Assembly (NCBI GenBank): GCA_017461585.1
Contig: JAFTYM010000030.1
Span: 1-60,365, forward strand
Direction: 5' to 3'
Length of the DNA stretch: 60,365 nucleotides
Source: Oscillospiraceae bacterium
GTDB lineage: Bacteria; Bacillota; Clostridia; Oscillospirales; Oscillospiraceae
Both the position numbers and the translations under genes were made by a program. Shown piece by piece: positions 1-60,365 of this stretch (the first letter of the stretch is position 1; each line of letters starts with the position of its first letter). The notes beneath the pieces were generated by a model. That model made no database searches. It worked only from the letters and a program-made list of their open reading frames with translations, and was not told where the DNA came from.

Positions 1-2
1 CA

Positions 3-62
3 AAACTGCAAGCACTTAAAAAGATAGATTTTGTTCGTAAACGAGGCAGAAAAGCGCTGTAA
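3..62 (+). CDS. possible 3' end of a gene cut by the window edge
   Basis: One plus-strand frame is open from the window edge to a TAA at 60-62 and gives about 19 residues that are very basic (ending RKRGRKAL). It would converge with the anti-sigma gene on the minus strand. Nineteen codons cannot identify a family, and an open frame this short can arise by chance. It is listed only as a possible partial gene. Confidence 0.25.
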   Translation, partial: KLQALKKIDFVRKRGRKAL

Positions 63-173
63 TACTGTATGTCTTACGAGCTTTGATAACGATGTTTACG
101 GGCAAAGGATTTCTTTTTAAGCTTATGTTTTCTTTTCGGGTTCACCCTTTAGTGTCTGCGTTTTCATTTTTGT

Positions 174-1175
174 TTACTTTACAGGTATAACTGTGTCTCC
201 GATGCGGATTTCGACTACTTCGTCAATATTGATGGGTATTTTCCAGTAAAATATTTCACATATACGTGTATCGCTCTCATCACCCAACGGTGAGCCGTGC
301 CCTGAATCAATTGTTACTTCCTGACCACTTTCAAGCACTGCACATACACCGTAATAGTCCTCTCCGAGAGTATCCACAGAGTATCGCCACTCCTCACCTG
401 CGTCGTACTCAAAGTATAAATACATATTTGTAAGTTCCACTTTGTCCAATGTTATATGCGTCAATTCTCCGGTTTGTTCATCGTATACTATAGCCTCAAC
501 ATTTTTAATTACTTTCGTTTTAGTATCAACACAATTCATGGAAAACTCAAAATACCATTCTCCTTCTAATGTTTCCGTGTTAGTGCGGTAATAATCCAAA
601 TAGTATTTCAAGAATCCCTTCATACTCAGAGATACATCTACATTTTCAACGTTTTCTTCTAAATCCCTTATATCTCCTGTAAGTATGATTACAAATGTAT
701 TCTCACCAACAAAATTTCCTGAAACTGTGGTATTTTTATTTTCTCCATTTATTGTCAGTACCACGCCATCATCATGCAGCCCATAATCTACAGTATTTTT
801 AATTCCTTCAGCAACAAGCATTATTTTAAAACTGTCTTCTGCGACTACTGCAGAGTCAACCGTAATTGTTACATCGTTTGATGTCTTGCTTATTCCTATT
901 TCCTGACTAAGATGCTCAATTAAATCTTTATGCCCTTCGCTGAGTTCCTGATTATTACGCAGCTCAAACTCATAAGCAAACCATGTCTGTATATTATCCC
1001 AATAGCTTACAACCGCCGCAGCGCCCATAAGCACCACAACTACCAGTACCGCCGCAACTGCCATAACCAATCGTCGTCTTAATGGTATTACTTTATGCGC
1101 TGCGGACCTTTCGCTTCGCTCTAAAATATCGTCATCAACTTCATTAAAGCTGAAATAAAGATCAGTACTTTTCAT
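174..1175 (-). CDS. membrane anti-sigma-like protein (DUF4179-type), partner of the upstream ECF sigma factor
   Basis: Likely a single-pass membrane protein that holds the adjacent ECF sigma factor inactive. The first 33 residues are a charged cytoplasmic segment (FNEVDDDILERS, then basic IPLRRR). A membrane helix follows at about residues 35-56, and the remaining 280 residues are an extracytoplasmic beta-rich region. The ATG at 1175 is preferred over the TTG one codon earlier because it sits 8 bases from GGAGGGG. The gene overlaps the end of the sigma gene by 14 bases, so the two are translationally coupled. It is a paralogue of the protein at 1865-3289: the N-terminal 60 residues are nearly the same, but the ectodomains differ in length. 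The anti-sigma role is inferred from gene order and topology; the signal sensed is unknown. Confidence 0.75.
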   Translation of the reverse strand: MKSTDLYFSFNEVDDDILERSERSAAHKVIPLRRRLVMAVAAVLVVVVLMGAAAVVSYWDNIQTWFAYEFELRNNQELSEGHKDLIEHLSQEIGISKTSNDVTITVDSAVVAEDSFKIMLVAEGIKNTVDYGLHDDGVVLTINGENKNTTVSGNFVGENTFVIILTGDIRDLEENVENVDVSLSMKGFLKYYLDYYRTNTETLEGEWYFEFSMNCVDTKTKVIKNVEAIVYDEQTGELTHITLDKVELTNMYLYFEYDAGEEWRYSVDTLGEDYYGVCAVLESGQEVTIDSGHGSPLGDESDTRICEIFYWKIPINIDEVVEIRIGDTVIPVK

Positions 1176-1731
1176 CAAAATACCCCTCCTTTATAAGGTG
1201 TGCTTTAAGCTTTTTTCTTGTACGGCTCAAAATTACCATCACATTGCTTTCACGAATCCCGTACTTCCCGGCAATTTCCGCAACCGATTCCGTAAAGAAG
1301 TATCTCCGCAGAAAGATATTGCACTCCCTCTCGGGAAGCGTTCTCACAAAATCTCTTATACAGCTTCCCAGTTCTTTGCCCATATAGTCACTTTCAATAT
1401 CTGCATTACCCGCAATGCATTGTGAAAGCTCGTCAAGAACAAGGTGTATCTCACCGCCGCCGCGCTTTTCCGCAGTCTTTTCACGGTATCGTGTAAATGC
1501 CAGATTACGCGTGATCTTTGCAAAGAACATCTGCAGCTTTTCAGGCTTTTTGGGTGGTATTGAGTTCCACGCACGAAGCCATGTATCACTCACGCATTCT
1601 TCCGCGTCCTCACGGTTTTTCAGAATATTTTCTGCAACAGCAAAGCAGTAATCTCCGTATTTGTTGTTTGATTCTGTAATTGCCTCGGCATCACGCAGCA
1701 TGTACATTTCTATGATTTTGCTGTCCTCCAC
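1162..1731 (-). CDS. ECF-type RNA polymerase sigma factor
   Basis: An sigma-70 family group 4 (ECF) factor of 189 residues, the usual length. Region 2 lies in the first half, with the motif NREDAEECVSDTWLRAWNSIP and conserved core-binding residues. Region 4 is C-terminal (LPERECNIFLRRYFF, then a helix-turn-helix with ESNVMVILSRTRKKLK). The start is set at a GTG 7 bases after AAAGGAGG; an upstream in-frame ATG overlaps that ribosome site. The resulting N-terminus (MEDSKIIEMY) matches the paralogues at 3282-3845 and 22602-23162. It forms an operon with the overlapping anti-sigma gene, and an ECF-like promoter lies about 45 bases upstream, suggesting autoregulation. Confidence 0.9.
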   Translation of the reverse strand: MEDSKIIEMYMLRDAEAITESNNKYGDYCFAVAENILKNREDAEECVSDTWLRAWNSIPPKKPEKLQMFFAKITRNLAFTRYREKTAEKRGGGEIHLVLDELSQCIAGNADIESDYMGKELGSCIRDFVRTLPERECNIFLRRYFFTESVAEIAGKYGIRESNVMVILSRTRKKLKAHLIKEGYFDEKY

Positions 1732-1775
1732 GGTTTGTCCTCCTTTCATTGGTATGAAGGTCCTTCACTTTATAA

Positions 1776-1802
1776 GACGTATTTTTCAGCACTGACCTTA
1801 CA
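1776..1802 (-). promoter_or_regulatory. candidate ECF promoter of the first sigma operon
   Basis: Read on the minus strand: TGTAAG, a 17-base spacer, then CGTC. The second operon has TGATAG, 17 bases, CGTC at the equivalent place, and both are followed by a shared GTGAAGGA block. CGTC is the typical -10 core of ECF sigma promoters, so autoregulation is likely, though not shown. Confidence 0.5.
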
Positions 1803-1823
1803 GTTTTTTGAAAATTATAGCAC

Positions 1824-1857
1824 AAAAACGCAGACACCATAGGGTGTCTGCGTTTTT
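1824..1857. terminator. bidirectional intrinsic terminator between the two sigma operons
   Basis: CAGACACC (1831-1838) pairs with GGTGTCTG (1843-1850) around a 4-base loop. The stem extends through CG/CG and is flanked by A and T runs on both sides. It ends the anti-sigma gene at 1865-3289 on the minus strand. Nearly the same hairpin recurs at 3941-3970, and a half copy (GTGTCTGCGTTTT) lies at about 152-164 after the first anti-sigma gene. Confidence 0.85.
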
Positions 1858-1864
1858 TCTTTGT

Positions 1865-3289
1865 TTATTTCACAGGGATGATTGTGTCTCCTATGTGGAT
1901 TTCAACAACTTCGTCGAGGTCTATGGGTGCTGGCCATGCACAGTATACGGACTGGTGCGCTACAGGGTCTAAACCATACATACTGCCGCTTCCGTGACCA
2001 CCGTCCATCTTTATCTCTGTTCCATCTTCTAAAACTGCATAAACATCATAGGTCATCGGCTCTATGAAATCGGTTAATCCTTTATCTGTGTAATAACCGC
2101 CATGCTCATATTCGTACTCAAAGCTCAAGCCTGCAGCAGAAAGCTCTACATTGGTAATTGTTATGGGCATTACTCTTTCTTCAGGCACTGTATCCTTTGC
2201 AGTATCCTTCTCAAGAGCAACTGTAACACTCCATTCTCCATCTGTAAGGAGTTCACCCGTAAGCTCATGCTTCATAAAGTCAGACATATTCAATGTCACA
2301 TTCAGCGGCTCATCATATTTATACCCATTGGGAACACCAATGATCATCATATAGAACGCACCGTCTTTTGTTGCAAAGCCCTGAATCGCGCTTCTGAAAT
2401 CTGCACACTGATCAGGATCAACAGACAAGGTAATATTGTCCCCGTAAATATGGTAACGATCACCTTCCGGTATTTCCACACCGTCTACTCTGACAAGAAG
2501 CTTAAATCTGGCGCCCGACACTTTTGCGCCCTCTGCGGTAACTGTTATTCCATTTGCAGTATAGCTTTCATCAAACTTCTGCGGCATTTCTTCAAACGTA
2601 CCGGCAACAACGCTGTACTCAGCCATAATTTCTGTATCGGGAAGCTGTATCTTTTCAAACTCTGTTGCTATAAGTGTAAACTCAAACTTCCATGGTCCCT
2701 CGGCGTAAATCTTGTCACCATAAATATTCTCAATATTATTTATGGTGATAGACACATCAATGTTTTCCGCACCATTCAGCTCATCGAAGCTTATATTCAC
2801 AGGTATTTTTATAGTACTGTCTTCATAACCTCGACCAAATGTACCACCCCCTGCATACTGCGAGTTTATCAGTATTTCAGTATTGTTAATAAATATTGCA
2901 TCAGCAGGAAGCTCCAAGCCTGTGATCGACAGTATCGTTTTGATTTCCTGTTCGAGCACTACTGCCTCATCAATAGATATTGTAACTCCGTTTGCAGTCT
3001 GACTTACGCCGACTTTCTGTGTAAGATTTTCAACTACATCTGCCTGTTCTGCACTAAGCTTAATTCCATTCAAGCTCTCCCATCTGTATGCAACCCAAGC
3101 CTGTACATTATCCCAATAGTTCACAACCGCAGCAGCGCCCATAAGTACCATGACAACCAGTACCGCCGCAATCGCCATAACCAAACGTCGTCTCAAAGGT
3201 ATCAGCTTATGTGTTGCTGCTTTCTCACATCTTTCAATTATTTCATCGTCCACACCGTTAAATGCGCGAATAAGTTCTGTTTTATTCAT
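1865..3289 (-). CDS. membrane anti-sigma-like protein (DUF4179-type) with long ectodomain
   Basis: 474 residues. A short cytoplasmic N-terminus (FNGVDDEIIERCEKAATHK, basic LRRR), a membrane helix at about residues 35-56, then roughly 410 extracytoplasmic residues rich in beta strand that look like two related halves; the 174-1175 paralogue carries only one. The ATG overlaps the sigma stop by 8 bases (ATGAATAA), so it is co-translated with the sigma factor. The role as regulator of that sigma is inferred from order and architecture, which are shared by four operons in this window. The ligand is unknown. Confidence 0.75.
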   Translation of the reverse strand: MNKTELIRAFNGVDDEIIERCEKAATHKLIPLRRRLVMAIAAVLVVMVLMGAAAVVNYWDNVQAWVAYRWESLNGIKLSAEQADVVENLTQKVGVSQTANGVTISIDEAVVLEQEIKTILSITGLELPADAIFINNTEILINSQYAGGGTFGRGYEDSTIKIPVNISFDELNGAENIDVSITINNIENIYGDKIYAEGPWKFEFTLIATEFEKIQLPDTEIMAEYSVVAGTFEEMPQKFDESYTANGITVTAEGAKVSGARFKLLVRVDGVEIPEGDRYHIYGDNITLSVDPDQCADFRSAIQGFATKDGAFYMMIIGVPNGYKYDEPLNVTLNMSDFMKHELTGELLTDGEWSVTVALEKDTAKDTVPEERVMPITITNVELSAAGLSFEYEYEHGGYYTDKGLTDFIEPMTYDVYAVLEDGTEIKMDGGHGSGSMYGLDPVAHQSVYCAWPAPIDLDEVVEIHIGDTIIPVK

Positions 3290-3845
3290 TTACAAAGCCC
3301 TCCTTTATAAGGTGCGCCTTAAGCTTTTTTCTCGTACGGCTTAGGATAAGCAGGACATTGCTCTCTTTCATTCCGTACTTTTTTGCCGTCTCCGCTGTCT
3401 TTTCCATAAAGAAATATCTTCTCACAAAAATATTACCGTCCCGCTCGGAAAGCGCTTTAACAAAACGCCCGATGCACTCTTCCAGTTCCTTTGCATCGTA
3501 GGCGTTTGCAGGTGTTTCACCGCTTGAAATGCACTCGGAAATCTCCTCCAAAACAAGGTTGATTTCACTTCCTCCCCGCTTATCCGCATTGTTTGCGGTA
3601 TAGCGGTCAAGAGCCAGATTTTGGGTTATCTTCGCAAGAAATGACTTAAGCCATACAGGTCTGTGGGGCGGTATTGCATTCCACGCGCGAAGCCACGTAT
3701 CGTTTACACATTCTTCCGCATCCTCAGCATTATGCAAAATATTGTTCGCTACCGTAAAACAGAATGATCCGTATTTCGCATCGGTTTCTTTTATCGCATC
3801 ATTATCTCTCTGAAAATAGAGCTCTACTATCTGCTTATCTTCCAT
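3282..3845 (-). CDS. ECF-type RNA polymerase sigma factor
   Basis: 187 residues. Region 2 has the motif NAEDAEECVNDTWLRAWNAIP; region 4 has LSERDGNIFVRRYFF followed by the recognition helix segment KESNVLLILSRTRKKLK. The ATG follows AAGGAGG by 7 bases. It is a close paralogue of 1162-1731, and the operon pair including its control region looks like a tandem duplication. It directs core RNA polymerase to a small regulon, probably including its own operon through the CGTC-type promoter at 3890-3916. Confidence 0.9.
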   Translation of the reverse strand: MEDKQIVELYFQRDNDAIKETDAKYGSFCFTVANNILHNAEDAEECVNDTWLRAWNAIPPHRPVWLKSFLAKITQNLALDRYTANNADKRGGSEINLVLEEISECISSGETPANAYDAKELEECIGRFVKALSERDGNIFVRRYFFMEKTAETAKKYGMKESNVLLILSRTRKKLKAHLIKEGFVNE

Positions 3846-3889
3846 CGCAATACCTCCTTTCGCTCATTTAAGGATCCTTCACCCTTTAT

Positions 3890-3916
3890 GACGGGATTTC
3901 ACTTATAAGTCTATCA
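3890..3916 (-). promoter_or_regulatory. candidate ECF promoter of the second sigma operon
   Basis: Minus strand: TGATAG, 17 bases, CGTC, followed by ATAAAGGGTGAAGGATCC. The layout matches the promoter at 1776-1802, including the downstream GTGAAGGA block, which supports recognition by the same or paired sigma factors. Confidence 0.5.
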
Positions 3917-3940
3917 GTAATTCTTGAAAATTCCAGTAAA

Positions 3941-3970
3941 AAAACGCAGACACCGTAGCGTCTGCGTTTT
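3941..3970. terminator. intrinsic terminator after the endolysin gene
   Basis: AAAACGCAGAC (3941-3951) pairs with GTCTGCGTTTT (3960-3970). It lies 5 bases beyond the endolysin stop on the minus strand and ahead of the second sigma promoter. Its sequence is almost that of the terminator at 1824-1857. Confidence 0.85.
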
Positions 3971-3974
3971 CTGT

Positions 3975-4787
3975 CTATTGGGGAATTACAAGGGTCCAGC
4001 CTGCGACAATATAGTCTGCTGTGATATTGGGATATTTTGCTTTATTGGCATCCACGATTTTCGAAACAGTAGTGCCGTATCTCTTAGCGATTTCGCCTAA
4101 AGTATCGCCCCACAAAACAGGGTGTATAGTACTGCTCAGCTTTACAGCTGCGGCACTTATCCAGCCTGTCACCTGTCCTGCTTTGCCGATATTTCCCGGT
4201 AAGTTAGTTATCTTAACTCTGCCACGTACCACTTCGTCACTCCAAAGATAATATGTACCTGTAATGACCGCAGACTTTTTTTCTGCGGTACTGGAAATAT
4301 ACAATGGCTCTGCAAAAAGCTCCAGCACACCCTTTATCTCTTTGGATTTTCCGTTGTTTTTTATCCTGTCAAAGGGAAAATTCTTCCCGGGGCATGATGT
4401 GGCATTATGTTCCATGTGCTTAGTGATTTTTGTTATCTGTGGATAAAGCTCCAAAAGCCAGGATACAAGCTCAACTCCCGAATTCACCTGAGTTTCCGGC
4501 ATCTCCTCATCTTCAAAGTTACCCTCAAAGCAAATTCCGATAGTGTCATAGTTTCTGCCGTTTGTGTGAGCTCCCACAGTATCTATAGGTCTGCCGCGGT
4601 AAACACTTCCCTCCTTGCTTACGAAAAAGTGATATCCGATACCTGCCCAGCCTTTTGCAAGATGCCATTCGTGGATATCCTCCGCTGTGCAGCTTTCAGC
4701 TGCCGCATGGTGAAGAACCACTCCGTTTGTCTTACTTCTTTTTACAAGGGGTATAGACCATTTATATTCAGTTTCAATTATTGTCAT
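3975..4787 (-). CDS. N-acetylmuramoyl-L-alanine amidase (phage-type endolysin) with LysM domain
   Basis: Cleaves the amide bond between muramic acid and the stem peptide of peptidoglycan. Residues about 15-145 form an Amidase_2/PGRP-like domain: the zinc ligands are recognisable in VVLHHAA and in MEHNATSCPG, where a His and a Cys are expected. A middle SH3-like stretch follows (GRVKITNLPGNIGKAGQ). The last 50 residues are a LysM wall-binding motif (VLWGDTLGEIAKRYGTT ... VAGWTLVIPQ). The start codon overlaps the holin gene by 14 bases. There is no signal peptide, consistent with release through the holin. No other phage genes are nearby, so this is an isolated lysis or secretion module. Confidence 0.9.
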   Translation of the reverse strand: MTIIETEYKWSIPLVKRSKTNGVVLHHAAAESCTAEDIHEWHLAKGWAGIGYHFFVSKEGSVYRGRPIDTVGAHTNGRNYDTIGICFEGNFEDEEMPETQVNSGVELVSWLLELYPQITKITKHMEHNATSCPGKNFPFDRIKNNGKSKEIKGVLELFAEPLYISSTAEKKSAVITGTYYLWSDEVVRGRVKITNLPGNIGKAGQVTGWISAAAVKLSSTIHPVLWGDTLGEIAKRYGTTVSKIVDANKAKYPNITADYIVAGWTLVIPQ

Positions 4788-5220
4788 TATTTTTCTCCTC
4801 TACCTTATCCTTTATTTTACCCACAGCCTTCAGCAGAAACTCAGGCACAGGCGCACCGCACTCCGCCACATTTTCCAGTATGCTTATGCACTCATTTATC
4901 ACAAGCCAGATGATGACAGGCAGCGCAAAAATAAAGTCGATTTCGATTTTCGCCCCCATGGCGGTAATGCCGTATTTTACGATCCAGTCAACAGCCATTC
5001 CCGTTGCCACAACTGTGAGATATCCGACCTTTTTGAGTATTCCCACAACACCTGTTCTGGACGATACGCTGCCTGTTATCCACGCCTTCACCATACCGCT
5101 GCAATAATCAAGAAGCATCACGCAGGAGAGGACAATGACGGGTACCGCCAGTTCTCCCAGATACGCACACGCTGCTCCTACGGCTGCCGAAATTGTTATC
5201 TTCACAGCATTTTCTTTCAT
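4774..5220 (-). CDS. phage-type holin (toxin secretion/phage lysis holin family)
   Basis: 148 residues with about three to four hydrophobic helices: an N-terminal ISAAVGAACAYLGELAVPVIV segment, LDYCSGMVKAWITG, LTVVATGMAVDWIV and FIFALPVIIWLVI. The tail is charged and cytoplasmic (KIKDKVEEKNNDNN). LLDYCSGMVKAW matches the holin_4/TcdE-type family (Phage_holin_4_1). It would form membrane pores that let the overlapping amidase reach the wall. Gene order holin then endolysin is that of a lysis cassette. Related holins next to toxin or bacteriocin genes act in secretion, so either lysis or export is possible. Confidence 0.85.
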   Translation of the reverse strand: MKENAVKITISAAVGAACAYLGELAVPVIVLSCVMLLDYCSGMVKAWITGSVSSRTGVVGILKKVGYLTVVATGMAVDWIVKYGITAMGAKIEIDFIFALPVIIWLVINECISILENVAECGAPVPEFLLKAVGKIKDKVEEKNNDNN

Positions 5221-5285
5221 CCTTTACACCTCTTTTCAAAAAACTAAAAGCACTCGGTTTTCTCTCCCGATTGCTCTTAATTAAA

Positions 5286-5315
5286 ATAATAGACCCGACT
5301 TTTCAAAGTCGTCAA
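5286..5315 (-). promoter_or_regulatory. promoter of the holin-endolysin pair with a palindrome in its spacer
   Basis: Minus strand TTGACG (5310-5315), an 18-base spacer, TATTAT (5286-5291). The spacer holds a perfect inverted repeat, CGACTTT (5296-5302) / AAAGTCG (5305-5311), placed like an operator. A second pair, CTCGGTTT (5253-5260) and AAACCGAG (5314-5321), brackets the promoter. The promoter is well supported; the operator role is inference. Confidence 0.6.
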
Positions 5316-5348
5316 ACCGAGCCGAAAAGAAGCCAAAAGCGGTCATAA

Positions 5349-5377
5349 TTGCAGCGTTTTTACGCAAAAAACATATA
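5349..5377 (+). promoter_or_regulatory. candidate promoter of the DacF-like gene
   Basis: TTGCAG, 17 bases, CATATA. It is flanked by the inverted repeat GCGGTC (5339-5344) / GACCGC (5387-5392). The -10 is weak, so this is tentative. Confidence 0.35.
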
Positions 5378-5429
5378 TTTTTAACCGACCGCATAATCTT
5401 TCCATATACCAATAAACATGGAGGTCACT

Positions 5430-6644
5430 ATGAAAAAGTTTGTTGCAGCGGTTCTTTTTGTACTTATGCTGAGTTCCCCTGCCTTAGCCGCAGGCACGGG
5501 TTCAATGGACTATACCGACACAGAAGATGTGGATCTATCAGTTTTCGCAGAAACATCAGTTCCCGCATTGGGAGAAAATCTTGAAATTTCTGCTCCTTCT
5601 GCGATCCTCATTGAAAAAGAGACAGGCACCGTAATATATGAAAAAGAAGCAGATATGGTTTTGGAGCCTGCAAGCGTCACAAAAGTAATGACCATACTCT
5701 TAATTGTTGAGGCAATCGAGCGCGGCGATCTGTCTTTGGGCGAGATGATAACATGTTCTGCCCGCGCATCTTCAATGGGCGGCTCTCAGGTGTACCTGAA
5801 AGAGGGCGAACAGCTTACGCTTCACGATATGCTCAAATCCATAGTCGTGTCCTCCGCAAACGATGCAGCTGTAGCCGTTGCAGAGCACATGTGCGGCAGC
5901 GAAGCAGGCTTCGTCTCTATGATGAATAACCGCGCATCAGGACTTGGCATGACAAATACAAATTTCAACAACTGCACAGGACTTATGGATGACCCCGAGC
6001 ACGTCACAACTGCGCGTGATATTGCCATCATGTCCCGTGAGCTCATCTCTCACGACATGATAAAGGAATACACCACAATATGGACAGACACCATCCGCGG
6101 CGGCGAGTTCGGACTTTCAAACACAAACAAGCTTATTCGGTATTACATCGGCGCAACAGGACTGAAAACAGGCTTTACAAACCGCAGCATGTACTGTCTC
6201 TCTGCAACCGCCCAGCGTGACGGTGTGGAATACATCGCCGTCATCATGCACGGCGAGACCAGTGCACAGCGCTTTGAGGATGCAAAAACCCTGCTCAGCT
6301 ACGGCTTTGCAAACTACACTTTGGCAGACACCGCCCCTGCGGATATTCTCCCTCCCATTCCCGTAATACTCGGCAAAACTGAGACCGTTCAGCCTGTAGC
6401 TGCAGATGCACGGAAGCTGCTGGTAGAAAAATCCGATGCTGGTGACATCAGGTGTGATATTGATCTCTGTACCGAGATATCCGCTCCTGTGTGCGCAGGA
6501 GATAAGCTTGGCACCGCGACAGTATATTGCGGAGATGAGGTCATATACACTTACAACCTTGAGGCTGCGGATAACGTACCAAAGCTCTCGTTTTTTGATA
6601 TTTTCCTGAAATGTCTGTCCATCGTCTACAAAAACTCATTGTAA
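5430..6644 (+). CDS. D-alanyl-D-alanine carboxypeptidase (PBP5/DacF-like)
   Basis: Serine peptidase S11 that trims the terminal D-Ala from peptidoglycan pentapeptides. A signal peptide covers residues 1-21 (ends ALAAG). The three penicillin-binding motifs are all present: S82-V-T-K85, S142-A-N144 and K246-T-G248. A C-terminal beta domain follows, and the end (FFDIFLKCLSIVYKN) could be an amphipathic membrane anchor. The ATG at 5430 is chosen because it follows GGAGG by 6 bases; the in-frame ATG at 5418 lies inside that ribosome site. In spore formers DacF acts on cortex or forespore wall, but no sporulation genes adjoin here, so a general cell-wall role is as likely. Confidence 0.9.
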   Translation: MKKFVAAVLFVLMLSSPALAAGTGSMDYTDTEDVDLSVFAETSVPALGENLEISAPSAILIEKETGTVIYEKEADMVLEPASVTKVMTILLIVEAIERGDLSLGEMITCSARASSMGGSQVYLKEGEQLTLHDMLKSIVVSSANDAAVAVAEHMCGSEAGFVSMMNNRASGLGMTNTNFNNCTGLMDDPEHVTTARDIAIMSRELISHDMIKEYTTIWTDTIRGGEFGLSNTNKLIRYYIGATGLKTGFTNRSMYCLSATAQRDGVEYIAVIMHGETSAQRFEDAKTLLSYGFANYTLADTAPADILPPIPVILGKTETVQPVAADARKLLVEKSDAGDIRCDIDLCTEISAPVCAGDKLGTATVYCGDEVIYTYNLEAADNVPKLSFFDIFLKCLSIVYKNSL

Positions 6645-6698
6645 TTTCCGACGTTTTGAACTACAATCAATAGCATCATATAAATTCAGGAGACACTT

Positions 6699-7949
6699 AT
6701 GATAAACATAGATATTACAGGCATTCCGTCCATTCCTTCTCAGCTTCTGGACGAAGCCCGTCATGCATGGGCGCGCGTTAAAGGCGGCAACGGAACCTTT
6801 AAGGATTGGAACGGTTGGGTCACGCTGCCCGAAACCACATCAGATGCTGAGATTGCAAAAATCAAGCTCACAGCAGAAAAGATCCGCACAGAATCGCAGA
6901 TGGTAGTTGTTCTCGGTATCGGCGGCTCCTATCTCGGAGCGCGTGCTGCCATTGATTTTCTGAAAAGTGATAAATACAACATCGTCACAAGAAATTCACC
7001 GCGCATTTTCTTTGCAGGAAACAACCTTTCCGCCCCCTATACACAGCAGATAATGTCCTTTGCCGCAAGTCAGAGTCTCTCTCTTATTGTGGTTTCAAAA
7101 TCGGGCAAAACTCTCGAGACATCTGTTGCATTCCGTATATTCTATAACCTCATGAAAGCAAAGTACGGAGAAAAAGCCCGCGAGCGCATATATGTGATCA
7201 CAGATCCCGAGAAAGGCGCACTTCGCGAGTTTGCAGATAAAAATGGCTGCATAAGCTTCCCTCTACCTTCAAACATAGGCGGCAGATACAGCGTTCTTAC
7301 AGCCGTCGGTCTTTTGCCCATGGCTGTCGCAGGAATCGATATTGCAGAGGTCATAAACGGCGCAAAATCCGAAACTTCTCCCGAGGACGCACTTACATAC
7401 GCAGCTGCAAGACAGCATCTGTACAGAAGCGGCAAAAAGCTGGAGCTTCTTGCAAGTTTTGAGCCAAACTTCCGCTACATGGGCGAATGGTGGCGTCAGC
7501 TCTTTGCCGAGAGCGAGGGTAAAGAGTTTAAGGGCATTTTCCCCGTATTTGAGGAGCTGACCGCAGATCTCCACTCTGTAGGTCAGTATGTGCAGGAAGG
7601 CGAACGCACGGTTTTTGAGACATTCATAAACTTTGATACAAGCGCCGCAAAGCTCATAATCCCTGCCGGTGACATAAACGACGGCTATGACCGCCTTGTC
7701 GGAATGGACTACAACCTTATTGCCAAAGCATCAAAAGAGGGCATCAAAAAAGCTCATACAGACGGCGGCACACCTGTTATTGAGCTCAACGCGGAAAGCA
7801 TCTCGCCTTTTACCTTCGGTGCAGCAGTACAGTTTTTCCTCATCTCCTGTGCCACATCAGGCGTAATGCTGGGCGTTGACCCGTTTAACCAACCCGGAGT
7901 GGAAGCTTACAAGAAAAATTTCTTCCCGGCACTAGACAAACTGGTTTAA
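6699..7949 (+). CDS. pgi: glucose-6-phosphate isomerase
   Basis: Interconverts glucose 6-phosphate and fructose 6-phosphate in glycolysis. 416 residues, the short bacterial form of the PGI family. Sugar-isomerase features are clear: VVVLGIGGSYLGARAA near residues 70-85, VVSKSGKTLETSVAF (phosphate-binding SIS loop), FPLPSNIGGRYSVLTAVGLLP and the C-terminal GVDPFNQPGVEAYKKN signature. The ATG has AGGAGA 7 bases upstream. It follows the carboxypeptidase gene by 54 bases without a terminator, so read-through is possible, but the functions are unrelated. Confidence 0.96.
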   Translation: MINIDITGIPSIPSQLLDEARHAWARVKGGNGTFKDWNGWVTLPETTSDAEIAKIKLTAEKIRTESQMVVVLGIGGSYLGARAAIDFLKSDKYNIVTRNSPRIFFAGNNLSAPYTQQIMSFAASQSLSLIVVSKSGKTLETSVAFRIFYNLMKAKYGEKARERIYVITDPEKGALREFADKNGCISFPLPSNIGGRYSVLTAVGLLPMAVAGIDIAEVINGAKSETSPEDALTYAAARQHLYRSGKKLELLASFEPNFRYMGEWWRQLFAESEGKEFKGIFPVFEELTADLHSVGQYVQEGERTVFETFINFDTSAAKLIIPAGDINDGYDRLVGMDYNLIAKASKEGIKKAHTDGGTPVIELNAESISPFTFGAAVQFFLISCATSGVMLGVDPFNQPGVEAYKKNFFPALDKLV

Positions 7950-7996
7950 TTGTCATATAATACAAATCCGAATCTTAAAATTTTTTGTTACTGCTA

Positions 7997-8025
7997 TTGC
8001 CATAAACCGTACATTATGATAAAAT
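7997..8025 (+). promoter_or_regulatory. sigma-A type promoter of the small P-loop gene
   Basis: TTGCCA, a 17-base spacer, TAAAAT, ending 34 bases before the TTG start at 8060. A good match to the vegetative consensus. Confidence 0.6.
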
Positions 8026-8059
8026 AGCGTAAACCGAAAACATAAAGGGGTGCATTATT

Positions 8060-8470
8060 TTGGTTAAAGTTATCATGGGCCTTAAGGGTTCAGGTAAGAC
8101 AAAGAAACTCATCGAGTTAATCAAAGAAGCAGAAACAGCTGAAAACGGTAATGTAGTTTGCATTGAAAGAAAGCCTCAGCTTACTTACGACATTCCCTAT
8201 TCCGTACGTCTTATTGCAGCTTCAGACTATAATCTTGTTAATTACGATGTACTCAAAGGTTTCGTTTCCGGTCTGCACGCAGGCAACTACGATATCACAC
8301 ACATCTTCATTGACAATCTCTTTAAAATCGTTGACAGAGCATACGATGCAGACGCAGAAGAGTTCGTAAAGTGGTGCGTTGCTTTCTCTGAAAAGGAGAA
8401 GGTAAACTTCACAATGACACTCAGCGCTGATGTTGAACTGGCATCTGACGAGATCAAGCAGCTTTTCTAA
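8060..8470 (+). CDS. small P-loop NTPase-like protein of unknown role
   Basis: 136 residues. The N-terminus carries a Walker A motif (VIMGLKGSGKTKKLIE, residues about 5-17) and a Walker B-like strand follows later (DITHIFIDNLF). The size and layout recall a stripped-down nucleotide-binding domain, similar to thymidine kinase or ATPase cores, but without the zinc-binding lasso of thymidine kinase. The start is a TTG 9 bases after AAAGGGG; no ATG or GTG lies nearby. It has its own promoter and terminator, so it is a monocistronic unit. The family is not recognised and no function is proposed. Confidence 0.75.
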   Translation: MVKVIMGLKGSGKTKKLIELIKEAETAENGNVVCIERKPQLTYDIPYSVRLIAASDYNLVNYDVLKGFVSGLHAGNYDITHIFIDNLFKIVDRAYDADAEEFVKWCVAFSEKEKVNFTMTLSADVELASDEIKQLF

Positions 8471-8479
8471 AAACCTTTT

Positions 8480-8514
8480 AAGACTGTCACAATTATTTGT
8501 GGCAGTCTTTTTTT
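8480..8514 (+). terminator. intrinsic terminator after the P-loop gene
   Basis: AGACTGTCACAA pairs with TTGTGGCAGTCT (one G-T pair) around TTAT, followed by seven T. It ends 12 bases before the queH start. Confidence 0.9.
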
Positions 8515-8526
8515 GGAGACTTTTAT

Positions 8527-9129
8527 ATGAAACAGAATTATCAGCTCATGCTTGACAAGGTAATAGACTCTCACAGCGGCATTCTCCCCTCTCTGCTGCT
8601 TCACAGCTGCTGCGGGCCCTGCAGCAGTTATGTACTGGAGTACCTTACAAAGCATTTTGACATTACCGTATTTTTCTATAATCCGAATATTTACCCTGAA
8701 GCAGAGTACATTAAAAGGCTTGATACACAAAAGCAGCTTCTTGAGAGCATGCCCTTTGAGAATCCCGTATCACTTATAGAGGGTGAATACGAGCCCGATG
8801 CTTATCTTTCCGCCGTGCGCGGGCAGGAAGAATACCGCGAGGGCGGAGCAAGATGCCAAACATGTTTTACGCTGCGCCTTGAAAAAACAGCGCAGCTGGC
8901 AAAAGCGAATGGGTTTGACTACTTCGCCACGACCCTCACCGTAAGTCCCCACAAGAATGCGCAGATTATCAACGCACTCGGCTTTGAGCTGAGCGAAAAG
9001 CACGGTATTTCATGGCTCCCCTCGGATTTCAAAAAACGCGAGGGCTATAAGCGCAGTATTGAGCTTTCACAGCAGTACAGTCTATACAGACAGGACTATT
9101 GCGGCTGCAGCTTTGCTATGAATTATTGA
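8527..9129 (+). CDS. queH: epoxyqueuosine reductase QueH
   Basis: Catalyses the last step of queuosine synthesis in tRNA, reducing epoxyqueuosine to queuosine; QueH is the non-homologous alternative to cobalamin-dependent QueG. The conserved cysteines that bind an Fe-S cluster and a second metal are visible: HSCCGPCSS near residue 24, GARCQTCFTLRLEK in the middle, and QDYCGCSFA at the C-terminus. 200 residues from the ATG at 8527, which has GGAGA 7 bases upstream; an upstream in-frame TTG falls inside the preceding terminator. No other queuosine genes are nearby. Confidence 0.93.
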   Translation: MKQNYQLMLDKVIDSHSGILPSLLLHSCCGPCSSYVLEYLTKHFDITVFFYNPNIYPEAEYIKRLDTQKQLLESMPFENPVSLIEGEYEPDAYLSAVRGQEEYREGGARCQTCFTLRLEKTAQLAKANGFDYFATTLTVSPHKNAQIINALGFELSEKHGISWLPSDFKKREGYKRSIELSQQYSLYRQDYCGCSFAMNY

Positions 9130-9154
9130 CAAGTCTCCTATTTAATGCTATCAT
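9126..9154 (+). promoter_or_regulatory. strong sigma-A promoter overlapping the queH stop
   Basis: TTGACA, 17 bases, TATCAT. Transcription would begin near 9161, just 28 bases before the hairpin at 9189-9226 and about 90 bases before the permease gene. Confidence 0.6.
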
Positions 9155-9188
9155 CTACTACAAATTAAGGGAAACTATTACAAAGTAT

Positions 9189-9226
9189 GACCTTATTGCG
9201 AAAATCCTGCGCAGTAAGGTCTTTTT
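9189..9226 (+). terminator. intrinsic terminator or attenuator before the ArsB/NhaD-like gene
   Basis: GACCTTATTGCG (9189-9200) pairs with CGCAGTAAGGTC (9210-9221), with one mismatch, followed by five T. It could end queH transcripts. Because a strong promoter lies between queH and this hairpin, it would also stop a transcript of about 65 nt unless antitermination occurs. Confidence 0.75.
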
Positions 9227-9253
9227 ATGTGCTCAGGCTAAGGAGGAATAATC

Positions 9254-10519
9254 TTGACTCTTGCGGTAATTCTTTTTGTTATCACTTTTGCAGGTATGAT
9301 GATATTCACAAAATATCGTTCATACATAGCGCTCGGCTCCGCTCTTATTTTTATCATCCTCGGAATAATGCCCTTAAACGGTGTTTTTGCTGCCGTTGAA
9401 TGGAACGTAATCCTCATGATTGGCGGCACAATGGGCACAGTATTCTTCTTCATTGAATCAAAAATGCCCGCTCTCATGTCCGACATACTTCTGGAAAAGA
9501 CTCCCAACGTAAAATGGGCAATAGTAATCCTCGCCTTCTTCGCAGGAATCATCTCCGCATTTATGGACAATGTCGCAACTGTTCTTATGCTTGCTCCCGT
9601 TGCACTTGCCATAGCAAAGAGGCTCAATATTTCCCCTGTTCCTATGCTCATCTCCATCTCTGTTGCCTCTAATCTTCAGGGTGCTGCAACACTGGTCGGT
9701 GACACCACATCCATCCTTCTCGGCGGCTACGCAGGCATGGACTTTATGGACTTCTTCTGGTTTAAGGGTAAGCTGGGTATGTTCTTCGTTGTTGAAATCG
9801 GCGCGATTATCTCCACACTTGTTCTCGTATGGCTCTTCCGCAAGGAAAAGGACCCCATAGTCCCTTCCGAGCGCACAAAGGTCACAGACCTCTTTCCCAC
9901 ATGGATGCTTCTTCTGACAGTCGCTCTGCTTATCGGAGCATCATTTATCCCCAATAAGCCCGAACTTACAAACGGTATCATCTGCACAGGAATTTTCGTA
10001 ATCTGTATCATCCGCGAGCTGCTGTTTAAGAAAAACTATAAGGGCGTTATTCAGTCCATCAAGGAAATCGACTATCAGACACTTCTGCTCCTCATTGGTC
10101 TGTTCATCATTATCGGCGGTATCACAGAGGCAGGCGTTATCGACAAGGTAGCAGAGATAATCGTAAATGTTTGCGGAAACAACCTGTTTCTGTCCTACAC
10201 CATTATCGTCTGGTTCTCCGTCGTATTCTCCGCATTTATCGACAATATCCCTTACGTTGCAACCATGCTGCCCGTCGTAACAGGTATGGCTTCCCTTATG
10301 GGAATTGAGCCTTACATCCTCTACTTCGGACTTCTGACAGGTGCAACTCTCGGTGGAAACCTGACTCCCATCGGTGCATCCGCAAACATCACAGCCATGG
10401 GTATCCTCGAAAAGGAAGGTCACACAGTAAAGCCTTCTCAGTTCATGAAAATCGGCTTCCCCTTCACCATGGCAGCCGTTATCACAGGATATCTTCTTGT
10501 TTGGCTTATCTGGGCGTAA
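9254..10519 (+). CDS. ArsB/NhaD-superfamily ion transporter (SLC13-like permease)
   Basis: 421 residues with about 11-12 membrane helices. It has the duplicated ion-transporter fold with signature stretches in each half: AFFAGIISAFMDNVATVLML and VVFSAFIDNIPYVATMLPVV. Each is followed by a glycine/asparagine-rich hairpin (NLQGAATLVGDTTS, GATLGGNLTPIGASANI), where substrate and Na+ bind in relatives. Substrates in this family include Na+/H+, arsenite and dicarboxylates; the sequence alone does not decide which. A TTG start 7 bases after AAGGAGG is used. No ars genes flank it, so a Na+/H+ or organic-anion role is as likely as arsenite export. Confidence 0.85.
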   Translation: MTLAVILFVITFAGMMIFTKYRSYIALGSALIFIILGIMPLNGVFAAVEWNVILMIGGTMGTVFFFIESKMPALMSDILLEKTPNVKWAIVILAFFAGIISAFMDNVATVLMLAPVALAIAKRLNISPVPMLISISVASNLQGAATLVGDTTSILLGGYAGMDFMDFFWFKGKLGMFFVVEIGAIISTLVLVWLFRKEKDPIVPSERTKVTDLFPTWMLLLTVALLIGASFIPNKPELTNGIICTGIFVICIIRELLFKKNYKGVIQSIKEIDYQTLLLLIGLFIIIGGITEAGVIDKVAEIIVNVCGNNLFLSYTIIVWFSVVFSAFIDNIPYVATMLPVVTGMASLMGIEPYILYFGLLTGATLGGNLTPIGASANITAMGILEKEGHTVKPSQFMKIGFPFTMAAVITGYLLVWLIWA

Positions 10520-10525
10520 AATACT

Positions 10526-10562
10526 AACCCCTGCAAGCGTTTGCTTGCAGGGGTTGTTTTTT
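10526..10562. terminator. strong bidirectional intrinsic terminator
   Basis: AACCCCTGCAAGC (10526-10538) and GCTTGCAGGGGTT (10543-10555) form a perfect 13-bp stem with a GTTT loop, then G and six T. It separates the convergent permease gene and the minus-strand membrane gene at 10565. Confidence 0.95.
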
Positions 10563-10564
10563 GC

Positions 10565-10966
10565 TTATTTCATAAGTTCTTCTGTCAGACGAATGATCTC
10601 AGGAGCGATCCTCTCCCGTTCTTTTCTAATGACACGATTGTAAATAGGATACGCAAGACTAACAAGAACAATACCGACAATGCCGATAATTATTCCCACA
10701 AGCATAGCCATAATGCCGCCAAGGTCAAAAACTTCTCCCAAATCTGTCATCGTAAGACTCATTCCAATACCTAAGAGCAACGCTCCGACAATGCCGATCA
10801 CAAGCGAATATGCGGTTGCTTTTTGTGCAACTCCTGCATCCAATCGGCGCAGCAGAGCCATTTTATCTTCATTTTCTTCAGGCGCAGAATACTTTTTTCT
10901 TATCGCCTTTATCTCATCCTGCTCCTTAGCAGAATAAGTATAGTTAAATGTTTCATTATTTCCCAT
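10565..10966 (-). CDS. small two-helix membrane protein, paralogue of 18870-19265
   Basis: 133 residues. A charged N-terminus (FNYTYSAKEQDEIKAIRKKY), a membrane hairpin of two long hydrophobic helices (YSLVIGIVGALLLGIGMSLTM and IMAMLVGIIIGIVGIVLVSLA), then a conserved YPIYNRVIRKERERIAPEI tail. The protein at 18870-19265 has the same layout and the same start and tail motifs. The ATG at 10966 follows GGAGG by 9 bases; an in-frame GTG lies upstream of that site. It is last in an operon with the two-component system. The function is unknown. Confidence 0.75.
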   Translation of the reverse strand: MGNNETFNYTYSAKEQDEIKAIRKKYSAPEENEDKMALLRRLDAGVAQKATAYSLVIGIVGALLLGIGMSLTMTDLGEVFDLGGIMAMLVGIIIGIVGIVLVSLAYPIYNRVIRKERERIAPEIIRLTEELMK

Positions 10967-11855
10967 CTGTTTTTTCCTCCGCTGCACGAAGCAGTTTGAT
11001 CTTTTTTGTTCCCTGAACGATCATAAAAATCGCCATCACAATAATAAATACAGCTATCGCGCCTCCTGATGCTCCGAGCATTATTCTGCGCCCGGTAAGA
11101 TCCAGCGTGCCGTCACCGAATGTCGTCAGCATTGTGGACTCAAGTGTCAGCATTGAAACACATGCAGCAGCCAGACTTATCGCCTTCGAGGCGGAGTACA
11201 CAGGGCTGTTGTATTTGCGGTACTCAATAACATTTTTTATAGCCAGCGCCAGCGACACAAAGGTATACGCAGCCATAGCTATTGTAGTTATCTCGTGGTG
11301 CACAAAAGTTCTGTTCCAATAAACCATAAAGAAGATGATAAGTGCCAGCGCAAGATTCATAATGAGAAACACTATGCCGCAGGCGCGGTATCTTCTCAGC
11401 TCCTCACACATGTTTTCACCCGGAGCATGACGGCGTGTGTGCCGCACCAAAAAGAAACGCATGACTGCCAGCGCAATATAATATCCTGCCAAAGAAATAA
11501 ACCAGAATGTCTGATGCCAAAATCCCAGCCACAGCTGAAAAACTGCATAGGCAGCGTTCCAGATAAGGGTTCCGTAAAGAGAAACATTTATCCTGAGTCT
11601 TGTGTCATCCTGCCAGATCCTTGCGTATTTATTTTCTTCCTTAAAGGTTTTAAACAGGCGTATAAGATCAGGTATTCTAACACACCAGACGGCGAGGGTA
11701 TAGAAAGCGATCAAATACGAAACTACCGCTGTTACCGAAGCTGATTCCAGCATCATCAGCGAATATACCAAAAGCACTGCAGAAATCGGGATCAGTACGA
11801 TCATTACCGCAACCGGCGGAAACAGCAGCGCCTTTCCGAATTTCTTCAGGTTCAT
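10956..11855 (-). CDS. polytopic membrane protein of unknown function
   Basis: About 299 residues with roughly eight hydrophobic helices, for example FPPVAVMIVLIPISAVLLVYS near the N-terminus and GGAIAVFIIVMAIFMIVQG near the C-terminus, and few soluble loops. The start at 11855 follows GGAGG by 7 bases, and that ribosome site lies inside the last codons of the histidine kinase gene, so the two are coupled. The end overlaps the small membrane gene. Co-transcription with a sensor kinase suggests an envelope or accessory role, but no family is recognised. Confidence 0.7.
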   Translation of the reverse strand: MNLKKFGKALLFPPVAVMIVLIPISAVLLVYSLMMLESASVTAVVSYLIAFYTLAVWCVRIPDLIRLFKTFKEENKYARIWQDDTRLRINVSLYGTLIWNAAYAVFQLWLGFWHQTFWFISLAGYYIALAVMRFFLVRHTRRHAPGENMCEELRRYRACGIVFLIMNLALALIIFFMVYWNRTFVHHEITTIAMAAYTFVSLALAIKNVIEYRKYNSPVYSASKAISLAAACVSMLTLESTMLTTFGDGTLDLTGRRIMLGASGGAIAVFIIVMAIFMIVQGTKKIKLLRAAEEKTDGK

Positions 11856-11856
11856 A

Positions 11857-12930
11857 TCATATCCTCCGTATTTTAACGGTGAAAGCCGTACCGACATTTA
11901 CAGCGCTTTCAACGCTGATCTCACCCTGCATAATATCAACCACACGCTTTACCAGCGCAAGTCCGAGTCCGTTGCCCTGAGCTGAATGTGAGGTGTCTCC
12001 CTGATAAAATTTTTCAAAAATATGCGCACCGACCTCCGCACTCATGCCGCAGCCTGTGTCCTTTACCTTTACAACGGCATGATTCTCCGTTGTACTGAGG
12101 CTTACACTTACCATTCCGCCTTTCCCGGTAAACTTGAATGCATTGGAAAAAAGATTATTCCATACAAGACTCAGAAGCTCTGCATCAGCTTTCACTTTTA
12201 CATCTTCGGCAATGTCTGTCTCTATTTCGATTTCCGCCTTTTCCCATACGTTTTCAAACTGCAAAAGGCACTCGCGCAGCTGTTCTCCAAGGTCAAATTC
12301 AGAGATTTGGGGATAAATCTGCTGATTTTCAAGGCGGTTGAGCTTTAAGATATTGGTCATCATCTCCGCCATGCGGCGAGAACCGTCTGCCACACCCTTG
12401 GCATATTCCATCCGTTTCTCCTCTGACAGATCGGGAGTCTGCAAAAGTGTACCGTAATTCTGCATGACCGCCAGAGGTGTTTTCATCTCGTGGGACACAT
12501 TGGCAATAAAATCTGTGCGCAGAGTTTCTACGCTGCTCAGCTCCTCTGCCATTTTGTTGAAACAATCTATTACCTGATTGAAATTGTCGTCAGTTGTTAA
12601 CTTACGCTGTGTATCAACACGAACAGAGAAATCCCCTTGAACGATTTTCTCCGCTGCATTAAGTATGTGCTTTACAGGTCGTTCTACTGTCACTTTTCTT
12701 CTGACTTTGTCAACAACGGTAAAGATAAAACTCAGAAGTGCAACATTCCAAAACGTCAGCTTTGCCGCAGCGCTGATATTGTCACCTGTCAGAGTAATAC
12801 CCAATGTATCACGAAGTGTGGACACAAAAAGCATTGTACAGCAGGTTATAACAAAGGCAACAAGCAAGAAAAAAACAAAATAGTGATTGAGCCACCTCAG
12901 AACCGTTTTGGTCCGACAGCCTTTTCTCAC
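11857..12930 (-). CDS. sensor histidine kinase
   Basis: 357 residues. Two membrane helices (about 16-36 and 58-75) enclose a very short extracytoplasmic loop. A HAMP-like linker follows to about residue 135, then HisKA with the phosphate-accepting H147 in ANVSHEMKTPL. The ATPase domain shows an N box (WNNLFSNAFKFTG), G1 (VKDTGCGM) and G2 (GNGLGLALVKRVV). The short sensor loop is typical of intramembrane-sensing kinases that work with ABC transporters against cell-wall antibiotics, and two ABC pairs lie just upstream. The GTG start overlaps the regulator stop (GTGA). Confidence 0.92.
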   Translation of the reverse strand: MRKGCRTKTVLRWLNHYFVFFLLVAFVITCCTMLFVSTLRDTLGITLTGDNISAAAKLTFWNVALLSFIFTVVDKVRRKVTVERPVKHILNAAEKIVQGDFSVRVDTQRKLTTDDNFNQVIDCFNKMAEELSSVETLRTDFIANVSHEMKTPLAVMQNYGTLLQTPDLSEEKRMEYAKGVADGSRRMAEMMTNILKLNRLENQQIYPQISEFDLGEQLRECLLQFENVWEKAEIEIETDIAEDVKVKADAELLSLVWNNLFSNAFKFTGKGGMVSVSLSTTENHAVVKVKDTGCGMSAEVGAHIFEKFYQGDTSHSAQGNGLGLALVKRVVDIMQGEISVESAVNVGTAFTVKIRRI

Positions 12931-13598
12931 TTGATCACCGCCTTATAGCCAAGTCCGTGAACAGTCTTTATTTCAAAATCCTCACAGGATGCCAGTTTTG
13001 AGCGGAGCTTTGTCATGTACACATCTACAGCTCTCGGCGCTGTCTCTGTATCAGCATCCCAGAATTCGTCCATAAGCTGAGTTCTTGTAAAGGTCTTTTT
13101 GGGGTATGAAAGGAGCTTATACAAAATAGAAAACTCACGGTTTGTCAGATTTATCTCTTCATCACCGAGATACGCTGTGTGTTCATCCGCATCCATAACA
13201 AAGCTGCCTATCTCCAGTTTGCGGCTGGATGCAATCTTTGCACGGCGAAGCAGCGCTCCGATACGCAAAAACAGTTCGTCCAGGTCAATAGGCTTTACCA
13301 TATAGTCGTCTACACCTATGCGGAAGCCTCTCTGTTTGGAGGCAATATCATCACGGGCTGTCATAAAGAGTATGGGTATCTCCTCATTCTGCTCACGTAC
13401 AGTTTTTGCAAATTCAAATCCGTCCACACCGGGCATCATAATGTCAGATACGATAAGGTCAAACATATTCTCATACAGAGCATCATACGCATCGTTCGCA
13501 TTAAGACAGCCTACAGCCTCATATCCGCTGTGGTTAAGAAAAGAACAGACTGTCTTGTTCAGCTCCTTATCATCTTCTACGACCAAAATCTTAAACAT
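12927..13598 (-). CDS. OmpR-family response regulator
   Basis: 223 residues. The receiver domain has acidic residues at the N-terminus (VVEDD), the phospho-acceptor D52 in LIVSDIMMPG, a conserved T/S in LFMTARDD and K in YMVKPID. The C-terminal winged helix (about 125-223) ends with KLRSKLASCEDFEIKTVHGLGYKAV, the usual OmpR/PhoB signature. It is the cytoplasmic partner of the overlapping kinase gene. Its own upstream region contains an inverted repeat that may be its operator, pointing to autoregulation. Confidence 0.95.
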   Translation of the reverse strand: MFKILVVEDDKELNKTVCSFLNHSGYEAVGCLNANDAYDALYENMFDLIVSDIMMPGVDGFEFAKTVREQNEEIPILFMTARDDIASKQRGFRIGVDDYMVKPIDLDELFLRIGALLRRAKIASSRKLEIGSFVMDADEHTAYLGDEEINLTNREFSILYKLLSYPKKTFTRTQLMDEFWDADTETAPRAVDVYMTKLRSKLASCEDFEIKTVHGLGYKAVIK

Positions 13599-13619
13599 GG
13601 TGATACCTCCGCATTATTA

Positions 13620-13645
13620 CTGTTATTTATTTTACAGTATAACAG
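13620..13645. promoter_or_regulatory. inverted repeat upstream of the response regulator gene
   Basis: CTGTTAT (13620-13626) and ATAACAG (13639-13645) are separated by 12 bases, 22 bases upstream of the start codon and within the likely promoter. It is a possible binding site for the regulator itself. Confidence 0.4.
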
Positions 13646-13685
13646 CGAAATGTTAAAGTTTTGTTTGCGTTTCACATGGTCAATG

Positions 13686-13715
13686 AAAAAGCTGTGCATT
13701 TCTGCACAGCTTTTT
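13686..13715. terminator. bidirectional intrinsic terminator after the ABC permease gene
   Basis: AAAAAGCTGTGCA (13686-13698) pairs with TGCACAGCTTTTT (13703-13715) around TTTC. It lies immediately beyond the permease stop, so the ABC genes and the two-component system are separate units. Confidence 0.9.
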
Positions 13716-13716
13716 G

Positions 13717-14526
13717 TTATACAAGACTCGTTTTTAAAAGCACCCGCTTGCTGCAGGCTCCAAGCCCAAATGCAAACATTGCGCCTCCTGCAATACACAA
13801 AATGACATTCATGAATGTAGAACTCAGGGGAGTTATCATCGGCACCATCATAAACAGCAGCATGCCACCACCCAGTGAAGCGCATACAGCAAGCCATGTT
13901 TTCTGCTTTGCAGCCACGCTGATAAGTGTAAAAATAGACACAAACACCAGCATCAAGAAGATTTTTGCTGTCATGCACATCACAATATTTCCCGCAGTTA
14001 AACCGTGCAGCTCAAAGGAAAGTCCCGAAATTGCACCGCCGATCACAGCACCGATAAAATAAGCAATAAGCATCATTCCGCCACAGACAAAGCCTGCCAG
14101 AGTTTTTGAAACAACATAATCACTCTTGTTCGGACGGACAGTGAAGAGGTTTTTTGCATATCCGCTTCTGAAATCATCGGAAATAAACAGGCAGACAAAT
14201 ACGCAAACGGCCATAAATATCATATTGATATTGCACATAGACATCACATCCATGCCGCCCATAGTCTCTCCGCCCGGAAGTGCGCCGATGTTCTGCCATG
14301 CATTCTCAGGGCCGTGTATAACTGTTTCTGCCCCCGTCTGAGGATCAACTGAAACAGAGCCGTCCATCATGGTCATCATAACGGTCATAAGTACAGGCAT
14401 AATAAAGGCACAGGCAATCAGAATGTAAAGCAGCCCTGATCTCCACATTCTTCGGAAATCGACCTTCAGCATGCTTTTCAGCCGTTTATTGAAGCTGCTC
14501 TTTTCAAATTTCACAGCATTCTCCAT
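13717..14526 (-). CDS. ABC transporter permease (ABC-2 type), copy A
   Basis: 269 residues with about six membrane helices: one after a basic N-terminal segment (RLKSMLKVDFRRMW), then a long extracytoplasmic loop (residues about 40-85), then helices to the C-terminus. A conserved DDFRSGYAKNLFTVRPNKSDYVVSK motif after the loop is shared with copy B (HDYKSGYVKQLFTTHAKKQDYMMSK), so the two permeases are paralogues. It works with the ATPase encoded 2 bases upstream. The layout fits small lantibiotic/bacitracin-type efflux or immunity systems, but the substrate is unknown. Confidence 0.85.
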   Translation of the reverse strand: MENAVKFEKSSFNKRLKSMLKVDFRRMWRSGLLYILIACAFIMPVLMTVMMTMMDGSVSVDPQTGAETVIHGPENAWQNIGALPGGETMGGMDVMSMCNINMIFMAVCVFVCLFISDDFRSGYAKNLFTVRPNKSDYVVSKTLAGFVCGGMMLIAYFIGAVIGGAISGLSFELHGLTAGNIVMCMTAKIFLMLVFVSIFTLISVAAKQKTWLAVCASLGGGMLLFMMVPMITPLSSTFMNVILCIAGGAMFAFGLGACSKRVLLKTSLV

Positions 14527-14528
14527 CT

Positions 14529-15428
14529 TTATTTGCCTCCCTTCATAAGATCTATATAGTATTCTTCAAGACCGATCTTATCTGTCATAACTTCAGTAAC
14601 CGCAATGCCGTTTTGATAGAGATAAGCCACCACATCCTCGGGCATTGTCATATCATAAACGCGAAGATATCCTGCCTCATCCTCTTCAACTCGGGAATAT
14701 TTGTATCCGAGAATCGCTTTTGTTTTGCTCATATCTTTGGTCTGCAGCGCAATATAAGTGCGGCAGCTTGCGTCCAGTTCCTCAGCGGTCATTTCAACTA
14801 TCATCTGTCCGTGGCGGATAATTCCGTAGTGAGTGGCAACTTTCTGCAGTTCTCCCAGCAGATGTGAAGATACGATAATACTGCGCTTGCCGTCTTTCAC
14901 AATATCCGTGAACACCTCTCGCATGATCCTCATGCCGTCTGCGTCAAGTCCGTTCAGAGGCTCATCCAGCACAAGAAGTACAGGATCTCCCAAAAGCGCC
15001 ATGGCAATGCCCACTCTTTGCTTCATACCAAGTGAGCAGTTTTTATATTTGTTGCCTGCTGCGCCTTCCATTCTTACAGTTTTCAGGACCTTCACAACTT
15101 CCTGTTCAGCATTTTTTATATTCAGGTTGGCTGCCTGAAGCATCATATTGTCCCAAACTGTAAGGTTCGGGAAGCAGCCGGGCGCTTCGATAAGTACACC
15201 GACCTTTGCCCTCACATCGGCATCGGTATGATCCTTTCCGTAAAGCTTGACGGAGCCTCCGCTTTTTGGAATAAGGCCGCAGATCATTTTCTCCGTGGTT
15301 GACTTACCGGATCCGTTTTCACCGATAAAACCGTAAACTGCTCCCATGGGTACGGTCATATTAAGTCCGGAAACAGCCTGTTTTGAACCGAAATTTTTTG
15401 AAAGCTCTCTTATTTCTACCGCATTCAT
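14529..15428 (-). CDS. ABC transporter ATP-binding protein, copy A
   Basis: 299 residues. Walker A GENGSGKST at 36-44. The signature motif is the variant SLGMKQR in place of LSGGQ, as in many drug and bacteriocin exporters. Walker B is LLVLDEPLNGLD, and the switch His is in VSSHLLGEL. The C-terminal 90 residues are an accessory domain seen in the BcrA/CcmA-like branch. It powers the permease of copy A. About half of its residues match copy B by eye, including identical stretches around the catalytic motifs. Confidence 0.92.
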   Translation of the reverse strand: MNAVEIRELSKNFGSKQAVSGLNMTVPMGAVYGFIGENGSGKSTTEKMICGLIPKSGGSVKLYGKDHTDADVRAKVGVLIEAPGCFPNLTVWDNMMLQAANLNIKNAEQEVVKVLKTVRMEGAAGNKYKNCSLGMKQRVGIAMALLGDPVLLVLDEPLNGLDADGMRIMREVFTDIVKDGKRSIIVSSHLLGELQKVATHYGIIRHGQMIVEMTAEELDASCRTYIALQTKDMSKTKAILGYKYSRVEEDEAGYLRVYDMTMPEDVVAYLYQNGIAVTEVMTDKIGLEEYYIDLMKGGK

Positions 15429-15444
15429 CAGCTATGACCTCCCA

Positions 15445-16266
15445 TCAATAAACATCGCTTTTGGATAGTATTATCGAGCCTGCCACATTATAGATGACCG
15501 CCCATACCGCAGATACAGCAATACACGAAATCAGCGTTCCAAAGCTGCTTGTAAGGCAGGCGTTGACCGATGACCCGTAAAGGAAAATGTTGAGAAAAGA
15601 TGTGGGCAGCGCAAGATTTTCCACTATTGCGGCAACACCGATAATAAGAATTCCCGTACCGAAAAAGAAGCTGGAGCCGATGGAAACACCGAAGTATCTT
15701 CTGAAAATAACATTCAGGAATGTATAAAGGCTCGCCCAGCCGAGGCTCATTACCATCTTGCCCAGAATTGCAAGAATAAGAGAGCCTGCATTTACCTCTA
15801 AAGAGTAGCCTGCAAGCATTCCGCTGGCAGTGCCGCCGATAAGGTAAGTCACGCACATACACGCCATTGCAAAAGCGCAGACAATGCTCTTGGACATCAT
15901 GTAGTCCTGCTTTTTTGCATGAGTGGTAAAAAGCTGCTTTACATATCCGCTTTTATAATCATGACCGATGAATACAGAAACCATGATACCGCCGAAGATG
16001 AAAACCATGTTCATATTGGCATAGTCTGCAATACTTTCAATAACATAGAGAGGCTTTGAAGCCGCAATAATCTGCCATACATTGGAATATAAGGCGGCAG
16101 TTGTTCCATCCTGACTCGGCATTGATACAAGAGCAGGAATGATAGCCGCAATGACGAGAAAAATGTAAAACATAGGGGTGTGGAACAGACGGTAAAAATC
16201 CACGCCAAGCATACCCTTAAGGCGCTCGGAAAAGCTCGGTGATTTAAATTTGAGTTCGTGTGTCAT
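15445..16266 (-). CDS. ABC transporter permease (ABC-2 type), copy B
   Basis: 273 residues, about six membrane helices, same layout as copy A: a basic RLKGMLGVDFYRLFHTP start, a first helix, an extracytoplasmic loop, then the motif HDYKSGYVKQLFTTHAKKQDY, then five helices. It starts 2 bases from the end of the copy B ATPase gene, so the two are translationally linked. Together the four genes are a tandem duplication of an ATPase-permease pair. They may act as two transporters or as one heteromeric exporter. Confidence 0.85.
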   Translation of the reverse strand: MTHELKFKSPSFSERLKGMLGVDFYRLFHTPMFYIFLVIAAIIPALVSMPSQDGTTAALYSNVWQIIAASKPLYVIESIADYANMNMVFIFGGIMVSVFIGHDYKSGYVKQLFTTHAKKQDYMMSKSIVCAFAMACMCVTYLIGGTASGMLAGYSLEVNAGSLILAILGKMVMSLGWASLYTFLNVIFRRYFGVSIGSSFFFGTGILIIGVAAIVENLALPTSFLNIFLYGSSVNACLTSSFGTLISCIAVSAVWAVIYNVAGSIILSKSDVY

Positions 16267-16267
16267 C

Positions 16268-17170
16268 TTACTTTTCCTCCTTACGGGACATCAGTTCCAC
16301 ATAGTATTCTTCAAGTCCGATCTTGTTTTTTCTGATTTCGCTGACAACGTGACCGTTTTTCATCAAATAATCAACAATAGCAGCTGTATCTTCTTCATCG
16401 TAAACACGTATATATTCACCCTCAAGACGGACATCCGCATACTTTGCGTCAAGCACAGCTTTTGCTCCCTGCATATCCTGTGTTCTTAAGACAGTAAACA
16501 CCTGTGCTCTGCTGTCCATCTCCTCAGCAGACAGTTCCATTATCATCCTTCCCTGTCTGATGATACCGTAGTGAGTGGCTATCTTCTCAAGCTCTCCGAG
16601 AATGTGGGATGAGATAAGAACCGTACAGCCGTAGTTTTTTGTGATATCAACAAGAATCTCACGCATAATGCGCATACCGTCGGTATCAAGTCCGTTGATA
16701 GGCTCGTCCAAAATAAGAAGAGCAGGGTCTCCCAAAAGCGCCATGGCAATGCCGATGCGCTGTTTCATACCAAGGCTGCACTTTTTAAACTTCAGCTGCG
16801 CGTGTTCATCCATGCGCACAATACGCAGTACACGGTGTATCTCCTCATCGCAGTTTTCTATCCCGAGATTTATTGCCTGCATCATCAGATTCTGATACAC
16901 GCTGGAGCCGGGAAAGCAGCCGGGATCCTCGATAAGTGCTCCGACTCTGACTCTCACGCCTGCATCGGTATAATCCTTTCCGAAGAGCTTTATGCTGCCG
17001 CCATCCGGAACAAGATGTCCGCAGATAAGCTTTTCGGTGGTGGACTTACCCGAACCGTTTTCACCGATAAAGCCGTATATAGCTCCCACAGGAACGGTCA
17101 TGTTCAGATGATCTACCGCATACATACCGCGAAAGCTTTTTGATAAGTTTCTTATTTCAATAGCGTTCAT
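16268..17170 (-). CDS. ABC transporter ATP-binding protein, copy B
   Basis: 300 residues. Walker A GENGSGKST at 36-44, variant signature SLGMKQR, Walker B LLILDEPINGLD, switch segment LISSHILGEL. The accessory C-terminal domain ends in KIGLEEYYVELM, closely matching copy A. It lies 14 bases after the acyltransferase gene on the same strand, so the acyltransferase and both ABC pairs probably form one transcript. Confidence 0.92.
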   Translation of the reverse strand: MNAIEIRNLSKSFRGMYAVDHLNMTVPVGAIYGFIGENGSGKSTTEKLICGHLVPDGGSIKLFGKDYTDAGVRVRVGALIEDPGCFPGSSVYQNLMMQAINLGIENCDEEIHRVLRIVRMDEHAQLKFKKCSLGMKQRIGIAMALLGDPALLILDEPINGLDTDGMRIMREILVDITKNYGCTVLISSHILGELEKIATHYGIIRQGRMIMELSAEEMDSRAQVFTVLRTQDMQGAKAVLDAKYADVRLEGEYIRVYDEEDTAAIVDYLMKNGHVVSEIRKNKIGLEEYYVELMSRKEEK

Positions 17171-17184
17171 TACCGCCGCTCCTT

Positions 17185-18528
17185 CTATTTTCTCTTGATT
17201 ATTGCATCATTTGGCGTTAAAAACGGAATCGCACCACCGGATTTATACTCAACACCCAATTCATCCAGCTCCGCAAGAAATGCCTTTACATATTTATCAG
17301 ACTCAAAGCTCTGCTTAAAATTGAAGCAAAACTTATCTCCGCACGAGAGTATATTCACGCCGAGTCCTGCTGCGCCTGAATTATAAAAACCCACAGTATC
17401 AATATACCGGGCGTTATCACCTACATTCATCTGACCGAGGTAGCTGATAATATAGGTATTCAAAAGCATCCCGTTGAAGAAATCCATCATCCCCTGCTTC
17501 GCCTTATAGTCAGGCTGAGAGTCCAGCTTGTCAAACAGTCCAAGTGACGCGTTGGCAGCCCGTCTAAGACTATCTCTGTCACGCTGCGCAGTAAGTAACG
17601 CACGTTGCTTTTCCGCCTGCTGCGTAAGTGTCATATTGAGAAACTCTCTTTCAAACGGCAGCGGCATACTGCGAACACAGTTTTTAAAAGTATTGGGAAG
17701 GTCAAGAGCATCACGGATATCCACCGCAATATTGGCATTGATAGACTTGTCAAAATCCGGATATAGCTTTGCAATCCCGCGGCTGACAAGTAGTGACGTT
17801 AATATTACCGGTGTTGCACCGGTTTCTTTGCACACCTTCATAAAGGCTGCGGCTGGGATCTGAATATCGTAACGATAGTCTGTTTCGTGCTCCTCGATGA
17901 TGTTTTCAGGAATTTGATATGCATCACGCGATACGTTCACAGGCTCTTTGCTTTCGTCAAAGGTATAGCTGCCAAGGTTGGGCTCTGTGGTTTCATCCGG
18001 TAAAAGAGGTGAATTTGCAAGACGGATACCGTTTGAATCCGCTTTGCTTCTGTACCTTAGCTTGCAATAATAATATATCAGGGTCTCCACAAAGGGTTTG
18101 ATGCCCTTTCCGTCACACAAAGCGTGATGCCATGAAATATATACCGATTTTCCAAAATATGTGACATCGACCAAGTGATATCCACAGCTGATATGTCCCA
18201 ATCTCGCAAGAGTTTGTGTTCTCTTTGCTGTCAGATGCATTTCGTTTTGGATGATGTAAAAATCGCCATCCAGCTCCACAAGCTTCGTGTTCAGATAAGG
18301 ATAGCGCTTGACCGTCTCGGTTAACGCCTGATTGAGCATGGAGCCGCTTATCTTTTTATGGAATGTGATCTCAAACACTTCACTTTCCATACCGTTTTTC
18401 TGATATAAATAGGACTGACCTGAGCGTATCTTTTCAAGCTTTGCACCGGGAGTTGAACCAGATGAGCGAATTTGTATATTTTTGTGACTTCGTTCAAGTT
18501 TATTGAACACATTTTTGATTACTTTCAT
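17185..18528 (-). CDS. HHxxxDG acyltransferase (condensation/alcohol acetyltransferase-like)
   Basis: About 447 residues. The catalytic motif of the CoA-dependent acyltransferase/condensation superfamily is present as HHALCDG at residues 134-140, in the expected first third. A later structural region NVSRDAYQIPE-type linker and a C-terminal segment (NILSCGDKFCFNFKQSFES) resemble the long alcohol acetyltransferase and PapA-like families. The enzyme would transfer an acyl or acetyl group from a thioester to a hydroxyl or amine. No adenylation or carrier-protein domains are nearby, so this is not an NRPS module. Neighbouring exporters suggest it may modify an exported lipid, sugar or peptide; this is inference. 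The ATG at 18528 is chosen over a GTG two codons earlier, and the ribosome site is weak. Confidence 0.7.
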   Translation of the reverse strand: MKVIKNVFNKLERSHKNIQIRSSGSTPGAKLEKIRSGQSYLYQKNGMESEVFEITFHKKISGSMLNQALTETVKRYPYLNTKLVELDGDFYIIQNEMHLTAKRTQTLARLGHISCGYHLVDVTYFGKSVYISWHHALCDGKGIKPFVETLIYYYCKLRYRSKADSNGIRLANSPLLPDETTEPNLGSYTFDESKEPVNVSRDAYQIPENIIEEHETDYRYDIQIPAAAFMKVCKETGATPVILTSLLVSRGIAKLYPDFDKSINANIAVDIRDALDLPNTFKNCVRSMPLPFEREFLNMTLTQQAEKQRALLTAQRDRDSLRRAANASLGLFDKLDSQPDYKAKQGMMDFFNGMLLNTYIISYLGQMNVGDNARYIDTVGFYNSGAAGLGVNILSCGDKFCFNFKQSFESDKYVKAFLAELDELGVEYKSGGAIPFLTPNDAIIKRK

Positions 18529-18554
18529 ACGCACCGTCCGTTCAAACTTTTTGT

Positions 18555-18854
18555 TTACTTCTTCGCTACCTCGTAGCGCTCATTTGCAGCGGCTGTTCTT
18601 TCCTTTGCCTCTGCAATCTGCTCATCAAGCTCTGCGCGCATCTTTGCAGTTCTCTCAGCAGGGCTCATGTGGGCATCGTCCCAGCTCTGCTTCCCCATTT
18701 CCTTTGCCTTTGCAAAAGTGTTATGACCGCGGTTTTCCTCGAAGTTTGCTTTTGATTCAGCCTTTACAGCCTCAAGATTTGCCTTGTCAGCTGCGTGCTG
18801 AGCCTTTGCGTTTTCCTTCATATCTTCAAATGCTTTCTTTAAAAAATTAGCCAT
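18555..18854 (-). CDS. small charged helical protein
   Basis: 99 residues, almost all alpha-helical and highly charged (Lys, Glu, Ala), with no membrane helix and no cysteine. It begins MANFLKKAFEDMKENAKAQ and ends in a long predicted coiled coil (AELDEQIAEAKERTAAANERY). The ribosome site is AAGGAGAATAACA before ATG. Two more small genes precede it on the same strand. It has no recognised domain; the composition is like cytoplasmic apolipoprotein-like or stress proteins. Confidence 0.65.
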   Translation of the reverse strand: MANFLKKAFEDMKENAKAQHAADKANLEAVKAESKANFEENRGHNTFAKAKEMGKQSWDDAHMSPAERTAKMRAELDEQIAEAKERTAAANERYEVAKK

Positions 18855-18869
18855 TGTTATTCTCCTTAA

Positions 18870-19265
18870 TTAATTGTTTATATTTTCTCCGCTCAATTCT
18901 TCTGCAAGTTCCAGAATTCTCGGAGCCAGTTTTTCTTTTGTTCTGTTAAATATTCTGCGGTATATGGGGTATGCCATACCCATCCCCACCATACCGATAA
19001 CACCGATGACTACACCCAGTACAGCAAAGAAAATACCGTTGCCGAGTATGTTCATGGCAAGACACATACCTGCGCCGAAAACAAGGACGCTTATAATTCC
19101 AACACACAGAGCAGCTGACATTCCCGAGGTCTGAACTGCATTATCAAGACGCTTCAGTTCATCCAGTTTGCTCTCACCTTTGGGCAGATATTTATTGCGT
19201 ATCTCCTGAATTTCTTTATTAACCTTTGCTGAATAGCTGTAGCTGAATGTCAATTCTTTTTCCAT
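18870..19265 (-). CDS. small two-helix membrane protein, paralogue of 10565-10966
   Basis: 131 residues. Charged N-terminus with the shared motif F(S/N)YSYSAKxxxEIxxIRxKY, two hydrophobic helices (ALCVGIISVLVFGAGMCLAMN and GIFFAVLGVVIGVIGMVGMG), and a tail with YPIYRRIFNRTKEKLAPRI. The same architecture appears at 10565-10966 at the other end of this gene cluster, which frames the locus with two copies. Function unknown; cytoplasmic tails suggest an interaction role. Confidence 0.75.
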   Translation of the reverse strand: MEKELTFSYSYSAKVNKEIQEIRNKYLPKGESKLDELKRLDNAVQTSGMSAALCVGIISVLVFGAGMCLAMNILGNGIFFAVLGVVIGVIGMVGMGMAYPIYRRIFNRTKEKLAPRILELAEELSGENINN

Positions 19266-19286
19266 CTGTATACTCTCTTCTGATTA

Positions 19287-19502
19287 TTACTCGTCACCTG
19301 AAAGTCTTTTCTTGGTATCCTCTACGGTTTCGCCATCCTTGGAAAATACCTTTTCAATGATCTTGTCATTGACCTTGTTGAATCCGTCCACAACACCTGT
19401 CTCGAGCTTCTTATAACCATCAACAACGCCGTCCTCGATTTTCTTATAGCCCTCGACTACCTTCTCTGCAATTTTTTCGTTAACTTCTGTAAATTTAGAC
19501 AT
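19287..19502 (-). CDS. small protein of amphipathic 11-residue repeats
   Basis: 71 residues built from about four 11-residue units of the form V-V-x-G-Y/F-K-K-x-E-x-G (EGYKKIEDGVV, DGYKKLETGVV, DGFNKVNDKII). This periodicity gives an extended amphipathic helix of the 11/3 type, as in proteins that lie on membrane or lipid surfaces. A charged tail ends SKDGETVEDTKKRL. It is first in a group of three small helical or membrane genes. Short proteins with such repeats are common in Clostridia, but no role is established that I can cite. Confidence 0.7.
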   Translation of the reverse strand: MSKFTEVNEKIAEKVVEGYKKIEDGVVDGYKKLETGVVDGFNKVNDKIIEKVFSKDGETVEDTKKRLSGDE

Positions 19503-19625
19503 TTTAATTGAGCTCCTTTTTCTTGATTTATGGGCTCATTATATAAACCGATTGTTTTTGAGTTTTTTATAAAATGTTTGAGTTTTGTTAAAATTGAAAA
19601 TTTTTTAATTTTACAGAATAAAAAA

Positions 19626-19650
19626 ACAGCATGGCGATCTGCCATGCTGT
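19626..19650 (-). terminator. intrinsic terminator of the SDR gene
   Basis: ACAGCATGGC (19626-19635) pairs with GCCATGCTGT (19641-19650). In the minus direction a run of seven T follows. Confidence 0.9.
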
Positions 19651-19669
19651 CTCTTGTTTATTATAATTT

Positions 19670-20638
19670 TTACTGCTTTTTCTTGCTGCTGTCTACCCAG
19701 TCGATATTGGGGTTAGCCTTTCCCCAGCCAGACTTAACAAATGCGTCGTCCTGAACAACGGAGCGGTCTGCGTCCTTTTCAGACTCAACCTTCTTTTCAA
19801 GCTCTTCAAGGCGAGCCATACCCTCGGGAGATGCGTAGTTAATCCACTTGGAGTAAACTTCTTTCAGTTTTTCCTCACCGTCTGCATAGGGAACAACAAC
19901 TACCTGACCTGCCTCCATACCGTCTTTGAGCCACTTTGCAAGCTCGATAGGCTCCATGCCGCGTGCGTGGAAATTGCGCAGGAAGTCGATAGTCTTTTCG
20001 TCAACGTTGTAGCCTGTTGCGCCCATACCCTCGGGACGTGTCATGTTTGACTCAAAAATGTTGGACTTTACGTTTTCAGGAGTGAGAACAGTAACACCGA
20101 TGCCGTAGGGTTTGAGAGCCTGATAGTAAGAATCGCCGAGGTTAATTACAGCAGCCTTTGCAGCAGCATAGGGAGCTGTGATAGCGCCGCCTTCAAAGCC
20201 GCCCCAGGATGCTGTCATGGCTATATGTCCGCCAAGACCTGCCTTAATCATACGGGGAACAAATGTAACAAGACCGTTTACCACACCGCCGAGGTTTACA
20301 CCAATGACCCAATCATAGTCGTCATAAGTGGAGCACTCTGCAGGGCCGAATGTATTTACACCTGCTGTGAGAAACAGAAGCTGGGGAGGTGTGCCGAACA
20401 CGCGCTCGCACTCGTCAGCAGCTGCTGCATATCCTTCTCTGTCTGTTACGTCAAGCTTTACGCCATGAGCTTCGATACCCATGCTGCGAAGTGTTTCAAG
20501 AGCTGAGTCAAGATGATCCTGACGGATGTCTGCGATGCAGATCTTTGCCCCTGCCTGACCGAAAAGCTGAGCCTGACCAAGACCAACGCCGGATGCTCCG
20601 CCTGTGATAAATGCTACTTTGCCATTATAATCTTTCAT
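19670..20638 (-). CDS. short-chain dehydrogenase/reductase
   Basis: 322 residues. NAD(P)-binding Rossmann motif GGASGVGLG at about 14-22, an NxGG-type segment (NLGGVVNG), catalytic Ser in MTASWGG and the YxxxK pair in APYAAAKAA. This is the classical SDR catalytic set. The C-terminal 60 residues (EEKLKEVYSKWINYASPEGMARLEELEKKVESE) are longer than usual and helical. The substrate cannot be deduced. The ATG at 20638 follows AAAGGA by 7 bases; sequence upstream contains an extended -10 promoter. Confidence 0.88.
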   Translation of the reverse strand: MKDYNGKVAFITGGASGVGLGQAQLFGQAGAKICIADIRQDHLDSALETLRSMGIEAHGVKLDVTDREGYAAAADECERVFGTPPQLLFLTAGVNTFGPAECSTYDDYDWVIGVNLGGVVNGLVTFVPRMIKAGLGGHIAMTASWGGFEGGAITAPYAAAKAAVINLGDSYYQALKPYGIGVTVLTPENVKSNIFESNMTRPEGMGATGYNVDEKTIDFLRNFHARGMEPIELAKWLKDGMEAGQVVVVPYADGEEKLKEVYSKWINYASPEGMARLEELEKKVESEKDADRSVVQDDAFVKSGWGKANPNIDWVDSSKKKQ

Positions 20639-20677
20639 GATTGATTCCTTTCTGTTGTATAAAATTTTTCTGCAACG

Positions 20678-20686
20678 ATTATAACA
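20678..20686 (-). promoter_or_regulatory. extended -10 promoter of the SDR gene
   Basis: Minus strand TGTTATAAT, an extended -10 element, about 40 bases ahead of the start codon. No good -35 is seen. Confidence 0.5.
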
Positions 20687-20688
20687 GC

Positions 20689-20724
20689 AAAAATACTGCA
20701 TAGCAACCGCTATGCAGTATTTTT
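20689..20724. terminator. strong intrinsic terminator of the beta-propeller gene
   Basis: AAAAATACTGCATAGC (20689-20704) and GCTATGCAGTATTTTT (20709-20724) form a 16-bp stem with an AACC loop, directly after the stop codon at 20728. Confidence 0.92.
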
Positions 20725-20727
20725 AAT

Positions 20728-22605
20728 TTACCATTCAAGCTTTGTTACTGCACTTGAGCTTTGAGTCATAAAGTAATACTCACCCTCATACTCAAACACT
20801 GTTAATCCCACACTCGAAGATGCAAAGCTGTCTGTTTTACCGAAGGAGTATTCATTCAGCAGTACAAAAGCGTCCTCCTGATACGGATCAGCCCGGTATA
20901 TTCTATAGGAAAACTCCGTTTCTCTTATCTCTTCACCCTCGCCCATCTTCATGTGCATAACGCCGAAAACATTGTCTGCCAGCCTGTGCCATATAAAATC
21001 AAAGCGTTCATCCTCTGCTATTTCACCCTCTGATTCATACAGGAGCTTATATGATTCGGGATCTGAAAAGTCAAAAATATCAAATCCGTTGGGCACACCG
21101 TTAAATCGCAGGTATATTCCGTTTTCCAGCGGTATGAGCGTTTTAATATTTCCGTACGGGCTGCCATAAGCATAATAGTTTTCAACACCGTTTACCGGGT
21201 CAGTCGAAAAATCTCTCATGTATAAGTTGATAACCATGCCGTCAAACTCTGCTATAACAAATTTGTTGCTGTATTCCGCGGTTTCCAAATCAAACGCGGA
21301 TACGCAGACTATAGCCATGTTGTCTTCCCAATAAATATCATCAATGCTGAAAACATCATTTTCAGTATATATCTGATTATGCTTGGCTTCACCTGTTGCG
21401 ATATTTGCTGTGACAACAAAGAGTTCCTGTACATTCTCTCCATTTTCTATCTTTGTCCATGTTCCGACAGCGCGGTAGAACTCACCAGATTTTGAGACAG
21501 ACGTGAGGGTAAGATATACACCGTCTGCCAAAGTATCGTTATTCAGTCTGTGTTCTTTATCGACTTCTGTTATCCCCGCAAGGTCAAGCTTTCCCGTATA
21601 TGTCAGGCTCTCGTCAAATGTATATATATCAGGCTGAGTAAGAACTTCTTCCGTTACACTTTGAACAGACATTGCCAGCCAGCCATCACCGAAGAATACA
21701 TTGTCAATGTCGCCATAAAATGCCTGCTTGTCCGTAATTACTCCGGCGTCAATATCAAAAACAGTTGCTGCAACATAGTTTACGGAGACAGGCTCTCCCA
21801 GGATGCTTATATCATCGTCATTCCAGTCATTCCAAGACGCTGCTTCTCCATTGATTTTCAGCGTCGGCTCATACTCGCTCAACTCGGAAAGCCTTGAATA
21901 TCCACAGGCACATACGCCGTCAGAGGTAAGAAGATACAGCTTATCTCCCGCCATGTAGCACTCTACAAGTTCACCCTTCTGTTCGTATTCATAGGTCAGG
22001 GCAGGATTTACCGGGTCTGCCAGACTATATACACTCACCGCAGAGTATGACTCATAATTCAGCTCATCCCCGACAGTATGTCCGCTTTTCAGTATAAGAG
22101 TATCGCCGCTTACAAACAGCTCAGTTGCATCGCAGTTTATATAGCCTTTGACCTCGCTGTCAAAATTCAGAATTTCAACGCCGCTGTCAGCAATATGATA
22201 AACATATCCGTTAAACGCAGCCGCTTCCGCGCCAAGCACCACATCGCTGCCCTCGGATGATATGCTTGCGCCTTCATTAGAGTCCAAATCACGTCCGTGG
22301 TAGTCATTTCCGCTTAAATGCAATAGCAGTTCTTCCAAACTTCCGTAGGTTTCGGATGTTTTATAATTCTGCAGCAGATGTCCGTTTTCAGAAATATAAT
22401 CTTCATGCGTATGATCCGGCTCTTCTGCCCCGTCTTTATACCCATCAGGTACTCTCAGGGTTATCATAAACGCAGCTGCTATCACAACACACAAACATGC
22501 CGCCATCGCTGCCCACTTTTTCCACACAGTTTTGTGTTTCTTTGCACCTTCTATATGCCTGCCGCTTATATCACCGATGATTTCAAAAAGCTCGTCATTT
22601 TTCAT
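20728..22605 (-). CDS. membrane-anchored beta-propeller protein paired with an ECF sigma factor
   Basis: 625 residues. The cytoplasmic N-terminus is short (MKNDELFEIIGDISGRHIEGAKKHK), followed by a membrane helix at about 30-49. The rest is an extracytoplasmic domain whose repeated strand patterns fit the secreted beta-propeller family PF09826 (VYHIADSGVEILNFDSE, SVYSLADPVNPAL, VVTANIATGEA, IYRADPYQEDAFVLLNE). The start overlaps the sigma stop by ATGA. By position and topology it is the anti-sigma or sensor for that factor, but with a quite different ectodomain from the pairs at 0-4 kb. The ligand is unknown. Confidence 0.78.
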   Translation of the reverse strand: MKNDELFEIIGDISGRHIEGAKKHKTVWKKWAAMAACLCVVIAAAFMITLRVPDGYKDGAEEPDHTHEDYISENGHLLQNYKTSETYGSLEELLLHLSGNDYHGRDLDSNEGASISSEGSDVVLGAEAAAFNGYVYHIADSGVEILNFDSEVKGYINCDATELFVSGDTLILKSGHTVGDELNYESYSAVSVYSLADPVNPALTYEYEQKGELVECYMAGDKLYLLTSDGVCACGYSRLSELSEYEPTLKINGEAASWNDWNDDDISILGEPVSVNYVAATVFDIDAGVITDKQAFYGDIDNVFFGDGWLAMSVQSVTEEVLTQPDIYTFDESLTYTGKLDLAGITEVDKEHRLNNDTLADGVYLTLTSVSKSGEFYRAVGTWTKIENGENVQELFVVTANIATGEAKHNQIYTENDVFSIDDIYWEDNMAIVCVSAFDLETAEYSNKFVIAEFDGMVINLYMRDFSTDPVNGVENYYAYGSPYGNIKTLIPLENGIYLRFNGVPNGFDIFDFSDPESYKLLYESEGEIAEDERFDFIWHRLADNVFGVMHMKMGEGEEIRETEFSYRIYRADPYQEDAFVLLNEYSFGKTDSFASSSVGLTVFEYEGEYYFMTQSSSAVTKLEW

Positions 22606-23162
22606 ATTTCAAAGCCCCTTTCATAAAGGTAGCCGCGCAGATCTGCTCTTAATCGGTTCAAGGTCATGGACACAGCGCCCTCTTTCATATTAAACTGCTT
22701 TGAAATTTCAGAGATACTTTCGCTGTACCAGTATCTCAGCACAAAAATGCTGCGTTTTTTCTCTGAAAGAGAGTCTAAAAAATCATCTATCGCCTTTGCA
22801 ATCTCCTGACGGTTCAGTTCCTCCTCAACGCTTGTCTTTCCTGATACACAATCTTCCAATTCGCTGAGAACGGCATCAACCTCACCGCCGCCGCGTTTAT
22901 CTGCACGGTCGTGTTTATACCTGTTAAAGGACAGGTTTCTTGTGATTCTTCCAAGGAAGGTTTTTAACACATTGGGCTTATGAGGCGGCATTGAGTTCCA
23001 CGCACCGACGTATGTGTCATTTACACACTCCTCAGCGTCTTCGTAAATCCCTAAGATGTTCATGGCAATTGCAGTACAGTACTTACCGTATTTAACCGAC
23101 GTCTCGGTTATTGCCGCTTCATTTCTCTGCCAATAGAGCTCAACTATCTTTTTATCTTCCAC
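22602..23162 (-). CDS. ECF-type RNA polymerase sigma factor
   Basis: 186 residues. Region 2: YEDAEECVNDTYVGAWNSMPP and the following KRGGGEVDAVLSELEDCVSG, a linker typical of this clostridial group. Region 4: LSEKKRSIFVLRYWYSESISEISKQFNMKEGAVSMTLNRLR, a clear helix-turn-helix. The GTG start follows GGAGG by 8 bases, and the N-terminus MEDKKIVELYWQR matches its paralogues. No CGTC-type promoter is visible upstream, unlike the other three sigma operons. Confidence 0.92.
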   Translation of the reverse strand: MEDKKIVELYWQRNEAAITETSVKYGKYCTAIAMNILGIYEDAEECVNDTYVGAWNSMPPHKPNVLKTFLGRITRNLSFNRYKHDRADKRGGGEVDAVLSELEDCVSGKTSVEEELNRQEIAKAIDDFLDSLSEKKRSIFVLRYWYSESISEISKQFNMKEGAVSMTLNRLRADLRGYLYERGFEI

Positions 23163-23234
23163 GAAAAATCACCTCCTCACCCCTAAACACAACTTTTAAT
23201 GAAAAATCTCACATATATGATAGCATAAAAATAT

Positions 23235-23262
23235 AACTCCGACAGAAATATCTGTCGGAGTT
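23235..23262 (-). terminator. intrinsic terminator after the VOC gene
   Basis: AACTCCGACAGA (23235-23246) pairs with TCTGTCGGAGTT (23251-23262); minus-strand downstream sequence is ATATTTTTATG, a weak T tract. Confidence 0.75.
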
Positions 23263-23276
23263 TACACTTTTGCGAG

Positions 23277-23642
23277 TTATCTTTCGGGGATAATTTCCAG
23301 CCAGTATCCGTCGGGATCTTCGATGAAGTATACACCCAGCATATCGTTTTCAAAGCAGATGATACCCATCTCCTTGTGCTTTGCGTGGTACTCCTCATAC
23401 TTATCTGTAACGATACCCATGTGTATCTCGCCTTCGCCTAAGTCATAAGGCTCTTTTCTGTCGCGAAGATGTGTCAGCTCGATGCAGAAGGGAGTGTCAT
23501 CGTTGCCGATGAATACGAGGTGGAAGGAACCGTCCTCGGCGATCATCTCTCTTTTGGGAGTAAAGCCGAGAGCTTCCTCATAGAACTTAAGGCTCTTTTC
23601 AAGGTCTAATACATTAAAATTAAAGTGGTCCATTCTAAGCAT
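23277..23642 (-). CDS. VOC-family protein, glyoxalase I-like
   Basis: 121 residues in the usual two beta-alpha-beta-beta-beta units. Metal-ligand positions resemble lactoylglutathione lyase: MDHFNFNV at the start (His), CIELTH in the middle, IHMGIVT and a final GVYFIEDPDGYWLEII. These fit a glyoxalase I or a related detoxifying enzyme that handles methylglyoxal adducts. The ATG at 23642 follows GGAGG by 8 bases. Substrate specificity in this superfamily cannot be read from sequence alone. Confidence 0.82.
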   Translation of the reverse strand: MLRMDHFNFNVLDLEKSLKFYEEALGFTPKREMIAEDGSFHLVFIGNDDTPFCIELTHLRDRKEPYDLGEGEIHMGIVTDKYEEYHAKHKEMGIICFENDMLGVYFIEDPDGYWLEIIPER

Positions 23643-23672
23643 ATAAATTACCTCCAAAATGTTATTTACAAG

Positions 23673-24419
23673 TTATGGCAGCGGTCTGCGAGTATATTCT
23701 TCAGGCTCCCAGCCGTCAAGGGGCAGGCGCTGCATTGCACCGAAAACCTTGGATTTTAAATCGGGATACTGTACGGAAAGGCTTTTGATAAGATCCTTGA
23801 CCTCCTGGCGCTTACTGCGCTTGTCCATTTCGCATTTGTTCTGCACAACGGGAAGTCCGTAGCGCTTTACAAGGTTTTCCACAGTTCCCTCTCCTACATA
23901 GAGCATTGGGCGTATCTGCGTAACACCGGCACGGCTCATATAGGTCACAGGCTGGAAACAGCTTATGCGTCCTTCATAGAAAAGGGACATCATAAATGTT
24001 TCAACCGCATCGTCAAAGTGGTGTCCCAGAGCGATTTTGTTGATGCCGTTTTCCAAAATTGTATCGTGCAGAACTCCGCGGCGCATCTTGGCACACAGGG
24101 CACAGGGATTTTTCTCCTTGCGCTCATCGAAGATTATCTGCTTGATCTGCGTCTGGCGGAGGATAAAGGGCACTTCCAGCCTGTCGCACATTTCCTGTAT
24201 GGGCGAAAAGTCCATGCCCTCAAAGCCCATAGAGACCGTTACGGCAAAAAGCTCAAACTTTTTGGGGTAATAACCGCGTAAATTTGCAAGGGCATTGAGT
24301 AGCGCCACAGAGTCTTTTCCGCCTGAAACACCGACGGCAATACGGTCGCCGTCCTCTATCATCTTATAGTCTTCAACGCATCGGCGCACAAGGCCTGTAA
24401 ATCTGTTTAAATCTGACAT
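23673..24419 (-). CDS. ttcA: TtcA-like tRNA 2-thiocytidine synthetase
   Basis: PP-loop ATPase that activates a tRNA base for thiolation. The ATP-binding SGGKDS motif is at residues 32-37 in AVGVSGGKDSVALL. A CxxC pair occurs in NPCALCAKMRRGVL, which in TtcA binds an Fe-S cluster with a third Cys, here probably NKCEMDKRSKRQEV. 248 residues, somewhat short, matching Firmicute members. It probably acts on C32 of some tRNAs; closely related enzymes (TtuA) thiolate U54, so the exact site is less certain. It ends 31 bases upstream of the VOC gene, so they may be co-transcribed. Confidence 0.85.
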   Translation of the reverse strand: MSDLNRFTGLVRRCVEDYKMIEDGDRIAVGVSGGKDSVALLNALANLRGYYPKKFELFAVTVSMGFEGMDFSPIQEMCDRLEVPFILRQTQIKQIIFDERKEKNPCALCAKMRRGVLHDTILENGINKIALGHHFDDAVETFMMSLFYEGRISCFQPVTYMSRAGVTQIRPMLYVGEGTVENLVKRYGLPVVQNKCEMDKRSKRQEVKDLIKSLSVQYPDLKSKVFGAMQRLPLDGWEPEEYTRRPLP

Positions 24420-24555
24420 TGTATAACCTTCCGTAAAACTGCACAAATGCAGAAAAAATTTGTAAAATTGAAATTGAGTATTCGAGAGAAAACGAGAGAA
24501 AAGTAAAGAAAAACGAAGCTTTAAAATATGTAAATAAAAATCTTAAAAATAAGTG

Positions 24556-24584
24556 TTGACATAGGATTTTTGTTGTGATATAAA
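24556..24584 (+). promoter_or_regulatory. consensus promoter of rplM-rpsI
   Basis: TTGACA, a 17-base spacer, TATAAA. Both hexamers are nearly perfect. Transcription would start around 24591 and leave a leader of about 78 nt. Confidence 0.85.
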
Positions 24585-24592
24585 ATTAAAGC

Positions 24593-24620
24593 ACGTCACT
24601 GGAAATATTGTATGTGACGT
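24593..24620 (+). promoter_or_regulatory. hairpin in the rplM leader
   Basis: ACGTCAC (24593-24599) pairs with GTGACGT (24614-24620) at the extreme 5' end of the transcript. L13 leaders that mediate ribosomal-protein autoregulation are known in Firmicutes (Rfam L13_leader). This hairpin is in the right place, but I cannot verify a match to that model. Confidence 0.45.
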
Positions 24621-24668
24621 AAAGGAATTTGTCAAAGTATATTTACTATAAATTTTGGAGGAAGCACA

Positions 24669-25100
24669 ATGTCAACAACACTGGCAAAGAACGAAACAGT
24701 TTCCCGCAAGTGGTATGTGCTCGATGCAGCAGGTAAGTCCCTCGGACGTACAGCTGCTCAGGCAGCGGTTCTTCTCCGCGGCAAGCACAAGGCCGACTAC
24801 ACACCCAACGTAGACTGCGGTGATTTCGTAATCATCATCAACGCTGAGAAGGCAATTCTCACAGGCAACAAGCTCACACAGAAGTACTACCGTCGCCACA
24901 CAGGCTGGATCGGTGGTCTGAAGGAAGTTCAGTACAAGACTCTCATGGCTAACCGCCCCGAGCTTGCTATGGAACTCGCAGTTAAGGGCATGCTGGCAAA
25001 GAACACACTTGGCCGCAACGCACTTACACGTCTGCACATCTACAAGGGTGCAGAGCACAAGCACGAGGCTCAGAAGCCCGAAGCTTGGACACAGGAATAA
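24669..25100 (+). CDS. rplM: 50S ribosomal protein L13
   Basis: 143 residues, the normal length. Recognisable segments: [21 protein letters not shown] near the start, [35 protein letters not shown] and the C-terminal [21 protein letters not shown]. It binds 23S rRNA early in large-subunit assembly. The ATG has GGAGG 6 bases upstream. It forms the conserved rplM-rpsI operon, with 15 bases between the genes. Codon use is strongly biased, as expected for a highly expressed gene. Confidence 0.99.
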
Positions 25101-25115
25101 GGAGGTACTCGAACA

Positions 25116-25520
25116 ATGTATACAAGCAAGAAGCCTTATCATTACGGCACAGGCAGAAGAAAGTCTTCTGTAGCAAGAGTACACCTGATCCCCAACGGCA
25201 CAGGCGCTATCACAATCAATGGTCGTGACATCGACGATTACTTCGGTCTTGATACACTGAAGCTCATCGTTCGTCAGCCCCTCAACACAACAAACACACT
25301 CGGCAAGGTAGACATCGAAGCTACAGTTGCTGGTGGTGGTGTTACAGGTCAGGCTGGTGCTATCCGTCACGGTATCGCACGTGCACTTCTCCTCATGGAT
25401 GAGTCTTTCCGTCCTGCTCTCAAGGCAGCCGGTTTCCTCACACGTGACCCCAGAATGAAGGAGCGTAAAAAGTACGGTCTCAAGGCAGCTCGTCGTGCTC
25501 CCCAGTTCTCCAAGAGATAA
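25116..25520 (+). CDS. rpsI: 30S ribosomal protein S9
   Basis: 134 residues. [14 protein letters not shown] near the N-terminus, the RQPL-containing middle, [13 protein letters not shown], and the basic C-terminal tail ending RRAPQFSKR, whose last residues reach the ribosomal P site. The final 26 bases of the gene plus one base beyond it are repeated exactly 202 bp downstream at 25697-25723; see the findings. The gene itself is complete. Confidence 0.99.
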
Positions 25521-25538
25521 TCAGTATATTGTCTTTTT

Positions 25539-25570
25539 CAAGAAGCTCCTTCGGGGGCTTCTTGTTTTTT
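25539..25570 (+). terminator. intrinsic terminator of rpsI with UUCG loop
   Basis: CAAGAAGCTCC pairs with GGGGCTTCTTG around a TTCG tetraloop, then six T. Confidence 0.95.
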
Positions 25571-25618
25571 GTACGACGAGCTTTATAACTCTCGTCCCCT
25601 CGGAGAGCATGGGGTTTC

Positions 25619-25696
25619 TCAAAGGGGAATTGATTCCCCTTTGAAATCGCGTCGGCGAAGCCGATAATCGTGCTTCCGCAGAAGCACGCGCGATTT
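25619..25696. repeat. palindromic element with a three-way junction fold
   Basis: First hairpin: TCAAAGGGGAAT / ATTCCCCTTTGA (25619-25644). Then an outer stem AAATCGCG (25644-25651) / CGCGATTT (25689-25696) encloses two arms: TCGGC-GAA-GCCGA (25652-25664) and GTGCTTC-CGCA-GAAGCAC (25670-25687). The outer stem ends exactly where the second rpsI-end copy begins. It looks like a REP- or MITE-type repetitive element. Confidence 0.75.
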
Positions 25697-25742
25697 GTGC
25701 TCCCCAGTTCTCCAAGAGATAATTACGGTTATTTCAAAATTT

Positions 25743-25775
25743 ACAAGCACTCACTTATGTGGGTGCTTGTTTTTT
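25743..25775 (+). terminator. second intrinsic terminator, after the duplicated rpsI end
   Basis: ACAAGCACTCAC (25743-25754) pairs with GTGGGTGCTTGT (25759-25770), then five T. It may be the original rpsI terminator displaced by the insertion. Confidence 0.9.
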
Positions 25776-25830
25776 ATTTTAGTTATAGTTATAATTGCAG
25801 CATAGTCTAACGCGAAAGGAGTTTCTTCCG

Positions 25831-26061
25831 ATGAAATGGAATAATATCAAAGACAACCTGTGGAAATACGTTTTCCCAGTTTTAGCTATAATCTTATGGA
25901 TAGCCACGATAGTTTTGTTTTTCACAAGTCACCGCGGTTATGATATAAACGATTATGAATCGTTTATGCCAGTCATGAATGCCATGAGATGGCAGCCTGC
26001 GTGCTTTATTGGCGCAATAATCTCCACAGCAGCAGCCTTTGTCATTGAAGAGCGCCATTAG
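25831..26061 (+). CDS. small two-helix membrane protein
   Basis: 76 residues from the ATG at 25831, which follows AAAGGAG by 9 bases. Two hydrophobic helices: YVFPVLAIILWIATIVLFFT and WQPACFIGAIISTAAAFVI, separated by a polar loop (SHRGYDINDYESFM). It stands alone between the rpsI terminator and its own terminator. No family is recognised. Confidence 0.6.
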   Translation: MKWNNIKDNLWKYVFPVLAIILWIATIVLFFTSHRGYDINDYESFMPVMNAMRWQPACFIGAIISTAAAFVIEERH

Positions 26062-26072
26062 TAAGTATCAAC

Positions 26073-26105
26073 AAAAGCCGAACATCTTATCGATGTTCGG
26101 CTTTT
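26073..26105. terminator. bidirectional intrinsic terminator
   Basis: AAAAGCCGAACATC (26073-26086) pairs with GATGTTCGGCTTTT (26092-26105), between convergent genes. Confidence 0.92.
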
Positions 26106-26107
26106 TC

Positions 26108-26989
26108 TTATTTTGCTATTCCGTTTTCACGAAGCCAGCTTACTGTTGTTTCTGCAAAGGCGCTGACAGCAGGCAGCGGCTGCTGTTTCGGCATGGCAAG
26201 GGCTATAGTTCTGTATGCATCAGGCTGAAGAGGACGCACAACAATCCCCTCGTGACGTCCGTCTATAAGGAGCTTCGGCACAATGGAAACACCAAGTCCC
26301 TGCTGCACCATTGCTATCATAGCGTAGTCATCCTTTGTGGAGTACTTGATATGAGGACGCACTCCCGCTTTGTCCATGGCGCGGTGTATATCATGGTTTG
26401 AGCTCTGCAGCAGACTTATAAAATGCTCATCGCGCAGCGACTCAATAGCTACTGCATCCTGCTCTGCAAGCCGATGTCCCTCAGGCATAATTGCAACAAG
26501 AGGATCTTTTGCTAGCTGTATGGTATTCATATCCTTCGGAGCAGGCAGCGTTACAAAACCCACATCAATATCTCCGCTGTTTATCCATTGGTCGATATCG
26601 TGATAGTCTCCGCTCAAAATTCGCACTTCAACTCTCGGATGCTGCGCCTGAAACGCCTGTAAAATTCCGGGCAGCCAATGTACCGCAACGCTGGAGAACG
26701 TGCCGAGACGCACGGTGCCCGCATCTGCCTTGTTTATGTCCGATATGAGCGCATCGAGCTCGCGGCTTTTCTGAACAATCTCCTCCATCTTCGGAAACAG
26801 AAGAGCACCGGCCTCAGTCAGCTTTACTCCGCCTCTGCCGCGATTCATAAGTGTAAAACCGTACTCCTCCTCAAGGTCACTTAAAATGTGGCTGATTCTT
26901 GATTGGGTAGACCCCAGCATCTCTGCTGCCTTGGTAAGGCTTCCCATCTGTACGGTTTTAACAAATGCCTCATATTTTTTGATACTCAT
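26108..26989 (-). CDS. LysR-family transcriptional regulator
   Basis: About 293 residues. The N-terminal winged helix-turn-helix is typical: YEAFVKTVQMGSLTKAAEMLGSTQSRISHILSDLEEEYG, then the wing LMNRGRGGVKLTEAG. The remaining 200 residues form a periplasmic-binding-like effector domain in two lobes. It is divergent from the adjacent putP, with both promoters within 207 bases, so it probably controls that transporter in response to a small ligand. The ATG at 26989 follows GAGG by 7 bases. Confidence 0.92.
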   Translation of the reverse strand: MSIKKYEAFVKTVQMGSLTKAAEMLGSTQSRISHILSDLEEEYGFTLMNRGRGGVKLTEAGALLFPKMEEIVQKSRELDALISDINKADAGTVRLGTFSSVAVHWLPGILQAFQAQHPRVEVRILSGDYHDIDQWINSGDIDVGFVTLPAPKDMNTIQLAKDPLVAIMPEGHRLAEQDAVAIESLRDEHFISLLQSSNHDIHRAMDKAGVRPHIKYSTKDDYAMIAMVQQGLGVSIVPKLLIDGRHEGIVVRPLQPDAYRTIALAMPKQQPLPAVSAFAETTVSWLRENGIAK

Positions 26990-27041
26990 TTCAAAGCCTC
27001 GTTTCATGCGGTTTTTTCATGTGTACATTTCATTTTTGTAT

Positions 27042-27070
27042 ATAATAGCAAAAATCCCGCTGTTTTGCAA
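27042..27070 (-). promoter_or_regulatory. promoter of the LysR gene
   Basis: Minus strand TTGCAA, 17 bases, TATTAT. Confidence 0.65.
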
Positions 27071-27104
27071 TAGTGATTTCTACAACCACCTTTAATTTAT
27101 TTTA

Positions 27105-27133
27105 TTGAAATCCACAGTTGATATGGCTATAAT
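27105..27133 (+). promoter_or_regulatory. promoter of putP
   Basis: TTGAAA, 17 bases, TATAAT, 63 bases before the start codon. The 34 bases between this and the divergent LysR promoter are where LysR regulators usually bind. Confidence 0.75.
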
Positions 27134-27195
27134 ATACGCATATACATTTCTTTCATATTATCATGCGTTTTTCGCATACAAGAGAGGGGCATATT

Positions 27196-28644
27196 ATGAA
27201 TTACACAGAACTTATCGTATTTATCGTCTATTTCCTGTTTATGCTGGGAATCGGAATCTTTTTCTTCTTCCGCTCAAAGGACTCAGGCGAAAAGGATTAC
27301 TTTTTGGGCGGCCGTCAGATGGGTGCATGGGTCTCTGCTCTGTCTGCAGGCGCTTCTGATATGAGCGCATGGGTGCTTATGGGACTGCCCGCATCCATTT
27401 ACGCAGCCGGCATGGGTCAGACTTGGATCGCTATCGGTCTTGGCTTAGGCTATGCCGCAAGCTGGATTTTCGAAGCTCCCCGTTTGCGCCGTTTTTCAAT
27501 TGTTGCAAACGACTCTATAACTATTCCTCAGTATCTTACCAACAGATTTTTATCAAAGAGCAAACTTCTGCAGGTCTTGTGCGCCGTGATTTTCCTTGTT
27601 GCGTACACTATTTACGCAGCATCATCCATAAAAGCCTGCGGCACTCTGTTCAACACCGTTATGAGCATTGATGCCAACGTCGCCATGTACATAGCGGCGT
27701 TTATTATAATTGCTTACACATTCCTCGGCGGTTTCTCCGCTGTCTGCTGGACGGACTTTTTCCAGGGACTTCTGATGCTCGCCGCTCTTCTCATCGCGCC
27801 TCTTTTCGCTCTCGCGCTGGTAAACACAGGCTCAATGGGTGCATCCGCTCCCCTGCCTGACGGATATTTTAGCTTCTGGACATCATGGCAGGATGTTATC
27901 TCAGGTCTCGGCTGGGGTCTCGGCTATTTTGGCATGCCCCACATAATCATCCGTTTTATGTCCCTCAAATCTGAAAAGGAACTGCGCAAGTCCAGCGTTA
28001 TCGGCATTTCCTGGACAGTTATCATTCTCGTCATGTCCGTACTGTCAGGCATTGTCGGACGTCTCTTCCTCGGCGATATCGCAGACTCTTCTGTAGTTTT
28101 CATCACCATGACACGCAAGATTTTCCCCGCTCTTATCTCAGGTATTCTTCTGTCCGCCATTTTGTCCGCAGCTATGTCTACCGCGGACTCTCAGCTGCTT
28201 GCATCCGCGTCTGCATTCGCAAGTGATGTTTATAAGCCTGTCTTCCGCAAGGATGCGTCTGACAAGGAAATGCTCTGGGCAGGCCGCATTGTCGTCATTG
28301 CAATCGCAGTTATTGCCCTTATTATCGCCGCCAACCCCAATTCCGGAACAATTATGGCACTTGTTGAAAACGCATGGGGCGTATTTGGCGCAGCCTTCGG
28401 TCCTGCTATCATGCTCAGCCTTTTCTGGAAGCGCTTTACCTTCTCAGGCGCTGTTGCAGGTATTGCAGTCGGTGCACTTGTGGATATTCTGTGGCTCGTT
28501 TTCTTAAAGGGAACAGGCATATACGAGATCATCCCCGGCTTCTTCGCAAGCCTTATCGCAGCTGTTATCGTCTCTCTGTGCAGCGCAAAGCCATCAGCCG
28601 AAATCGAAGAGCTGTTTGAAGCAGCATCAAAACCCGAAGCATAA
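27196..28644 (+). CDS. putP: sodium/solute symporter, PutP-like (SSS family)
   Basis: 482 residues with about 13 membrane helices. Family signatures are visible: KDYFLGGRQMGAWVSALSAGASDMSAWVLMGLP near the N-terminus (first substrate and Na+ site helix), then GFSAVCWTDFFQGLLML and AAMSTADSQLLASASAFASDVYKP. The latter is the Na+-binding helix of proline transporter PutP. It imports proline or a related amino acid with Na+. The start at 27196 follows GAGGGG by 6 bases. Regulation by the divergent LysR protein is likely. Confidence 0.9.
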   Translation: MNYTELIVFIVYFLFMLGIGIFFFFRSKDSGEKDYFLGGRQMGAWVSALSAGASDMSAWVLMGLPASIYAAGMGQTWIAIGLGLGYAASWIFEAPRLRRFSIVANDSITIPQYLTNRFLSKSKLLQVLCAVIFLVAYTIYAASSIKACGTLFNTVMSIDANVAMYIAAFIIIAYTFLGGFSAVCWTDFFQGLLMLAALLIAPLFALALVNTGSMGASAPLPDGYFSFWTSWQDVISGLGWGLGYFGMPHIIIRFMSLKSEKELRKSSVIGISWTVIILVMSVLSGIVGRLFLGDIADSSVVFITMTRKIFPALISGILLSAILSAAMSTADSQLLASASAFASDVYKPVFRKDASDKEMLWAGRIVVIAIAVIALIIAANPNSGTIMALVENAWGVFGAAFGPAIMLSLFWKRFTFSGAVAGIAVGALVDILWLVFLKGTGIYEIIPGFFASLIAAVIVSLCSAKPSAEIEELFEAASKPEA

Positions 28645-28648
28645 TTAT

Positions 28649-28682
28649 AAAAGGTACAGATTTTATTATCTGTACCTTTTTT
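28649..28682 (+). terminator. intrinsic terminator of putP
   Basis: AAAAGGTACAGAT (28649-28661) pairs with ATCTGTACCTTTT (28668-28680), then T run. Confidence 0.92.
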
Positions 28683-28740
28683 CTTTTAAATGCGTCAGTA
28701 TCATGCTACAATATACAAAAAAACATTACGAGGCGCTGTT

Positions 28741-29241
28741 ATGAACATAACTTACAGGAAAGCGAATATGTCCGATTTGAACGCAATACATGGTCTTGTC
28801 CGCAGGGCCGTTGAAAACATGATTGAAAGCGGTATTTACCAATGGGACGAGTTATATCCTACACGCGATGATTTCAAAACCGATATTGAAAACGACCAGC
28901 TTTATGTGGGCACTGCAGATAGCAAAATTGCCGTTGTTTTTGTCATAAATAAAATCAGTGATCCTGAATATGATGACGCAGAGTGGAGTTACACAGGCGA
29001 AAACTACCGCGTCATACACAGGCTCTGTGTAGATCCCGATTTTCAGCGCAGCGGCATTGCAAGAAACACCATGCTCTACATTGAAGAACTTTTAAAATCA
29101 TGGGTTGTTGAGTCCATCCGTCTTGATACTTTTACGCAAAATCCGCGTGCTTTGAACCTGTACGGCAATCTTGGATTTAAAACGAGGGGATATGCAGATT
29201 GGCGCAAGGGCAGATTTGTCCTTCTGGAGAAGATCATTTAG
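28741..29241 (+). CDS. GNAT-family N-acetyltransferase
   Basis: 166 residues. The acetyl-CoA binding motif A is IHRLCVDPDFQRSGIARNTMLYIEE (R/Q-x-x-G-x-A type), followed by motif B (IRLDTFTQNPRALNLYGNLGFKTRG). The N-terminal half (DLNAIHGLVRRAVENM ... YQWDELYP) resembles acetyltransferases acting on amino acids or small amines. The start at 28741 follows GAGG by 7 bases. It is a single-gene unit; the acceptor is unknown. Confidence 0.88.
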   Translation: MNITYRKANMSDLNAIHGLVRRAVENMIESGIYQWDELYPTRDDFKTDIENDQLYVGTADSKIAVVFVINKISDPEYDDAEWSYTGENYRVIHRLCVDPDFQRSGIARNTMLYIEELLKSWVVESIRLDTFTQNPRALNLYGNLGFKTRGYADWRKGRFVLLEKII

Positions 29242-29257
29242 CCATTTTGCATCAAGT

Positions 29258-29286
29258 TTGACAAATATTTTCCCGTGCTGTAATAT
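29258..29286 (+). promoter_or_regulatory. promoter of the RNase J operon
   Basis: TTGACA, 17 bases, TAATAT: near-consensus. The start codon is 211 bases downstream, so the transcript has an untranslated leader of about 205 nt. The leader contains ACTTAA-type inverted repeats (about 29346-29362) but nothing I can match to a known riboswitch. Confidence 0.75.
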
Positions 29287-29497
29287 ATCATGTAGGTGTG
29301 GGTATAATTTCCCTATAACTTGAACTTATGTGCATCGAAAAGGCACTTAAATATATTAAGTACATAGACAGCGGAGATGTAATCAGTACAAACTTCATTT
29401 GGCGAAACAGGGTCAAAATGTATTTGTGTGTATTACTGTTGTTTTTGTACCCAAAAATCACTATATTTCTCATTTTTAAAGGAGTTAAACAAATAAT

Positions 29498-31156
29498 ATG
29501 GCAGAAAAATTAAAAATCATTCCTCTCGGAGGCCTGAATGAAGTCGGCAAGAATATGACCGTATATGAATACGGCGACGACATCGTTATCGCGGACTGTG
29601 GTCTCGGCTTCCCTGATGACGACATGTACGGAGTTGACCTTGTTATTCCCGATTTTACTTACGTTGTTAAAAACATCACAAAGGTGCGCGCCATCGCCAT
29701 CACTCACGGTCACGAAGACCATATCGGTGCTATCCCCTACCTTCTGAGAGAGGTAAACATCCCCATCTTCGCAACACGTCTCACAGCAGGTCTTATCAGA
29801 GGTAAGCTTGCGGAGCACGACCTTTTGGACAAGGCTGAGATCTTTGAGCTTGAAGCAGGCGACATCTTTAAAGCAGGTTGTTTTAAGATAGAATTCGTCC
29901 ATACAAACCACAGCATTTCAGACTCTGTTGCCCTTGCCATCAAGACACCTGTGGGTATGATTATTCACACAGGCGACTTTAAGATTGACCCCACTCCCGT
30001 TACAGGCGAGATGATCGACCTCACCCGCTTTGGTGAGCTTGGCAAAAAAGGCGTCCTTGCCCTTCTGTCCGACTCTACAAACGTCGAAACACCGGGTCAT
30101 TGTCCCTCTGAAAGTCAGGTTGGCAACCGCTTTGACGAGTTGTTCAACGGCTGTACACAGCGTATCATCATTACAACCTTTGCTTCCAACGTTGACCGCA
30201 TCAAGCAGGTTATCGACTGTGCCGCAAAATACGGCAGAAAGGTCGCCGTAACAGGACGCAGCATGGAAAACAATCTGAAAATTGCCATTGAGCTGGGTTA
30301 CATCGATCCTCCCAAGGGCGTTTTAATGGAGCTGAACCAGATCAAAAGCCTGCCGCCCGAGAAGATCGTTGTCATGACAACAGGCAGCCAGGGCGAGCCT
30401 ATGAGCGCTCTTTACCGCATGGCATTTTCAGGTCACAAGCAGCTTGATATCAAGGCAGGAGACAGAGTTATTATCTCTGCCTCTGCAGTTCCCGGTAACG
30501 AAAAAACCGTTACACGCGTAATCAATGAGCTCTTCCGCCGCGGTGCTGAGGTTATTTACGATAAAAAGGCAAACATCCACGTCTCAGGTCACGCATGTCA
30601 GGATGATCTGAAGCTTATGCTTGCCCTTGTAAAACCCAAATTCTTCATCCCCATCCACGGTGAGTGCAGACACCTTCACACACATGCAAAGGTCGCCCGT
30701 CAGATGGGAATCGACCCCAAGAAAATAATTATCGCAGAAAACGGCAGCGTTATCGAACTCACCTCAAAGGCTATCCGCTTAAACGGCACAGTTCCCTCAG
30801 GCGCTGTATTCGTTGACGGCACAGGCGTAGGCGATGTTGGCGCAATGGTTCTGCGTGACAGAAAACACCTTGCAAAAGACGGTATGCTGGTCACATTTAT
30901 CACCCTCTCCGCAGAGGACGGCAGCATGATCGCACCGCCCGATATTATCACACGCGGATTTATCTATGTCAAAGAATCCGAAGAACTTATTGCGGAGCTT
31001 AAGGAAGTCATTGCAGATGTAATTTACGATTGCAACCTCCAGCACGTCACAGACTGGACCACTATGAAGGGTTCCGTAAAGTCTGCCCTCTCCACCTTCC
31101 TGTATAAGCGCACAAAGCGCAATCCCATGATCCTCCCTGTTATCAACGAGGTGTAA
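29498..31156 (+). CDS. rnj: ribonuclease J
   Basis: 552 residues, normal length. Metallo-beta-lactamase/beta-CASP nuclease that combines 5'-to-3' exonuclease and endonuclease activities in mRNA decay and rRNA maturation. The zinc motif HGHEDH is at residues 70-75. Later metal-binding and CASP segments are VHTNHSISDSVAL, HTGDFKID, LLSDSTNVE, VSGHACQDDLKLML and HGECRHLHTHA. The C-terminal oligomerisation domain is present. It follows a long 5' leader and is followed after 3 bases by an ArsC-like gene. Confidence 0.96.
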   Translation: MAEKLKIIPLGGLNEVGKNMTVYEYGDDIVIADCGLGFPDDDMYGVDLVIPDFTYVVKNITKVRAIAITHGHEDHIGAIPYLLREVNIPIFATRLTAGLIRGKLAEHDLLDKAEIFELEAGDIFKAGCFKIEFVHTNHSISDSVALAIKTPVGMIIHTGDFKIDPTPVTGEMIDLTRFGELGKKGVLALLSDSTNVETPGHCPSESQVGNRFDELFNGCTQRIIITTFASNVDRIKQVIDCAAKYGRKVAVTGRSMENNLKIAIELGYIDPPKGVLMELNQIKSLPPEKIVVMTTGSQGEPMSALYRMAFSGHKQLDIKAGDRVIISASAVPGNEKTVTRVINELFRRGAEVIYDKKANIHVSGHACQDDLKLMLALVKPKFFIPIHGECRHLHTHAKVARQMGIDPKKIIIAENGSVIELTSKAIRLNGTVPSGAVFVDGTGVGDVGAMVLRDRKHLAKDGMLVTFITLSAEDGSMIAPPDIITRGFIYVKESEELIAELKEVIADVIYDCNLQHVTDWTTMKGSVKSALSTFLYKRTKRNPMILPVINEV

Positions 31157-31159
31157 GGT

Positions 31160-31504
31160 ATGGCAATGAACATACAGATATTCGGCAAATCAAAATGCTT
31201 TGACACAAAGAAAGCAGAGCGTTATTTCAAAGAGCGCAAGATCAAATATCAGCTTATTGACCTGCCCCGCTACGGCATGAGCAAGCGCGAATTTGAGAGT
31301 GTCAAAAGTGTCGTCGGACTCGAAGCTATGATAGATGAGAAGTCCAAAGACTATGACCTTTTAAAGTATCTGGCTTATGATTCCGATCGTGCAGAAAAGC
31401 TTATGGAGGATCCCTCCCTTATAAAAACTCCTATTGTCAGAAACGGCAAAAAAGCCACGATCGGCTACTGTCCTGAAATCTGGAAGCAGTGGGAAAAAGA
31501 ATAA
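31160..31504 (+). CDS. ArsC/Spx-family thioredoxin-fold protein
   Basis: 114 residues. The active-site position has a single Cys (GKSKCFDTKKAERY, C13), followed by the family segment FKERKIKYQLIDL and the C-terminal cis-Pro region LIKTPIVRNGKKATIGYCPEIW. This is the arsenate reductase family fold. The absence of a CxxC and of arsenate-resistance genes nearby makes a general redox or regulatory role as likely as arsenate reduction. It is translationally close to RNase J (3-base gap). Confidence 0.8.
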   Translation: MAMNIQIFGKSKCFDTKKAERYFKERKIKYQLIDLPRYGMSKREFESVKSVVGLEAMIDEKSKDYDLLKYLAYDSDRAEKLMEDPSLIKTPIVRNGKKATIGYCPEIWKQWEKE

Positions 31505-31509
31505 ACAAA

Positions 31510-31539
31510 AAAAGCAGCTTTCATACGAAGGCTGCTTTT
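31510..31539 (+). terminator. intrinsic terminator of the RNase J operon
   Basis: AAAAGCAGCTTTC (31510-31522) pairs with GAAGGCTGCTTTT (31527-31539), with one G-T pair. Confidence 0.85.
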
Positions 31540-31565
31540 AGTGTCAAATTTATGTAAAAATTTTC

Positions 31566-31594
31566 TTGTCATACTCTGTCGCATCATTTATAAT
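31566..31594 (+). promoter_or_regulatory. promoter of the Na/Pi cotransporter
   Basis: TTGTCA, 17 bases, TATAAT, 36 bases before the start codon. Confidence 0.8.
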
Positions 31595-31629
31595 TATTTT
31601 ATTGTAATTCCATCGAACGGAGAGTGCTT

Positions 31630-33426
31630 ATGGACACAATTCTTACGATTATTAAGCTTTTGGGCGGTCTTGCCATGTTCCTTTACGGTATGGAGATCAT
31701 GGGCGACGGCCTCAATCAGAGCTCGGGTACTGCTCTTAAGAAGTTTTTGGGCAAGCTTACACACAATCCCCTGCTGGGACTTCTGACAGGTACTCTTGTA
31801 ACAGCCATTATTCAGAGTTCCACCGCTACAATTGTTCTCACCGTTGGTCTTATCGGCGCCGGTATTCTTAACCTCCGTCAGGCTGTCAGCATCGTTATGG
31901 GTGCCAACATCGGTACTACGGTAACTGCACAGATCATCCGTCTCATGGATATTGACTCTTCCGGCGGATCTATCCTTGCCTTCTTCAAGCCCGACACATT
32001 GGCACCTCTTGCTCTTATCGCAGGTATCATCCTCATTATGTTCATCAAGAAGGGCGCCTCCAAGAACATCGGCACCATCTTAGTGGGCTTTGGTGTTCTG
32101 TTTATCGGTCTTATGTCTATGACCGATGCTGTTGAGCCTTTGGCAGAGTCTGAAGCATTTGTTAACATTCTCTCCCGCTTCAGCGACATGCCCTTCCTCG
32201 GCATCATCACAGGTCTTGTTCTCACCGTTATCGTCCAGAGTTCTTCTGCCATGGTCGGTATTCTGCAGGCTCTGTCCTCTACAGGTGTTATGACCTTTAA
32301 CCTTGTCTACCCCATCATCATGGGCATCAACCTCGGTACATGCGTTACAACAGCTATGGTATGCTCCATCGGCTCTTCCAAGGATGCAAAAAGAACAGGT
32401 ATCGTTCACATTGTATTTAACACAATCGGCACAATTATCTTTATTATAGTAATGCCCATTCTTGAGAATGCAGGCGCATTCCCCGGAATGTGGGAGAGCA
32501 TCGTCAACAGCGGCGACATTGCAAACTTCCAGACACTGTTCAACCTCATCACAGCCATTATTCTTGTTCCCTTCACAAATCTCCTTGTTAAGCTTGCATG
32601 CGTCATCATCAAGGACGATCCCGTCAAGGAGGACAAGTATCCCGAGCTTGCAGGTCTGGATACCAAGCTTATGATTTCTCCCGCCCTCGCGCTTCAGGAA
32701 GTTGCAGATTCCGTTGTTGTTATGGCAAAAGCAGCACATGACAACTACGAGCTGGCGCTTGAGCAGTTTAAGAACTACAGCGAAGAGCGAACAAAAGACA
32801 TCAACTACTGGGAAGAACGTATCGACAACTTCACCGATATGGCTGACCATTACCTTATTGAGCTGTCACGTCATGTCGATACCGACCGCGACAACCGGGA
32901 GCTGTCCATGCTGATGCAATGTCTGCCCAACATCGAACGTATCGGCGACTACGCCACAAACTTCGATGAGCTGGCACTTCAGTTAAGCTCCACAAACATT
33001 ACATTCTCCGAGACAGCAGTCAAGGAATTGGAGATCCTTTCCGATGCTGTTCACGAGATCATCCATCTCACGATCGATGCTCTGGAAAAAGAGGACGACG
33101 AGGCAGCACGTCTCATTGAGCCTCTGGAAGAGGTTATCGACGACATGGTAATCATGCTGAAAGACCGTCATACCACCCGTCTTTGTCAGGGTATCTGCAA
33201 TATCAACTCCGGTCTTATCTTTATGGAAATGCTCACAAACTACGAGCGTGCCGCTGACCAGTGCTCCAACATTGCAATGCTTGTTATCGGCAGACACAAC
33301 GATGCTATCCTCAAAAATCAGCATCAGTACCTCAACGAGCTCCACTCCTCCGGCGAAAAATCTTATGTCCGTGAGCATGAGCGCCGCCGTGAGCAGTATA
33401 TTGTGCCTCTGGAAAATCTTGTATAA
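31630..33426 (+). CDS. Na+/phosphate cotransporter with C-terminal PhoU-like domain
   Basis: 598 residues. The N-terminal half is the duplicated NptA/PNaS membrane domain with its paired signatures LVTAIIQSSTATIVLTVGLIGAG and LVLTVIVQSSSAMVGILQAL (QSSS/T motifs that bind Na+ and phosphate). The C-terminal 240 residues are helical and resemble PhoU (DNFTDMADHYLIELSR, LPNIERIGDYATNFDEL, NYERAADQCSNIAML), likely a regulatory domain. It imports phosphate using the sodium gradient. The ATG at 31630 is used, with GGAG 7 bases upstream. Confidence 0.93.
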   Translation: MDTILTIIKLLGGLAMFLYGMEIMGDGLNQSSGTALKKFLGKLTHNPLLGLLTGTLVTAIIQSSTATIVLTVGLIGAGILNLRQAVSIVMGANIGTTVTAQIIRLMDIDSSGGSILAFFKPDTLAPLALIAGIILIMFIKKGASKNIGTILVGFGVLFIGLMSMTDAVEPLAESEAFVNILSRFSDMPFLGIITGLVLTVIVQSSSAMVGILQALSSTGVMTFNLVYPIIMGINLGTCVTTAMVCSIGSSKDAKRTGIVHIVFNTIGTIIFIIVMPILENAGAFPGMWESIVNSGDIANFQTLFNLITAIILVPFTNLLVKLACVIIKDDPVKEDKYPELAGLDTKLMISPALALQEVADSVVVMAKAAHDNYELALEQFKNYSEERTKDINYWEERIDNFTDMADHYLIELSRHVDTDRDNRELSMLMQCLPNIERIGDYATNFDELALQLSSTNITFSETAVKELEILSDAVHEIIHLTIDALEKEDDEAARLIEPLEEVIDDMVIMLKDRHTTRLCQGICNINSGLIFMEMLTNYERAADQCSNIAMLVIGRHNDAILKNQHQYLNELHSSGEKSYVREHERRREQYIVPLENLV

Positions 33427-33441
33427 TAGCAAAACATACGC

Positions 33442-33478
33442 AAAAGCGATGTTCGGTATTCCCGAACATCGCTTTTTT
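33442..33478 (+). terminator. intrinsic terminator of the Na/Pi gene
   Basis: AAAAGCGATGTTCGG pairs with CCGAACATCGCTTTT, followed by further T. Confidence 0.92.
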
Positions 33479-33496
33479 ATTAAATTTCTAAAACTA

Positions 33497-33525
33497 TGCA
33501 ACACTTTGCGCTTCTCAAACGTATC
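33497..33525 (+). promoter_or_regulatory. candidate ECF promoter of the fourth sigma operon
   Basis: TGCAAC, 17 bases, CGTATC, 24 bases before the start codon. It has the AAC/CGT layout of ECF promoters and the same 17-base spacing as at 1776 and 3890. Autoregulation is inferred. Confidence 0.5.
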
Positions 33526-33548
33526 TGTTGTGAAAGGAGGTGGCGGTA

Positions 33549-34034
33549 ATGCCTACTTTGCAGCGTACGGGCAAAGAAATAACGGAAATATATAACCGGC
33601 AGGTGGACACCGTCTACCGAATTTGTTTTTCCTTTATGAAAAATACGGCCGATACAGAGGACATGGTGCAGGAGACCTTTCTTCGGCTTATCAGAAGCGG
33701 CATGACTTTTCAAACAGAGGAACACGAAAAAGCATGGCTCATTGTCACGGCTTCCAATTTATGCAAGGATGCGCTTAAAAAGTGGTGGCGCAAAACGGAT
33801 GATATTGAAAGCCCCTCTCTTCACCTCAGCACACCTCCCTTTGAGGTCAACCATGTTCTCGAGGCAATTATGGAACTGCCTGCAAATCAAAAGACAGTTC
33901 TTTATATGTACTACTATGAGGGGTACTCTGCAGAGGATATTGCCGCTTACCTTAAATGCCCGGCATCAACGGTGCGAAGCCGTCTTTCAAGAGCCAGAAA
34001 AACACTAAGACATAAATTAGGTGGTGATTTTTGA
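33549..34034 (+). CDS. ECF-type RNA polymerase sigma factor
   Basis: 161 residues. Region 2: YRICFSFMKNTADTEDMVQETFLRLIRSG; region 4: MELPANQKTVLYMYYYEGYSAEDIAAYLKCPASTVRSRLSRARKTL. It belongs to a different ECF group from the three minus-strand sigma factors (TEDMVQETFLRL instead of AEECVNDTW). The ATG follows AAAGGAGG by 7 bases; an in-frame GTG upstream overlaps that site. The stop overlaps the next start as TGATG. Confidence 0.93.
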   Translation: MPTLQRTGKEITEIYNRQVDTVYRICFSFMKNTADTEDMVQETFLRLIRSGMTFQTEEHEKAWLIVTASNLCKDALKKWWRKTDDIESPSLHLSTPPFEVNHVLEAIMELPANQKTVLYMYYYEGYSAEDIAAYLKCPASTVRSRLSRARKTLRHKLGGDF

Positions 34035-35011
34035 TGGAAAAGCAAAAGATTTACAGCGCTTTTGACAATATAATATTAAGCAAAGACTCTGCAAACAGAA
34101 TGCTCGATAATATTCTCTCAGCATCCGAAATCTCACCGGAGAGAAAGGATGGTAATATGAAAAGAATCGGCAAAAAACCTCTGCTTATCGCAGCTGTTGT
34201 TATTGTTATGCTGCTCACCATGGGTGCGGTTATTGTTAAGCTGAGCGCGTCTGATTTGGTAATTGGTGAAAGCTTTTTCCCCGGAAAAACTTATACAGAC
34301 AATGAAGGTAATGAAATTACCATTCCCGATGAGACAAGAGACATAATATCACTGCAGGGTGTGCAGGATTCTCCTAACTTTAAAGCAGTACAGGAGTGGC
34401 GCGACTTCAAGGACAGCTATGATCCTGATTTCACTTTGCTCCACGAGGCTGATGCCAACGGCTTTGTGCGTCCCGAAGCATATCACGCCTACGGCGTATA
34501 CACACAGGAAATGATCGACAAGGTCGATGAGATTGCCAACAAATACGGCTTAAAACTCGCAGGTGCAATAACGATGGTGCAAAAAGAAGAAAAAGACATC
34601 TTCTTTGATACACTCGGCTTTAGCAGGCTTCATCGTGAAGACTTTGACGAGTATGTTTCATATCGCAGCGGTTATTTTTATGAATGTGGAAACTTTCAAT
34701 TTAACTTCAGCATCAAAACGCCTAATAATACGTCCCTTTCATGTGATATGCGCTATTGCGACAAAGCATATTTCGACACAGTCGCTTTCTCTGTAGATGT
34801 AGATAAAACCAAACAATATAATTATACAACTTCAGACGGAACAGAAGTACTGCTTATGATTGCAGATGAATGGGCACGAATATTCTGCGACCGCGAAGAT
34901 GCATTTATTACTATTTCCATATTTAACTTTAGCAGTAGCACAACAATCGCTTTGGAAGATGTAAAGTATGCAGCAGACGCAATCGACTTCTCCATAAAAC
35001 CCAACGTATAG
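34034..35011 (+). CDS. membrane anti-sigma-like protein, partner of the fourth sigma factor
   Basis: 325 residues. A 50-residue cytoplasmic N-terminus (MEKQKIYSAFDNIILSKDSANRMLDNILSA, then basic residues), a membrane helix at about 51-69 (LLIAAVVIVMLLTMGAVIV), and a soluble extracytoplasmic region of about 255 residues with no recognised domain. The same short-helix-ectodomain plan and direct coupling to a sigma gene as the other three pairs argue for an anti-sigma or sensor role. The cytoplasmic segment is longer than in the DUF4179 pairs. Confidence 0.72.
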   Translation: MEKQKIYSAFDNIILSKDSANRMLDNILSASEISPERKDGNMKRIGKKPLLIAAVVIVMLLTMGAVIVKLSASDLVIGESFFPGKTYTDNEGNEITIPDETRDIISLQGVQDSPNFKAVQEWRDFKDSYDPDFTLLHEADANGFVRPEAYHAYGVYTQEMIDKVDEIANKYGLKLAGAITMVQKEEKDIFFDTLGFSRLHREDFDEYVSYRSGYFYECGNFQFNFSIKTPNNTSLSCDMRYCDKAYFDTVAFSVDVDKTKQYNYTTSDGTEVLLMIADEWARIFCDREDAFITISIFNFSSSTTIALEDVKYAADAIDFSIKPNV

Positions 35012-35014
35012 CAA

Positions 35015-35048
35015 AAAAGCGGTTCAGTTTTAAAACTGAACCGCTTTT
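35015..35048. terminator. perfect palindromic bidirectional terminator
   Basis: A 34-base palindrome with AAAAGC at one end and GCTTTT at the other, between convergent genes. Confidence 0.93.
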
Positions 35049-35050
35049 GA

Positions 35051-35581
35051 TTATTTTATCAGCATACACGCCGTGAAAAACAGAGTTCCTTCGGTGAAAG
35101 CAAATTCTGTATCATACTTTCTGCAAAGCTCGCCTACGTCAATTCCGAAGGCGGAAAGTGATCCTCGGCGGATATTTGGCTTGCGGCAGGGATTTTCGGG
35201 ATAAGTGCATTTCTCGCACTCTCTGCAGCCGCCTGTGGCAAGCGCCAACGTCTTTGGGTATTCTGCGAGCAAAGTATCCCTCAACTGTATAACACGCTGT
35301 CCAAACTCTTTAGAAAGTCTCTCGCAGACCTCCATAGAGGAGGTATCCACATTCTCATATTTTATCTGCAGCAAAAGCCCCTTTTCGTATTCCCCAAGCA
35401 CTTCCCTGCACTTATCCAAGCTGCCGCAGCCCGGCGGACATACATGATTTGTGCCGTAAGAGCTGCACTTTTCGGGTGTACACAGAGCGCGTATTCTCTC
35501 ATGAGGAACAACATCGAAAGCTTTAATTTCAATTGCGGTGGTAAAACCGATTTCAAGTGCCTTGTTTATAATATCATGCAT
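35051..35581 (-). CDS. DUF2284 metal-binding protein, copy 1
   Basis: 176 residues. Cysteine clusters typical of DUF2284: CTPEKCSSYGTNHVCPPGCG near residue 35 and TGGCRECEKCTYPENPC in the middle. These eight or nine cysteines probably bind Fe-S clusters or zinc. The biochemical role is not known. Its start overlaps the preceding zinc-ribbon gene by 8 bases (ATGCATGA), so it is co-translated with it. A second, more distant member is at 52163-52723. Confidence 0.8.
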   Translation of the reverse strand: MHDIINKALEIGFTTAIEIKAFDVVPHERIRALCTPEKCSSYGTNHVCPPGCGSLDKCREVLGEYEKGLLLQIKYENVDTSSMEVCERLSKEFGQRVIQLRDTLLAEYPKTLALATGGCRECEKCTYPENPCRKPNIRRGSLSAFGIDVGELCRKYDTEFAFTEGTLFFTACMLIK

Positions 35582-36404
35582 TGTTTACAAAATTCTCCTT
35601 GATCCAAAGCGCAAGACAAATGCTGCTTGCGGCGGAAACCAATGTAATGCCTCCGCTTGTAATCGCTCCTACAGCGGAGATTATTCCCAAAACCAATGTC
35701 CAAAGATACACTGCTTTTGCATCGTCAATCATCCAGACGCCGCTTTTTGCAGATTCTATAATTTGCTTGAACATTTTCAAAAATTTTCTGTAATACATTA
35801 GCAGCATAACCACATAAACCATGCCGACCAAGCCAAATATGAAGCCGAAGACACCTATCATTATTCTGTCCTCAAACTCAAAATCAAGCGTTCTTGAGCC
35901 TGACACTATGGCCATTACAACTGCAACAGCACCGAAAATAATAAATATAACAGCAAAAATCCATAAAACCACAACTGATATTTTATTTAATATATATATC
36001 ATTCTCGGACCGGAAGCATCTGCTGCTTCCGATTTTTTGTTGCGGATATATGTCAGCCAGTAACTAACAATATTCAGTATGCCAAACGCGATAATCGGAA
36101 GAAATGCAACGGCAAAACCTGTCATAATTTTATACACTTCAACAGGGATATCTTCAAACGCCGTGTTAAACATAATACCAAAACTTGAGAAGCCAAACAG
36201 CGCAGTCAGGATCCCAATTCCGACGCTCACACTAGTCAAAATTGCAATCGCCAAAAACAGCCTTGAGGTAAGCGCCCTTTTAAGACGCTGACCGTCAGAA
36301 AGGGGCTCCGCTACTGTAATTGCGGCAACTTCACCTGCAAATGTTCCGCAATCAGAGCAGTAATATCCCACAGTTACTTCATTTCCGCAATTCTTACAAT
36401 ACAC
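35574..36404 (-). CDS. zinc-ribbon membrane protein
   Basis: 276 residues. An N-terminal zinc ribbon (YCKNCGNEVTVGYYCSDCG; two CxxC pairs, residues 2-20), a linker, then about five membrane helices (for example LFLAIAILTSVSVGIGILTAL and IFAVIFIIFGAVAVVMAIV). The membrane part resembles that of the multi-ribbon protein encoded 21 bases upstream, so the two are related. Zinc-ribbon plus membrane proteins of this type are widespread and uncharacterised in Clostridia. Confidence 0.75.
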   Translation of the reverse strand: MYCKNCGNEVTVGYYCSDCGTFAGEVAAITVAEPLSDGQRLKRALTSRLFLAIAILTSVSVGIGILTALFGFSSFGIMFNTAFEDIPVEVYKIMTGFAVAFLPIIAFGILNIVSYWLTYIRNKKSEAADASGPRMIYILNKISVVVLWIFAVIFIIFGAVAVVMAIVSGSRTLDFEFEDRIMIGVFGFIFGLVGMVYVVMLLMYYRKFLKMFKQIIESAKSGVWMIDDAKAVYLWTLVLGIISAVGAITSGGITLVSAASSICLALWIKENFVNNA

Positions 36405-36425
36405 AAGAACCCCTCCTTAAATATT

Positions 36426-38054
36426 CTATTTTTCTATACAGTTATCCTTGATCCAGGAGCTGCCGATAAGAGTTGCGACAGCAGAAAACAGGCTTCCTAA
36501 ACCTATCAGCATAACACCCTTTGCAGGAGCTGCAAGACCTACGATAACTACGATCACAGCATAGATGATACCGAGAACGCCGATAAATGTCAGCCACGCC
36601 TTGACTTTGCCTGCAAATACATACTCTGCCTTATCATTCTTAACAGACTGAACTGCAGACTTGGAGAACTTGTACAGTCTGCGGTAGAACAGCAGAACAA
36701 ACAGCAGTAAAACAGCTGCACCGGCAAGAATACCAATACCTATGACCAGCGCACCGGCTGCACCGCCGGAACCGTAGTCTGTTGTAATAAAGCCGCCAAA
36801 CACCGCATAGTCACCGGAAACCAACATTATAAGTCCGGGAACAAAGAACACCAGACCTGCAAGTGCTGCAACTGCAACAACTATCCACTCACCAATAAGG
36901 CAAAGCAGCATAATTACGCTGATGATAGAAAGACCTGCAGAGGACATTTTTCCGTTTCCCTTTGCGGATGCGTAGGTTATCCAAAGACCAACCGCGATAA
37001 GAATTGGCAGGATATTTGCGCTGACAGCACCTGACGTCAAAGCAGCGCTGAGCTGCGCAGGAATATTTGCAATTCCAAGACCGCCTGCACTTGCAAATAT
37101 GTTGATCAGCAGGTAAACCGTAACAAATATTGCGGTTACAAGGAACTTTGTAGAACCGAACGCCTTCTTAAGAGGCGAAACCACAGCTGCAGGTGTATAG
37201 GCAGGCTGTACAGGCGGTACATATGTAGTCTGAACAGGCTTCTGTACGGGATTTACACCGTTCTTTGCCGTTCCGCAGACGATGCAAAATGCTTTTCCGT
37301 TTAAAGGAGCACCGCAATTTACGCAGTTATCAGCAGGAGCAGGTGCGGGCTTTACGCCATTTTTGGGTGTACCGCATACAACACAAAACGGTTTCCCGTT
37401 TAAGGATGCTCCGCAGCTCAAGCAGTTGTCTTCAACTGCAGGCGCAGGCACGGGAGCGGGTGCAGGTACCTCACCTGCACGTGTGCCGCACATTACGCAG
37501 AAGCTGCGGCCTTCCAAAGGTGCGCCGCAATTTGCGCATACATCGCCGCTTACGGGAACTTCCGCAGGTACTTCCTCTGCTATCGGTTCCGGTTCAGGCT
37601 CGGGCATTACCACAGGTTCAGGCTCAACCGCAGGAGCAGGTGCTTCGCCTGCGCGTGTACCACACATTACGCAGAAGCTGCGGCCTTCCAATGGCGCACC
37701 GCAGTTTGCGCATGCATCGCCGTCCAAAACCTCTTCTACAGAGGCAAGAACTTCTTCAATTTCGGCTTCGAGTTCAGCCTCTTCAATTGCCTCAGGTTCT
37801 GTAATCGGTTCGGGTTCGGGGACTGCTGTCGGCTCAGCCTCAGCAATCGGACCGATTTCGGGAACAGATTCAGGAATTTCACCGGCGCGTGTGCCGCACA
37901 TCACACAGAAGCTGCGGCCTTCCAAGGGCGCACCGCAATTTTTACATATATCTTCCACAGGAGCAGGCGCAGTCTCTGTTGCAGGAGCAGGTGTGCCGCA
38001 CATTGTGCAGAACTTGCTCCCCTCTAAAGGTGCACCGCATTTGGTACAAAACAT
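36426..38054 (-). CDS. membrane protein with six tandem zinc ribbons
   Basis: 542 residues. Six near-identical zinc ribbons of the form CxxCGAPLEG(x)FCxxCG occupy roughly the first 270 residues, separated by Pro/Glu/Ala-rich linkers of 10 to 50 residues. Three central copies are almost identical (NCGAPLEGRSFCVMCG). The C-terminal 250 residues hold about five to six membrane helices. The ATG at 38054 follows GGGAGG by 7 bases. The ribbons would lie in the cytoplasm as a metal-binding or protein-recruiting arm. It heads an operon with the single-ribbon protein and DUF2284. Confidence 0.8.
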   Translation of the reverse strand: MFCTKCGAPLEGSKFCTMCGTPAPATETAPAPVEDICKNCGAPLEGRSFCVMCGTRAGEIPESVPEIGPIAEAEPTAVPEPEPITEPEAIEEAELEAEIEEVLASVEEVLDGDACANCGAPLEGRSFCVMCGTRAGEAPAPAVEPEPVVMPEPEPEPIAEEVPAEVPVSGDVCANCGAPLEGRSFCVMCGTRAGEVPAPAPVPAPAVEDNCLSCGASLNGKPFCVVCGTPKNGVKPAPAPADNCVNCGAPLNGKAFCIVCGTAKNGVNPVQKPVQTTYVPPVQPAYTPAAVVSPLKKAFGSTKFLVTAIFVTVYLLINIFASAGGLGIANIPAQLSAALTSGAVSANILPILIAVGLWITYASAKGNGKMSSAGLSIISVIMLLCLIGEWIVVAVAALAGLVFFVPGLIMLVSGDYAVFGGFITTDYGSGGAAGALVIGIGILAGAAVLLLFVLLFYRRLYKFSKSAVQSVKNDKAEYVFAGKVKAWLTFIGVLGIIYAVIVVIVGLAAPAKGVMLIGLGSLFSAVATLIGSSWIKDNCIEK

Positions 38055-38089
38055 AATGTTTCCTCCCATCACTCACATATTAATACTAT

Positions 38090-38118
38090 ATTTTATCTTA
38101 AACAGCCCAAAAACGCAA
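38090..38118 (-). promoter_or_regulatory. promoter of the zinc-ribbon operon
   Basis: Minus strand TTGCGT, 17 bases, TAAAAT. Confidence 0.6.
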
Positions 38119-38136
38119 TTGAACTTATAAAAATAA

Positions 38137-38165
38137 TTGTCATTTTGTGCGTTTCGGGGTATATT
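38137..38165 (+). promoter_or_regulatory. promoter of the YfcE gene
   Basis: TTGTCA, 17 bases, TATATT, 29 bases before the start codon. Confidence 0.65.
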
Positions 38166-38194
38166 TGACCTATAAATATTTGGAGGTCAAGGCT

Positions 38195-38737
38195 ATGAAA
38201 TACTTTATAGTTTCAGATATACACGGTTCTGCGCTCTATACGCGCCGAGCAATTGAGTGTTTTGAAAAGGAACAGGCAGACAGAATGATACTTCTGGGTG
38301 ATATTCTCTACCACGGACCGAGAAACGATTTGCCCACGGAGTATGCACCCAAAGAGGTCATCGCAATGCTCAATCCTCTAAAAAACAAGCTTCTGTGCGT
38401 CCGCGGAAACTGTGAAGCTGAGGTGGACCAGATGGTGCTGGACTTCCCTGTTTTGGCTGAGTACGCCATTTTGGAGCTTGGCAAAAACATAGTTTTTATC
38501 ACCCACGGTCATAAATTCAACACATCCAATCTTCCCGCGCTGTGCTCAGGTGACATTCTTCTCCACGGACATACGCATATCCCCGCCTGTGAAAAGTGCG
38601 GCGAGATAATGTACTTAAACCCCGGCTCTGCATCCATCCCCAAAAACGGCAGCCACCATGGATATATGACATTGGAAGACGGAACATTTATCTGGAAAGA
38701 CTTTGACGGAAATGAAATAATGCGCTATGAGGTATAA
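38195..38737 (+). CDS. yfcE: YfcE-family metallophosphoesterase
   Basis: 180 residues. Calcineurin-like metal motifs are all present: VSDIHGS near the start, LLGDILYHGPR (GD), VRGNCE (GNxx), FITHGH and LLHGHTH, ending with the PGS segment NPGSASIP. These coordinate two metals, usually Mn2+. E. coli YfcE cleaves phosphodiesters in vitro; the natural substrate is uncertain. The start follows GGAGG by 9 bases. Confidence 0.93.
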   Translation: MKYFIVSDIHGSALYTRRAIECFEKEQADRMILLGDILYHGPRNDLPTEYAPKEVIAMLNPLKNKLLCVRGNCEAEVDQMVLDFPVLAEYAILELGKNIVFITHGHKFNTSNLPALCSGDILLHGHTHIPACEKCGEIMYLNPGSASIPKNGSHHGYMTLEDGTFIWKDFDGNEIMRYEV

Positions 38738-38772
38738 AAAACTCCCCCTATCAAGATAGGGGGAGTTTTTTT
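38736..38772. terminator. strong bidirectional intrinsic terminator
   Basis: ACTCCCCCTATC and GATAGGGGGAGT form the stem with A and T runs on both sides, between convergent yfcE and clpE. Confidence 0.95.
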
Positions 38773-41095
38773 ACATTGTAAGAACCTTCAGTTCGCCGTC
38801 TTCAACTGCAAGTCCAATCTGTGTGAACTTCTGCTCATAATTTGTGATAATAGCGGAAGCGATGCGGTCTTCGATCTCCTTCTGGATCGTGCGGCGGAGA
38901 TTACGTGCACCGTAAGTGATGGAATACGCCTTATCGCGAAGCCACTCAAGAACCTCGTCGTTCCAGATAAGGTTCATATTCTTATCTGCCATAGAGTCAC
39001 GCAGCTCACTTAACATAAGCTTTGCGATGTCCATGAAGTTTTCCTCTGTCAGGTGGTTGAAGTGAACAACCTCGTCAATGCGATTAATAAACTCAGGACG
39101 CAGGAAGTTGTTAAGAGCCTTCATCGCCTTATCCTTGTTCTGCTCGTTGACGGTACGGTTAAAGCCCACTGTTGCCTCTTTACTGTTGCTGCCTGCATTT
39201 GTTGTCATGATGATGATGGTATTTTCAAAGTTTACGATTCTGCCGTGGGCATCTGTAACTCTGCCGTCATCAAGGATCTGCAGCAGGATGTTCATTACAT
39301 CGGGATGTGCCTTTTCGATCTCGTCGAAGAGTACAACGCTGTAGGGCTTGCGGCGGATCTTCTCCGTAAGCTGACCTGCCTCGTCATAGCCCACATATCC
39401 CGGAGGAGAACCTACAAGACGGGAAACTGTGTGCTTCTCCATAAACTCGGACATATCAAGGCGGATAAGAGATTCCGGAGAGTCAAACATATCCTCAGCA
39501 AGGCGCTTTACAAGCTCTGTCTTACCAACACCGGTGGAGCCGATAAATATAAAGGAGACGGGCTTACGCTTGGGCGAGATGCCAACTCTGTTGCGGCGGA
39601 TAGCAGCACAGACAACATCTACAGCCTCATCCTGACCGACGATATGAGCCTTAAGGCGCTTGTCAAGCTCATTTAAGCGCTTGAATTCGTCTTCCTTGAT
39701 GTTGCTTGCAGGGATGTGTGTCCACAGCTCGATAACTCTTGCAAGGTTATCTGTAGTAAGGCAGGGCAGACCCTCGCGGTCAAGCTCTGCAATCTGCTCT
39801 GTAAGACGCATATCTGCACTTCTCAGCTCAGCAAGACGTGCATAGTCGTTGCTGTCCACAGCCTTCGAAAGGAGCAGCTCACGCTCTTTTGTTACGTCAT
39901 CTCTCTCCTTCATCAGCGCATCGCGTTTGGAGATAACTGGACTTGTGAGGTTTAAGTCAGAGCATGCCTCGTCCATAAGGTCAATAGCCTTATCGGGGAG
40001 GAAGCGGTCTGTGATATATCTCTCAGAAAGGATGACTATCTGCTTTGCGATCTCATCGGGGATGATTACAGAGTGGTAGTTCTCATAGTATTCCTTGATG
40101 CCCATGATGATCTTGATGCTGTCATCAATGGAGGGTTCGACAACCGTTACAGGCTGGAATCTTCTTTCAAGAGCGGAGTCCTTTTCAATGCTCTTGCGGT
40201 ACTCGTTAAATGTAGTTGCACCGATGACCTGTATCTCACCTCTGGAGAGAGCAGGCTTCAAGATGTTTGCAGCATTCATCGCGCCCTCAGACTCGCCTGC
40301 GCCCACAAGGTTATGGACTTCGTCAATAACGAGAATAACGTTGCCTTTTTTCTTAACTTCGTCAATAAGTCCCTTCATTCTCGCCTCAAACTGACCGCGG
40401 AACTGTGTTCCCGCAACCAGAGCTGTGAGGTCAAGGAGATGAACTTCCTTGTTCTGAAGCTTAAAGGGCACCTTGCCGTCTACGATGCGCTTTGCAAGAC
40501 CTTCTGCGATAGCGGTTTTACCAACACCGGGCTCACCGATAAGGCAGGGGTTATTCTTCTGACGGCGGTTAAGTATCTGGACTACGCGCTCAATTTCCTT
40601 TTCTCGGCCAACCAGCTTATCAAGCTGACCTGCTCTTGCGCGGTCCGTAAGGTTCAGAGAGTAGTTTTCCAGATATTTGTTTTTCTTGCTGTCCTTGCCC
40701 TTGGACTTTTTGGGGTCGCCGCTCATGGGAGGATTGATCCACGGATTTACTGGAGGCTCTGCAGGAGAATCGTCTCCGCCGCCGTTTCCGAAGAGCTTGT
40801 TGAGGAACGGGAATGTGGCAGTTCTGCCCTCATCCTCTTCGTCCATGTCCATATCTTCACGGCCTGCCAGCATGCTTTCCATACCGCTCATTGCCTCGAC
40901 CATTTCATCTGTTATGTTTTCAAGGTCCTCATCAGTTAAGTTAAGGCGCTGCATAAGATCTTCAACAGGTCCTATTTTCAGTTCTTTTGCGCACTTAAGG
41001 CAAAGACCTTCATTGGAAGACTTGCCGTTTTCAACCTTTGTAATAAAGATCACTGCAACATTCTTTTTACATCTTGTACATATAGTGGGTCTCAT
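38771..41095 (-). CDS. clpE: ClpE-like ATP-dependent Clp protease ATP-binding subunit
   Basis: 774 residues. Hexameric AAA+ unfoldase that feeds ClpP. An N-terminal zinc finger with C6, C9, C32 and C35 replaces the usual Clp N-domain, the hallmark of ClpE. AAA-1 has Walker A GEPGVGKT at 187-194 and [19 protein letters not shown]-like coiled segment lies between the AAA domains ([12 protein letters not shown]...). AAA-2 has GSTGVGKTE, the substrate-loop SPPGYVGYD and [11 protein letters not shown]. It is the last gene of a long minus-strand operon. A MecA-like small protein at 47381 could be an adaptor for it or another Clp. Confidence 0.93.
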
Positions 41096-41128
41096 ACATT
41101 TACCTCGAATTAAAAAGTGTACACTAAT

Positions 41129-41836
41129 TTATATGCCGAACTTATCAGCAACAGGATTTTCATTTACCAGCTTGAATATAAACTCGTTTCCTTCCAGAGC
41201 CTCATCCGGGATGATTATGCCGAAATATCTCAGGAACATGGCAACTGCGTACATAATTATAAGTCCCTTGATAACACCGAGTGCTATGCCTAAAATAGGC
41301 TCGGCAACACCCAAAATCGGTATCTGCAAAGAAATATTTATGACGTTTCCTATGACTGCAAAGAGTATTGCGACAAGCGCAAAGGCAATACAGAAAACGA
41401 GTATATACGAAAATCTGGCGCTTAAGTTTGCACCTACAGTATCACACATGCTCTGATCGACATTTGCATGCTCTGCCGCCACTTCTTCAGCCATTTTCTG
41501 AGCAGCGTTTTCAACAACGCCGAGCTGACGGAAAATTGCATAGCTTACAGAATACACGTCATCCTTTTCGCTGTCGTCAAGCTGTATAACAGCCTTGTCA
41601 TCGTTTGTCAGAACAGTATTTTCAGCACCGTCTACCATTCCGTTTACAAAGGGCGACAGCATGCCGTCAAAATCGGAGCTGTACATATTTGCGATAATAT
41701 TGCCGCAGAACAGCGCAAGAATAACCGCAAGAATTCCGCAAGCGCCGCGGATGATGCCGTTTTTATATCCGCGCCATGCGCAGAACACAGGAATAGCAAT
41801 AAATATAACGGTTAAGATCGTCGGAATCCACTTCAT
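41129..41836 (-). CDS. CvpA-family membrane protein
   Basis: 235 residues. Four membrane helices in the CvpA pattern: ILTVIFIAIPVFCAWRGYKNGI at the start with the conserved YKxG, a second helix GILAVILALFCGNIIA, then after a soluble segment two more (YILVFCIAFALVAILFAVIG, GVIKGLIIMYAVAMFL). CvpA is needed for colicin V production in E. coli and linked to envelope integrity. It lies 3 bases from the DUF5711-like gene, a pair often seen in Clostridia. Confidence 0.85.
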   Translation of the reverse strand: MKWIPTILTVIFIAIPVFCAWRGYKNGIIRGACGILAVILALFCGNIIANMYSSDFDGMLSPFVNGMVDGAENTVLTNDDKAVIQLDDSEKDDVYSVSYAIFRQLGVVENAAQKMAEEVAAEHANVDQSMCDTVGANLSARFSYILVFCIAFALVAILFAVIGNVINISLQIPILGVAEPILGIALGVIKGLIIMYAVAMFLRYFGIIIPDEALEGNEFIFKLVNENPVADKFGI

Positions 41837-41839
41837 TGT

Positions 41840-42958
41840 TTATTTCCCCTTTCCTTTATCTGCTTCGTTTCCCTTGGCAGAATATACCCCTGCAGAGTTT
41901 CTTGAAGCCGCAGCAGCTGCTCCGTCTTCATACATAAGAACTCTCAGGCAGGCAGAAACCTCATAATTTGCAGTAAGCTCATAATCATTATAATCGTATA
42001 TATATAATCCCGAATCTGTAAGGACCGAGATATATTTTCTGCTCATATCCAGAGATACCACGCCGTTTTCATGGGTGGACACATTCTCTGTCTCACCGCT
42101 CGGCAAAACCTTCACCACGGTACACGCGCCGCCTGTCTTGTGTTCATTCAGCGCAAGTATAAGTTCATCGCCGAAGCAGTAGTCCGTAAGATTCATTTCT
42201 CCGAAATTATAAATCAGTTTTATATCGTCATTTTTTATAAGGTAGAGATTTTCATCCGACAAGGCAAATATCTCACCCTTGCTGTTATAGTGAACATCTA
42301 AAAGGAGCTCACCTTCAGCGGTGTATTCCTTTTTGTAGGATTCTTCCGTCAGCTTAAGCTTAACGACTCTCGATCCGCTCTCTCCAAGAGTGATTACAGC
42401 CAGATAGGTATTATCCTGAGATACGGATGCGGCAAATACATAGCCGTCTCCCGAAAGCCACTTGTAAACAAGGCTTCCGCCGGAATTGTATACATATACA
42501 GCACCCTGATATCCTGTCTCCTCACAGCAGACAGCCGTCCAGCCTTTGGAGTTCATCTTTGCAGAAATAACTCTTCCGTCTGTCTTGATGTTCTGTATCA
42601 TGCCGTTTGTACTGAATATCTTTACCGAATTTCCGCCGATATCATACAGCACAGCATTGTCACCGCCGCATGACATAGCAGGATCTGACATGATATACGT
42701 CTCCTGCATGGTCTGAACACCATCGGAAGCAAACACCTGCAGCTCAGATGTAGAGGCAACCGCAAAGCCGCTGCCGACCTTTGAAAAAACCGAGTCGTCA
42801 CTTGCAGAGTAATAAAAACTCTCAGCACGTTCTTTGAAGGCGTTACTGTTCTGCGTTGCCACAACAGCAAAACCCACAGCAGTAAGAACAATGACAGCTG
42901 CGATGGTTAACAGAAGTCCCCGAATATTCTTTTTTCTGTTTTCCTGTCTGATACTCAT
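41840..42958 (-). CDS. DUF5711-like membrane-anchored beta-propeller protein
   Basis: 372 residues. One membrane helix near residues 14-33 (GLLLTIAAVIVLTAVGFAVVA) after a basic N-terminus, then an extracytoplasmic domain with repeated strand motifs ending in YNSGG-, VVKLKL-, and VTDSG-like turns, as in a WD40-like propeller. The assignment to DUF5711 rests on architecture and the neighbouring cvpA. It may help organise the envelope, but the function is unknown. Confidence 0.72.
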   Translation of the reverse strand: MSIRQENRKKNIRGLLLTIAAVIVLTAVGFAVVATQNSNAFKERAESFYYSASDDSVFSKVGSGFAVASTSELQVFASDGVQTMQETYIMSDPAMSCGGDNAVLYDIGGNSVKIFSTNGMIQNIKTDGRVISAKMNSKGWTAVCCEETGYQGAVYVYNSGGSLVYKWLSGDGYVFAASVSQDNTYLAVITLGESGSRVVKLKLTEESYKKEYTAEGELLLDVHYNSKGEIFALSDENLYLIKNDDIKLIYNFGEMNLTDYCFGDELILALNEHKTGGACTVVKVLPSGETENVSTHENGVVSLDMSRKYISVLTDSGLYIYDYNDYELTANYEVSACLRVLMYEDGAAAAASRNSAGVYSAKGNEADKGKGK

Positions 42959-42979
42959 TATAACACACCATTATAGCGC

Positions 42980-43768
42980 TTATTTACATTCCATCTCCAC
43001 GCCTGCTGCCATCATCTCTCCAACAGGACCGTCATACCAGATACGATTAAGATACAATCCTCCGGGAGGTACTGTAGGACCTGTCAGCCTTCTGTCGCCT
43101 TTTTCAAGCAGAGCAGGAATATCTTCGGGAGCAATCTTCCCTTCCGAAACATAGATAAGCGTTCCTGCCATGGCTCGTGCCATGTTGTACAAAAATCCGT
43201 CTGCACATACACGCAGATCCAATGTGGGTCCGTTTTGCTCCACCTCGTACCAATGTACGGTACGGACGGTGGTTTTTGTCTCTGTTCCCACAGAGCGAAC
43301 AGCGGCAAAATCATGGGTGCCCACAAAATATTTCGCTGCCTGCGCCATAAGTTCGGGCTTTAAGGGAACGGGATAGAAGTATGCCCTGTTTGCAAAAAAG
43401 GGATCTCTTATACGGGAGTTATATATCCTATATACATATTCCTTCTTTTCACAGGAAAGAATAGCGTTGAAATCAGGCTCTGCTTCACATGCTGCAGTTA
43501 CTGATATATCGTCGGGCAGGTATGTGTTCACAGCAAGAGGAAATCTGTCCGTCGGAACACGGCAGTCTGTTCTGAAGTTGGCGCAGTATCTCAGCGCGTG
43601 TACTCCTGCGTCAGTTCTGCCGCAGCCTGTAACCTTGACCCTGTGTCCGCAAAGTCTCGTCAGCGCCTCTTCCAAAGTCTGCGCAACCGTTACCTGATCC
43701 TTCTGTACCTGCCAGCCGTGAAAATTCGTTCCGTCATAAGTAAGACGAAGCGCAATATTTCTCTCCAT
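42980..43768 (-). CDS. truA: tRNA pseudouridine(38-40) synthase
   Basis: Converts uridines 38, 39 and 40 in the tRNA anticodon arm to pseudouridine. 262 residues. The catalytic Asp is D53 in GCGRTDAGVHAL. Other family segments: RLTYDGTNFHGWQVQ at the start, KKEYVYRIYNSRIRDPF and the C-terminal ADGFLYNMARAMAGTL. It follows ecfT by 11 bases, an order conserved in Firmicutes, where ecfA1-ecfA2-ecfT-truA follows ribosomal protein genes. Confidence 0.96.
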   Translation of the reverse strand: MERNIALRLTYDGTNFHGWQVQKDQVTVAQTLEEALTRLCGHRVKVTGCGRTDAGVHALRYCANFRTDCRVPTDRFPLAVNTYLPDDISVTAACEAEPDFNAILSCEKKEYVYRIYNSRIRDPFFANRAYFYPVPLKPELMAQAAKYFVGTHDFAAVRSVGTETKTTVRTVHWYEVEQNGPTLDLRVCADGFLYNMARAMAGTLIYVSEGKIAPEDIPALLEKGDRRLTGPTVPPGGLYLNRIWYDGPVGEMMAAGVEMECK

Positions 43769-43779
43769 ACAGCCTCCTG

Positions 43780-44586
43780 TTACAGACCTAAAATATTAAG
43801 CACGATAACCAGCGCAAGCACTAAAACGCCGACCAGCAAAGTTATCCAGTCTCTCTTTTCCATACGCAGAACATTCATTCTTGTTCTGCCCTCACCGCCG
43901 TGATAGCAACGGCTCTCCATGGCGATTGCAAGCTCATCCGCTCTTCTGAAGGCGCTGATAAACAGCGGCACCATTACAGGCAGAAGAGCCTTGGCTCTTT
44001 GGAAGATGCTGCCTGTTTCAAAGTCAGCACCTCTTGCCTTCTGTGCGCTCATTATCTTATCTGTCTCTTCAACAAGAGTGGGAATAAAGCGCATTGCAAT
44101 GCTCATCATCATAGCAAGCTCGTGAACGGGAACTTTGATTTTCTTAAGGGGATTTAAAAGCCTCTCAAGTCCGTCCGTAAGAGATATGGGTGATGTTGTA
44201 TATGTGAGAAGGAATGTGCCCATAATGAGCATTACAAGACGAACGAGCATAAACGCAGCTGTTCTTACGCCTTCCCACGTGAGTTTAATGCGCCATACTT
44301 CAAAAATAACGTGCTCGCCTGTTGTGAAAAACAGGTTAAGAATGGCCGTAAAGGCAATTACAATTATAAGGGGTTTAAGACCTTTGAAAAGCATCTTAAA
44401 CTTAATTGTAGAAATTCTTACGGAAATTATAAGAAATGCAGCCATAACAAGGTAAGATACATAGCTTTTCGCCGTAAACAGAGCAGCAATGTACAGTATT
44501 ACCATTATGAGCTTTGTCCTGGGGTCAAGACGGTGTACGAGAGAATCTCCGGGGAAAAACTGACCCATAGTGATATCTTTAAGCAT
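43780..44586 (-). CDS. ecfT: ECF transporter membrane component EcfT
   Basis: 268 residues. Membrane coupling subunit of energy-coupling factor vitamin and metal transporters. Five or so helices, then the cytoplasmic coupling helices with the Ala-Arg-Gly-type motifs (SAQKARGADF and AMESRCYHGG) that contact the two ATPases. The ATG at 44586 is preferred over a GTG three codons upstream; both lie inside the end of ecfA2. It serves several S components encoded elsewhere, since none is in this window. Confidence 0.94.
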   Translation of the reverse strand: MLKDITMGQFFPGDSLVHRLDPRTKLIMVILYIAALFTAKSYVSYLVMAAFLIISVRISTIKFKMLFKGLKPLIIVIAFTAILNLFFTTGEHVIFEVWRIKLTWEGVRTAAFMLVRLVMLIMGTFLLTYTTSPISLTDGLERLLNPLKKIKVPVHELAMMMSIAMRFIPTLVEETDKIMSAQKARGADFETGSIFQRAKALLPVMVPLFISAFRRADELAIAMESRCYHGGEGRTRMNVLRMEKRDWITLLVGVLVLALVIVLNILGL

Positions 44587-45457
44587 CCGCCTCACCGCCT
44601 TTCAGCTTCAAAAGAGCAGCCTTAAGATGCTCGGTGGTGTAGATGTCACGCGGCGGCTCAAGTCCCATCTGACGAAGTCTCATGGCAACCTTTGTTACCT
44701 GAGGAACAGTAAGTCCTATCTCCTCAAGACGCTCGCTGTGAGAAAAAACTTCAGAAGGAGTTCCGCGCATATCAATATTTCCGTCATGGAAGACAAACAG
44801 GCGGTCAACACTTTTTGCTATCTCCTCCATGCTGTGGGAAACCATGATAACCGTTGTACCCGTTACCTTGCGGTAGTTATTGATATTTTCGATGATCTCT
44901 TCTCTTCCCTCAGGGTCAAGGCCGGCGGTAGGCTCGTCCAGAATAAGAACCTTTGGCTGCATCGCCATAACACCGGCGATGGCAACTCTTCGCTTCTGTC
45001 CTCCCGAAAGATTGAAAGGAGACTTTTCAAGCATGTCCTCAGAAATGCCGACAAGCTCTGCTGCTGTGCGCACACGCTTGTCTATCTCGGCGTCGGACAG
45101 CTTCATGTTCTTGGGACCGAAAGCGATATCTTTGTAAACGGTCTCCTCAAAAAGCTGATATTCGGGATACTGGAAAACAAGACCTACCTGAAAGCGCACC
45201 TGACGTGTAAACTTCTTGGAGCTGTGTATATCCTCTCCATCCAGCTTTACAACGCCGCTTGTGGGCTTTAGAAGACCGTTCAGGTGCTGGATAAATGTGG
45301 ATTTACCCGAACCTGTATGGCCGATTATTCCCAGATACTCTCCGGGGTAAGCGGCAAAATCTATATTCTCAATTGCAACATGTTCAAAGGGAGTACCTTC
45401 ACTGTATACGTGGGTCAGCCCTTCTGTACTGATTATAGGATTCAATTTTATGACCAT
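44579..45457 (-). CDS. ecfA2: ECF transporter ATPase EcfA2
   Basis: 292 residues. Walker A GHTGSGKST, Q-loop VGLVFQYPEYQLF, signature LSGGQKRR, Walker B VLILDEPTAGLDPEG and switch VSHSMEEIA. The paired ATPase motif order and Q-loop YPEYQLF are typical of EcfA2. It forms a heterodimer with EcfA1. The C-terminal 60 residues are helical and contact EcfT. The next gene overlaps its end. Confidence 0.95.
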   Translation of the reverse strand: MVIKLNPIISTEGLTHVYSEGTPFEHVAIENIDFAAYPGEYLGIIGHTGSGKSTFIQHLNGLLKPTSGVVKLDGEDIHSSKKFTRQVRFQVGLVFQYPEYQLFEETVYKDIAFGPKNMKLSDAEIDKRVRTAAELVGISEDMLEKSPFNLSGGQKRRVAIAGVMAMQPKVLILDEPTAGLDPEGREEIIENINNYRKVTGTTVIMVSHSMEEIAKSVDRLFVFHDGNIDMRGTPSEVFSHSERLEEIGLTVPQVTKVAMRLRQMGLEPPRDIYTTEHLKAALLKLKGGEADA

Positions 45458-45520
45458 CCTTAAAACAATTGGTGCATCTCCCGCTCATCGGGATAACGCC
45501 CGCTGCCTGATTTGCTCAGA

Positions 45521-46363
45521 CTAATTAAAATGATTATATATCTCCTGTGCACATTCCTCCACGGAAAGCGCCTTTAAATCAAGATCATATCCCTCTTTGT
45601 TAAGTTCGTAGAGGATGTCAACAGTTTCGGGAACGTCAAGACGTGTCTCACGGAGCTCTTCAACGTGACAAAAAACTTCTGCTGGAGTTCCGTCCATTAT
45701 CACTTTGCCGTCAGCCATTACTACAAGTCTGTCAGCGTCGATAGTCTCATCCATGTGATGGGTTATGAGGACTACCGTTGTTCCCATATCGCGCATTTTG
45801 TGGATGATGTTTACAACATCGGCTCTTCCCTTGGGATCAAGCATAGCCGTAGGCTCATCAAAGACGACGCATGCAGGAGCCATGGCAAGAACGCCTGCAA
45901 TGGCAATTCGCTGCTTCTGTCCTCCTGAGAGAAGATGGGGTGCATGATCACGGTATTCGTACATACCGACGACCTTTAAAGCCTCGTCAACTCTTATGCG
46001 TATATCGTCCGAGGGATACCCCAGATTTTCGGGAGCAAACGCAACGTCCTCTTCAACGATGTTGGAAACTATCTGGTTGTCGGGGTTTTGGAAAACCATA
46101 CCTATTCGGCGGCGGATCTCAAGAATAAGCTTTTCATCCTGAGTGTTCATGCCTTCAATATAAACCGTTCCGCCCTCAGGCAGAAGTATGCCGTTTAAAT
46201 GCTTTGCAAATGTTGATTTTCCCGAACCGTTGTGACCTAAAACAGCCACAAAGGTACCGCTTTCTATCTCAATATCAACACCGTCGAGAACCCTTATGGG
46301 CAGCTCTCCCTCAGGCGCCTGATATGAATATACAAGATTTTCTGTTTTGATTATCTTACTCAT
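45521..46363 (-). CDS. ecfA1: ECF transporter ATPase EcfA1
   Basis: 280 residues. Walker A GHNGSGKST, Q-loop IGMVFQNPDNQIVS, signature LSGGQKQR, Walker B CVVFDEPTAMLDPKG, switch ITHHMDET. The NPDNQIV Q-loop is typical of EcfA1. The ATG at 46363 follows an imperfect GGGAGA site and lies just inside the end of the methyltransferase operon. It pairs with EcfA2. Confidence 0.95.
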   Translation of the reverse strand: MSKIIKTENLVYSYQAPEGELPIRVLDGVDIEIESGTFVAVLGHNGSGKSTFAKHLNGILLPEGGTVYIEGMNTQDEKLILEIRRRIGMVFQNPDNQIVSNIVEEDVAFAPENLGYPSDDIRIRVDEALKVVGMYEYRDHAPHLLSGGQKQRIAIAGVLAMAPACVVFDEPTAMLDPKGRADVVNIIHKMRDMGTTVVLITHHMDETIDADRLVVMADGKVIMDGTPAEVFCHVEELRETRLDVPETVDILYELNKEGYDLDLKALSVEECAQEIYNHFN

Positions 46364-46368
46364 AAGAT

Positions 46369-47229
46369 CTATCTCTCCCAACGGCATGCCGCACCGCAAG
46401 GCAGGGCAAGTCCGTTTTCAGATACGGGAAGTCCCAGCTCGTCACTTACAGAGTGTCCGCCGAAGCGCTTTGTAAATACCGTCTCGGCAATATATGTAAG
46501 TGTGGAGGGAGAAAGTCCCGTTGTGTATGAATTTATTATTACAAACAGAGGATCGTCGCTTAAAACGCCTGCACAGAGGTCAACAAAGGGGAAGAGATTG
46601 TCTTCCAGCTTCCAAACCTCGCCTGAAGGACCTCTGCCGTAGGACGGAGGATCCATGATGATGGCGTCATACTTGCGGCCTCTTCTTATCTCACGCTCAA
46701 CAAACTTTGAGCAGTCGTCAATGATCCAGCGGATAGGTGCATCTTCAAGACCTGATGCCTTGGCATTTTCCTTCGCCCATGCCACCATGCCCTTTGCAGC
46801 GTCAACATGGCATACGGTTGCACCCGCTTTTGCACAGGCAACGGTAGCACCGCCCGTATAAGCAAAGAGGTTAAGAACACTTATGGGTCTGCCTGCATTT
46901 CTTATTTTATTCATGGCATAGTCCCAGTTTGCCGCCTGCTCGGGGAAAAGTCCCGTGTGCTTGAAGTTCATGGGCTTAATATTAAATGTAAGCTCACCGT
47001 AGTTTATCTGCCAGTTCTGAGGAAGACGGTTTTTATCCCACTTGCCGCCGCCCTGAGATGAGCGTGAATAACGGGCATCGGGATTTCTCCACGCATGATG
47101 CTCTCTCTTTGTGTGCCAGATGGCCTGAGGGTCAGGTCGGACAAGGGTATACTTTCCCCATCTCTCCAGCTTCTCTCCGTCGCTGCAATCTATAACTTCA
47201 AAGTCTTTCCATTTATCGGAACGCCACAT
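46369..47229 (-). CDS. class I SAM-dependent RNA methyltransferase (RlmI-like)
   Basis: 286 residues. The SAM-binding motif is LNLFAYTGGATVACAKAGATVCHVDAAKGMV, and motif IV is IMDPPSYGRGPSGE (DPPSY), typical of the RlmI/RlmK-like enzymes that methylate 23S rRNA. The N-terminal PUA-like part of full-length RlmI is missing or reduced, so the substrate is not certain. The ATG at 47229 is chosen; a GTG two codons earlier is possible. It is first in the operon that continues with the EcfA genes. Confidence 0.82.
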   Translation of the reverse strand: MWRSDKWKDFEVIDCSDGEKLERWGKYTLVRPDPQAIWHTKREHHAWRNPDARYSRSSQGGGKWDKNRLPQNWQINYGELTFNIKPMNFKHTGLFPEQAANWDYAMNKIRNAGRPISVLNLFAYTGGATVACAKAGATVCHVDAAKGMVAWAKENAKASGLEDAPIRWIIDDCSKFVEREIRRGRKYDAIIMDPPSYGRGPSGEVWKLEDNLFPFVDLCAGVLSDDPLFVIINSYTTGLSPSTLTYIAETVFTKRFGGHSVSDELGLPVSENGLALPCGAACRWER

Positions 47230-47316
47230 AAGCACATTACTCCCATGATACAAATTAACAATGTATTATACCATCCTATATCCGTTTCGTCAAATATGTT
47301 GACCCGTATTTTCCCA

Positions 47317-47346
47317 TGGATTTGTAAAGCTTTTGTGAAGTATAAT
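47317..47346 (+). promoter_or_regulatory. candidate promoter of the MecA-like gene
   Basis: TGGATT, 18 bases, TATAAT. The -10 is perfect and the -35 is weak. Confidence 0.45.
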
Positions 47347-47380
47347 CATGTGCACACGATCAATACGGAGGACATCTCAT

Positions 47381-47821
47381 ATGAATATAGTATATATCAG
47401 AAGCGGTGTATATGTTCTCACTGCCCAAAGAAGTGAATTTGATACATATTACATAATGGAAGAGCACGCAAAAAACGCTCTGTGCAGCGCTCTTCACCTG
47501 TATTCGCTGCCGAAAAACACGGTCATAGAACTGTTTGACGGAGCGGACAGTATTATTATTTTCGCACGCATCCCGCCATCTTATTACATATTTGAAGATT
47601 TTGAAGATGTAATAGCTGCCTGTGAAAACTGCTCTGCAGAAAACGCAGCACTTTACTATTATGACGGCGAGTACATACTTTCTGTTTCACTTCCCGACAC
47701 GGTTTTAGATGAATTTGCGCAAAAAGCAGACGCTCCTTACGGGTTTGATGGGTTTTTAAACGAACACGGCAGGCTGCTTATCCCTTCAGATGCGGTAAAT
47801 TTTGTAAAAAACACCTTTTAA
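47381..47821 (+). CDS. small protein with a MecA-like C-terminal domain
   Basis: 146 residues. The segment YIFEDFEDVIAACENCSAENAALYYYDGEYILSVSLP matches the Clp-binding region of the MecA adaptor, which reads like F-x-D-F-E-D-V-I ... LYYYDGxYYL. The first 70 residues form a short alpha-beta segment in place of the MecA substrate-binding domain. Standard MecA is about 220 residues, so this is a reduced form. It may deliver substrates to a Clp unfoldase such as the ClpE at 38771. The start follows GGAGG by 9 bases. The family call is from memory of the motif, not a database search. Confidence 0.55.
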   Translation: MNIVYIRSGVYVLTAQRSEFDTYYIMEEHAKNALCSALHLYSLPKNTVIELFDGADSIIIFARIPPSYYIFEDFEDVIAACENCSAENAALYYYDGEYILSVSLPDTVLDEFAQKADAPYGFDGFLNEHGRLLIPSDAVNFVKNTF

Positions 47822-47835
47822 ATTGCATAAACATG

Positions 47836-47844
47836 TGTTATAAT
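47836..47844 (+). promoter_or_regulatory. extended -10 promoter of smpB
   Basis: TGTTATAAT, an extended -10, 40 bases before the start codon. Confidence 0.55.
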
Positions 47845-47884
47845 ATTTAATTCGAGAGCACATTTTCGTAAAGGAGGTGGCGTA

Positions 47885-48358
47885 ATGCCCCAGAAGTACG
47901 CTCATAAAATGCAGTGCGCCGCCAACCGCAAGGCATTTCACGACTATTTTATCCTCGAGAAATACGAGGCAGGCATTGAGCTGTTCGGCACAGAGGTAAA
48001 GTCTATCCGCATGGGCAACGTAAACCTTAAAGATTCCTTCTGCACCATCAAAGACGGCGAAATGTTTGCCCACGGCATCCACATAAGTCCTTACGAAAAG
48101 GGCAATATTTTCAACCGTGATCCTCTGCGCCCCAAAAGGCTCTTAATGCACAAACGCGAAATAATGCGTCTTTACGGACGCATAAAACAGGAGGGTCTTA
48201 CCCTCATCCCCCTTTCCCTGTACTTTAATGACTCACGAAGAGTCAAGGTAGAGCTTGGTCTTGCAAAAGGTAAAAAGCTCTACGATAAAAGAGACGCGGC
48301 AGCAAAAAGAGACGCAGGCCGCGAAATGAATAAAGCTATAAAAGAAAGGAATTCGTAA
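47885..48358 (+). CDS. smpB: tmRNA-binding protein SmpB
   Basis: 157 residues. Binds tmRNA and brings it to stalled ribosomes. [39 protein letters not shown] is the typical N-terminal half with the oligonucleotide-binding fold. [25 protein letters not shown] and [19 protein letters not shown] complete the family, including the basic C-terminal tail. It lies 1.8 kb upstream of ssrA, with a cyclophilin and an SDR between. The start follows AAAGGAGG. Confidence 0.98.
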
Positions 48359-48359
48359 C

Positions 48360-48881
48360 ATGGCAAATCCTGTTGTAACCATTAAGATGGAAAATGGCAA
48401 GAAGATCAAAATCGAGCTCTACCCCGAGAAGGCTCCCAACACAGTTAACAACTTTGTATCCCTGGTAAACAAGGGCTTTTACAATGACATTATCTTCCAC
48501 CGTGTAATCGCAGGCTTCATGATCCAGGGCGGCGATCCCCTCGGCGAAGGCTACGGCGGCCCCGGCTACTCTATCCCCGGTGAATTCGCTGCCAACGGCT
48601 TCATGCAGAACGACATCGCACACAAACGCGGCGTTCTCTCCATGGCTCGCTCCCAGCACCCTGACTCTGCCGGCAGCCAGTTCTTCATCATGCACGACGA
48701 TGCTCCCCACCTTGACGGTCAGTACGCTGCATTCGGCAAGGTAATCGAGGGTATGGACGTTGTAGATGAGATCGCTCTCACAAAGACAAATCCTTATGAC
48801 AAGCCCTTCAATGTACAGCGCATGGCTAAGGTCACAGTTGACACATTCGGCGTAACATATCCCGAACCCAAGAAGGCATGA
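48360..48881 (+). CDS. cyclophilin-type peptidyl-prolyl isomerase
   Basis: 173 residues. Cyclophilin core: KIELYPEKAPNTVNNFVSLV, the active-site stretch IIFHRVIAGFMIQGGDP, SMARSQHPDSAGSQFFIM and HLDGQYAAFGKVIEGMDVVD. It catalyses cis-trans isomerisation of prolyl bonds. No signal peptide, so it is cytoplasmic. It begins 2 bases after smpB, so the pair is translationally linked. Confidence 0.96.
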   Translation: MANPVVTIKMENGKKIKIELYPEKAPNTVNNFVSLVNKGFYNDIIFHRVIAGFMIQGGDPLGEGYGGPGYSIPGEFAANGFMQNDIAHKRGVLSMARSQHPDSAGSQFFIMHDDAPHLDGQYAAFGKVIEGMDVVDEIALTKTNPYDKPFNVQRMAKVTVDTFGVTYPEPKKA

Positions 48882-49633
48882 GAACCGCACTTATAACCGG
48901 TGCATCCGCTGGCCTCGGCGTCGAGTTTGTAAAGGCAATTTTGCAGCACATGCCCGAAATTGATAGTTTCTGGCTTGTTGCACGCAGAAAAGAACGTCTT
49001 GAAGAACTTGCCGCAATCCTGCCTGACGGCAAAACAGCAAACTGCATCGCAGCGGATATCTCCTGCAGCGCAGGCTGGGATGTTCTCAAAGCAGAGCTTG
49101 CGGAGAAAAATCCCGACGTTGCTCTTTTGATAAACTGCGCAGGCGTCGGCAGAATGGATAATTTTGCAGACTCTGACCTTGAGACACAGGTGAACATGGT
49201 AAACCTCAATGTTACAGGTCTTACCGCCGTCACCTCTCTCGTACTGCCTTACATGAAGAGCGGCGCACGCATTGTAAACGCATCCTCTATCGCATCTTTC
49301 TGTCCTAACACAAAAATGACCGTTTACAGCAGTACAAAGGCTTACGTCTCCTTCTTCAGCCGCGGTCTCGGTCTTGAGCTGAAAGCGCGCGGCATAAGCG
49401 TCACCGCGGTCTGTCCCGGTCCTATGGACACGGAATTTTTGGGTATAGCCGCCATCAAGTCAAAGACTTTTGATATGCTCCCCCACACTTCTCCCGAGAA
49501 GGTTGCCGTGGGCACTATCAAAGCAGCCGTACGCAGAAAGGCGGTATACACGCCCGGTGCGTTTTTCAAATTTTACCGTGTGGTGGCAAAAATTCTGCCT
49601 CAGAGCATAATGGTCCACATGGCAAAAACCTAA
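48878..49633 (+). CDS. short-chain dehydrogenase/reductase
   Basis: 251 residues. Rossmann motif TGASAGLGVEF at the start, NCAGVGRM, the catalytic Ser in VNASSIASF, and YSSTKAYV (YxxxK). The layout resembles the DltE/YdfG-like SDRs that reduce small ketones. The start overlaps the cyclophilin stop by ATGA. It ends 75 bases before ssrA. Its substrate is unknown. Confidence 0.9.
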   Translation: MRTALITGASAGLGVEFVKAILQHMPEIDSFWLVARRKERLEELAAILPDGKTANCIAADISCSAGWDVLKAELAEKNPDVALLINCAGVGRMDNFADSDLETQVNMVNLNVTGLTAVTSLVLPYMKSGARIVNASSIASFCPNTKMTVYSSTKAYVSFFSRGLGLELKARGISVTAVCPGPMDTEFLGIAAIKSKTFDMLPHTSPEKVAVGTIKAAVRRKAVYTPGAFFKFYRVVAKILPQSIMVHMAKT

Positions 49634-49653
49634 AATTTAAAAAGTATCCGAAT

Positions 49654-49684
49654 CTGACGGGAAGCCGTAGTATCTTCCCGTCAG
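49654..49684 (+). terminator. stem-loop between the SDR gene and ssrA
   Basis: CTGACGGGAAG (49654-49664) pairs with CTTCCCGTCAG (49674-49684). There is no T run after it, so it may be a processing site or a weak terminator rather than a full intrinsic terminator. Confidence 0.45.
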
Positions 49685-49708
49685 GTGTCGGCTTCCAATT
49701 TACCTCAT

Positions 49709-50071
49709 GGGGCTGTACTGGTTTCGACGGGGGTGCGGAGGCTGGAATAGCGGGCGGAGGTGTCCGACCTCCTTAAACAGGGCATTCTTTATAAATTAAA
49801 GAACAACAACAATACTACACTGGTCGCCGCTTAAGGCTTGACCCGTCCTGCCCCGGAGTACCACGGCCGGGGGTCAGGGCGTCACACAGTGGTGAACGTG
49901 AGTACAGTAAGCTTTGCCTGTACCATGCACAATGAAGCTACCGAATCGGAACGCGTGACGGCTTGCGTCCGAGGCTGGGAATCGGCTTAACGCCGAAATA
50001 ACCGTCTGCGCCCGGAGAAGTTCTTGTTAAAGTGCTTTCGGACGGGGGTTCGATTCCCCCCAGCTCCACCA
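49709..50071 (+). ncRNA. ssrA: transfer-messenger RNA
   Basis: Rescues stalled ribosomes by acting first as alanyl-tRNA and then as mRNA. The 5' end GGGGCTG pairs with CAGCTCC at the 3' end, leaving ACCA; the third pair is G-U, the alanine identity element. GGTTTCGACGGGGG and GGGGGTTCGATTCCCCC form the D- and T-like parts. The tag frame reads from AAG at 49799 through AAC AAC AAC AAT ACT ACA CTG GTC GCC GCT TAA, giving KNNNNTTLVAA. The ending VAA fits a ClpXP-type degron. Its partner smpB lies 1.3 kb upstream. No clear promoter precedes it. Confidence 0.96.
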
Positions 50072-50075
50072 AATG

Positions 50076-50134
50076 AAATGTCTACAGTTTTTTAGACAGT
50101 TCTTTTCGGACTGTTAAAATACTGTAGACATTTT
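50076..50134 (+). terminator. long hairpin after ssrA, possible terminator
   Basis: AAATGTCTACAGT (50076-50088) and ACTGTAGACATTT (50122-50134) are a perfect 13-base inverted repeat enclosing a smaller ACAGT/ACTGT hairpin, followed by TCTTTTT. It could end ssrA. It also overlaps the candidate left end of the insertion sequence. Confidence 0.55.
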
Positions 50135-51336
50135 CTTTTTACTTGATGATAGCATCATAAAATTCTTTTTCTGCTTGGTTTGGTGTCAGAAAACCAAGAC
50201 GCTGATGGGGACGATAATCGTTGTAAAATTCAATATACTGTTTGACTGCCTCACAAAATTCATCTTCTGTCTTATAGAAATTACGACGAAAATCCTCCTT
50301 TTTGATTGATGCGAAAAACGACTCGGCAACAGCATTATCGTGTGGAGAACCCGGTGCCGAAAACGATTGCGTAACGCCAAGCTTTTTAAGGAGCCTGCAA
50401 AACTCAAAAGACGTGTACTGTGTTCCTTGGTCACTGTGAAAAATCAGAGCTGCTGGTTTTCCTCTTGTTTCAAATGCATTCAAGAATGTCTGAGTCACCA
50501 ATGCTGAATCAATATATTCTGATATGCCGTATGAAACTACTTTACGGGAGTACAAATCAATAACCACGCAAAGATACATGAAATCATGTCCAACCCGAGC
50601 ATATGTAATGTCGCTTACCCAAATTGCATCAGGAGCTGCTGATTGAAAATTTCTCTTCAGTTTGTTGGGATAATATTGATATTGTCGATCATTTGCAGAA
50701 TTCAGTTTAGGAATTGGACCTTGTGCTGACAAATTCATTTCCTTCATCAAACGACTAATTCGTCGTTCGCTCACAATGTATCCACTTTCTCGTAATTTGG
50801 CACGAATCCTACGACACCCAAAGCGTTGGCAACTATGTTCAAAAATTTCCTTAATGAGCGATCTTAGAATATCGTCTTGTAACTCGAGTTGCGTTTTTTT
50901 CGGCGCACGAAATTCATGATGATAAAAAGTTGATCGATTGACTTGCAGAACACGACACAAAGCATGGATACTATAAGTATCCTTTAAACGTTTTATCGCT
51001 GCTATTCGTACAGCCAACGGGGAGTTTGGACTGCACCCGCTTTCACGAAAGATATGATTTTCAATACGAAGCCGCTCAAGCTCTTTTTGTATTTTATATT
51101 TCTCAAGAGGTATCCCACCATTACTATCCGGTCTGCGCTGCTTAAGCCACAAAAACAGTGTGCTGCGAGCAATGCCGAATTTAGCACATAGTTCAACTGC
51201 TGAATTGCCGCTTTGATACTGCTTTACAATTTCCTCCTTAAAACTTTCTTCATAACGTTTTGCCATGTCCTTGCCCCTCCCAGATTTTCTTGATATACTT
51301 AAAGCAAGAACAATTATAAATAATATTATCTACAGT
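50122..51336 (-). mobile_element. IS3-family insertion sequence (approximate ends)
   Basis: A transposase gene flanked by candidate terminal repeats: ACTGTAGACA (50122) and, at the far side, TATCTACAGT ending at 51336. Beyond the first eight matching bases the ends are only weakly alike. A 3-bp AAT flanks both proposed ends (50119-50121 and 51337-51339). The boundaries are tentative. Confidence 0.5.
50139..51266 (-). CDS. IS3-family transposase (single-frame OrfAB)
   Basis: 375 residues. An N-terminal helix-turn-helix (YEESFKEEIVKQYQSGNSAVELCAKFGIARSTLFLW) and a leucine-rich segment, then an HTH_21-like region (SIHALCRVLQVNRSTFYHH), then the rve integrase domain with D219 (WVSDITY), D279 (HSDQGTQY) and E315 (AESFF); the D-to-E gap of 35 residues is typical. 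Most IS3 elements need a -1 frameshift to join OrfA and OrfB; here both are in one frame and look intact. The ATG follows GGAGGGG. Confidence 0.92.
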   Translation of the reverse strand: MAKRYEESFKEEIVKQYQSGNSAVELCAKFGIARSTLFLWLKQRRPDSNGGIPLEKYKIQKELERLRIENHIFRESGCSPNSPLAVRIAAIKRLKDTYSIHALCRVLQVNRSTFYHHEFRAPKKTQLELQDDILRSLIKEIFEHSCQRFGCRRIRAKLRESGYIVSERRISRLMKEMNLSAQGPIPKLNSANDRQYQYYPNKLKRNFQSAAPDAIWVSDITYARVGHDFMYLCVVIDLYSRKVVSYGISEYIDSALVTQTFLNAFETRGKPAALIFHSDQGTQYTSFEFCRLLKKLGVTQSFSAPGSPHDNAVAESFFASIKKEDFRRNFYKTEDEFCEAVKQYIEFYNDYRPHQRLGFLTPNQAEKEFYDAIIK

Positions 51337-51358
51337 AATAAATACGGAGAGGATACTT

Positions 51359-51778
51359 ATGAGCACTGAGATTGTTGTTGCAATTGTTGGCGCATTTGTG
51401 ACTATACTTACCGCCATTATCACAAATTACTTGTCCAAAAGAAATCAGTTGAAGTTCGAGGAGCGTAAACTCAAAGAAGAGTATTACACAAACTATGTTA
51501 AAGCTATGAGCAATAATGTTTTGATGAAAGATAATCATGTAGAGTTGGATGACGCGCAGAATCATCTTATACTTGTTGGAAGCGCAGATGTTGTTCGCAT
51601 TTTGATGCAGTTCCACGATAAGATAAAACCTTCTGCGCCTCCGTTAAGCGGAGCAGAACATGATAGGATACTCACAGAATTGATTAAGGCTATGCGTGCA
51701 GATTTATATGGAACAAATAAGATTAACTGTGGATATCCAATAATACATTTATCAGGGATACGACCTTACGGAGAATAA
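51359..51778 (+). CDS. small membrane-anchored protein of unknown function
   Basis: 139 residues. One membrane helix at the N-terminus (IVVAIVGAFVTILTAIITNYL), then a charged helix (KRNQLKFEERKLKEEYY) and a short soluble region. Small proteins of this shape occur near mobile elements and prophages, but I cannot assign a family. The start follows GGAGAGG by 6 bases. It lies just outside the proposed IS end, which may have supplied its promoter region. Confidence 0.55.
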   Translation: MSTEIVVAIVGAFVTILTAIITNYLSKRNQLKFEERKLKEEYYTNYVKAMSNNVLMKDNHVELDDAQNHLILVGSADVVRILMQFHDKIKPSAPPLSGAEHDRILTELIKAMRADLYGTNKINCGYPIIHLSGIRPYGE

Positions 51779-51952
51779 GAGTCGCTTTGATACTTGACCA
51801 GTACATTTTGAATTGGAGTTTCAATAATATTCAAACCGTTCATACCACTTTAGACACCGCGCCATTATAAACACCTTTTAATTATTCCTACACCTTTTAA
51901 CGAAAGGTCAAGGGGGTGTTCACTTTGTATCAAAGTAGGTCACCTTTTTCAT

Positions 51953-52008
51953 AACTGGACACCAATTTTGATACAATGCGTATCAGGATTGGTGTCCAGT
52001 TTCTTTTT
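51953..52008 (+). terminator. long two-part hairpin with T tail
   Basis: AACTGGACACCAAT (51953-51966) pairs perfectly with ATTGGTGTCCAGTT (51988-52001); inside, TGATAC pairs with GTATCA. TTCTTTTT follows. Confidence 0.75.
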
Positions 52009-52010
52009 GC

Positions 52011-52035
52011 AAACCCTTTGATAGCAAGGGTTTTT
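52011..52035 (+). terminator. short hairpin with T tail
   Basis: AAACCCTT (52011-52018) pairs with AAGGGTTT (52026-52033), then T. Confidence 0.5.
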
Positions 52036-52052
52036 GAATATCTTTTAACGAA

Positions 52053-52105
52053 AACAGGCTCAACGGCGGTGTAGTATCCATCGCCGTTGAGCCTGTTATG
52101 TTTTT
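52053..52105 (+). terminator. strong hairpin with T tail
   Basis: AACAGGCTCAACGGCG (52053-52068) pairs perfectly with CGCCGTTGAGCCTGTT (52082-52097), followed by ATGTTTTTT. Confidence 0.75.
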
Positions 52106-52162
52106 TCCTGTAAACCTTTTAACAAAAGGTCAAAGGGGTGTTCATTTTTTCAAGGGGGGTGT

Positions 52163-52723
52163 TCACTTTTCGCTTGCTGCCTTTGGCAAAGAGCGAAACA
52201 GGATCATACCAAACAGATGCAGTTTCTTCGGATTCCATTCAAAAGGTAATCCGCATTTCTCAGCCAACTTGGCAGCGTCCACACAGTAGGCTGACATACA
52301 ACTGATTCGAAGTTCCGGGAATGTGCAAGGCTTGTTTTCTTTCCTTTTGCAAGGCTCACAGAGCGTGCAGCCGCCATATCCAACTGCAAACACATTCATT
52401 CCTTCCCGAAGCAAAGCATCTCTCAGACGCCTTATAGAAGCGTTGTGGCTTGCTTTTGACGGCAGCACCTCTGGTGTTCCATAGCCCGGAACATCCCACT
52501 GTGACTGAAGCACCAGCGCCTGATCGGCAGACAGCAGTTTTTGATGCATTTGCTCTTGGGTGCCGCAATCAGGCGGGCAGGTAAAATTGGCTTCATAGTT
52601 TCCGCATCGGTTCTCCTCGCAGAATGTCAGATACTTCGCATTGACCGGGATCTCAGCGGGAGAAAGTGTCGCTGTGCGAAAACCCATATCCTCCGCCAAA
52701 TTCAAAATTTCCTGATTTGTCAT
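52163..52723 (-). CDS. DUF2284 metal-binding protein, copy 2
   Basis: 186 residues. Two cysteine clusters as in copy 1: CEENRCGNYEANFTCPPDCG near residue 32 and YGGCTLCEPCKRKENKPCTFP in the middle. Overall similarity to the protein at 35051-35581 is modest outside the clusters, so it is a distant paralogue rather than a recent copy. The role is unknown; cysteine spacing suggests Fe-S or zinc binding. The ribosome site is weak (GTGAG). Confidence 0.78.
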   Translation of the reverse strand: MTNQEILNLAEDMGFRTATLSPAEIPVNAKYLTFCEENRCGNYEANFTCPPDCGTQEQMHQKLLSADQALVLQSQWDVPGYGTPEVLPSKASHNASIRRLRDALLREGMNVFAVGYGGCTLCEPCKRKENKPCTFPELRISCMSAYCVDAAKLAEKCGLPFEWNPKKLHLFGMILFRSLPKAASEK

Positions 52724-52796
52724 TTATCTCACATCCATCGTGCGTAAAGTGTTATGTTCCTGGTTATCTTATCACAATCAAAGTTCGTTTTCAAAC

Positions 52797-53591
52797 TCAG
52801 CCATCTGTGGGAGCCTCTCGTGCGACGACCACAAATCTTCCATTTTCAACGTGATAGCTGCAAGTTACCAGTGTGATCAGGTTATCGCCGTATGTCGCCG
52901 TCACGCCGGTGTCATAGAGAGAATTTTCCTGATAATAGGTCATCGCTTCGTTGAAGTCCTCTTCTGTTTCCGCATCGATGAACTGGTAGAACTTGAAGCA
53001 GTCTTCACTCTTGTAATAAACGCGGTCATAGAACGCCGCGATGATCTCATAGGTGCGTGCTTCATACAGGGTTGCGAAGTGGATGGTGGGATGTGCTTCC
53101 CAGAAGCTTCTGTCGGTGTACTTCATCAGATCGGCAAACATGGAGCCGTTCTTCATGTTGTGGCCGTAGATGATCAGGTTGTCGCTTTCGGGATCCAGAG
53201 AACAGCCATCCTCAATAAAGGGGAGACCGCCCACATCGAAGTTGCCCTCAAAATCCGCATAGATGTATTTTTCGCCGTCATCCGGGGTATACATGACAGG
53301 ATAATTGATCATGGTGTCCGGGATCTGGATCCAGCCTGCGAGGTCGGAATTCTCTGCGTAGGGTTCCTGCAGGACTTCGAGGATCTGCGGTCCGGTTTCC
53401 TCGGGTTCTGTAGTTTCTTCCGGTTCTTCTTCCGTTTCAGGTTCGGCTTCCGTCGTTTCTTCAGTGGTTTCGACGATTTCCTCGGGGAGTTCAGCTTCGT
53501 CCTTTTGAGGCAGGAACCGGCTGGCAACTACGAGCAGCAGAATCACAGCAATACAGACGATCGCGATGATCAGTTTTGATTTCTTTTTCAT
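52797..53591 (-). CDS. class B sortase
   Basis: 264 residues. Membrane-anchored transpeptidase that links surface proteins to peptidoglycan. An N-terminal membrane helix at about 7-25, then an unusually acidic Glu/Thr/Pro linker (residues about 31-67), then the sortase domain with H144 (YGHNM), C244 (TLVTCSYH) and R252 (NGRFVVVAR). NSDLAGWIQIPDTMINYPV at the domain start is typical of SrtB. Its likely substrate is the cohesin protein encoded just upstream, which carries a C-terminal VPATG sorting signal. The ATG at 53591 has a loosely placed ribosome site. Confidence 0.93.
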   Translation of the reverse strand: MKKKSKLIIAIVCIAVILLLVVASRFLPQKDEAELPEEIVETTEETTEAEPETEEEPEETTEPEETGPQILEVLQEPYAENSDLAGWIQIPDTMINYPVMYTPDDGEKYIYADFEGNFDVGGLPFIEDGCSLDPESDNLIIYGHNMKNGSMFADLMKYTDRSFWEAHPTIHFATLYEARTYEIIAAFYDRVYYKSEDCFKFYQFIDAETEEDFNEAMTYYQENSLYDTGVTATYGDNLITLVTCSYHVENGRFVVVAREAPTDG

Positions 53592-53618
53592 TCCTGGAAA
53601 TTTCCTCCAAACAAGGAT

Positions 53619-53650
53619 GTAAGCGGTGGATGAACCCACCCACCGCTTAC
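53619..53650 (-). terminator. stem-loop between the cohesin and sortase genes
   Basis: GTAAGCGGTGG (53619-53629) pairs with CCACCGCTTAC (53640-53650). In the direction of transcription no T run follows, so it may only reduce read-through into the sortase gene. Confidence 0.5.
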
Positions 53651-53664
53651 GAAAAACTCTAAAA

Positions 53665-54624
53665 TTACTTAGCAGTCTTGCGCTTCAGGACATAAGCTGC
53701 AGCAGCGGTCATGGAGATGACAGCAACAAAGCCGAAGGTGACCATGGGAGTGATGTCGCCGGTAGCGGGAACATCGTCCAGATCTTCGTCCTTTTCGGTT
53801 ACGGTGCCGGCCTTCAGATCGCCGCAGACACAGTAGCCATTGTTTTCATACTCGTGTGCAGCAGTGACCTTGTCGCCGCAGACGGAGCAGACGCCGGTGT
53901 GGGTGCCGTCTTCGTTGACGGTGTAGGTGTAGCTGTGACCGGCAGCGGGGATCACTGCGGTTTCGACATCGCCGCAAGCGGAGCAGGTTCTGGTCTCTGC
54001 ACCAGCTTCGGTGCAGGTAGCAGCCTTGGTGACAACCCACTTGTCGTAGCTGTGGCCCAGAGCGTCGACGGAGTCTTCCTTGTAGCTGTCGCCGCAGGAA
54101 CAGGTGTAAGTGGTGTAGCCCTTTTCTTCACAGGTGGGTTCGGTGACAGTTGCGGTGTAGTCGTGGACGTGGGGAGCTTCAGGAACGGTGACGGAGCCAG
54201 AAGCAACGCCGACGCTAAGGGTAGTTACCGCATCAGCCATGGTGAAATTTTCAACTGCTGCACCGACAGTATAAGTACCTACAGGAGCGGTATCAGCAAC
54301 ATCAAAAGTTGCAGTAAAGAGAACGCCGTTGGCAGTATAATCGGCCATGTTCATAGCGGATGCTTTGGAGCCACCGCTGAAAAGGCCTTGGGTTGCAGCA
54401 CCCTGCTGAATGCTCTTTAAGGTCAGTACACTAGAGTCATAGGTAAGGCCAACCTGATAAGTTGCGAAGGTTGCCTCAGAAATCGAGAAGGAAACAGTAA
54501 CGGTTTCTCCTGCGGATGCAGTTTCGTTAGACACAGTCAGCGTGGCACCGGCAGCAAGGGCAGTGGTTGCCATACAGGAGACTAAAAGAACTGCAACAAT
54601 CAGAAGACTAATAAATTTTTTCAT
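53665..54624 (-). CDS. sortase-anchored cohesin-domain surface protein
   Basis: 319 residues. A signal peptide (1-24, ends ATTALAAG), then a cohesin-like domain at about 27-150 with the typical start GATLTVSNETASAGETVTVSFSIS and the strand FATYQVGLTYDSSVLTLKSI. Next come four short repeats with C-x(1,2)-C-G-D (TCSCGD, TCSACGD, VCSVCGD, YCVCGD), each preceded by GHSY- or HDY-like residues. The C-terminus is a cell-wall sorting signal: VPATGD at 285-290, a hydrophobic stretch and KRKTAK. It would be anchored by the neighbouring sortase and bind dockerin-bearing proteins such as the one encoded upstream. The start follows AGGAG. Confidence 0.88.
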   Translation of the reverse strand: MKKFISLLIVAVLLVSCMATTALAAGATLTVSNETASAGETVTVSFSISEATFATYQVGLTYDSSVLTLKSIQQGAATQGLFSGGSKASAMNMADYTANGVLFTATFDVADTAPVGTYTVGAAVENFTMADAVTTLSVGVASGSVTVPEAPHVHDYTATVTEPTCEEKGYTTYTCSCGDSYKEDSVDALGHSYDKWVVTKAATCTEAGAETRTCSACGDVETAVIPAAGHSYTYTVNEDGTHTGVCSVCGDKVTAAHEYENNGYCVCGDLKAGTVTEKDEDLDDVPATGDITPMVTFGFVAVISMTAAAAYVLKRKTAK

Positions 54625-54656
54625 AATTATAAGCTCCTAAAATTTAAATCAAGACA

Positions 54657-57600
54657 TTATTCTACGGGAAACTTTTCAAGAACACCAGAAGAATACTGAA
54701 GAACCAGCATTGCGTCAACGTTGTTGACTGTACCATCACCATTAACATCACAAACGCTCAGGTTCGGAGTGACGTTTGTAGTAACACCGGAGGAATACTG
54801 AAGAATCAGCATTGCGTCAACGTTGTTGACAATACCATCGCTGTTTGCATCGCCCAGCAGGTCAGGGTCTTCCTCGACGGAGTCATCGGTCTTGTGAACT
54901 ATGATCATACCGGGAGAGCTGACACCATCACCGGCTACACCGATGTAGTAGTCACCAGCCTCCATGTCGGAGAAGTCATAGGTAAACTTGCCGTCTGCAT
55001 CAGATTTGGTCAGATAGTGCCATTCGGTGACATTACTCTTCACGTCATCGGCTGCAATCCAATAAACATCGACATTGGGCATCGTGACATCGGAGCGGCC
55101 ACCCTGGCCGTCGGCAGTGGCACGGCGGACACTAAGCGTACCGGAATTCTGGGTAATTTCATCAACGATGGAGCCGTCCGCAGAAGCAACGTACTTAAAG
55201 CCAGCATTGGGATTCTGCCAGAAGCTCCAGTCGGTGTACATGGCCAGTTCCACAAAGTCGCCGTTGTTCAGGAGGATCCAGTCGGCAGTTGAGCCCCATC
55301 CCTCAGACATCAGGGGATATGCATGGTTGTGGTAATAGGTCAAGTTTTCGCTATGGCCCCAGAAATTAGTCATGTACAGGGAGGTCGCGGAGCCGGTGAT
55401 GTTCAGCGCTTCGGTACCCAGCAACCCCTCATTAAACAGATAACCCTTGCCTGCATCCGAGGCATCCACATCACAGTAGAACACTTCCGTGGCATAAATG
55501 AACAGATGCAGTACAGTAGGCTGCTTCAGCACCTCGCCGTCGGCGCCGTACTTGTAGAATTCCTCCAGGCCGTACAGCGCAAGATCGAAGTATTCCACAG
55601 TCACCGGCACGGAAGCCAGGACCGTTCCGGAGCCATTGAAGTATGTTCCGTCCTTGGAAACAGACAGGCGCACAGTCTTGCTGCCAAGCAGAGAGGGCTT
55701 CACCGCATCCAGGGCAGCCTTTGCAGCCTCAAGGGCTTCGGCAGCCCCGCTCAGGTTTTCCGCAGCCTCGATGGCAGCCACACCGTCTTCGTATGCATCC
55801 GTCAGATCGGCATATTCCTCCTCAGTGTAGTTGTCTTCTGCAAAGCTCTCGTAGTACTCCTTCAGTTCTGCCTTTGCGTTGGCCCGAACGGAGTCCATAT
55901 CGACACTACCCTCGGGCAGTTCATCAATGGCATACAGAGTTGCAAAATAGCCGGTGAACAAAGTCAGTCCATCCTGGGGCGTAATGAAGGACTTGATAGC
56001 GGTGCCGTACAGGGCAGTGCCGCCAGCACTGTAGTCATACATATCGCCGCCCACGTTGATGAGCTTCCACTCGCCCTTTTCGGTATCCACTGAGTAGAGG
56101 AAGCCACCGGTGGAGCCGTTCCAACCGTTCTGGCAGGAGATGCCGGCGCAAGCTGCGTAGATATTACCGTTAAAGTCCTCGCCCATGGTATAGCTGCCGT
56201 TGGTATGGTCGGTATCCACCGGCATCTTGGCAACACAATACATATCGGTGGTCCGTGCAGTGCGGACGCGGTAGATGTCACCGTTGGTCAGATAACTCTT
56301 GGAATAGTAATCCTGCCGGGCGTCGCCGGCCACATAGACATTGCCGTTCGGGGCGCCGGACAGGACATACAGCCTGCTGCTGGGATCCAGGGATTCATTG
56401 ATACCTTCGTTGGTGCTCCATGTGATCTGGCTCCAGGCGCCGCTGGCGTACTTCCACAGGCCCTGGTTGGAACCTGCAATGATGGTGTTATCGTCGATCT
56501 TCTCCAGGGAGTTCAAGGTGATGCCCTCTGCAACCTGAGATACAGCCCACTTTTCGCCGTTCCACAGGATCAGTCCGGCGTTGGAGAGAATAAACACTTG
56601 ATCACCCAGCACCACACCATCGGTCAGGCTGAGCCAGGAAGCTTCCAGACCTTCCACGTTGTATTCCATCTGCTGGGTACTCATGTTTCGCTCGGCCATG
56701 GCGCCGCCTTCCACAGCGACCCAGCGGTCTTCCTCATTGAGCGTATACAGGTGGATACCAGTGCGGCCGTTGGCGTCGCCCACAACGGTTTCCTCCATAA
56801 ACAGCAGCATATTGTCCTCGTCAGTGCCGCCGATGGCGTAGATGCCATTGTTGAACTGCCCCCACTCACCGCCGGTGTTGAAGTCGCCGCTCATTGCAGT
56901 GAATTGATTTTCAGCAGTAGTCTTTCTGGTGATACCACCGGGGCCGGCGGTGTAGATGGTGGTGATGCCGGTCACCTCATCGGTGATGGTTTCCACAGAC
57001 ATGATCAGGGCGCCCGCAGCGTTCTGGCCATCCGTGACAGGTTTGCCGCCGGCAGCCTCCCAACGCTTGATATTCAGGTCTTCCCCGCTCATCGCCTGGT
57101 CGATGCCGTCCAGGTCCACGGTGTATTCTCTGGTGTCGTTGAAGTTGATCTCAGCACCCAATTCGGTTGTCTTGGAGCCGCTCAGAGTAGCCACGATGAC
57201 TCCATTGGCAGCTTTCAGCTTGTCCATGTCGATACCAGCCACGACCTGAGTAGTGCCTTGATTCACCCAGGTGTTGGTGGAGGAGGCGATCTCCTCACCG
57301 TCCTTGTATTTCAGAGTAACGGTGAGGTTAGCCGAGCCGACGTTTGCGGCAACATGATAGCTGACACGGATGCCCAAAGGCTGGCCGTTGGTGGGTTCCA
57401 TCGTATTGGACAGCTGCGTAGCAGTGCTGCTGCTGGGAGCGCCGATGACGGGGCGCAGCTCCAGCGTCTCATCCAGCTTGATTTCCACAGGCACACAGGC
57501 AGCGGTAAAGACCACCTCGCCGGTATTGTTGGAGTCCACCTGGACTTCAATCTGGGGCTCGGACAGGCCGTTACTCCACTTGCTGAAGTTGTAACCCTGC

Positions 57601-60365
57601 AGGACATCCGTAATGTTCAGACGCCAGGTGTCTTTGCCGTTTTCCGTCTTGAGGTAGCGGGCCGTGACGGTGGCGGCACCCTCAGGCTCGGTCTTGACCG
57701 TCAGGGTATAGGCGGGCTCTGTGATCTCAGGAATCTCCACATTCGCGGTGTAGACATTCAGGCCCTTGTCGTATCCCATTTCCAGAATGACGATCTTGCC
57801 ATCGGCAGTGGTCAGAACAGCGGTGGGCTGGTAGTCCAGGATCTCGTAGCCACCGTCTTCCAAAAAGCCCTTGTTGCCGTAGATCATGTGATCGGCATCC
57901 TTGCCGAAAATATCATGACCGCTGTTAAACTGAACGTAGTTCACATCCCAGCTTTCGCCGTCAAAGCTGGCAGTACCGTAGCCAGTAGAGGACCAGCCGG
58001 ATTCAAAGTGCTTCACCCGGAAACCTGCCACATGCAGATTCTCCAGAGAAGTACCCTCCAGGTCGATGTCAGTGGGCCACAGATAGTACACTGTGCCGTT
58101 CTTCAGCTGCTGCGCCACCTTGTCATGGATCGTATGCGCGGTCCAGGTCTTGCCGTTGTTGTCAGAGGTATAGACATAGAAGCCATACTTCTCATAGTCC
58201 AGCTTCTTGGCCGCGACCACGGCGATCTCATCACCATTACCCCAGACGGTCTGAATACCGCTGCGGTCATCCATCTCGCCTTCCTCAGGCAGGGCAGGTA
58301 CGTCGAGTTTCTCCCACTGGCCGTCCACCAGCTTGTGGACAGTGCTGGTGGTCATGGCGAAGGTCTGGCCGTTGCTGGCGATCAGAGCACCTACATAGCC
58401 GCCGTCCAGCTCAGTTATGGTACTCTTCTCCACGTCATAGCACAGCACGGTGCGCTCTGCGGAGCCGTCCTCCTGCCTCTGCATGGCAGCCAGATACAGC
58501 ACATCACCGGAGGCGCCAGACAGGCTGGTAACACCGAAGAAGCCGTCGCCGGTAATGTCAGAATAGGTGTCCACCGTATTCTCCACCGCTTCATCATACT
58601 TGTTGGTGCGGGTGTACTGGGTGTTCCAGCGGGTATGCTCGGACACCAGGCCTCGGGTCATATCCAGGGTGTACAGGATCCAGCTCTCATCGTACTTATA
58701 GACGAAGTGCTGGCCCACATAGGTACCGTCGCCAAGATTCTGATTGTCAGTCATCACCTGGTTGCGGCGCAGGATATACACGGTGTCCTCGCCGTTGTAC
58801 CAGTAATAGTCATTAGCGCCATTGTCACCCTCCAGCACCAGGGTCTCGTCAGTGTAGAAGGTGTCATAGAAATAACCGGACTGTTCAGGGATGGTACAGT
58901 CGAACTCATATGTCTCGCCGGCATAGGTGACAGTAAGGGCTGCGTCCTGAGCCTGGTCGGAGATCTCACCGATCAGGTTGTACATACTGAACTTCAAATC
59001 CTCGCCGTCCTGCGTCATGCCCTTAGTGTTGACAAAGGCATCCTCTCCCTCCACAGTGAGCGTGAACTCGAAGCCGTATCGATCGATGGGCAGATATGTA
59101 AATTCCTGATTCAGTGTAAGCGTGATGGAGGTGTTGGTCACCTGGGCACCCACGATTTTCAGGGAGTCGGCGCTCTCCACCTCGGGATAGACGCCGTTGG
59201 CCTCAAAGGTCAGCATGGGCAGGCGGCCCTCTGCATCAACATAGGCGTCGCCCAACTGCGCTGCAGTCAGCGTGGCAACCGCACCGTTGGTCACCTCTCC
59301 ATAGGCCACCATACCGGCGTTGATTGTCCCGGTCTGGATGAAGTAGCTGTTTTCGATTCCTTCACCCTCCGTTTTGGCAATGCCCCTGGGGCTATAGTAA
59401 TCGCCGCTGGCTGCCGCGCCGGAGATCAGCGCACCGCCGTTGTAGCAGTTGACGATGCGGCCGTCGTTGGTGTAGGCAATGCCGCCCATTTCACAGCCAT
59501 CGGAACCCAGGCTGTCCAGACTGCCCAGGTTATAGCAGTTCAGCAGCAGTGCGCCATTGCCCACATACGAGGCGATGCCGGCCATGGTGGCAGACCAGCC
59601 CTGCCGGACCGTATTGGTGATCGCACCGTAGTTGGCGCAGTTGACGATACTGCCGTAGTTACTGTTCACGAGACCGCCAACAAAGCTGTAGCCGTTCAGA
59701 TCGGCCTTGTTGACGCAGTTGGCGATAATACCATCGTTTCGATAAGCAAAAGAACCCATCCAGCGGCCGCTGATGGAGCCGCTCTCAATGGTCAGGTTCT
59801 TCACGGTACCGGTGGATTTGATCTGGTAGAACAAGCCGCCGTAACCTTCGGAGCCGCCGTCAATGACCAGATCGATCAGCTTCTTGCCATTGCCGTCAAA
59901 GGTACCGCCGAAATAGCGGGAATCAACGCTGCCGGGAAGTGTAATGCCTTCGAGGTCGATGTCAGCGGTCAGCGTCACTGTCTTGCCGGTAAAGTCGTCC
60001 TGCAGGCCAGCCTCGTTGGAGCCGTTCAGCAGGGACATGAAGCCGATGAATTCGTCGGCAGTATCCAGTTCGAACGAGGTGGCATCGGCGCTGTACCAAC
60101 TCACGTCCAGTTCCACCTCCTGGTCAATGACCTTCAAAACAGGTACAGTTTCACCACTCAGGTAAATCGTAGCATCATTGTACACATCTTCAATAAAGGT
60201 GAAACTGTATTTGTTTGGAACCTGTACATCCTCTGTGAAGGTCGTGCCGTCCAGCTCAAACACCGTGTCGGTCGGAGTAACCATCAGAACGATGTAGGGA
60301 ATAGTGGTACTGTCGGACTTCTGCTGCACAGTGACAGTATTGTTTTGGCCGACAATCAGACCCAG
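54657..60365 (-). CDS. giant dockerin-bearing surface protein (5' end outside the window)
   Basis: At least 1,902 residues; the frame stays open to the window edge, so the start and any signal peptide are missing. Visible order: GLUG-like right-handed beta repeats (about nt 59950-59340, repeating GGLV/I-N-xxGxIxNCxN), a beta-propeller-like region, an InlB-type repeat near nt 57715 (YTLTVKTEPEGAATVTARYL), a second propeller-like region, a FIVAR-like three-helix segment (nt about 55905-55680), a DUF4430-like domain (LHLFIYATEVFYCDV ... LLGTEALNI), and a C-terminal type I dockerin of two calcium-binding repeats (GDANSDGIVNNVDAMLILQY and CDVNGDGTVNNVDAMLVLQY). No catalytic domain is recognised. 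The dockerin would bind the cohesin protein next door. Confidence 0.88.
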   Translation of the reverse strand: MGLIVGQNNTVTVQQKSDSTTIPYIVLMVTPTDTVFELDGTTFTEDVQVPNKYSFTFIEDVYNDATIYLSGETVPVLKVIDQEVELDVSWYSADATSFELDTADEFIGFMSLLNGSNEAGLQDDFTGKTVTLTADIDLEGITLPGSVDSRYFGGTFDGNGKKLIDLVIDGGSEGYGGLFYQIKSTGTVKNLTIESGSISGRWMGSFAYRNDGIIANCVNKADLNGYSFVGGLVNSNYGSIVNCANYGAITNTVRQGWSATMAGIASYVGNGALLLNCYNLGSLDSLGSDGCEMGGIAYTNDGRIVNCYNGGALISGAAASGDYYSPRGIAKTEGEGIENSYFIQTGTINAGMVAYGEVTNGAVATLTAAQLGDAYVDAEGRLPMLTFEANGVYPEVESADSLKIVGAQVTNTSITLTLNQEFTYLPIDRYGFEFTLTVEGEDAFVNTKGMTQDGEDLKFSMYNLIGEISDQAQDAALTVTYAGETYEFDCTIPEQSGYFYDTFYTDETLVLEGDNGANDYYWYNGEDTVYILRRNQVMTDNQNLGDGTYVGQHFVYKYDESWILYTLDMTRGLVSEHTRWNTQYTRTNKYDEAVENTVDTYSDITGDGFFGVTSLSGASGDVLYLAAMQRQEDGSAERTVLCYDVEKSTITELDGGYVGALIASNGQTFAMTTSTVHKLVDGQWEKLDVPALPEEGEMDDRSGIQTVWGNGDEIAVVAAKKLDYEKYGFYVYTSDNNGKTWTAHTIHDKVAQQLKNGTVYYLWPTDIDLEGTSLENLHVAGFRVKHFESGWSSTGYGTASFDGESWDVNYVQFNSGHDIFGKDADHMIYGNKGFLEDGGYEILDYQPTAVLTTADGKIVILEMGYDKGLNVYTANVEIPEITEPAYTLTVKTEPEGAATVTARYLKTENGKDTWRLNITDVLQGYNFSKWSNGLSEPQIEVQVDSNNTGEVVFTAACVPVEIKLDETLELRPVIGAPSSSTATQLSNTMEPTNGQPLGIRVSYHVAANVGSANLTVTLKYKDGEEIASSTNTWVNQGTTQVVAGIDMDKLKAANGVIVATLSGSKTTELGAEINFNDTREYTVDLDGIDQAMSGEDLNIKRWEAAGGKPVTDGQNAAGALIMSVETITDEVTGITTIYTAGPGGITRKTTAENQFTAMSGDFNTGGEWGQFNNGIYAIGGTDEDNMLLFMEETVVGDANGRTGIHLYTLNEEDRWVAVEGGAMAERNMSTQQMEYNVEGLEASWLSLTDGVVLGDQVFILSNAGLILWNGEKWAVSQVAEGITLNSLEKIDDNTIIAGSNQGLWKYASGAWSQITWSTNEGINESLDPSSRLYVLSGAPNGNVYVAGDARQDYYSKSYLTNGDIYRVRTARTTDMYCVAKMPVDTDHTNGSYTMGEDFNGNIYAACAGISCQNGWNGSTGGFLYSVDTEKGEWKLINVGGDMYDYSAGGTALYGTAIKSFITPQDGLTLFTGYFATLYAIDELPEGSVDMDSVRANAKAELKEYYESFAEDNYTEEEYADLTDAYEDGVAAIEAAENLSGAAEALEAAKAALDAVKPSLLGSKTVRLSVSKDGTYFNGSGTVLASVPVTVEYFDLALYGLEEFYKYGADGEVLKQPTVLHLFIYATEVFYCDVDASDAGKGYLFNEGLLGTEALNITGSATSLYMTNFWGHSENLTYYHNHAYPLMSEGWGSTADWILLNNGDFVELAMYTDWSFWQNPNAGFKYVASADGSIVDEITQNSGTLSVRRATADGQGGRSDVTMPNVDVYWIAADDVKSNVTEWHYLTKSDADGKFTYDFSDMEAGDYYIGVAGDGVSSPGMIIVHKTDDSVEEDPDLLGDANSDGIVNNVDAMLILQYSSGVTTNVTPNLSVCDVNGDGTVNNVDAMLVLQYSSGVLEKFPVE

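Follow-up and report, generated by a model that had tools for sequence, protein, structure and literature searches.

A giant dockerin protein, a single-cohesin anchor protein and a class B sortase encoded side by side: a probable surface-display operon in an Oscillospiraceae bacterium

Genes and domains of the cassette

We analysed a stretch of 60,365 nucleotides (hereafter the window), which is the entire contig C14 of an assembly of 2.07 Mb in 54 contigs that is 79% complete. The minus strand of the window encodes between positions 52797 and 60365, in order of transcription, a giant dockerin protein, a cohesin protein and a class B sortase (Table 1). Direct reading of the window bore out the order and the coordinates of these three adjacent genes, as reported in the first-pass annotation. 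The genes of the giant and of the cohesin protein are 32 bp apart, the latter ends 73 bp before the start codon of the sortase (ATG 53591), and by eye a ribosome-binding site precedes each of the two downstream genes. The three genes most likely belong together.

Table 1. Features of the cassette; positions are those of the window.
Feature	Position	Strand	Evidence and remarks
Giant dockerin protein, predicted to be secreted	54657..60365	-	Minimum length 1902 aa; truncated at its 5' end by the contig boundary
GLUG-like repeat region (residues 98-354)	59304..60074	-	Alignment with the paralogue on contig C36; no direct Pfam match
Module X (residues 1564-1820)	54906..55676	-	Alignment, sequence searches; no family assigned
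Type I dockerin, two F-hand repeats	54693..54857	-	PF00404, 40.2 bits (cut-off 22.9); residues 1837-1891 of the open frame
Anchor protein of 319 aa with one cohesin and a signal peptide	53665..54624	-	Direct reading, Pfam
Cohesin domain	54184..54543	-	PF00963, 33.6 bits (cut-off 24.1); residues 28-147
Stalk of CxxC/GHxY repeats	53815..54171	-	Direct reading; repeats of this type also present in other surface proteins
Sorting signal VPATGD, hydrophobic stretch, KRK tail	53668..53772	-	Motif reading only
Hairpin between anchor and sortase genes, 14 bp stem, 4-nt loop	53619..53650	-	Folding, shuffles, genome search
Class B sortase, 264 aa	52797..53591	-	Pfam, NCBIfam, catalytic residues, GGAGG upstream of the ATG

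The contig ends within the reading frame of the giant, which therefore lacks its start and signal peptide here. Its earlier description as a dockerin protein holds for the C-terminus, a type I dockerin. Both calcium-binding F-hand repeats have D, N, D, N and D at loop positions 1, 3, 5, 9 and 12, and both carry the recognition residues NVMQYG. A sequence search of the PDB with the giant gave 21 matches at E ≤ 1, of which 20 fell on the dockerin end (best E 4.2e-6, a dockerin), the remaining one being a ribosomal protein (E 0.41).

Beyond the dockerin and the GLUG-like region, Pfam and NCBIfam gave the giant no domain above cut-off. The adhesion-type modules announced earlier (GLUG, InlB, FIVAR) had no Pfam match in the whole protein (E ≤ 1) or in its four pieces (E ≤ 5), and the same is true of bacterial-repeat domains related to InlB. 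GLUG was recovered indirectly, since residues 98-354 align with a paralogue encoded on contig C36 (29% identity, E 1.5e-16) that scores 43.8 bits with the Pfam Glug profile, whereas InlB and FIVAR remained without any profile match. Module X also occurs in the C36 giant and in five other genomes of the 300 searched; in a sixth genome the match lies only just before it. By eye, the giant seems to contain a bacterial-repeat domain, a helix bundle resembling FIVAR and a pair of beta-propellers; an alignment of one propeller-like half with the other failed, and a BNR/Asp-box match scored 14.4 bits, under the cut-off of 27. Two NCBIfam matches to malate dehydrogenase (16.6 and 12.9 bits) are far below their cut-offs (470.4 and 345.65) and we did not credit them. 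In agreement with the earlier claim that catalytic modules are lacking, neither Pfam nor NCBIfam gave a catalytic domain above cut-off in the whole protein or its pieces. Pfam gave no known binding domain either. The cargo is probably non-catalytic. Rather than being an enzyme, it would most likely bind a ligand or act in adhesion, and it may be the adhesin or sensor suggested in the first-pass annotation.

The second protein had been described as a cohesin protein with a VPATGD sorting signal, and both parts were recovered, the former by a significant Pfam match between 53665 and 54624, the latter by direct reading. In having at least one cohesin and, by motif only, a sorting signal, it shares two features with the NonSLH-anchoring scaffoldins (ScaE type). 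In a PDB search, the cohesin matched scaffoldin adaptor protein B with an E-value no better than 0.42. The stalk region has similarity to an IgA protease chain (PDB 9qa6, E 1.7e-4), in the C-terminal portion of that chain, and the CxxC/GHxY repeats of the stalk are frequent in proteins of the relatives.

The assignment of the third protein to the class B sortases, also made in the first-pass annotation, was confirmed by several lines of evidence. It matches the Pfam sortase profile (PF04203, 44.9 bits, cut-off 26.6) and the NCBIfam class B profile TIGR03064 (E 1e-38), though with 133 bits it lies about 20 bits under the equivalog cut-off of the latter (153.75). A profile built from six aligned sortases, in all of which the catalytic His, Cys and Arg are invariant, matched 15 distinct PDB sequences at E ≤ 0.001 (best E 8.3e-43). 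Twelve of these are named sortase B, and 'NPQTN specific sortase B' is the label of one sequence among the matches. An alternative start at GTG 53639 is unlikely, as it sits inside the hairpin, and we preferred ATG 53591. Class B sortases have a textbook role in iron uptake. The proposed substrate of the window sortase, the VPATGD cohesin protein, sets it apart from them, as does the lower TIGR03064 score.

Cohesins, dockerins and sortases in the same genome and in relatives

The genome encodes five dockerins (E ≤ 0.001): the one of the window giant, two on contig C16 (a 242-aa cohesin-dockerin adaptor and a 1533-aa protein), one in a 3393-aa giant on C36 and one in a 694-aa SH3/dockerin protein on C3. 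At the same threshold there are two Pfam cohesins, one each in the window anchor protein and the C16 adaptor. The earlier formula of one cohesin and one dockerin therefore describes the locus, but not the genome, of which 79% is assembled. We saw no scaffoldin with tandem cohesins in this assembly, i.e., no several-cohesin protein of the kind by which a cellulosome is defined. None of the five dockerin proteins had a catalytic match above cut-off. The C3 protein has a glucosaminidase match of 18.1 bits (cut-off 30.2), and the C36 giant carries the N-terminal beta-sheet domain of hyaluronate lyases, an accessory part (32.7 bits, cut-off 27).

We compared the dockerins at positions 10, 11, 14, 18, 19 and 22, which we take, from the type I dockerin literature, to be the recognition sites. 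They fall into four types: the window dockerin on C14 stands alone, those of the C36 giant and the C16 adaptor share AVAKYN, the 1533-aa protein of C16 has REQDYQ/SNVQFG and the C3 protein has SGINHN/SGINHG. The C36 giant (L009 410-10591; GLUG, Big_2) and the C16 adaptor (L008 451-1179), with their common residues, perhaps form another display system whose parts the assembly has separated. After the dockerin gene on C3 comes one for a 509-aa protein that has no Pfam cohesin match at E ≤ 5 and an N-terminus that is cohesin-like by profile comparison (score 33.7, reached by none of 60 shuffles). This SH3/dockerin protein beside a cohesin-like membrane protein (L010 5669-9300) makes a further neighbour pair.

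There are three Pfam sortases in the genome, and those of C12 and C14 adjoin a protein with a P-x-T-G-D sorting signal; on C12 (L269 6864-12471) the sortase gene directly precedes the gene for a 1599-aa NPKTGD protein. Near-identical TPDTGDN tails occur at the starts of C13 and C16, with no sortase nearby in the stretch read. A cluster on C16 (L008 1311-14841) encodes a PQQ-repeat dockerin protein together with two proteins whose matches stay below cut-off, one DUF4430-like (18.2 bits) and the other a lipoprotein similar to prenyltransferase toroids. The pairing may be reminiscent of transcobalamin.

A search of 60 genomes with the cohesin protein was swamped by its CxxC stalk, and we therefore used the Pfam cohesin model, mapping cohesins and dockerins at E ≤ 0.001 in the genome itself and 59 relatives. 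This gave 61 cohesin ORFs in 25 genomes, some of them under the Pfam cut-off; eight themselves carry a dockerin. For at least 16 of the 61, spread over 14 genomes, a dockerin ORF lies no more than 3 kb away on the same strand, where random placement, which ignores operon structure, expects 1.41; the dockerin side of this count consists of 44 matches among those with the best E-values, almost none from dockerin-rich genomes, and one of the 16 cohesins (G019) scores 20 bits, which is below the cut-off. When only genomes with up to eight dockerins are considered, that of the window among them, the count is at least 16 of 39 against 0.24 expected. The 16 neighbouring cohesin ORFs differ in their anchors: SLH repeats in three (G011, G043, G019; Pfam), a transmembrane tail by eye in three (G049, G050, G004) and a sorting signal in one, the window's own. 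The other nine have no anchor by eye, one of them being cut by a contig end. In G008 (L080 1508-8983), a 2159-aa dockerin protein directly precedes an NPTTGD cohesin-like protein (16.7 bits, below cut-off). This dockerin protein looks by eye like a subtilisin-type protease. Hence, neighbour pairs need not be non-catalytic.

The sortase had matches in 147 of 300 genomes of the family, and the best outside its own genome (51% identical) is in G114, which belongs to another genus. We compared 20 loci from the best 20 other genomes, one each, several of them cut by contig ends. Our own HMMs found a dockerin protein near the sortase in one of these, that of G114, where the order is a 1883-aa dockerin protein, a 294-aa VPPTGD protein and the sortase. 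The two giants align solely over the dockerin (38 of 76 residues identical), which in G114 has the recognition residues LDTQYG, and the cargo is otherwise unrelated. A local alignment of the middle proteins gives 26% identity. The gene order thus recurs in a relative, and the window protein has a significant cohesin match, so that neither of these two conditions set in the first-pass annotation refuted its reading. The G114 counterpart of the cohesin, however, misses the Pfam model, and our own cohesin HMM did not match it either. With filters off it has a cohesin score of 8.2 bits, exceeded in two of 500 shuffles. Only profile-profile comparison sets it apart, with an hhalign score of 23.25 over 101 columns, a value reached by none of 60 shuffles and by none of 85 control windows from six other surface proteins. 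These comparisons favour, on weaker evidence than a Pfam match, a cohesin in the G114 protein too. The contig of the G114 cassette also encodes four dockerin proteins in a row (G114:C3:27000-44000, L132), three of them with cohesins by our own HMMs, and module X matches the first of the four.

A scan of GTDB contigs with the sortase profile found at least 589 relatives, of which we kept 80 loci. Our own HMMs at relaxed thresholds matched a cohesin or dockerin in five of the 80, many flanks being truncated. L159 (Lachnospiraceae, goat rumen) encodes a cohesin-dockerin protein, a cohesin protein that ends in VPKTGDR without a membrane stretch, and a sortase. L189 (Pseudoflavonifractor phocaeensis) has a dockerin protein, an SLH-cohesin, a VPKTGD protein and a sortase, L192 has a dockerin protein and an IPQTGD cohesin facing the sortase gene, and L233 has an SPKTGD cohesin, a sortase and a dockerin protein. 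Pfam confirmed the cohesin in these four loci. In L172 (Lachnospiraceae) a dockerin protein is followed by a 242-aa APNTGD protein and a sortase; its cohesin is doubtful (hhalign 17.0, with one of 85 controls as high).

In a tree of 101 sortases, those of the window, G114 and L159 belong to a clade of nine with support 100/97. For the seven rows labelled as cassettes, two of them with a doubtful cohesin (G114, L172), six changes are required on this tree, at least five of which are forced by supported branches, and their labels are not clearly clustered (59 of 500 shuffles gave a value as low). A single origin of the link between sortase and cohesin is therefore unsupported. In the same clade, the sortases of L156, L157 and L160 adjoin a cohesin-free protein that has a CxxC stalk and a similar tail. 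Hence, the cohesin head looks exchangeable, and by descent the sortase is not specific to cohesins.

The hairpin between anchor and sortase genes

The hairpin that separates the anchor gene from the sortase gene has a predicted energy of -30.5 kcal/mol (z -5.1), and the G114 cassette has one in the same place (-26.3 kcal/mol, z -5.2); none of 200 shuffles was as good in either case. The stem TAAGCGGTGG...CCACCGCTTA, near-identical in both, was found in two of 400 genomes of the family, those of the window and G114, at one place in each, which rules out a dispersed repeat. One arm of it is the longest exact word (13 nt) common to the two operon regions. L156, L157 and L160 have a hairpin of other sequence at the corresponding place. 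Together with L136 (8905-8968) they show strong hairpins between sortase-substrate and sortase genes.

In 35 of 93 sortase loci with an upstream ORF, this ORF is followed by a hairpin whose stem is 11 or longer. The proportion is 16 of 23 when the ORF carries a sorting-like motif, by a crude test that also counts PAAGE and PASGN, and 19 of 70 when it does not. The former differs from control regions (202 of 812; Fisher p 1.2e-5), in a comparison where the loci are not independent and the controls include likely terminators. In the cip-cel operon of Clostridium cellulolyticum, reporter tests showed that SRPS stem-loops raise the upstream transcript, as described in the available text of PMC4423207. 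The window hairpin resembles these in being a strong hairpin 3' of a cohesin-protein gene within an operon, and differs from them in that it is a predicted structure. By analogy, its likely role would be to raise the anchor transcript over that of the sortase.

Interpretation and known systems

We propose that the cassette is probably a private plug-and-socket surface-display operon and not a degradative cellulosome. The giant would be secreted, and its C-terminal dockerin would plug, probably in a calcium-dependent manner, into the single cohesin of the neighbouring protein. The neighbouring sortase would cut this anchor protein at VPATGD and join it to the cell wall, the stalk would hold the socket away from the wall, and a non-covalent clip would thereby keep the giant at the wall. 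The hairpin could provide many sockets per sortase, and one cargo may be replaced by another with socket and sortase retained. The proposal of a self-contained unit that is not degradative, made in the first-pass annotation, is in part upheld: the order in G114, an adjacency far above chance and recognition residues of its own argue for a self-contained unit of anchor, plug and sortase, and the giant lacks a catalytic match above cut-off. The C12 sortase, which likewise adjoins a sorting-signal protein, is also in keeping with a display operon. A point against private pairing is that the Pfam cohesin of C16 could also take the window dockerin. The doubtful cohesin of G114, the single occurrence of the order among the 20 loci and the cohesin-free neighbours of related sortases (L156, L157, L160) likewise weigh against the proposal.

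The cassette might instead be one arm of a small degradative complex, cellulosome-like or mucinolysome-like, in which the giant docks together with enzymes encoded elsewhere in the genome. Four further dockerins and a cohesin-dockerin adaptor are indeed present, the C3 and C36 proteins have the glucosaminidase and hyaluronate-lyase matches described above, and Limousia and R. bromii are described as anchoring degradative complexes by cohesins with sortase signals, in the available text of PMC12997984 and PMC5814915. The protease-like cargo in G008 slightly weakens the display-operon reading and slightly raises the degradative one. Such a complex is nevertheless quite unlikely, given two Pfam cohesins in two proteins and no tandem-cohesin scaffoldin in the 79% of the genome assembled, a giant without catalytic match above cut-off, and a window dockerin whose recognition residues are unlike those of the other four. 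Alternatively, the modules may be real and the pairing shared, the giant binding the C16 adaptor or cohesins in the unsequenced part of the genome, with a neighbourhood that is merely historical. The C36 giant and the C16 adaptor, with the same recognition residues on different contigs, suggest that such cross-contig pools may exist, but the excess of adjacency in the relatives and the order kept in G114 with a different cargo make a shared pool improbable.

Another reading concerns the origin of the cassette, which would be a recently acquired island beside ssrA carrying a surface system that may differ in function from the host's other cohesin systems. The cassette lies past a tmRNA gene (49709-50071, Rfam 152 bits), where ARAGORN made no tmRNA call, and a transposase with integrase-core domains (50139-51266) lies between the two. 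The GC content of 52797-60365 is 0.543, against 0.455 before the end of ssrA, and the GC3 of the giant (0.70) and sortase (0.61) is outside the 0.33-0.58 of 35 window ORFs (≥ 200 aa), but that of the cohesin gene (0.56) is inside. The last 24 nt of ssrA recur exactly on C29 (G000:C29:57180-57203), and the sortase has no match better than E 4.8e-18 in the four other genomes of the genus. Against this, no integrase was seen by eye, no island gene was recognised beside the C29 copy, and the G114 cassette (GC 0.494) is like its 19-kb locus (0.492), another stretch of that contig reaching 0.540. The GC shift and the ssrA repeat hint at acquisition, yet a recent island is rather doubtful and, with no element boundary or integrase recognised, not proven; it is compatible with a private display operon, not opposed to it. 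The region 49709-52700, where GC rises past 52 kb, is a possible insertion hotspot, and 51889-52169, between the transposase and DUF2284 genes, contains direct repeats (38 nt, 222 apart) and several hairpins. The sequence downstream of ssrA differs between G001 and G002, the two relatives whose flanks are readable there.

More broadly, there may exist outside cellulosomes a class of private, orthogonal displays, each giant having a neighbouring socket with an exchangeable anchor (SLH repeats, transmembrane tail, or sorting signal with a class B sortase), the sortase version having arisen several times, the cargo being swapped as a unit and a conserved RNA hairpin setting the ratio of sockets to sortase. 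This generalisation is plausible, if tentative. Private pairs would mean that one cell bears several orthogonal display clips instead of one enzyme pool, and dockerin counts would have to be reread accordingly. They would also offer orthogonal cohesin-dockerin pairs ready for use, together with a sortase to match. With two domains, one peptide and one hairpin to examine, the cassette is of a size that can be tested whole. Peer et al. reportedly described non-cellulosomal modules in 2009. Among the papers searched, none combines dockerin, cohesin and 'class B sortase'; such pairs may have been described earlier.

A non-catalytic dockerin protein held on a sortase-anchored cohesin is already known in kind from CttA and ScaE of Ruminococcus flavefaciens, where a cohesin protein bearing a sortase signal at its C-terminus holds a substrate-binding, non-catalytic dockerin protein (PMC4081043, available text). 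Their genes are described as the last two of the sca cluster (PMC4081043, PMC2721979). The cassette of the window would work in a similar manner outside a cellulosome, with a cargo that is probably non-catalytic. CttA has two CBMs (PMC4081043) and an X-module dockerin (PMC7456326, available text), whereas the window cargo has no recognised binding module. CttA and ScaE belong to a complete cellulosome that also includes ScaA, ScaB and ScaC, and no multi-cohesin scaffoldin was found in the genome of the window. A class B sortase gene follows the anchor gene in the window. The word 'sortase' does not occur in the available text of PMC2721979. A cohesin with a cell-wall sorting signal is likewise described, in the available parts of these sources, for the 'NonSLH-anchoring' scaffoldins (PMC11557425), for cSca5 of Limousia (PMC12997984) and for Sca2 and Sca5 of R. 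bromii (PMC5814915). The proteins of Limousia and R. bromii function in multi-enzyme complexes, whereas we propose for the window a one-to-one pair of neighbours.
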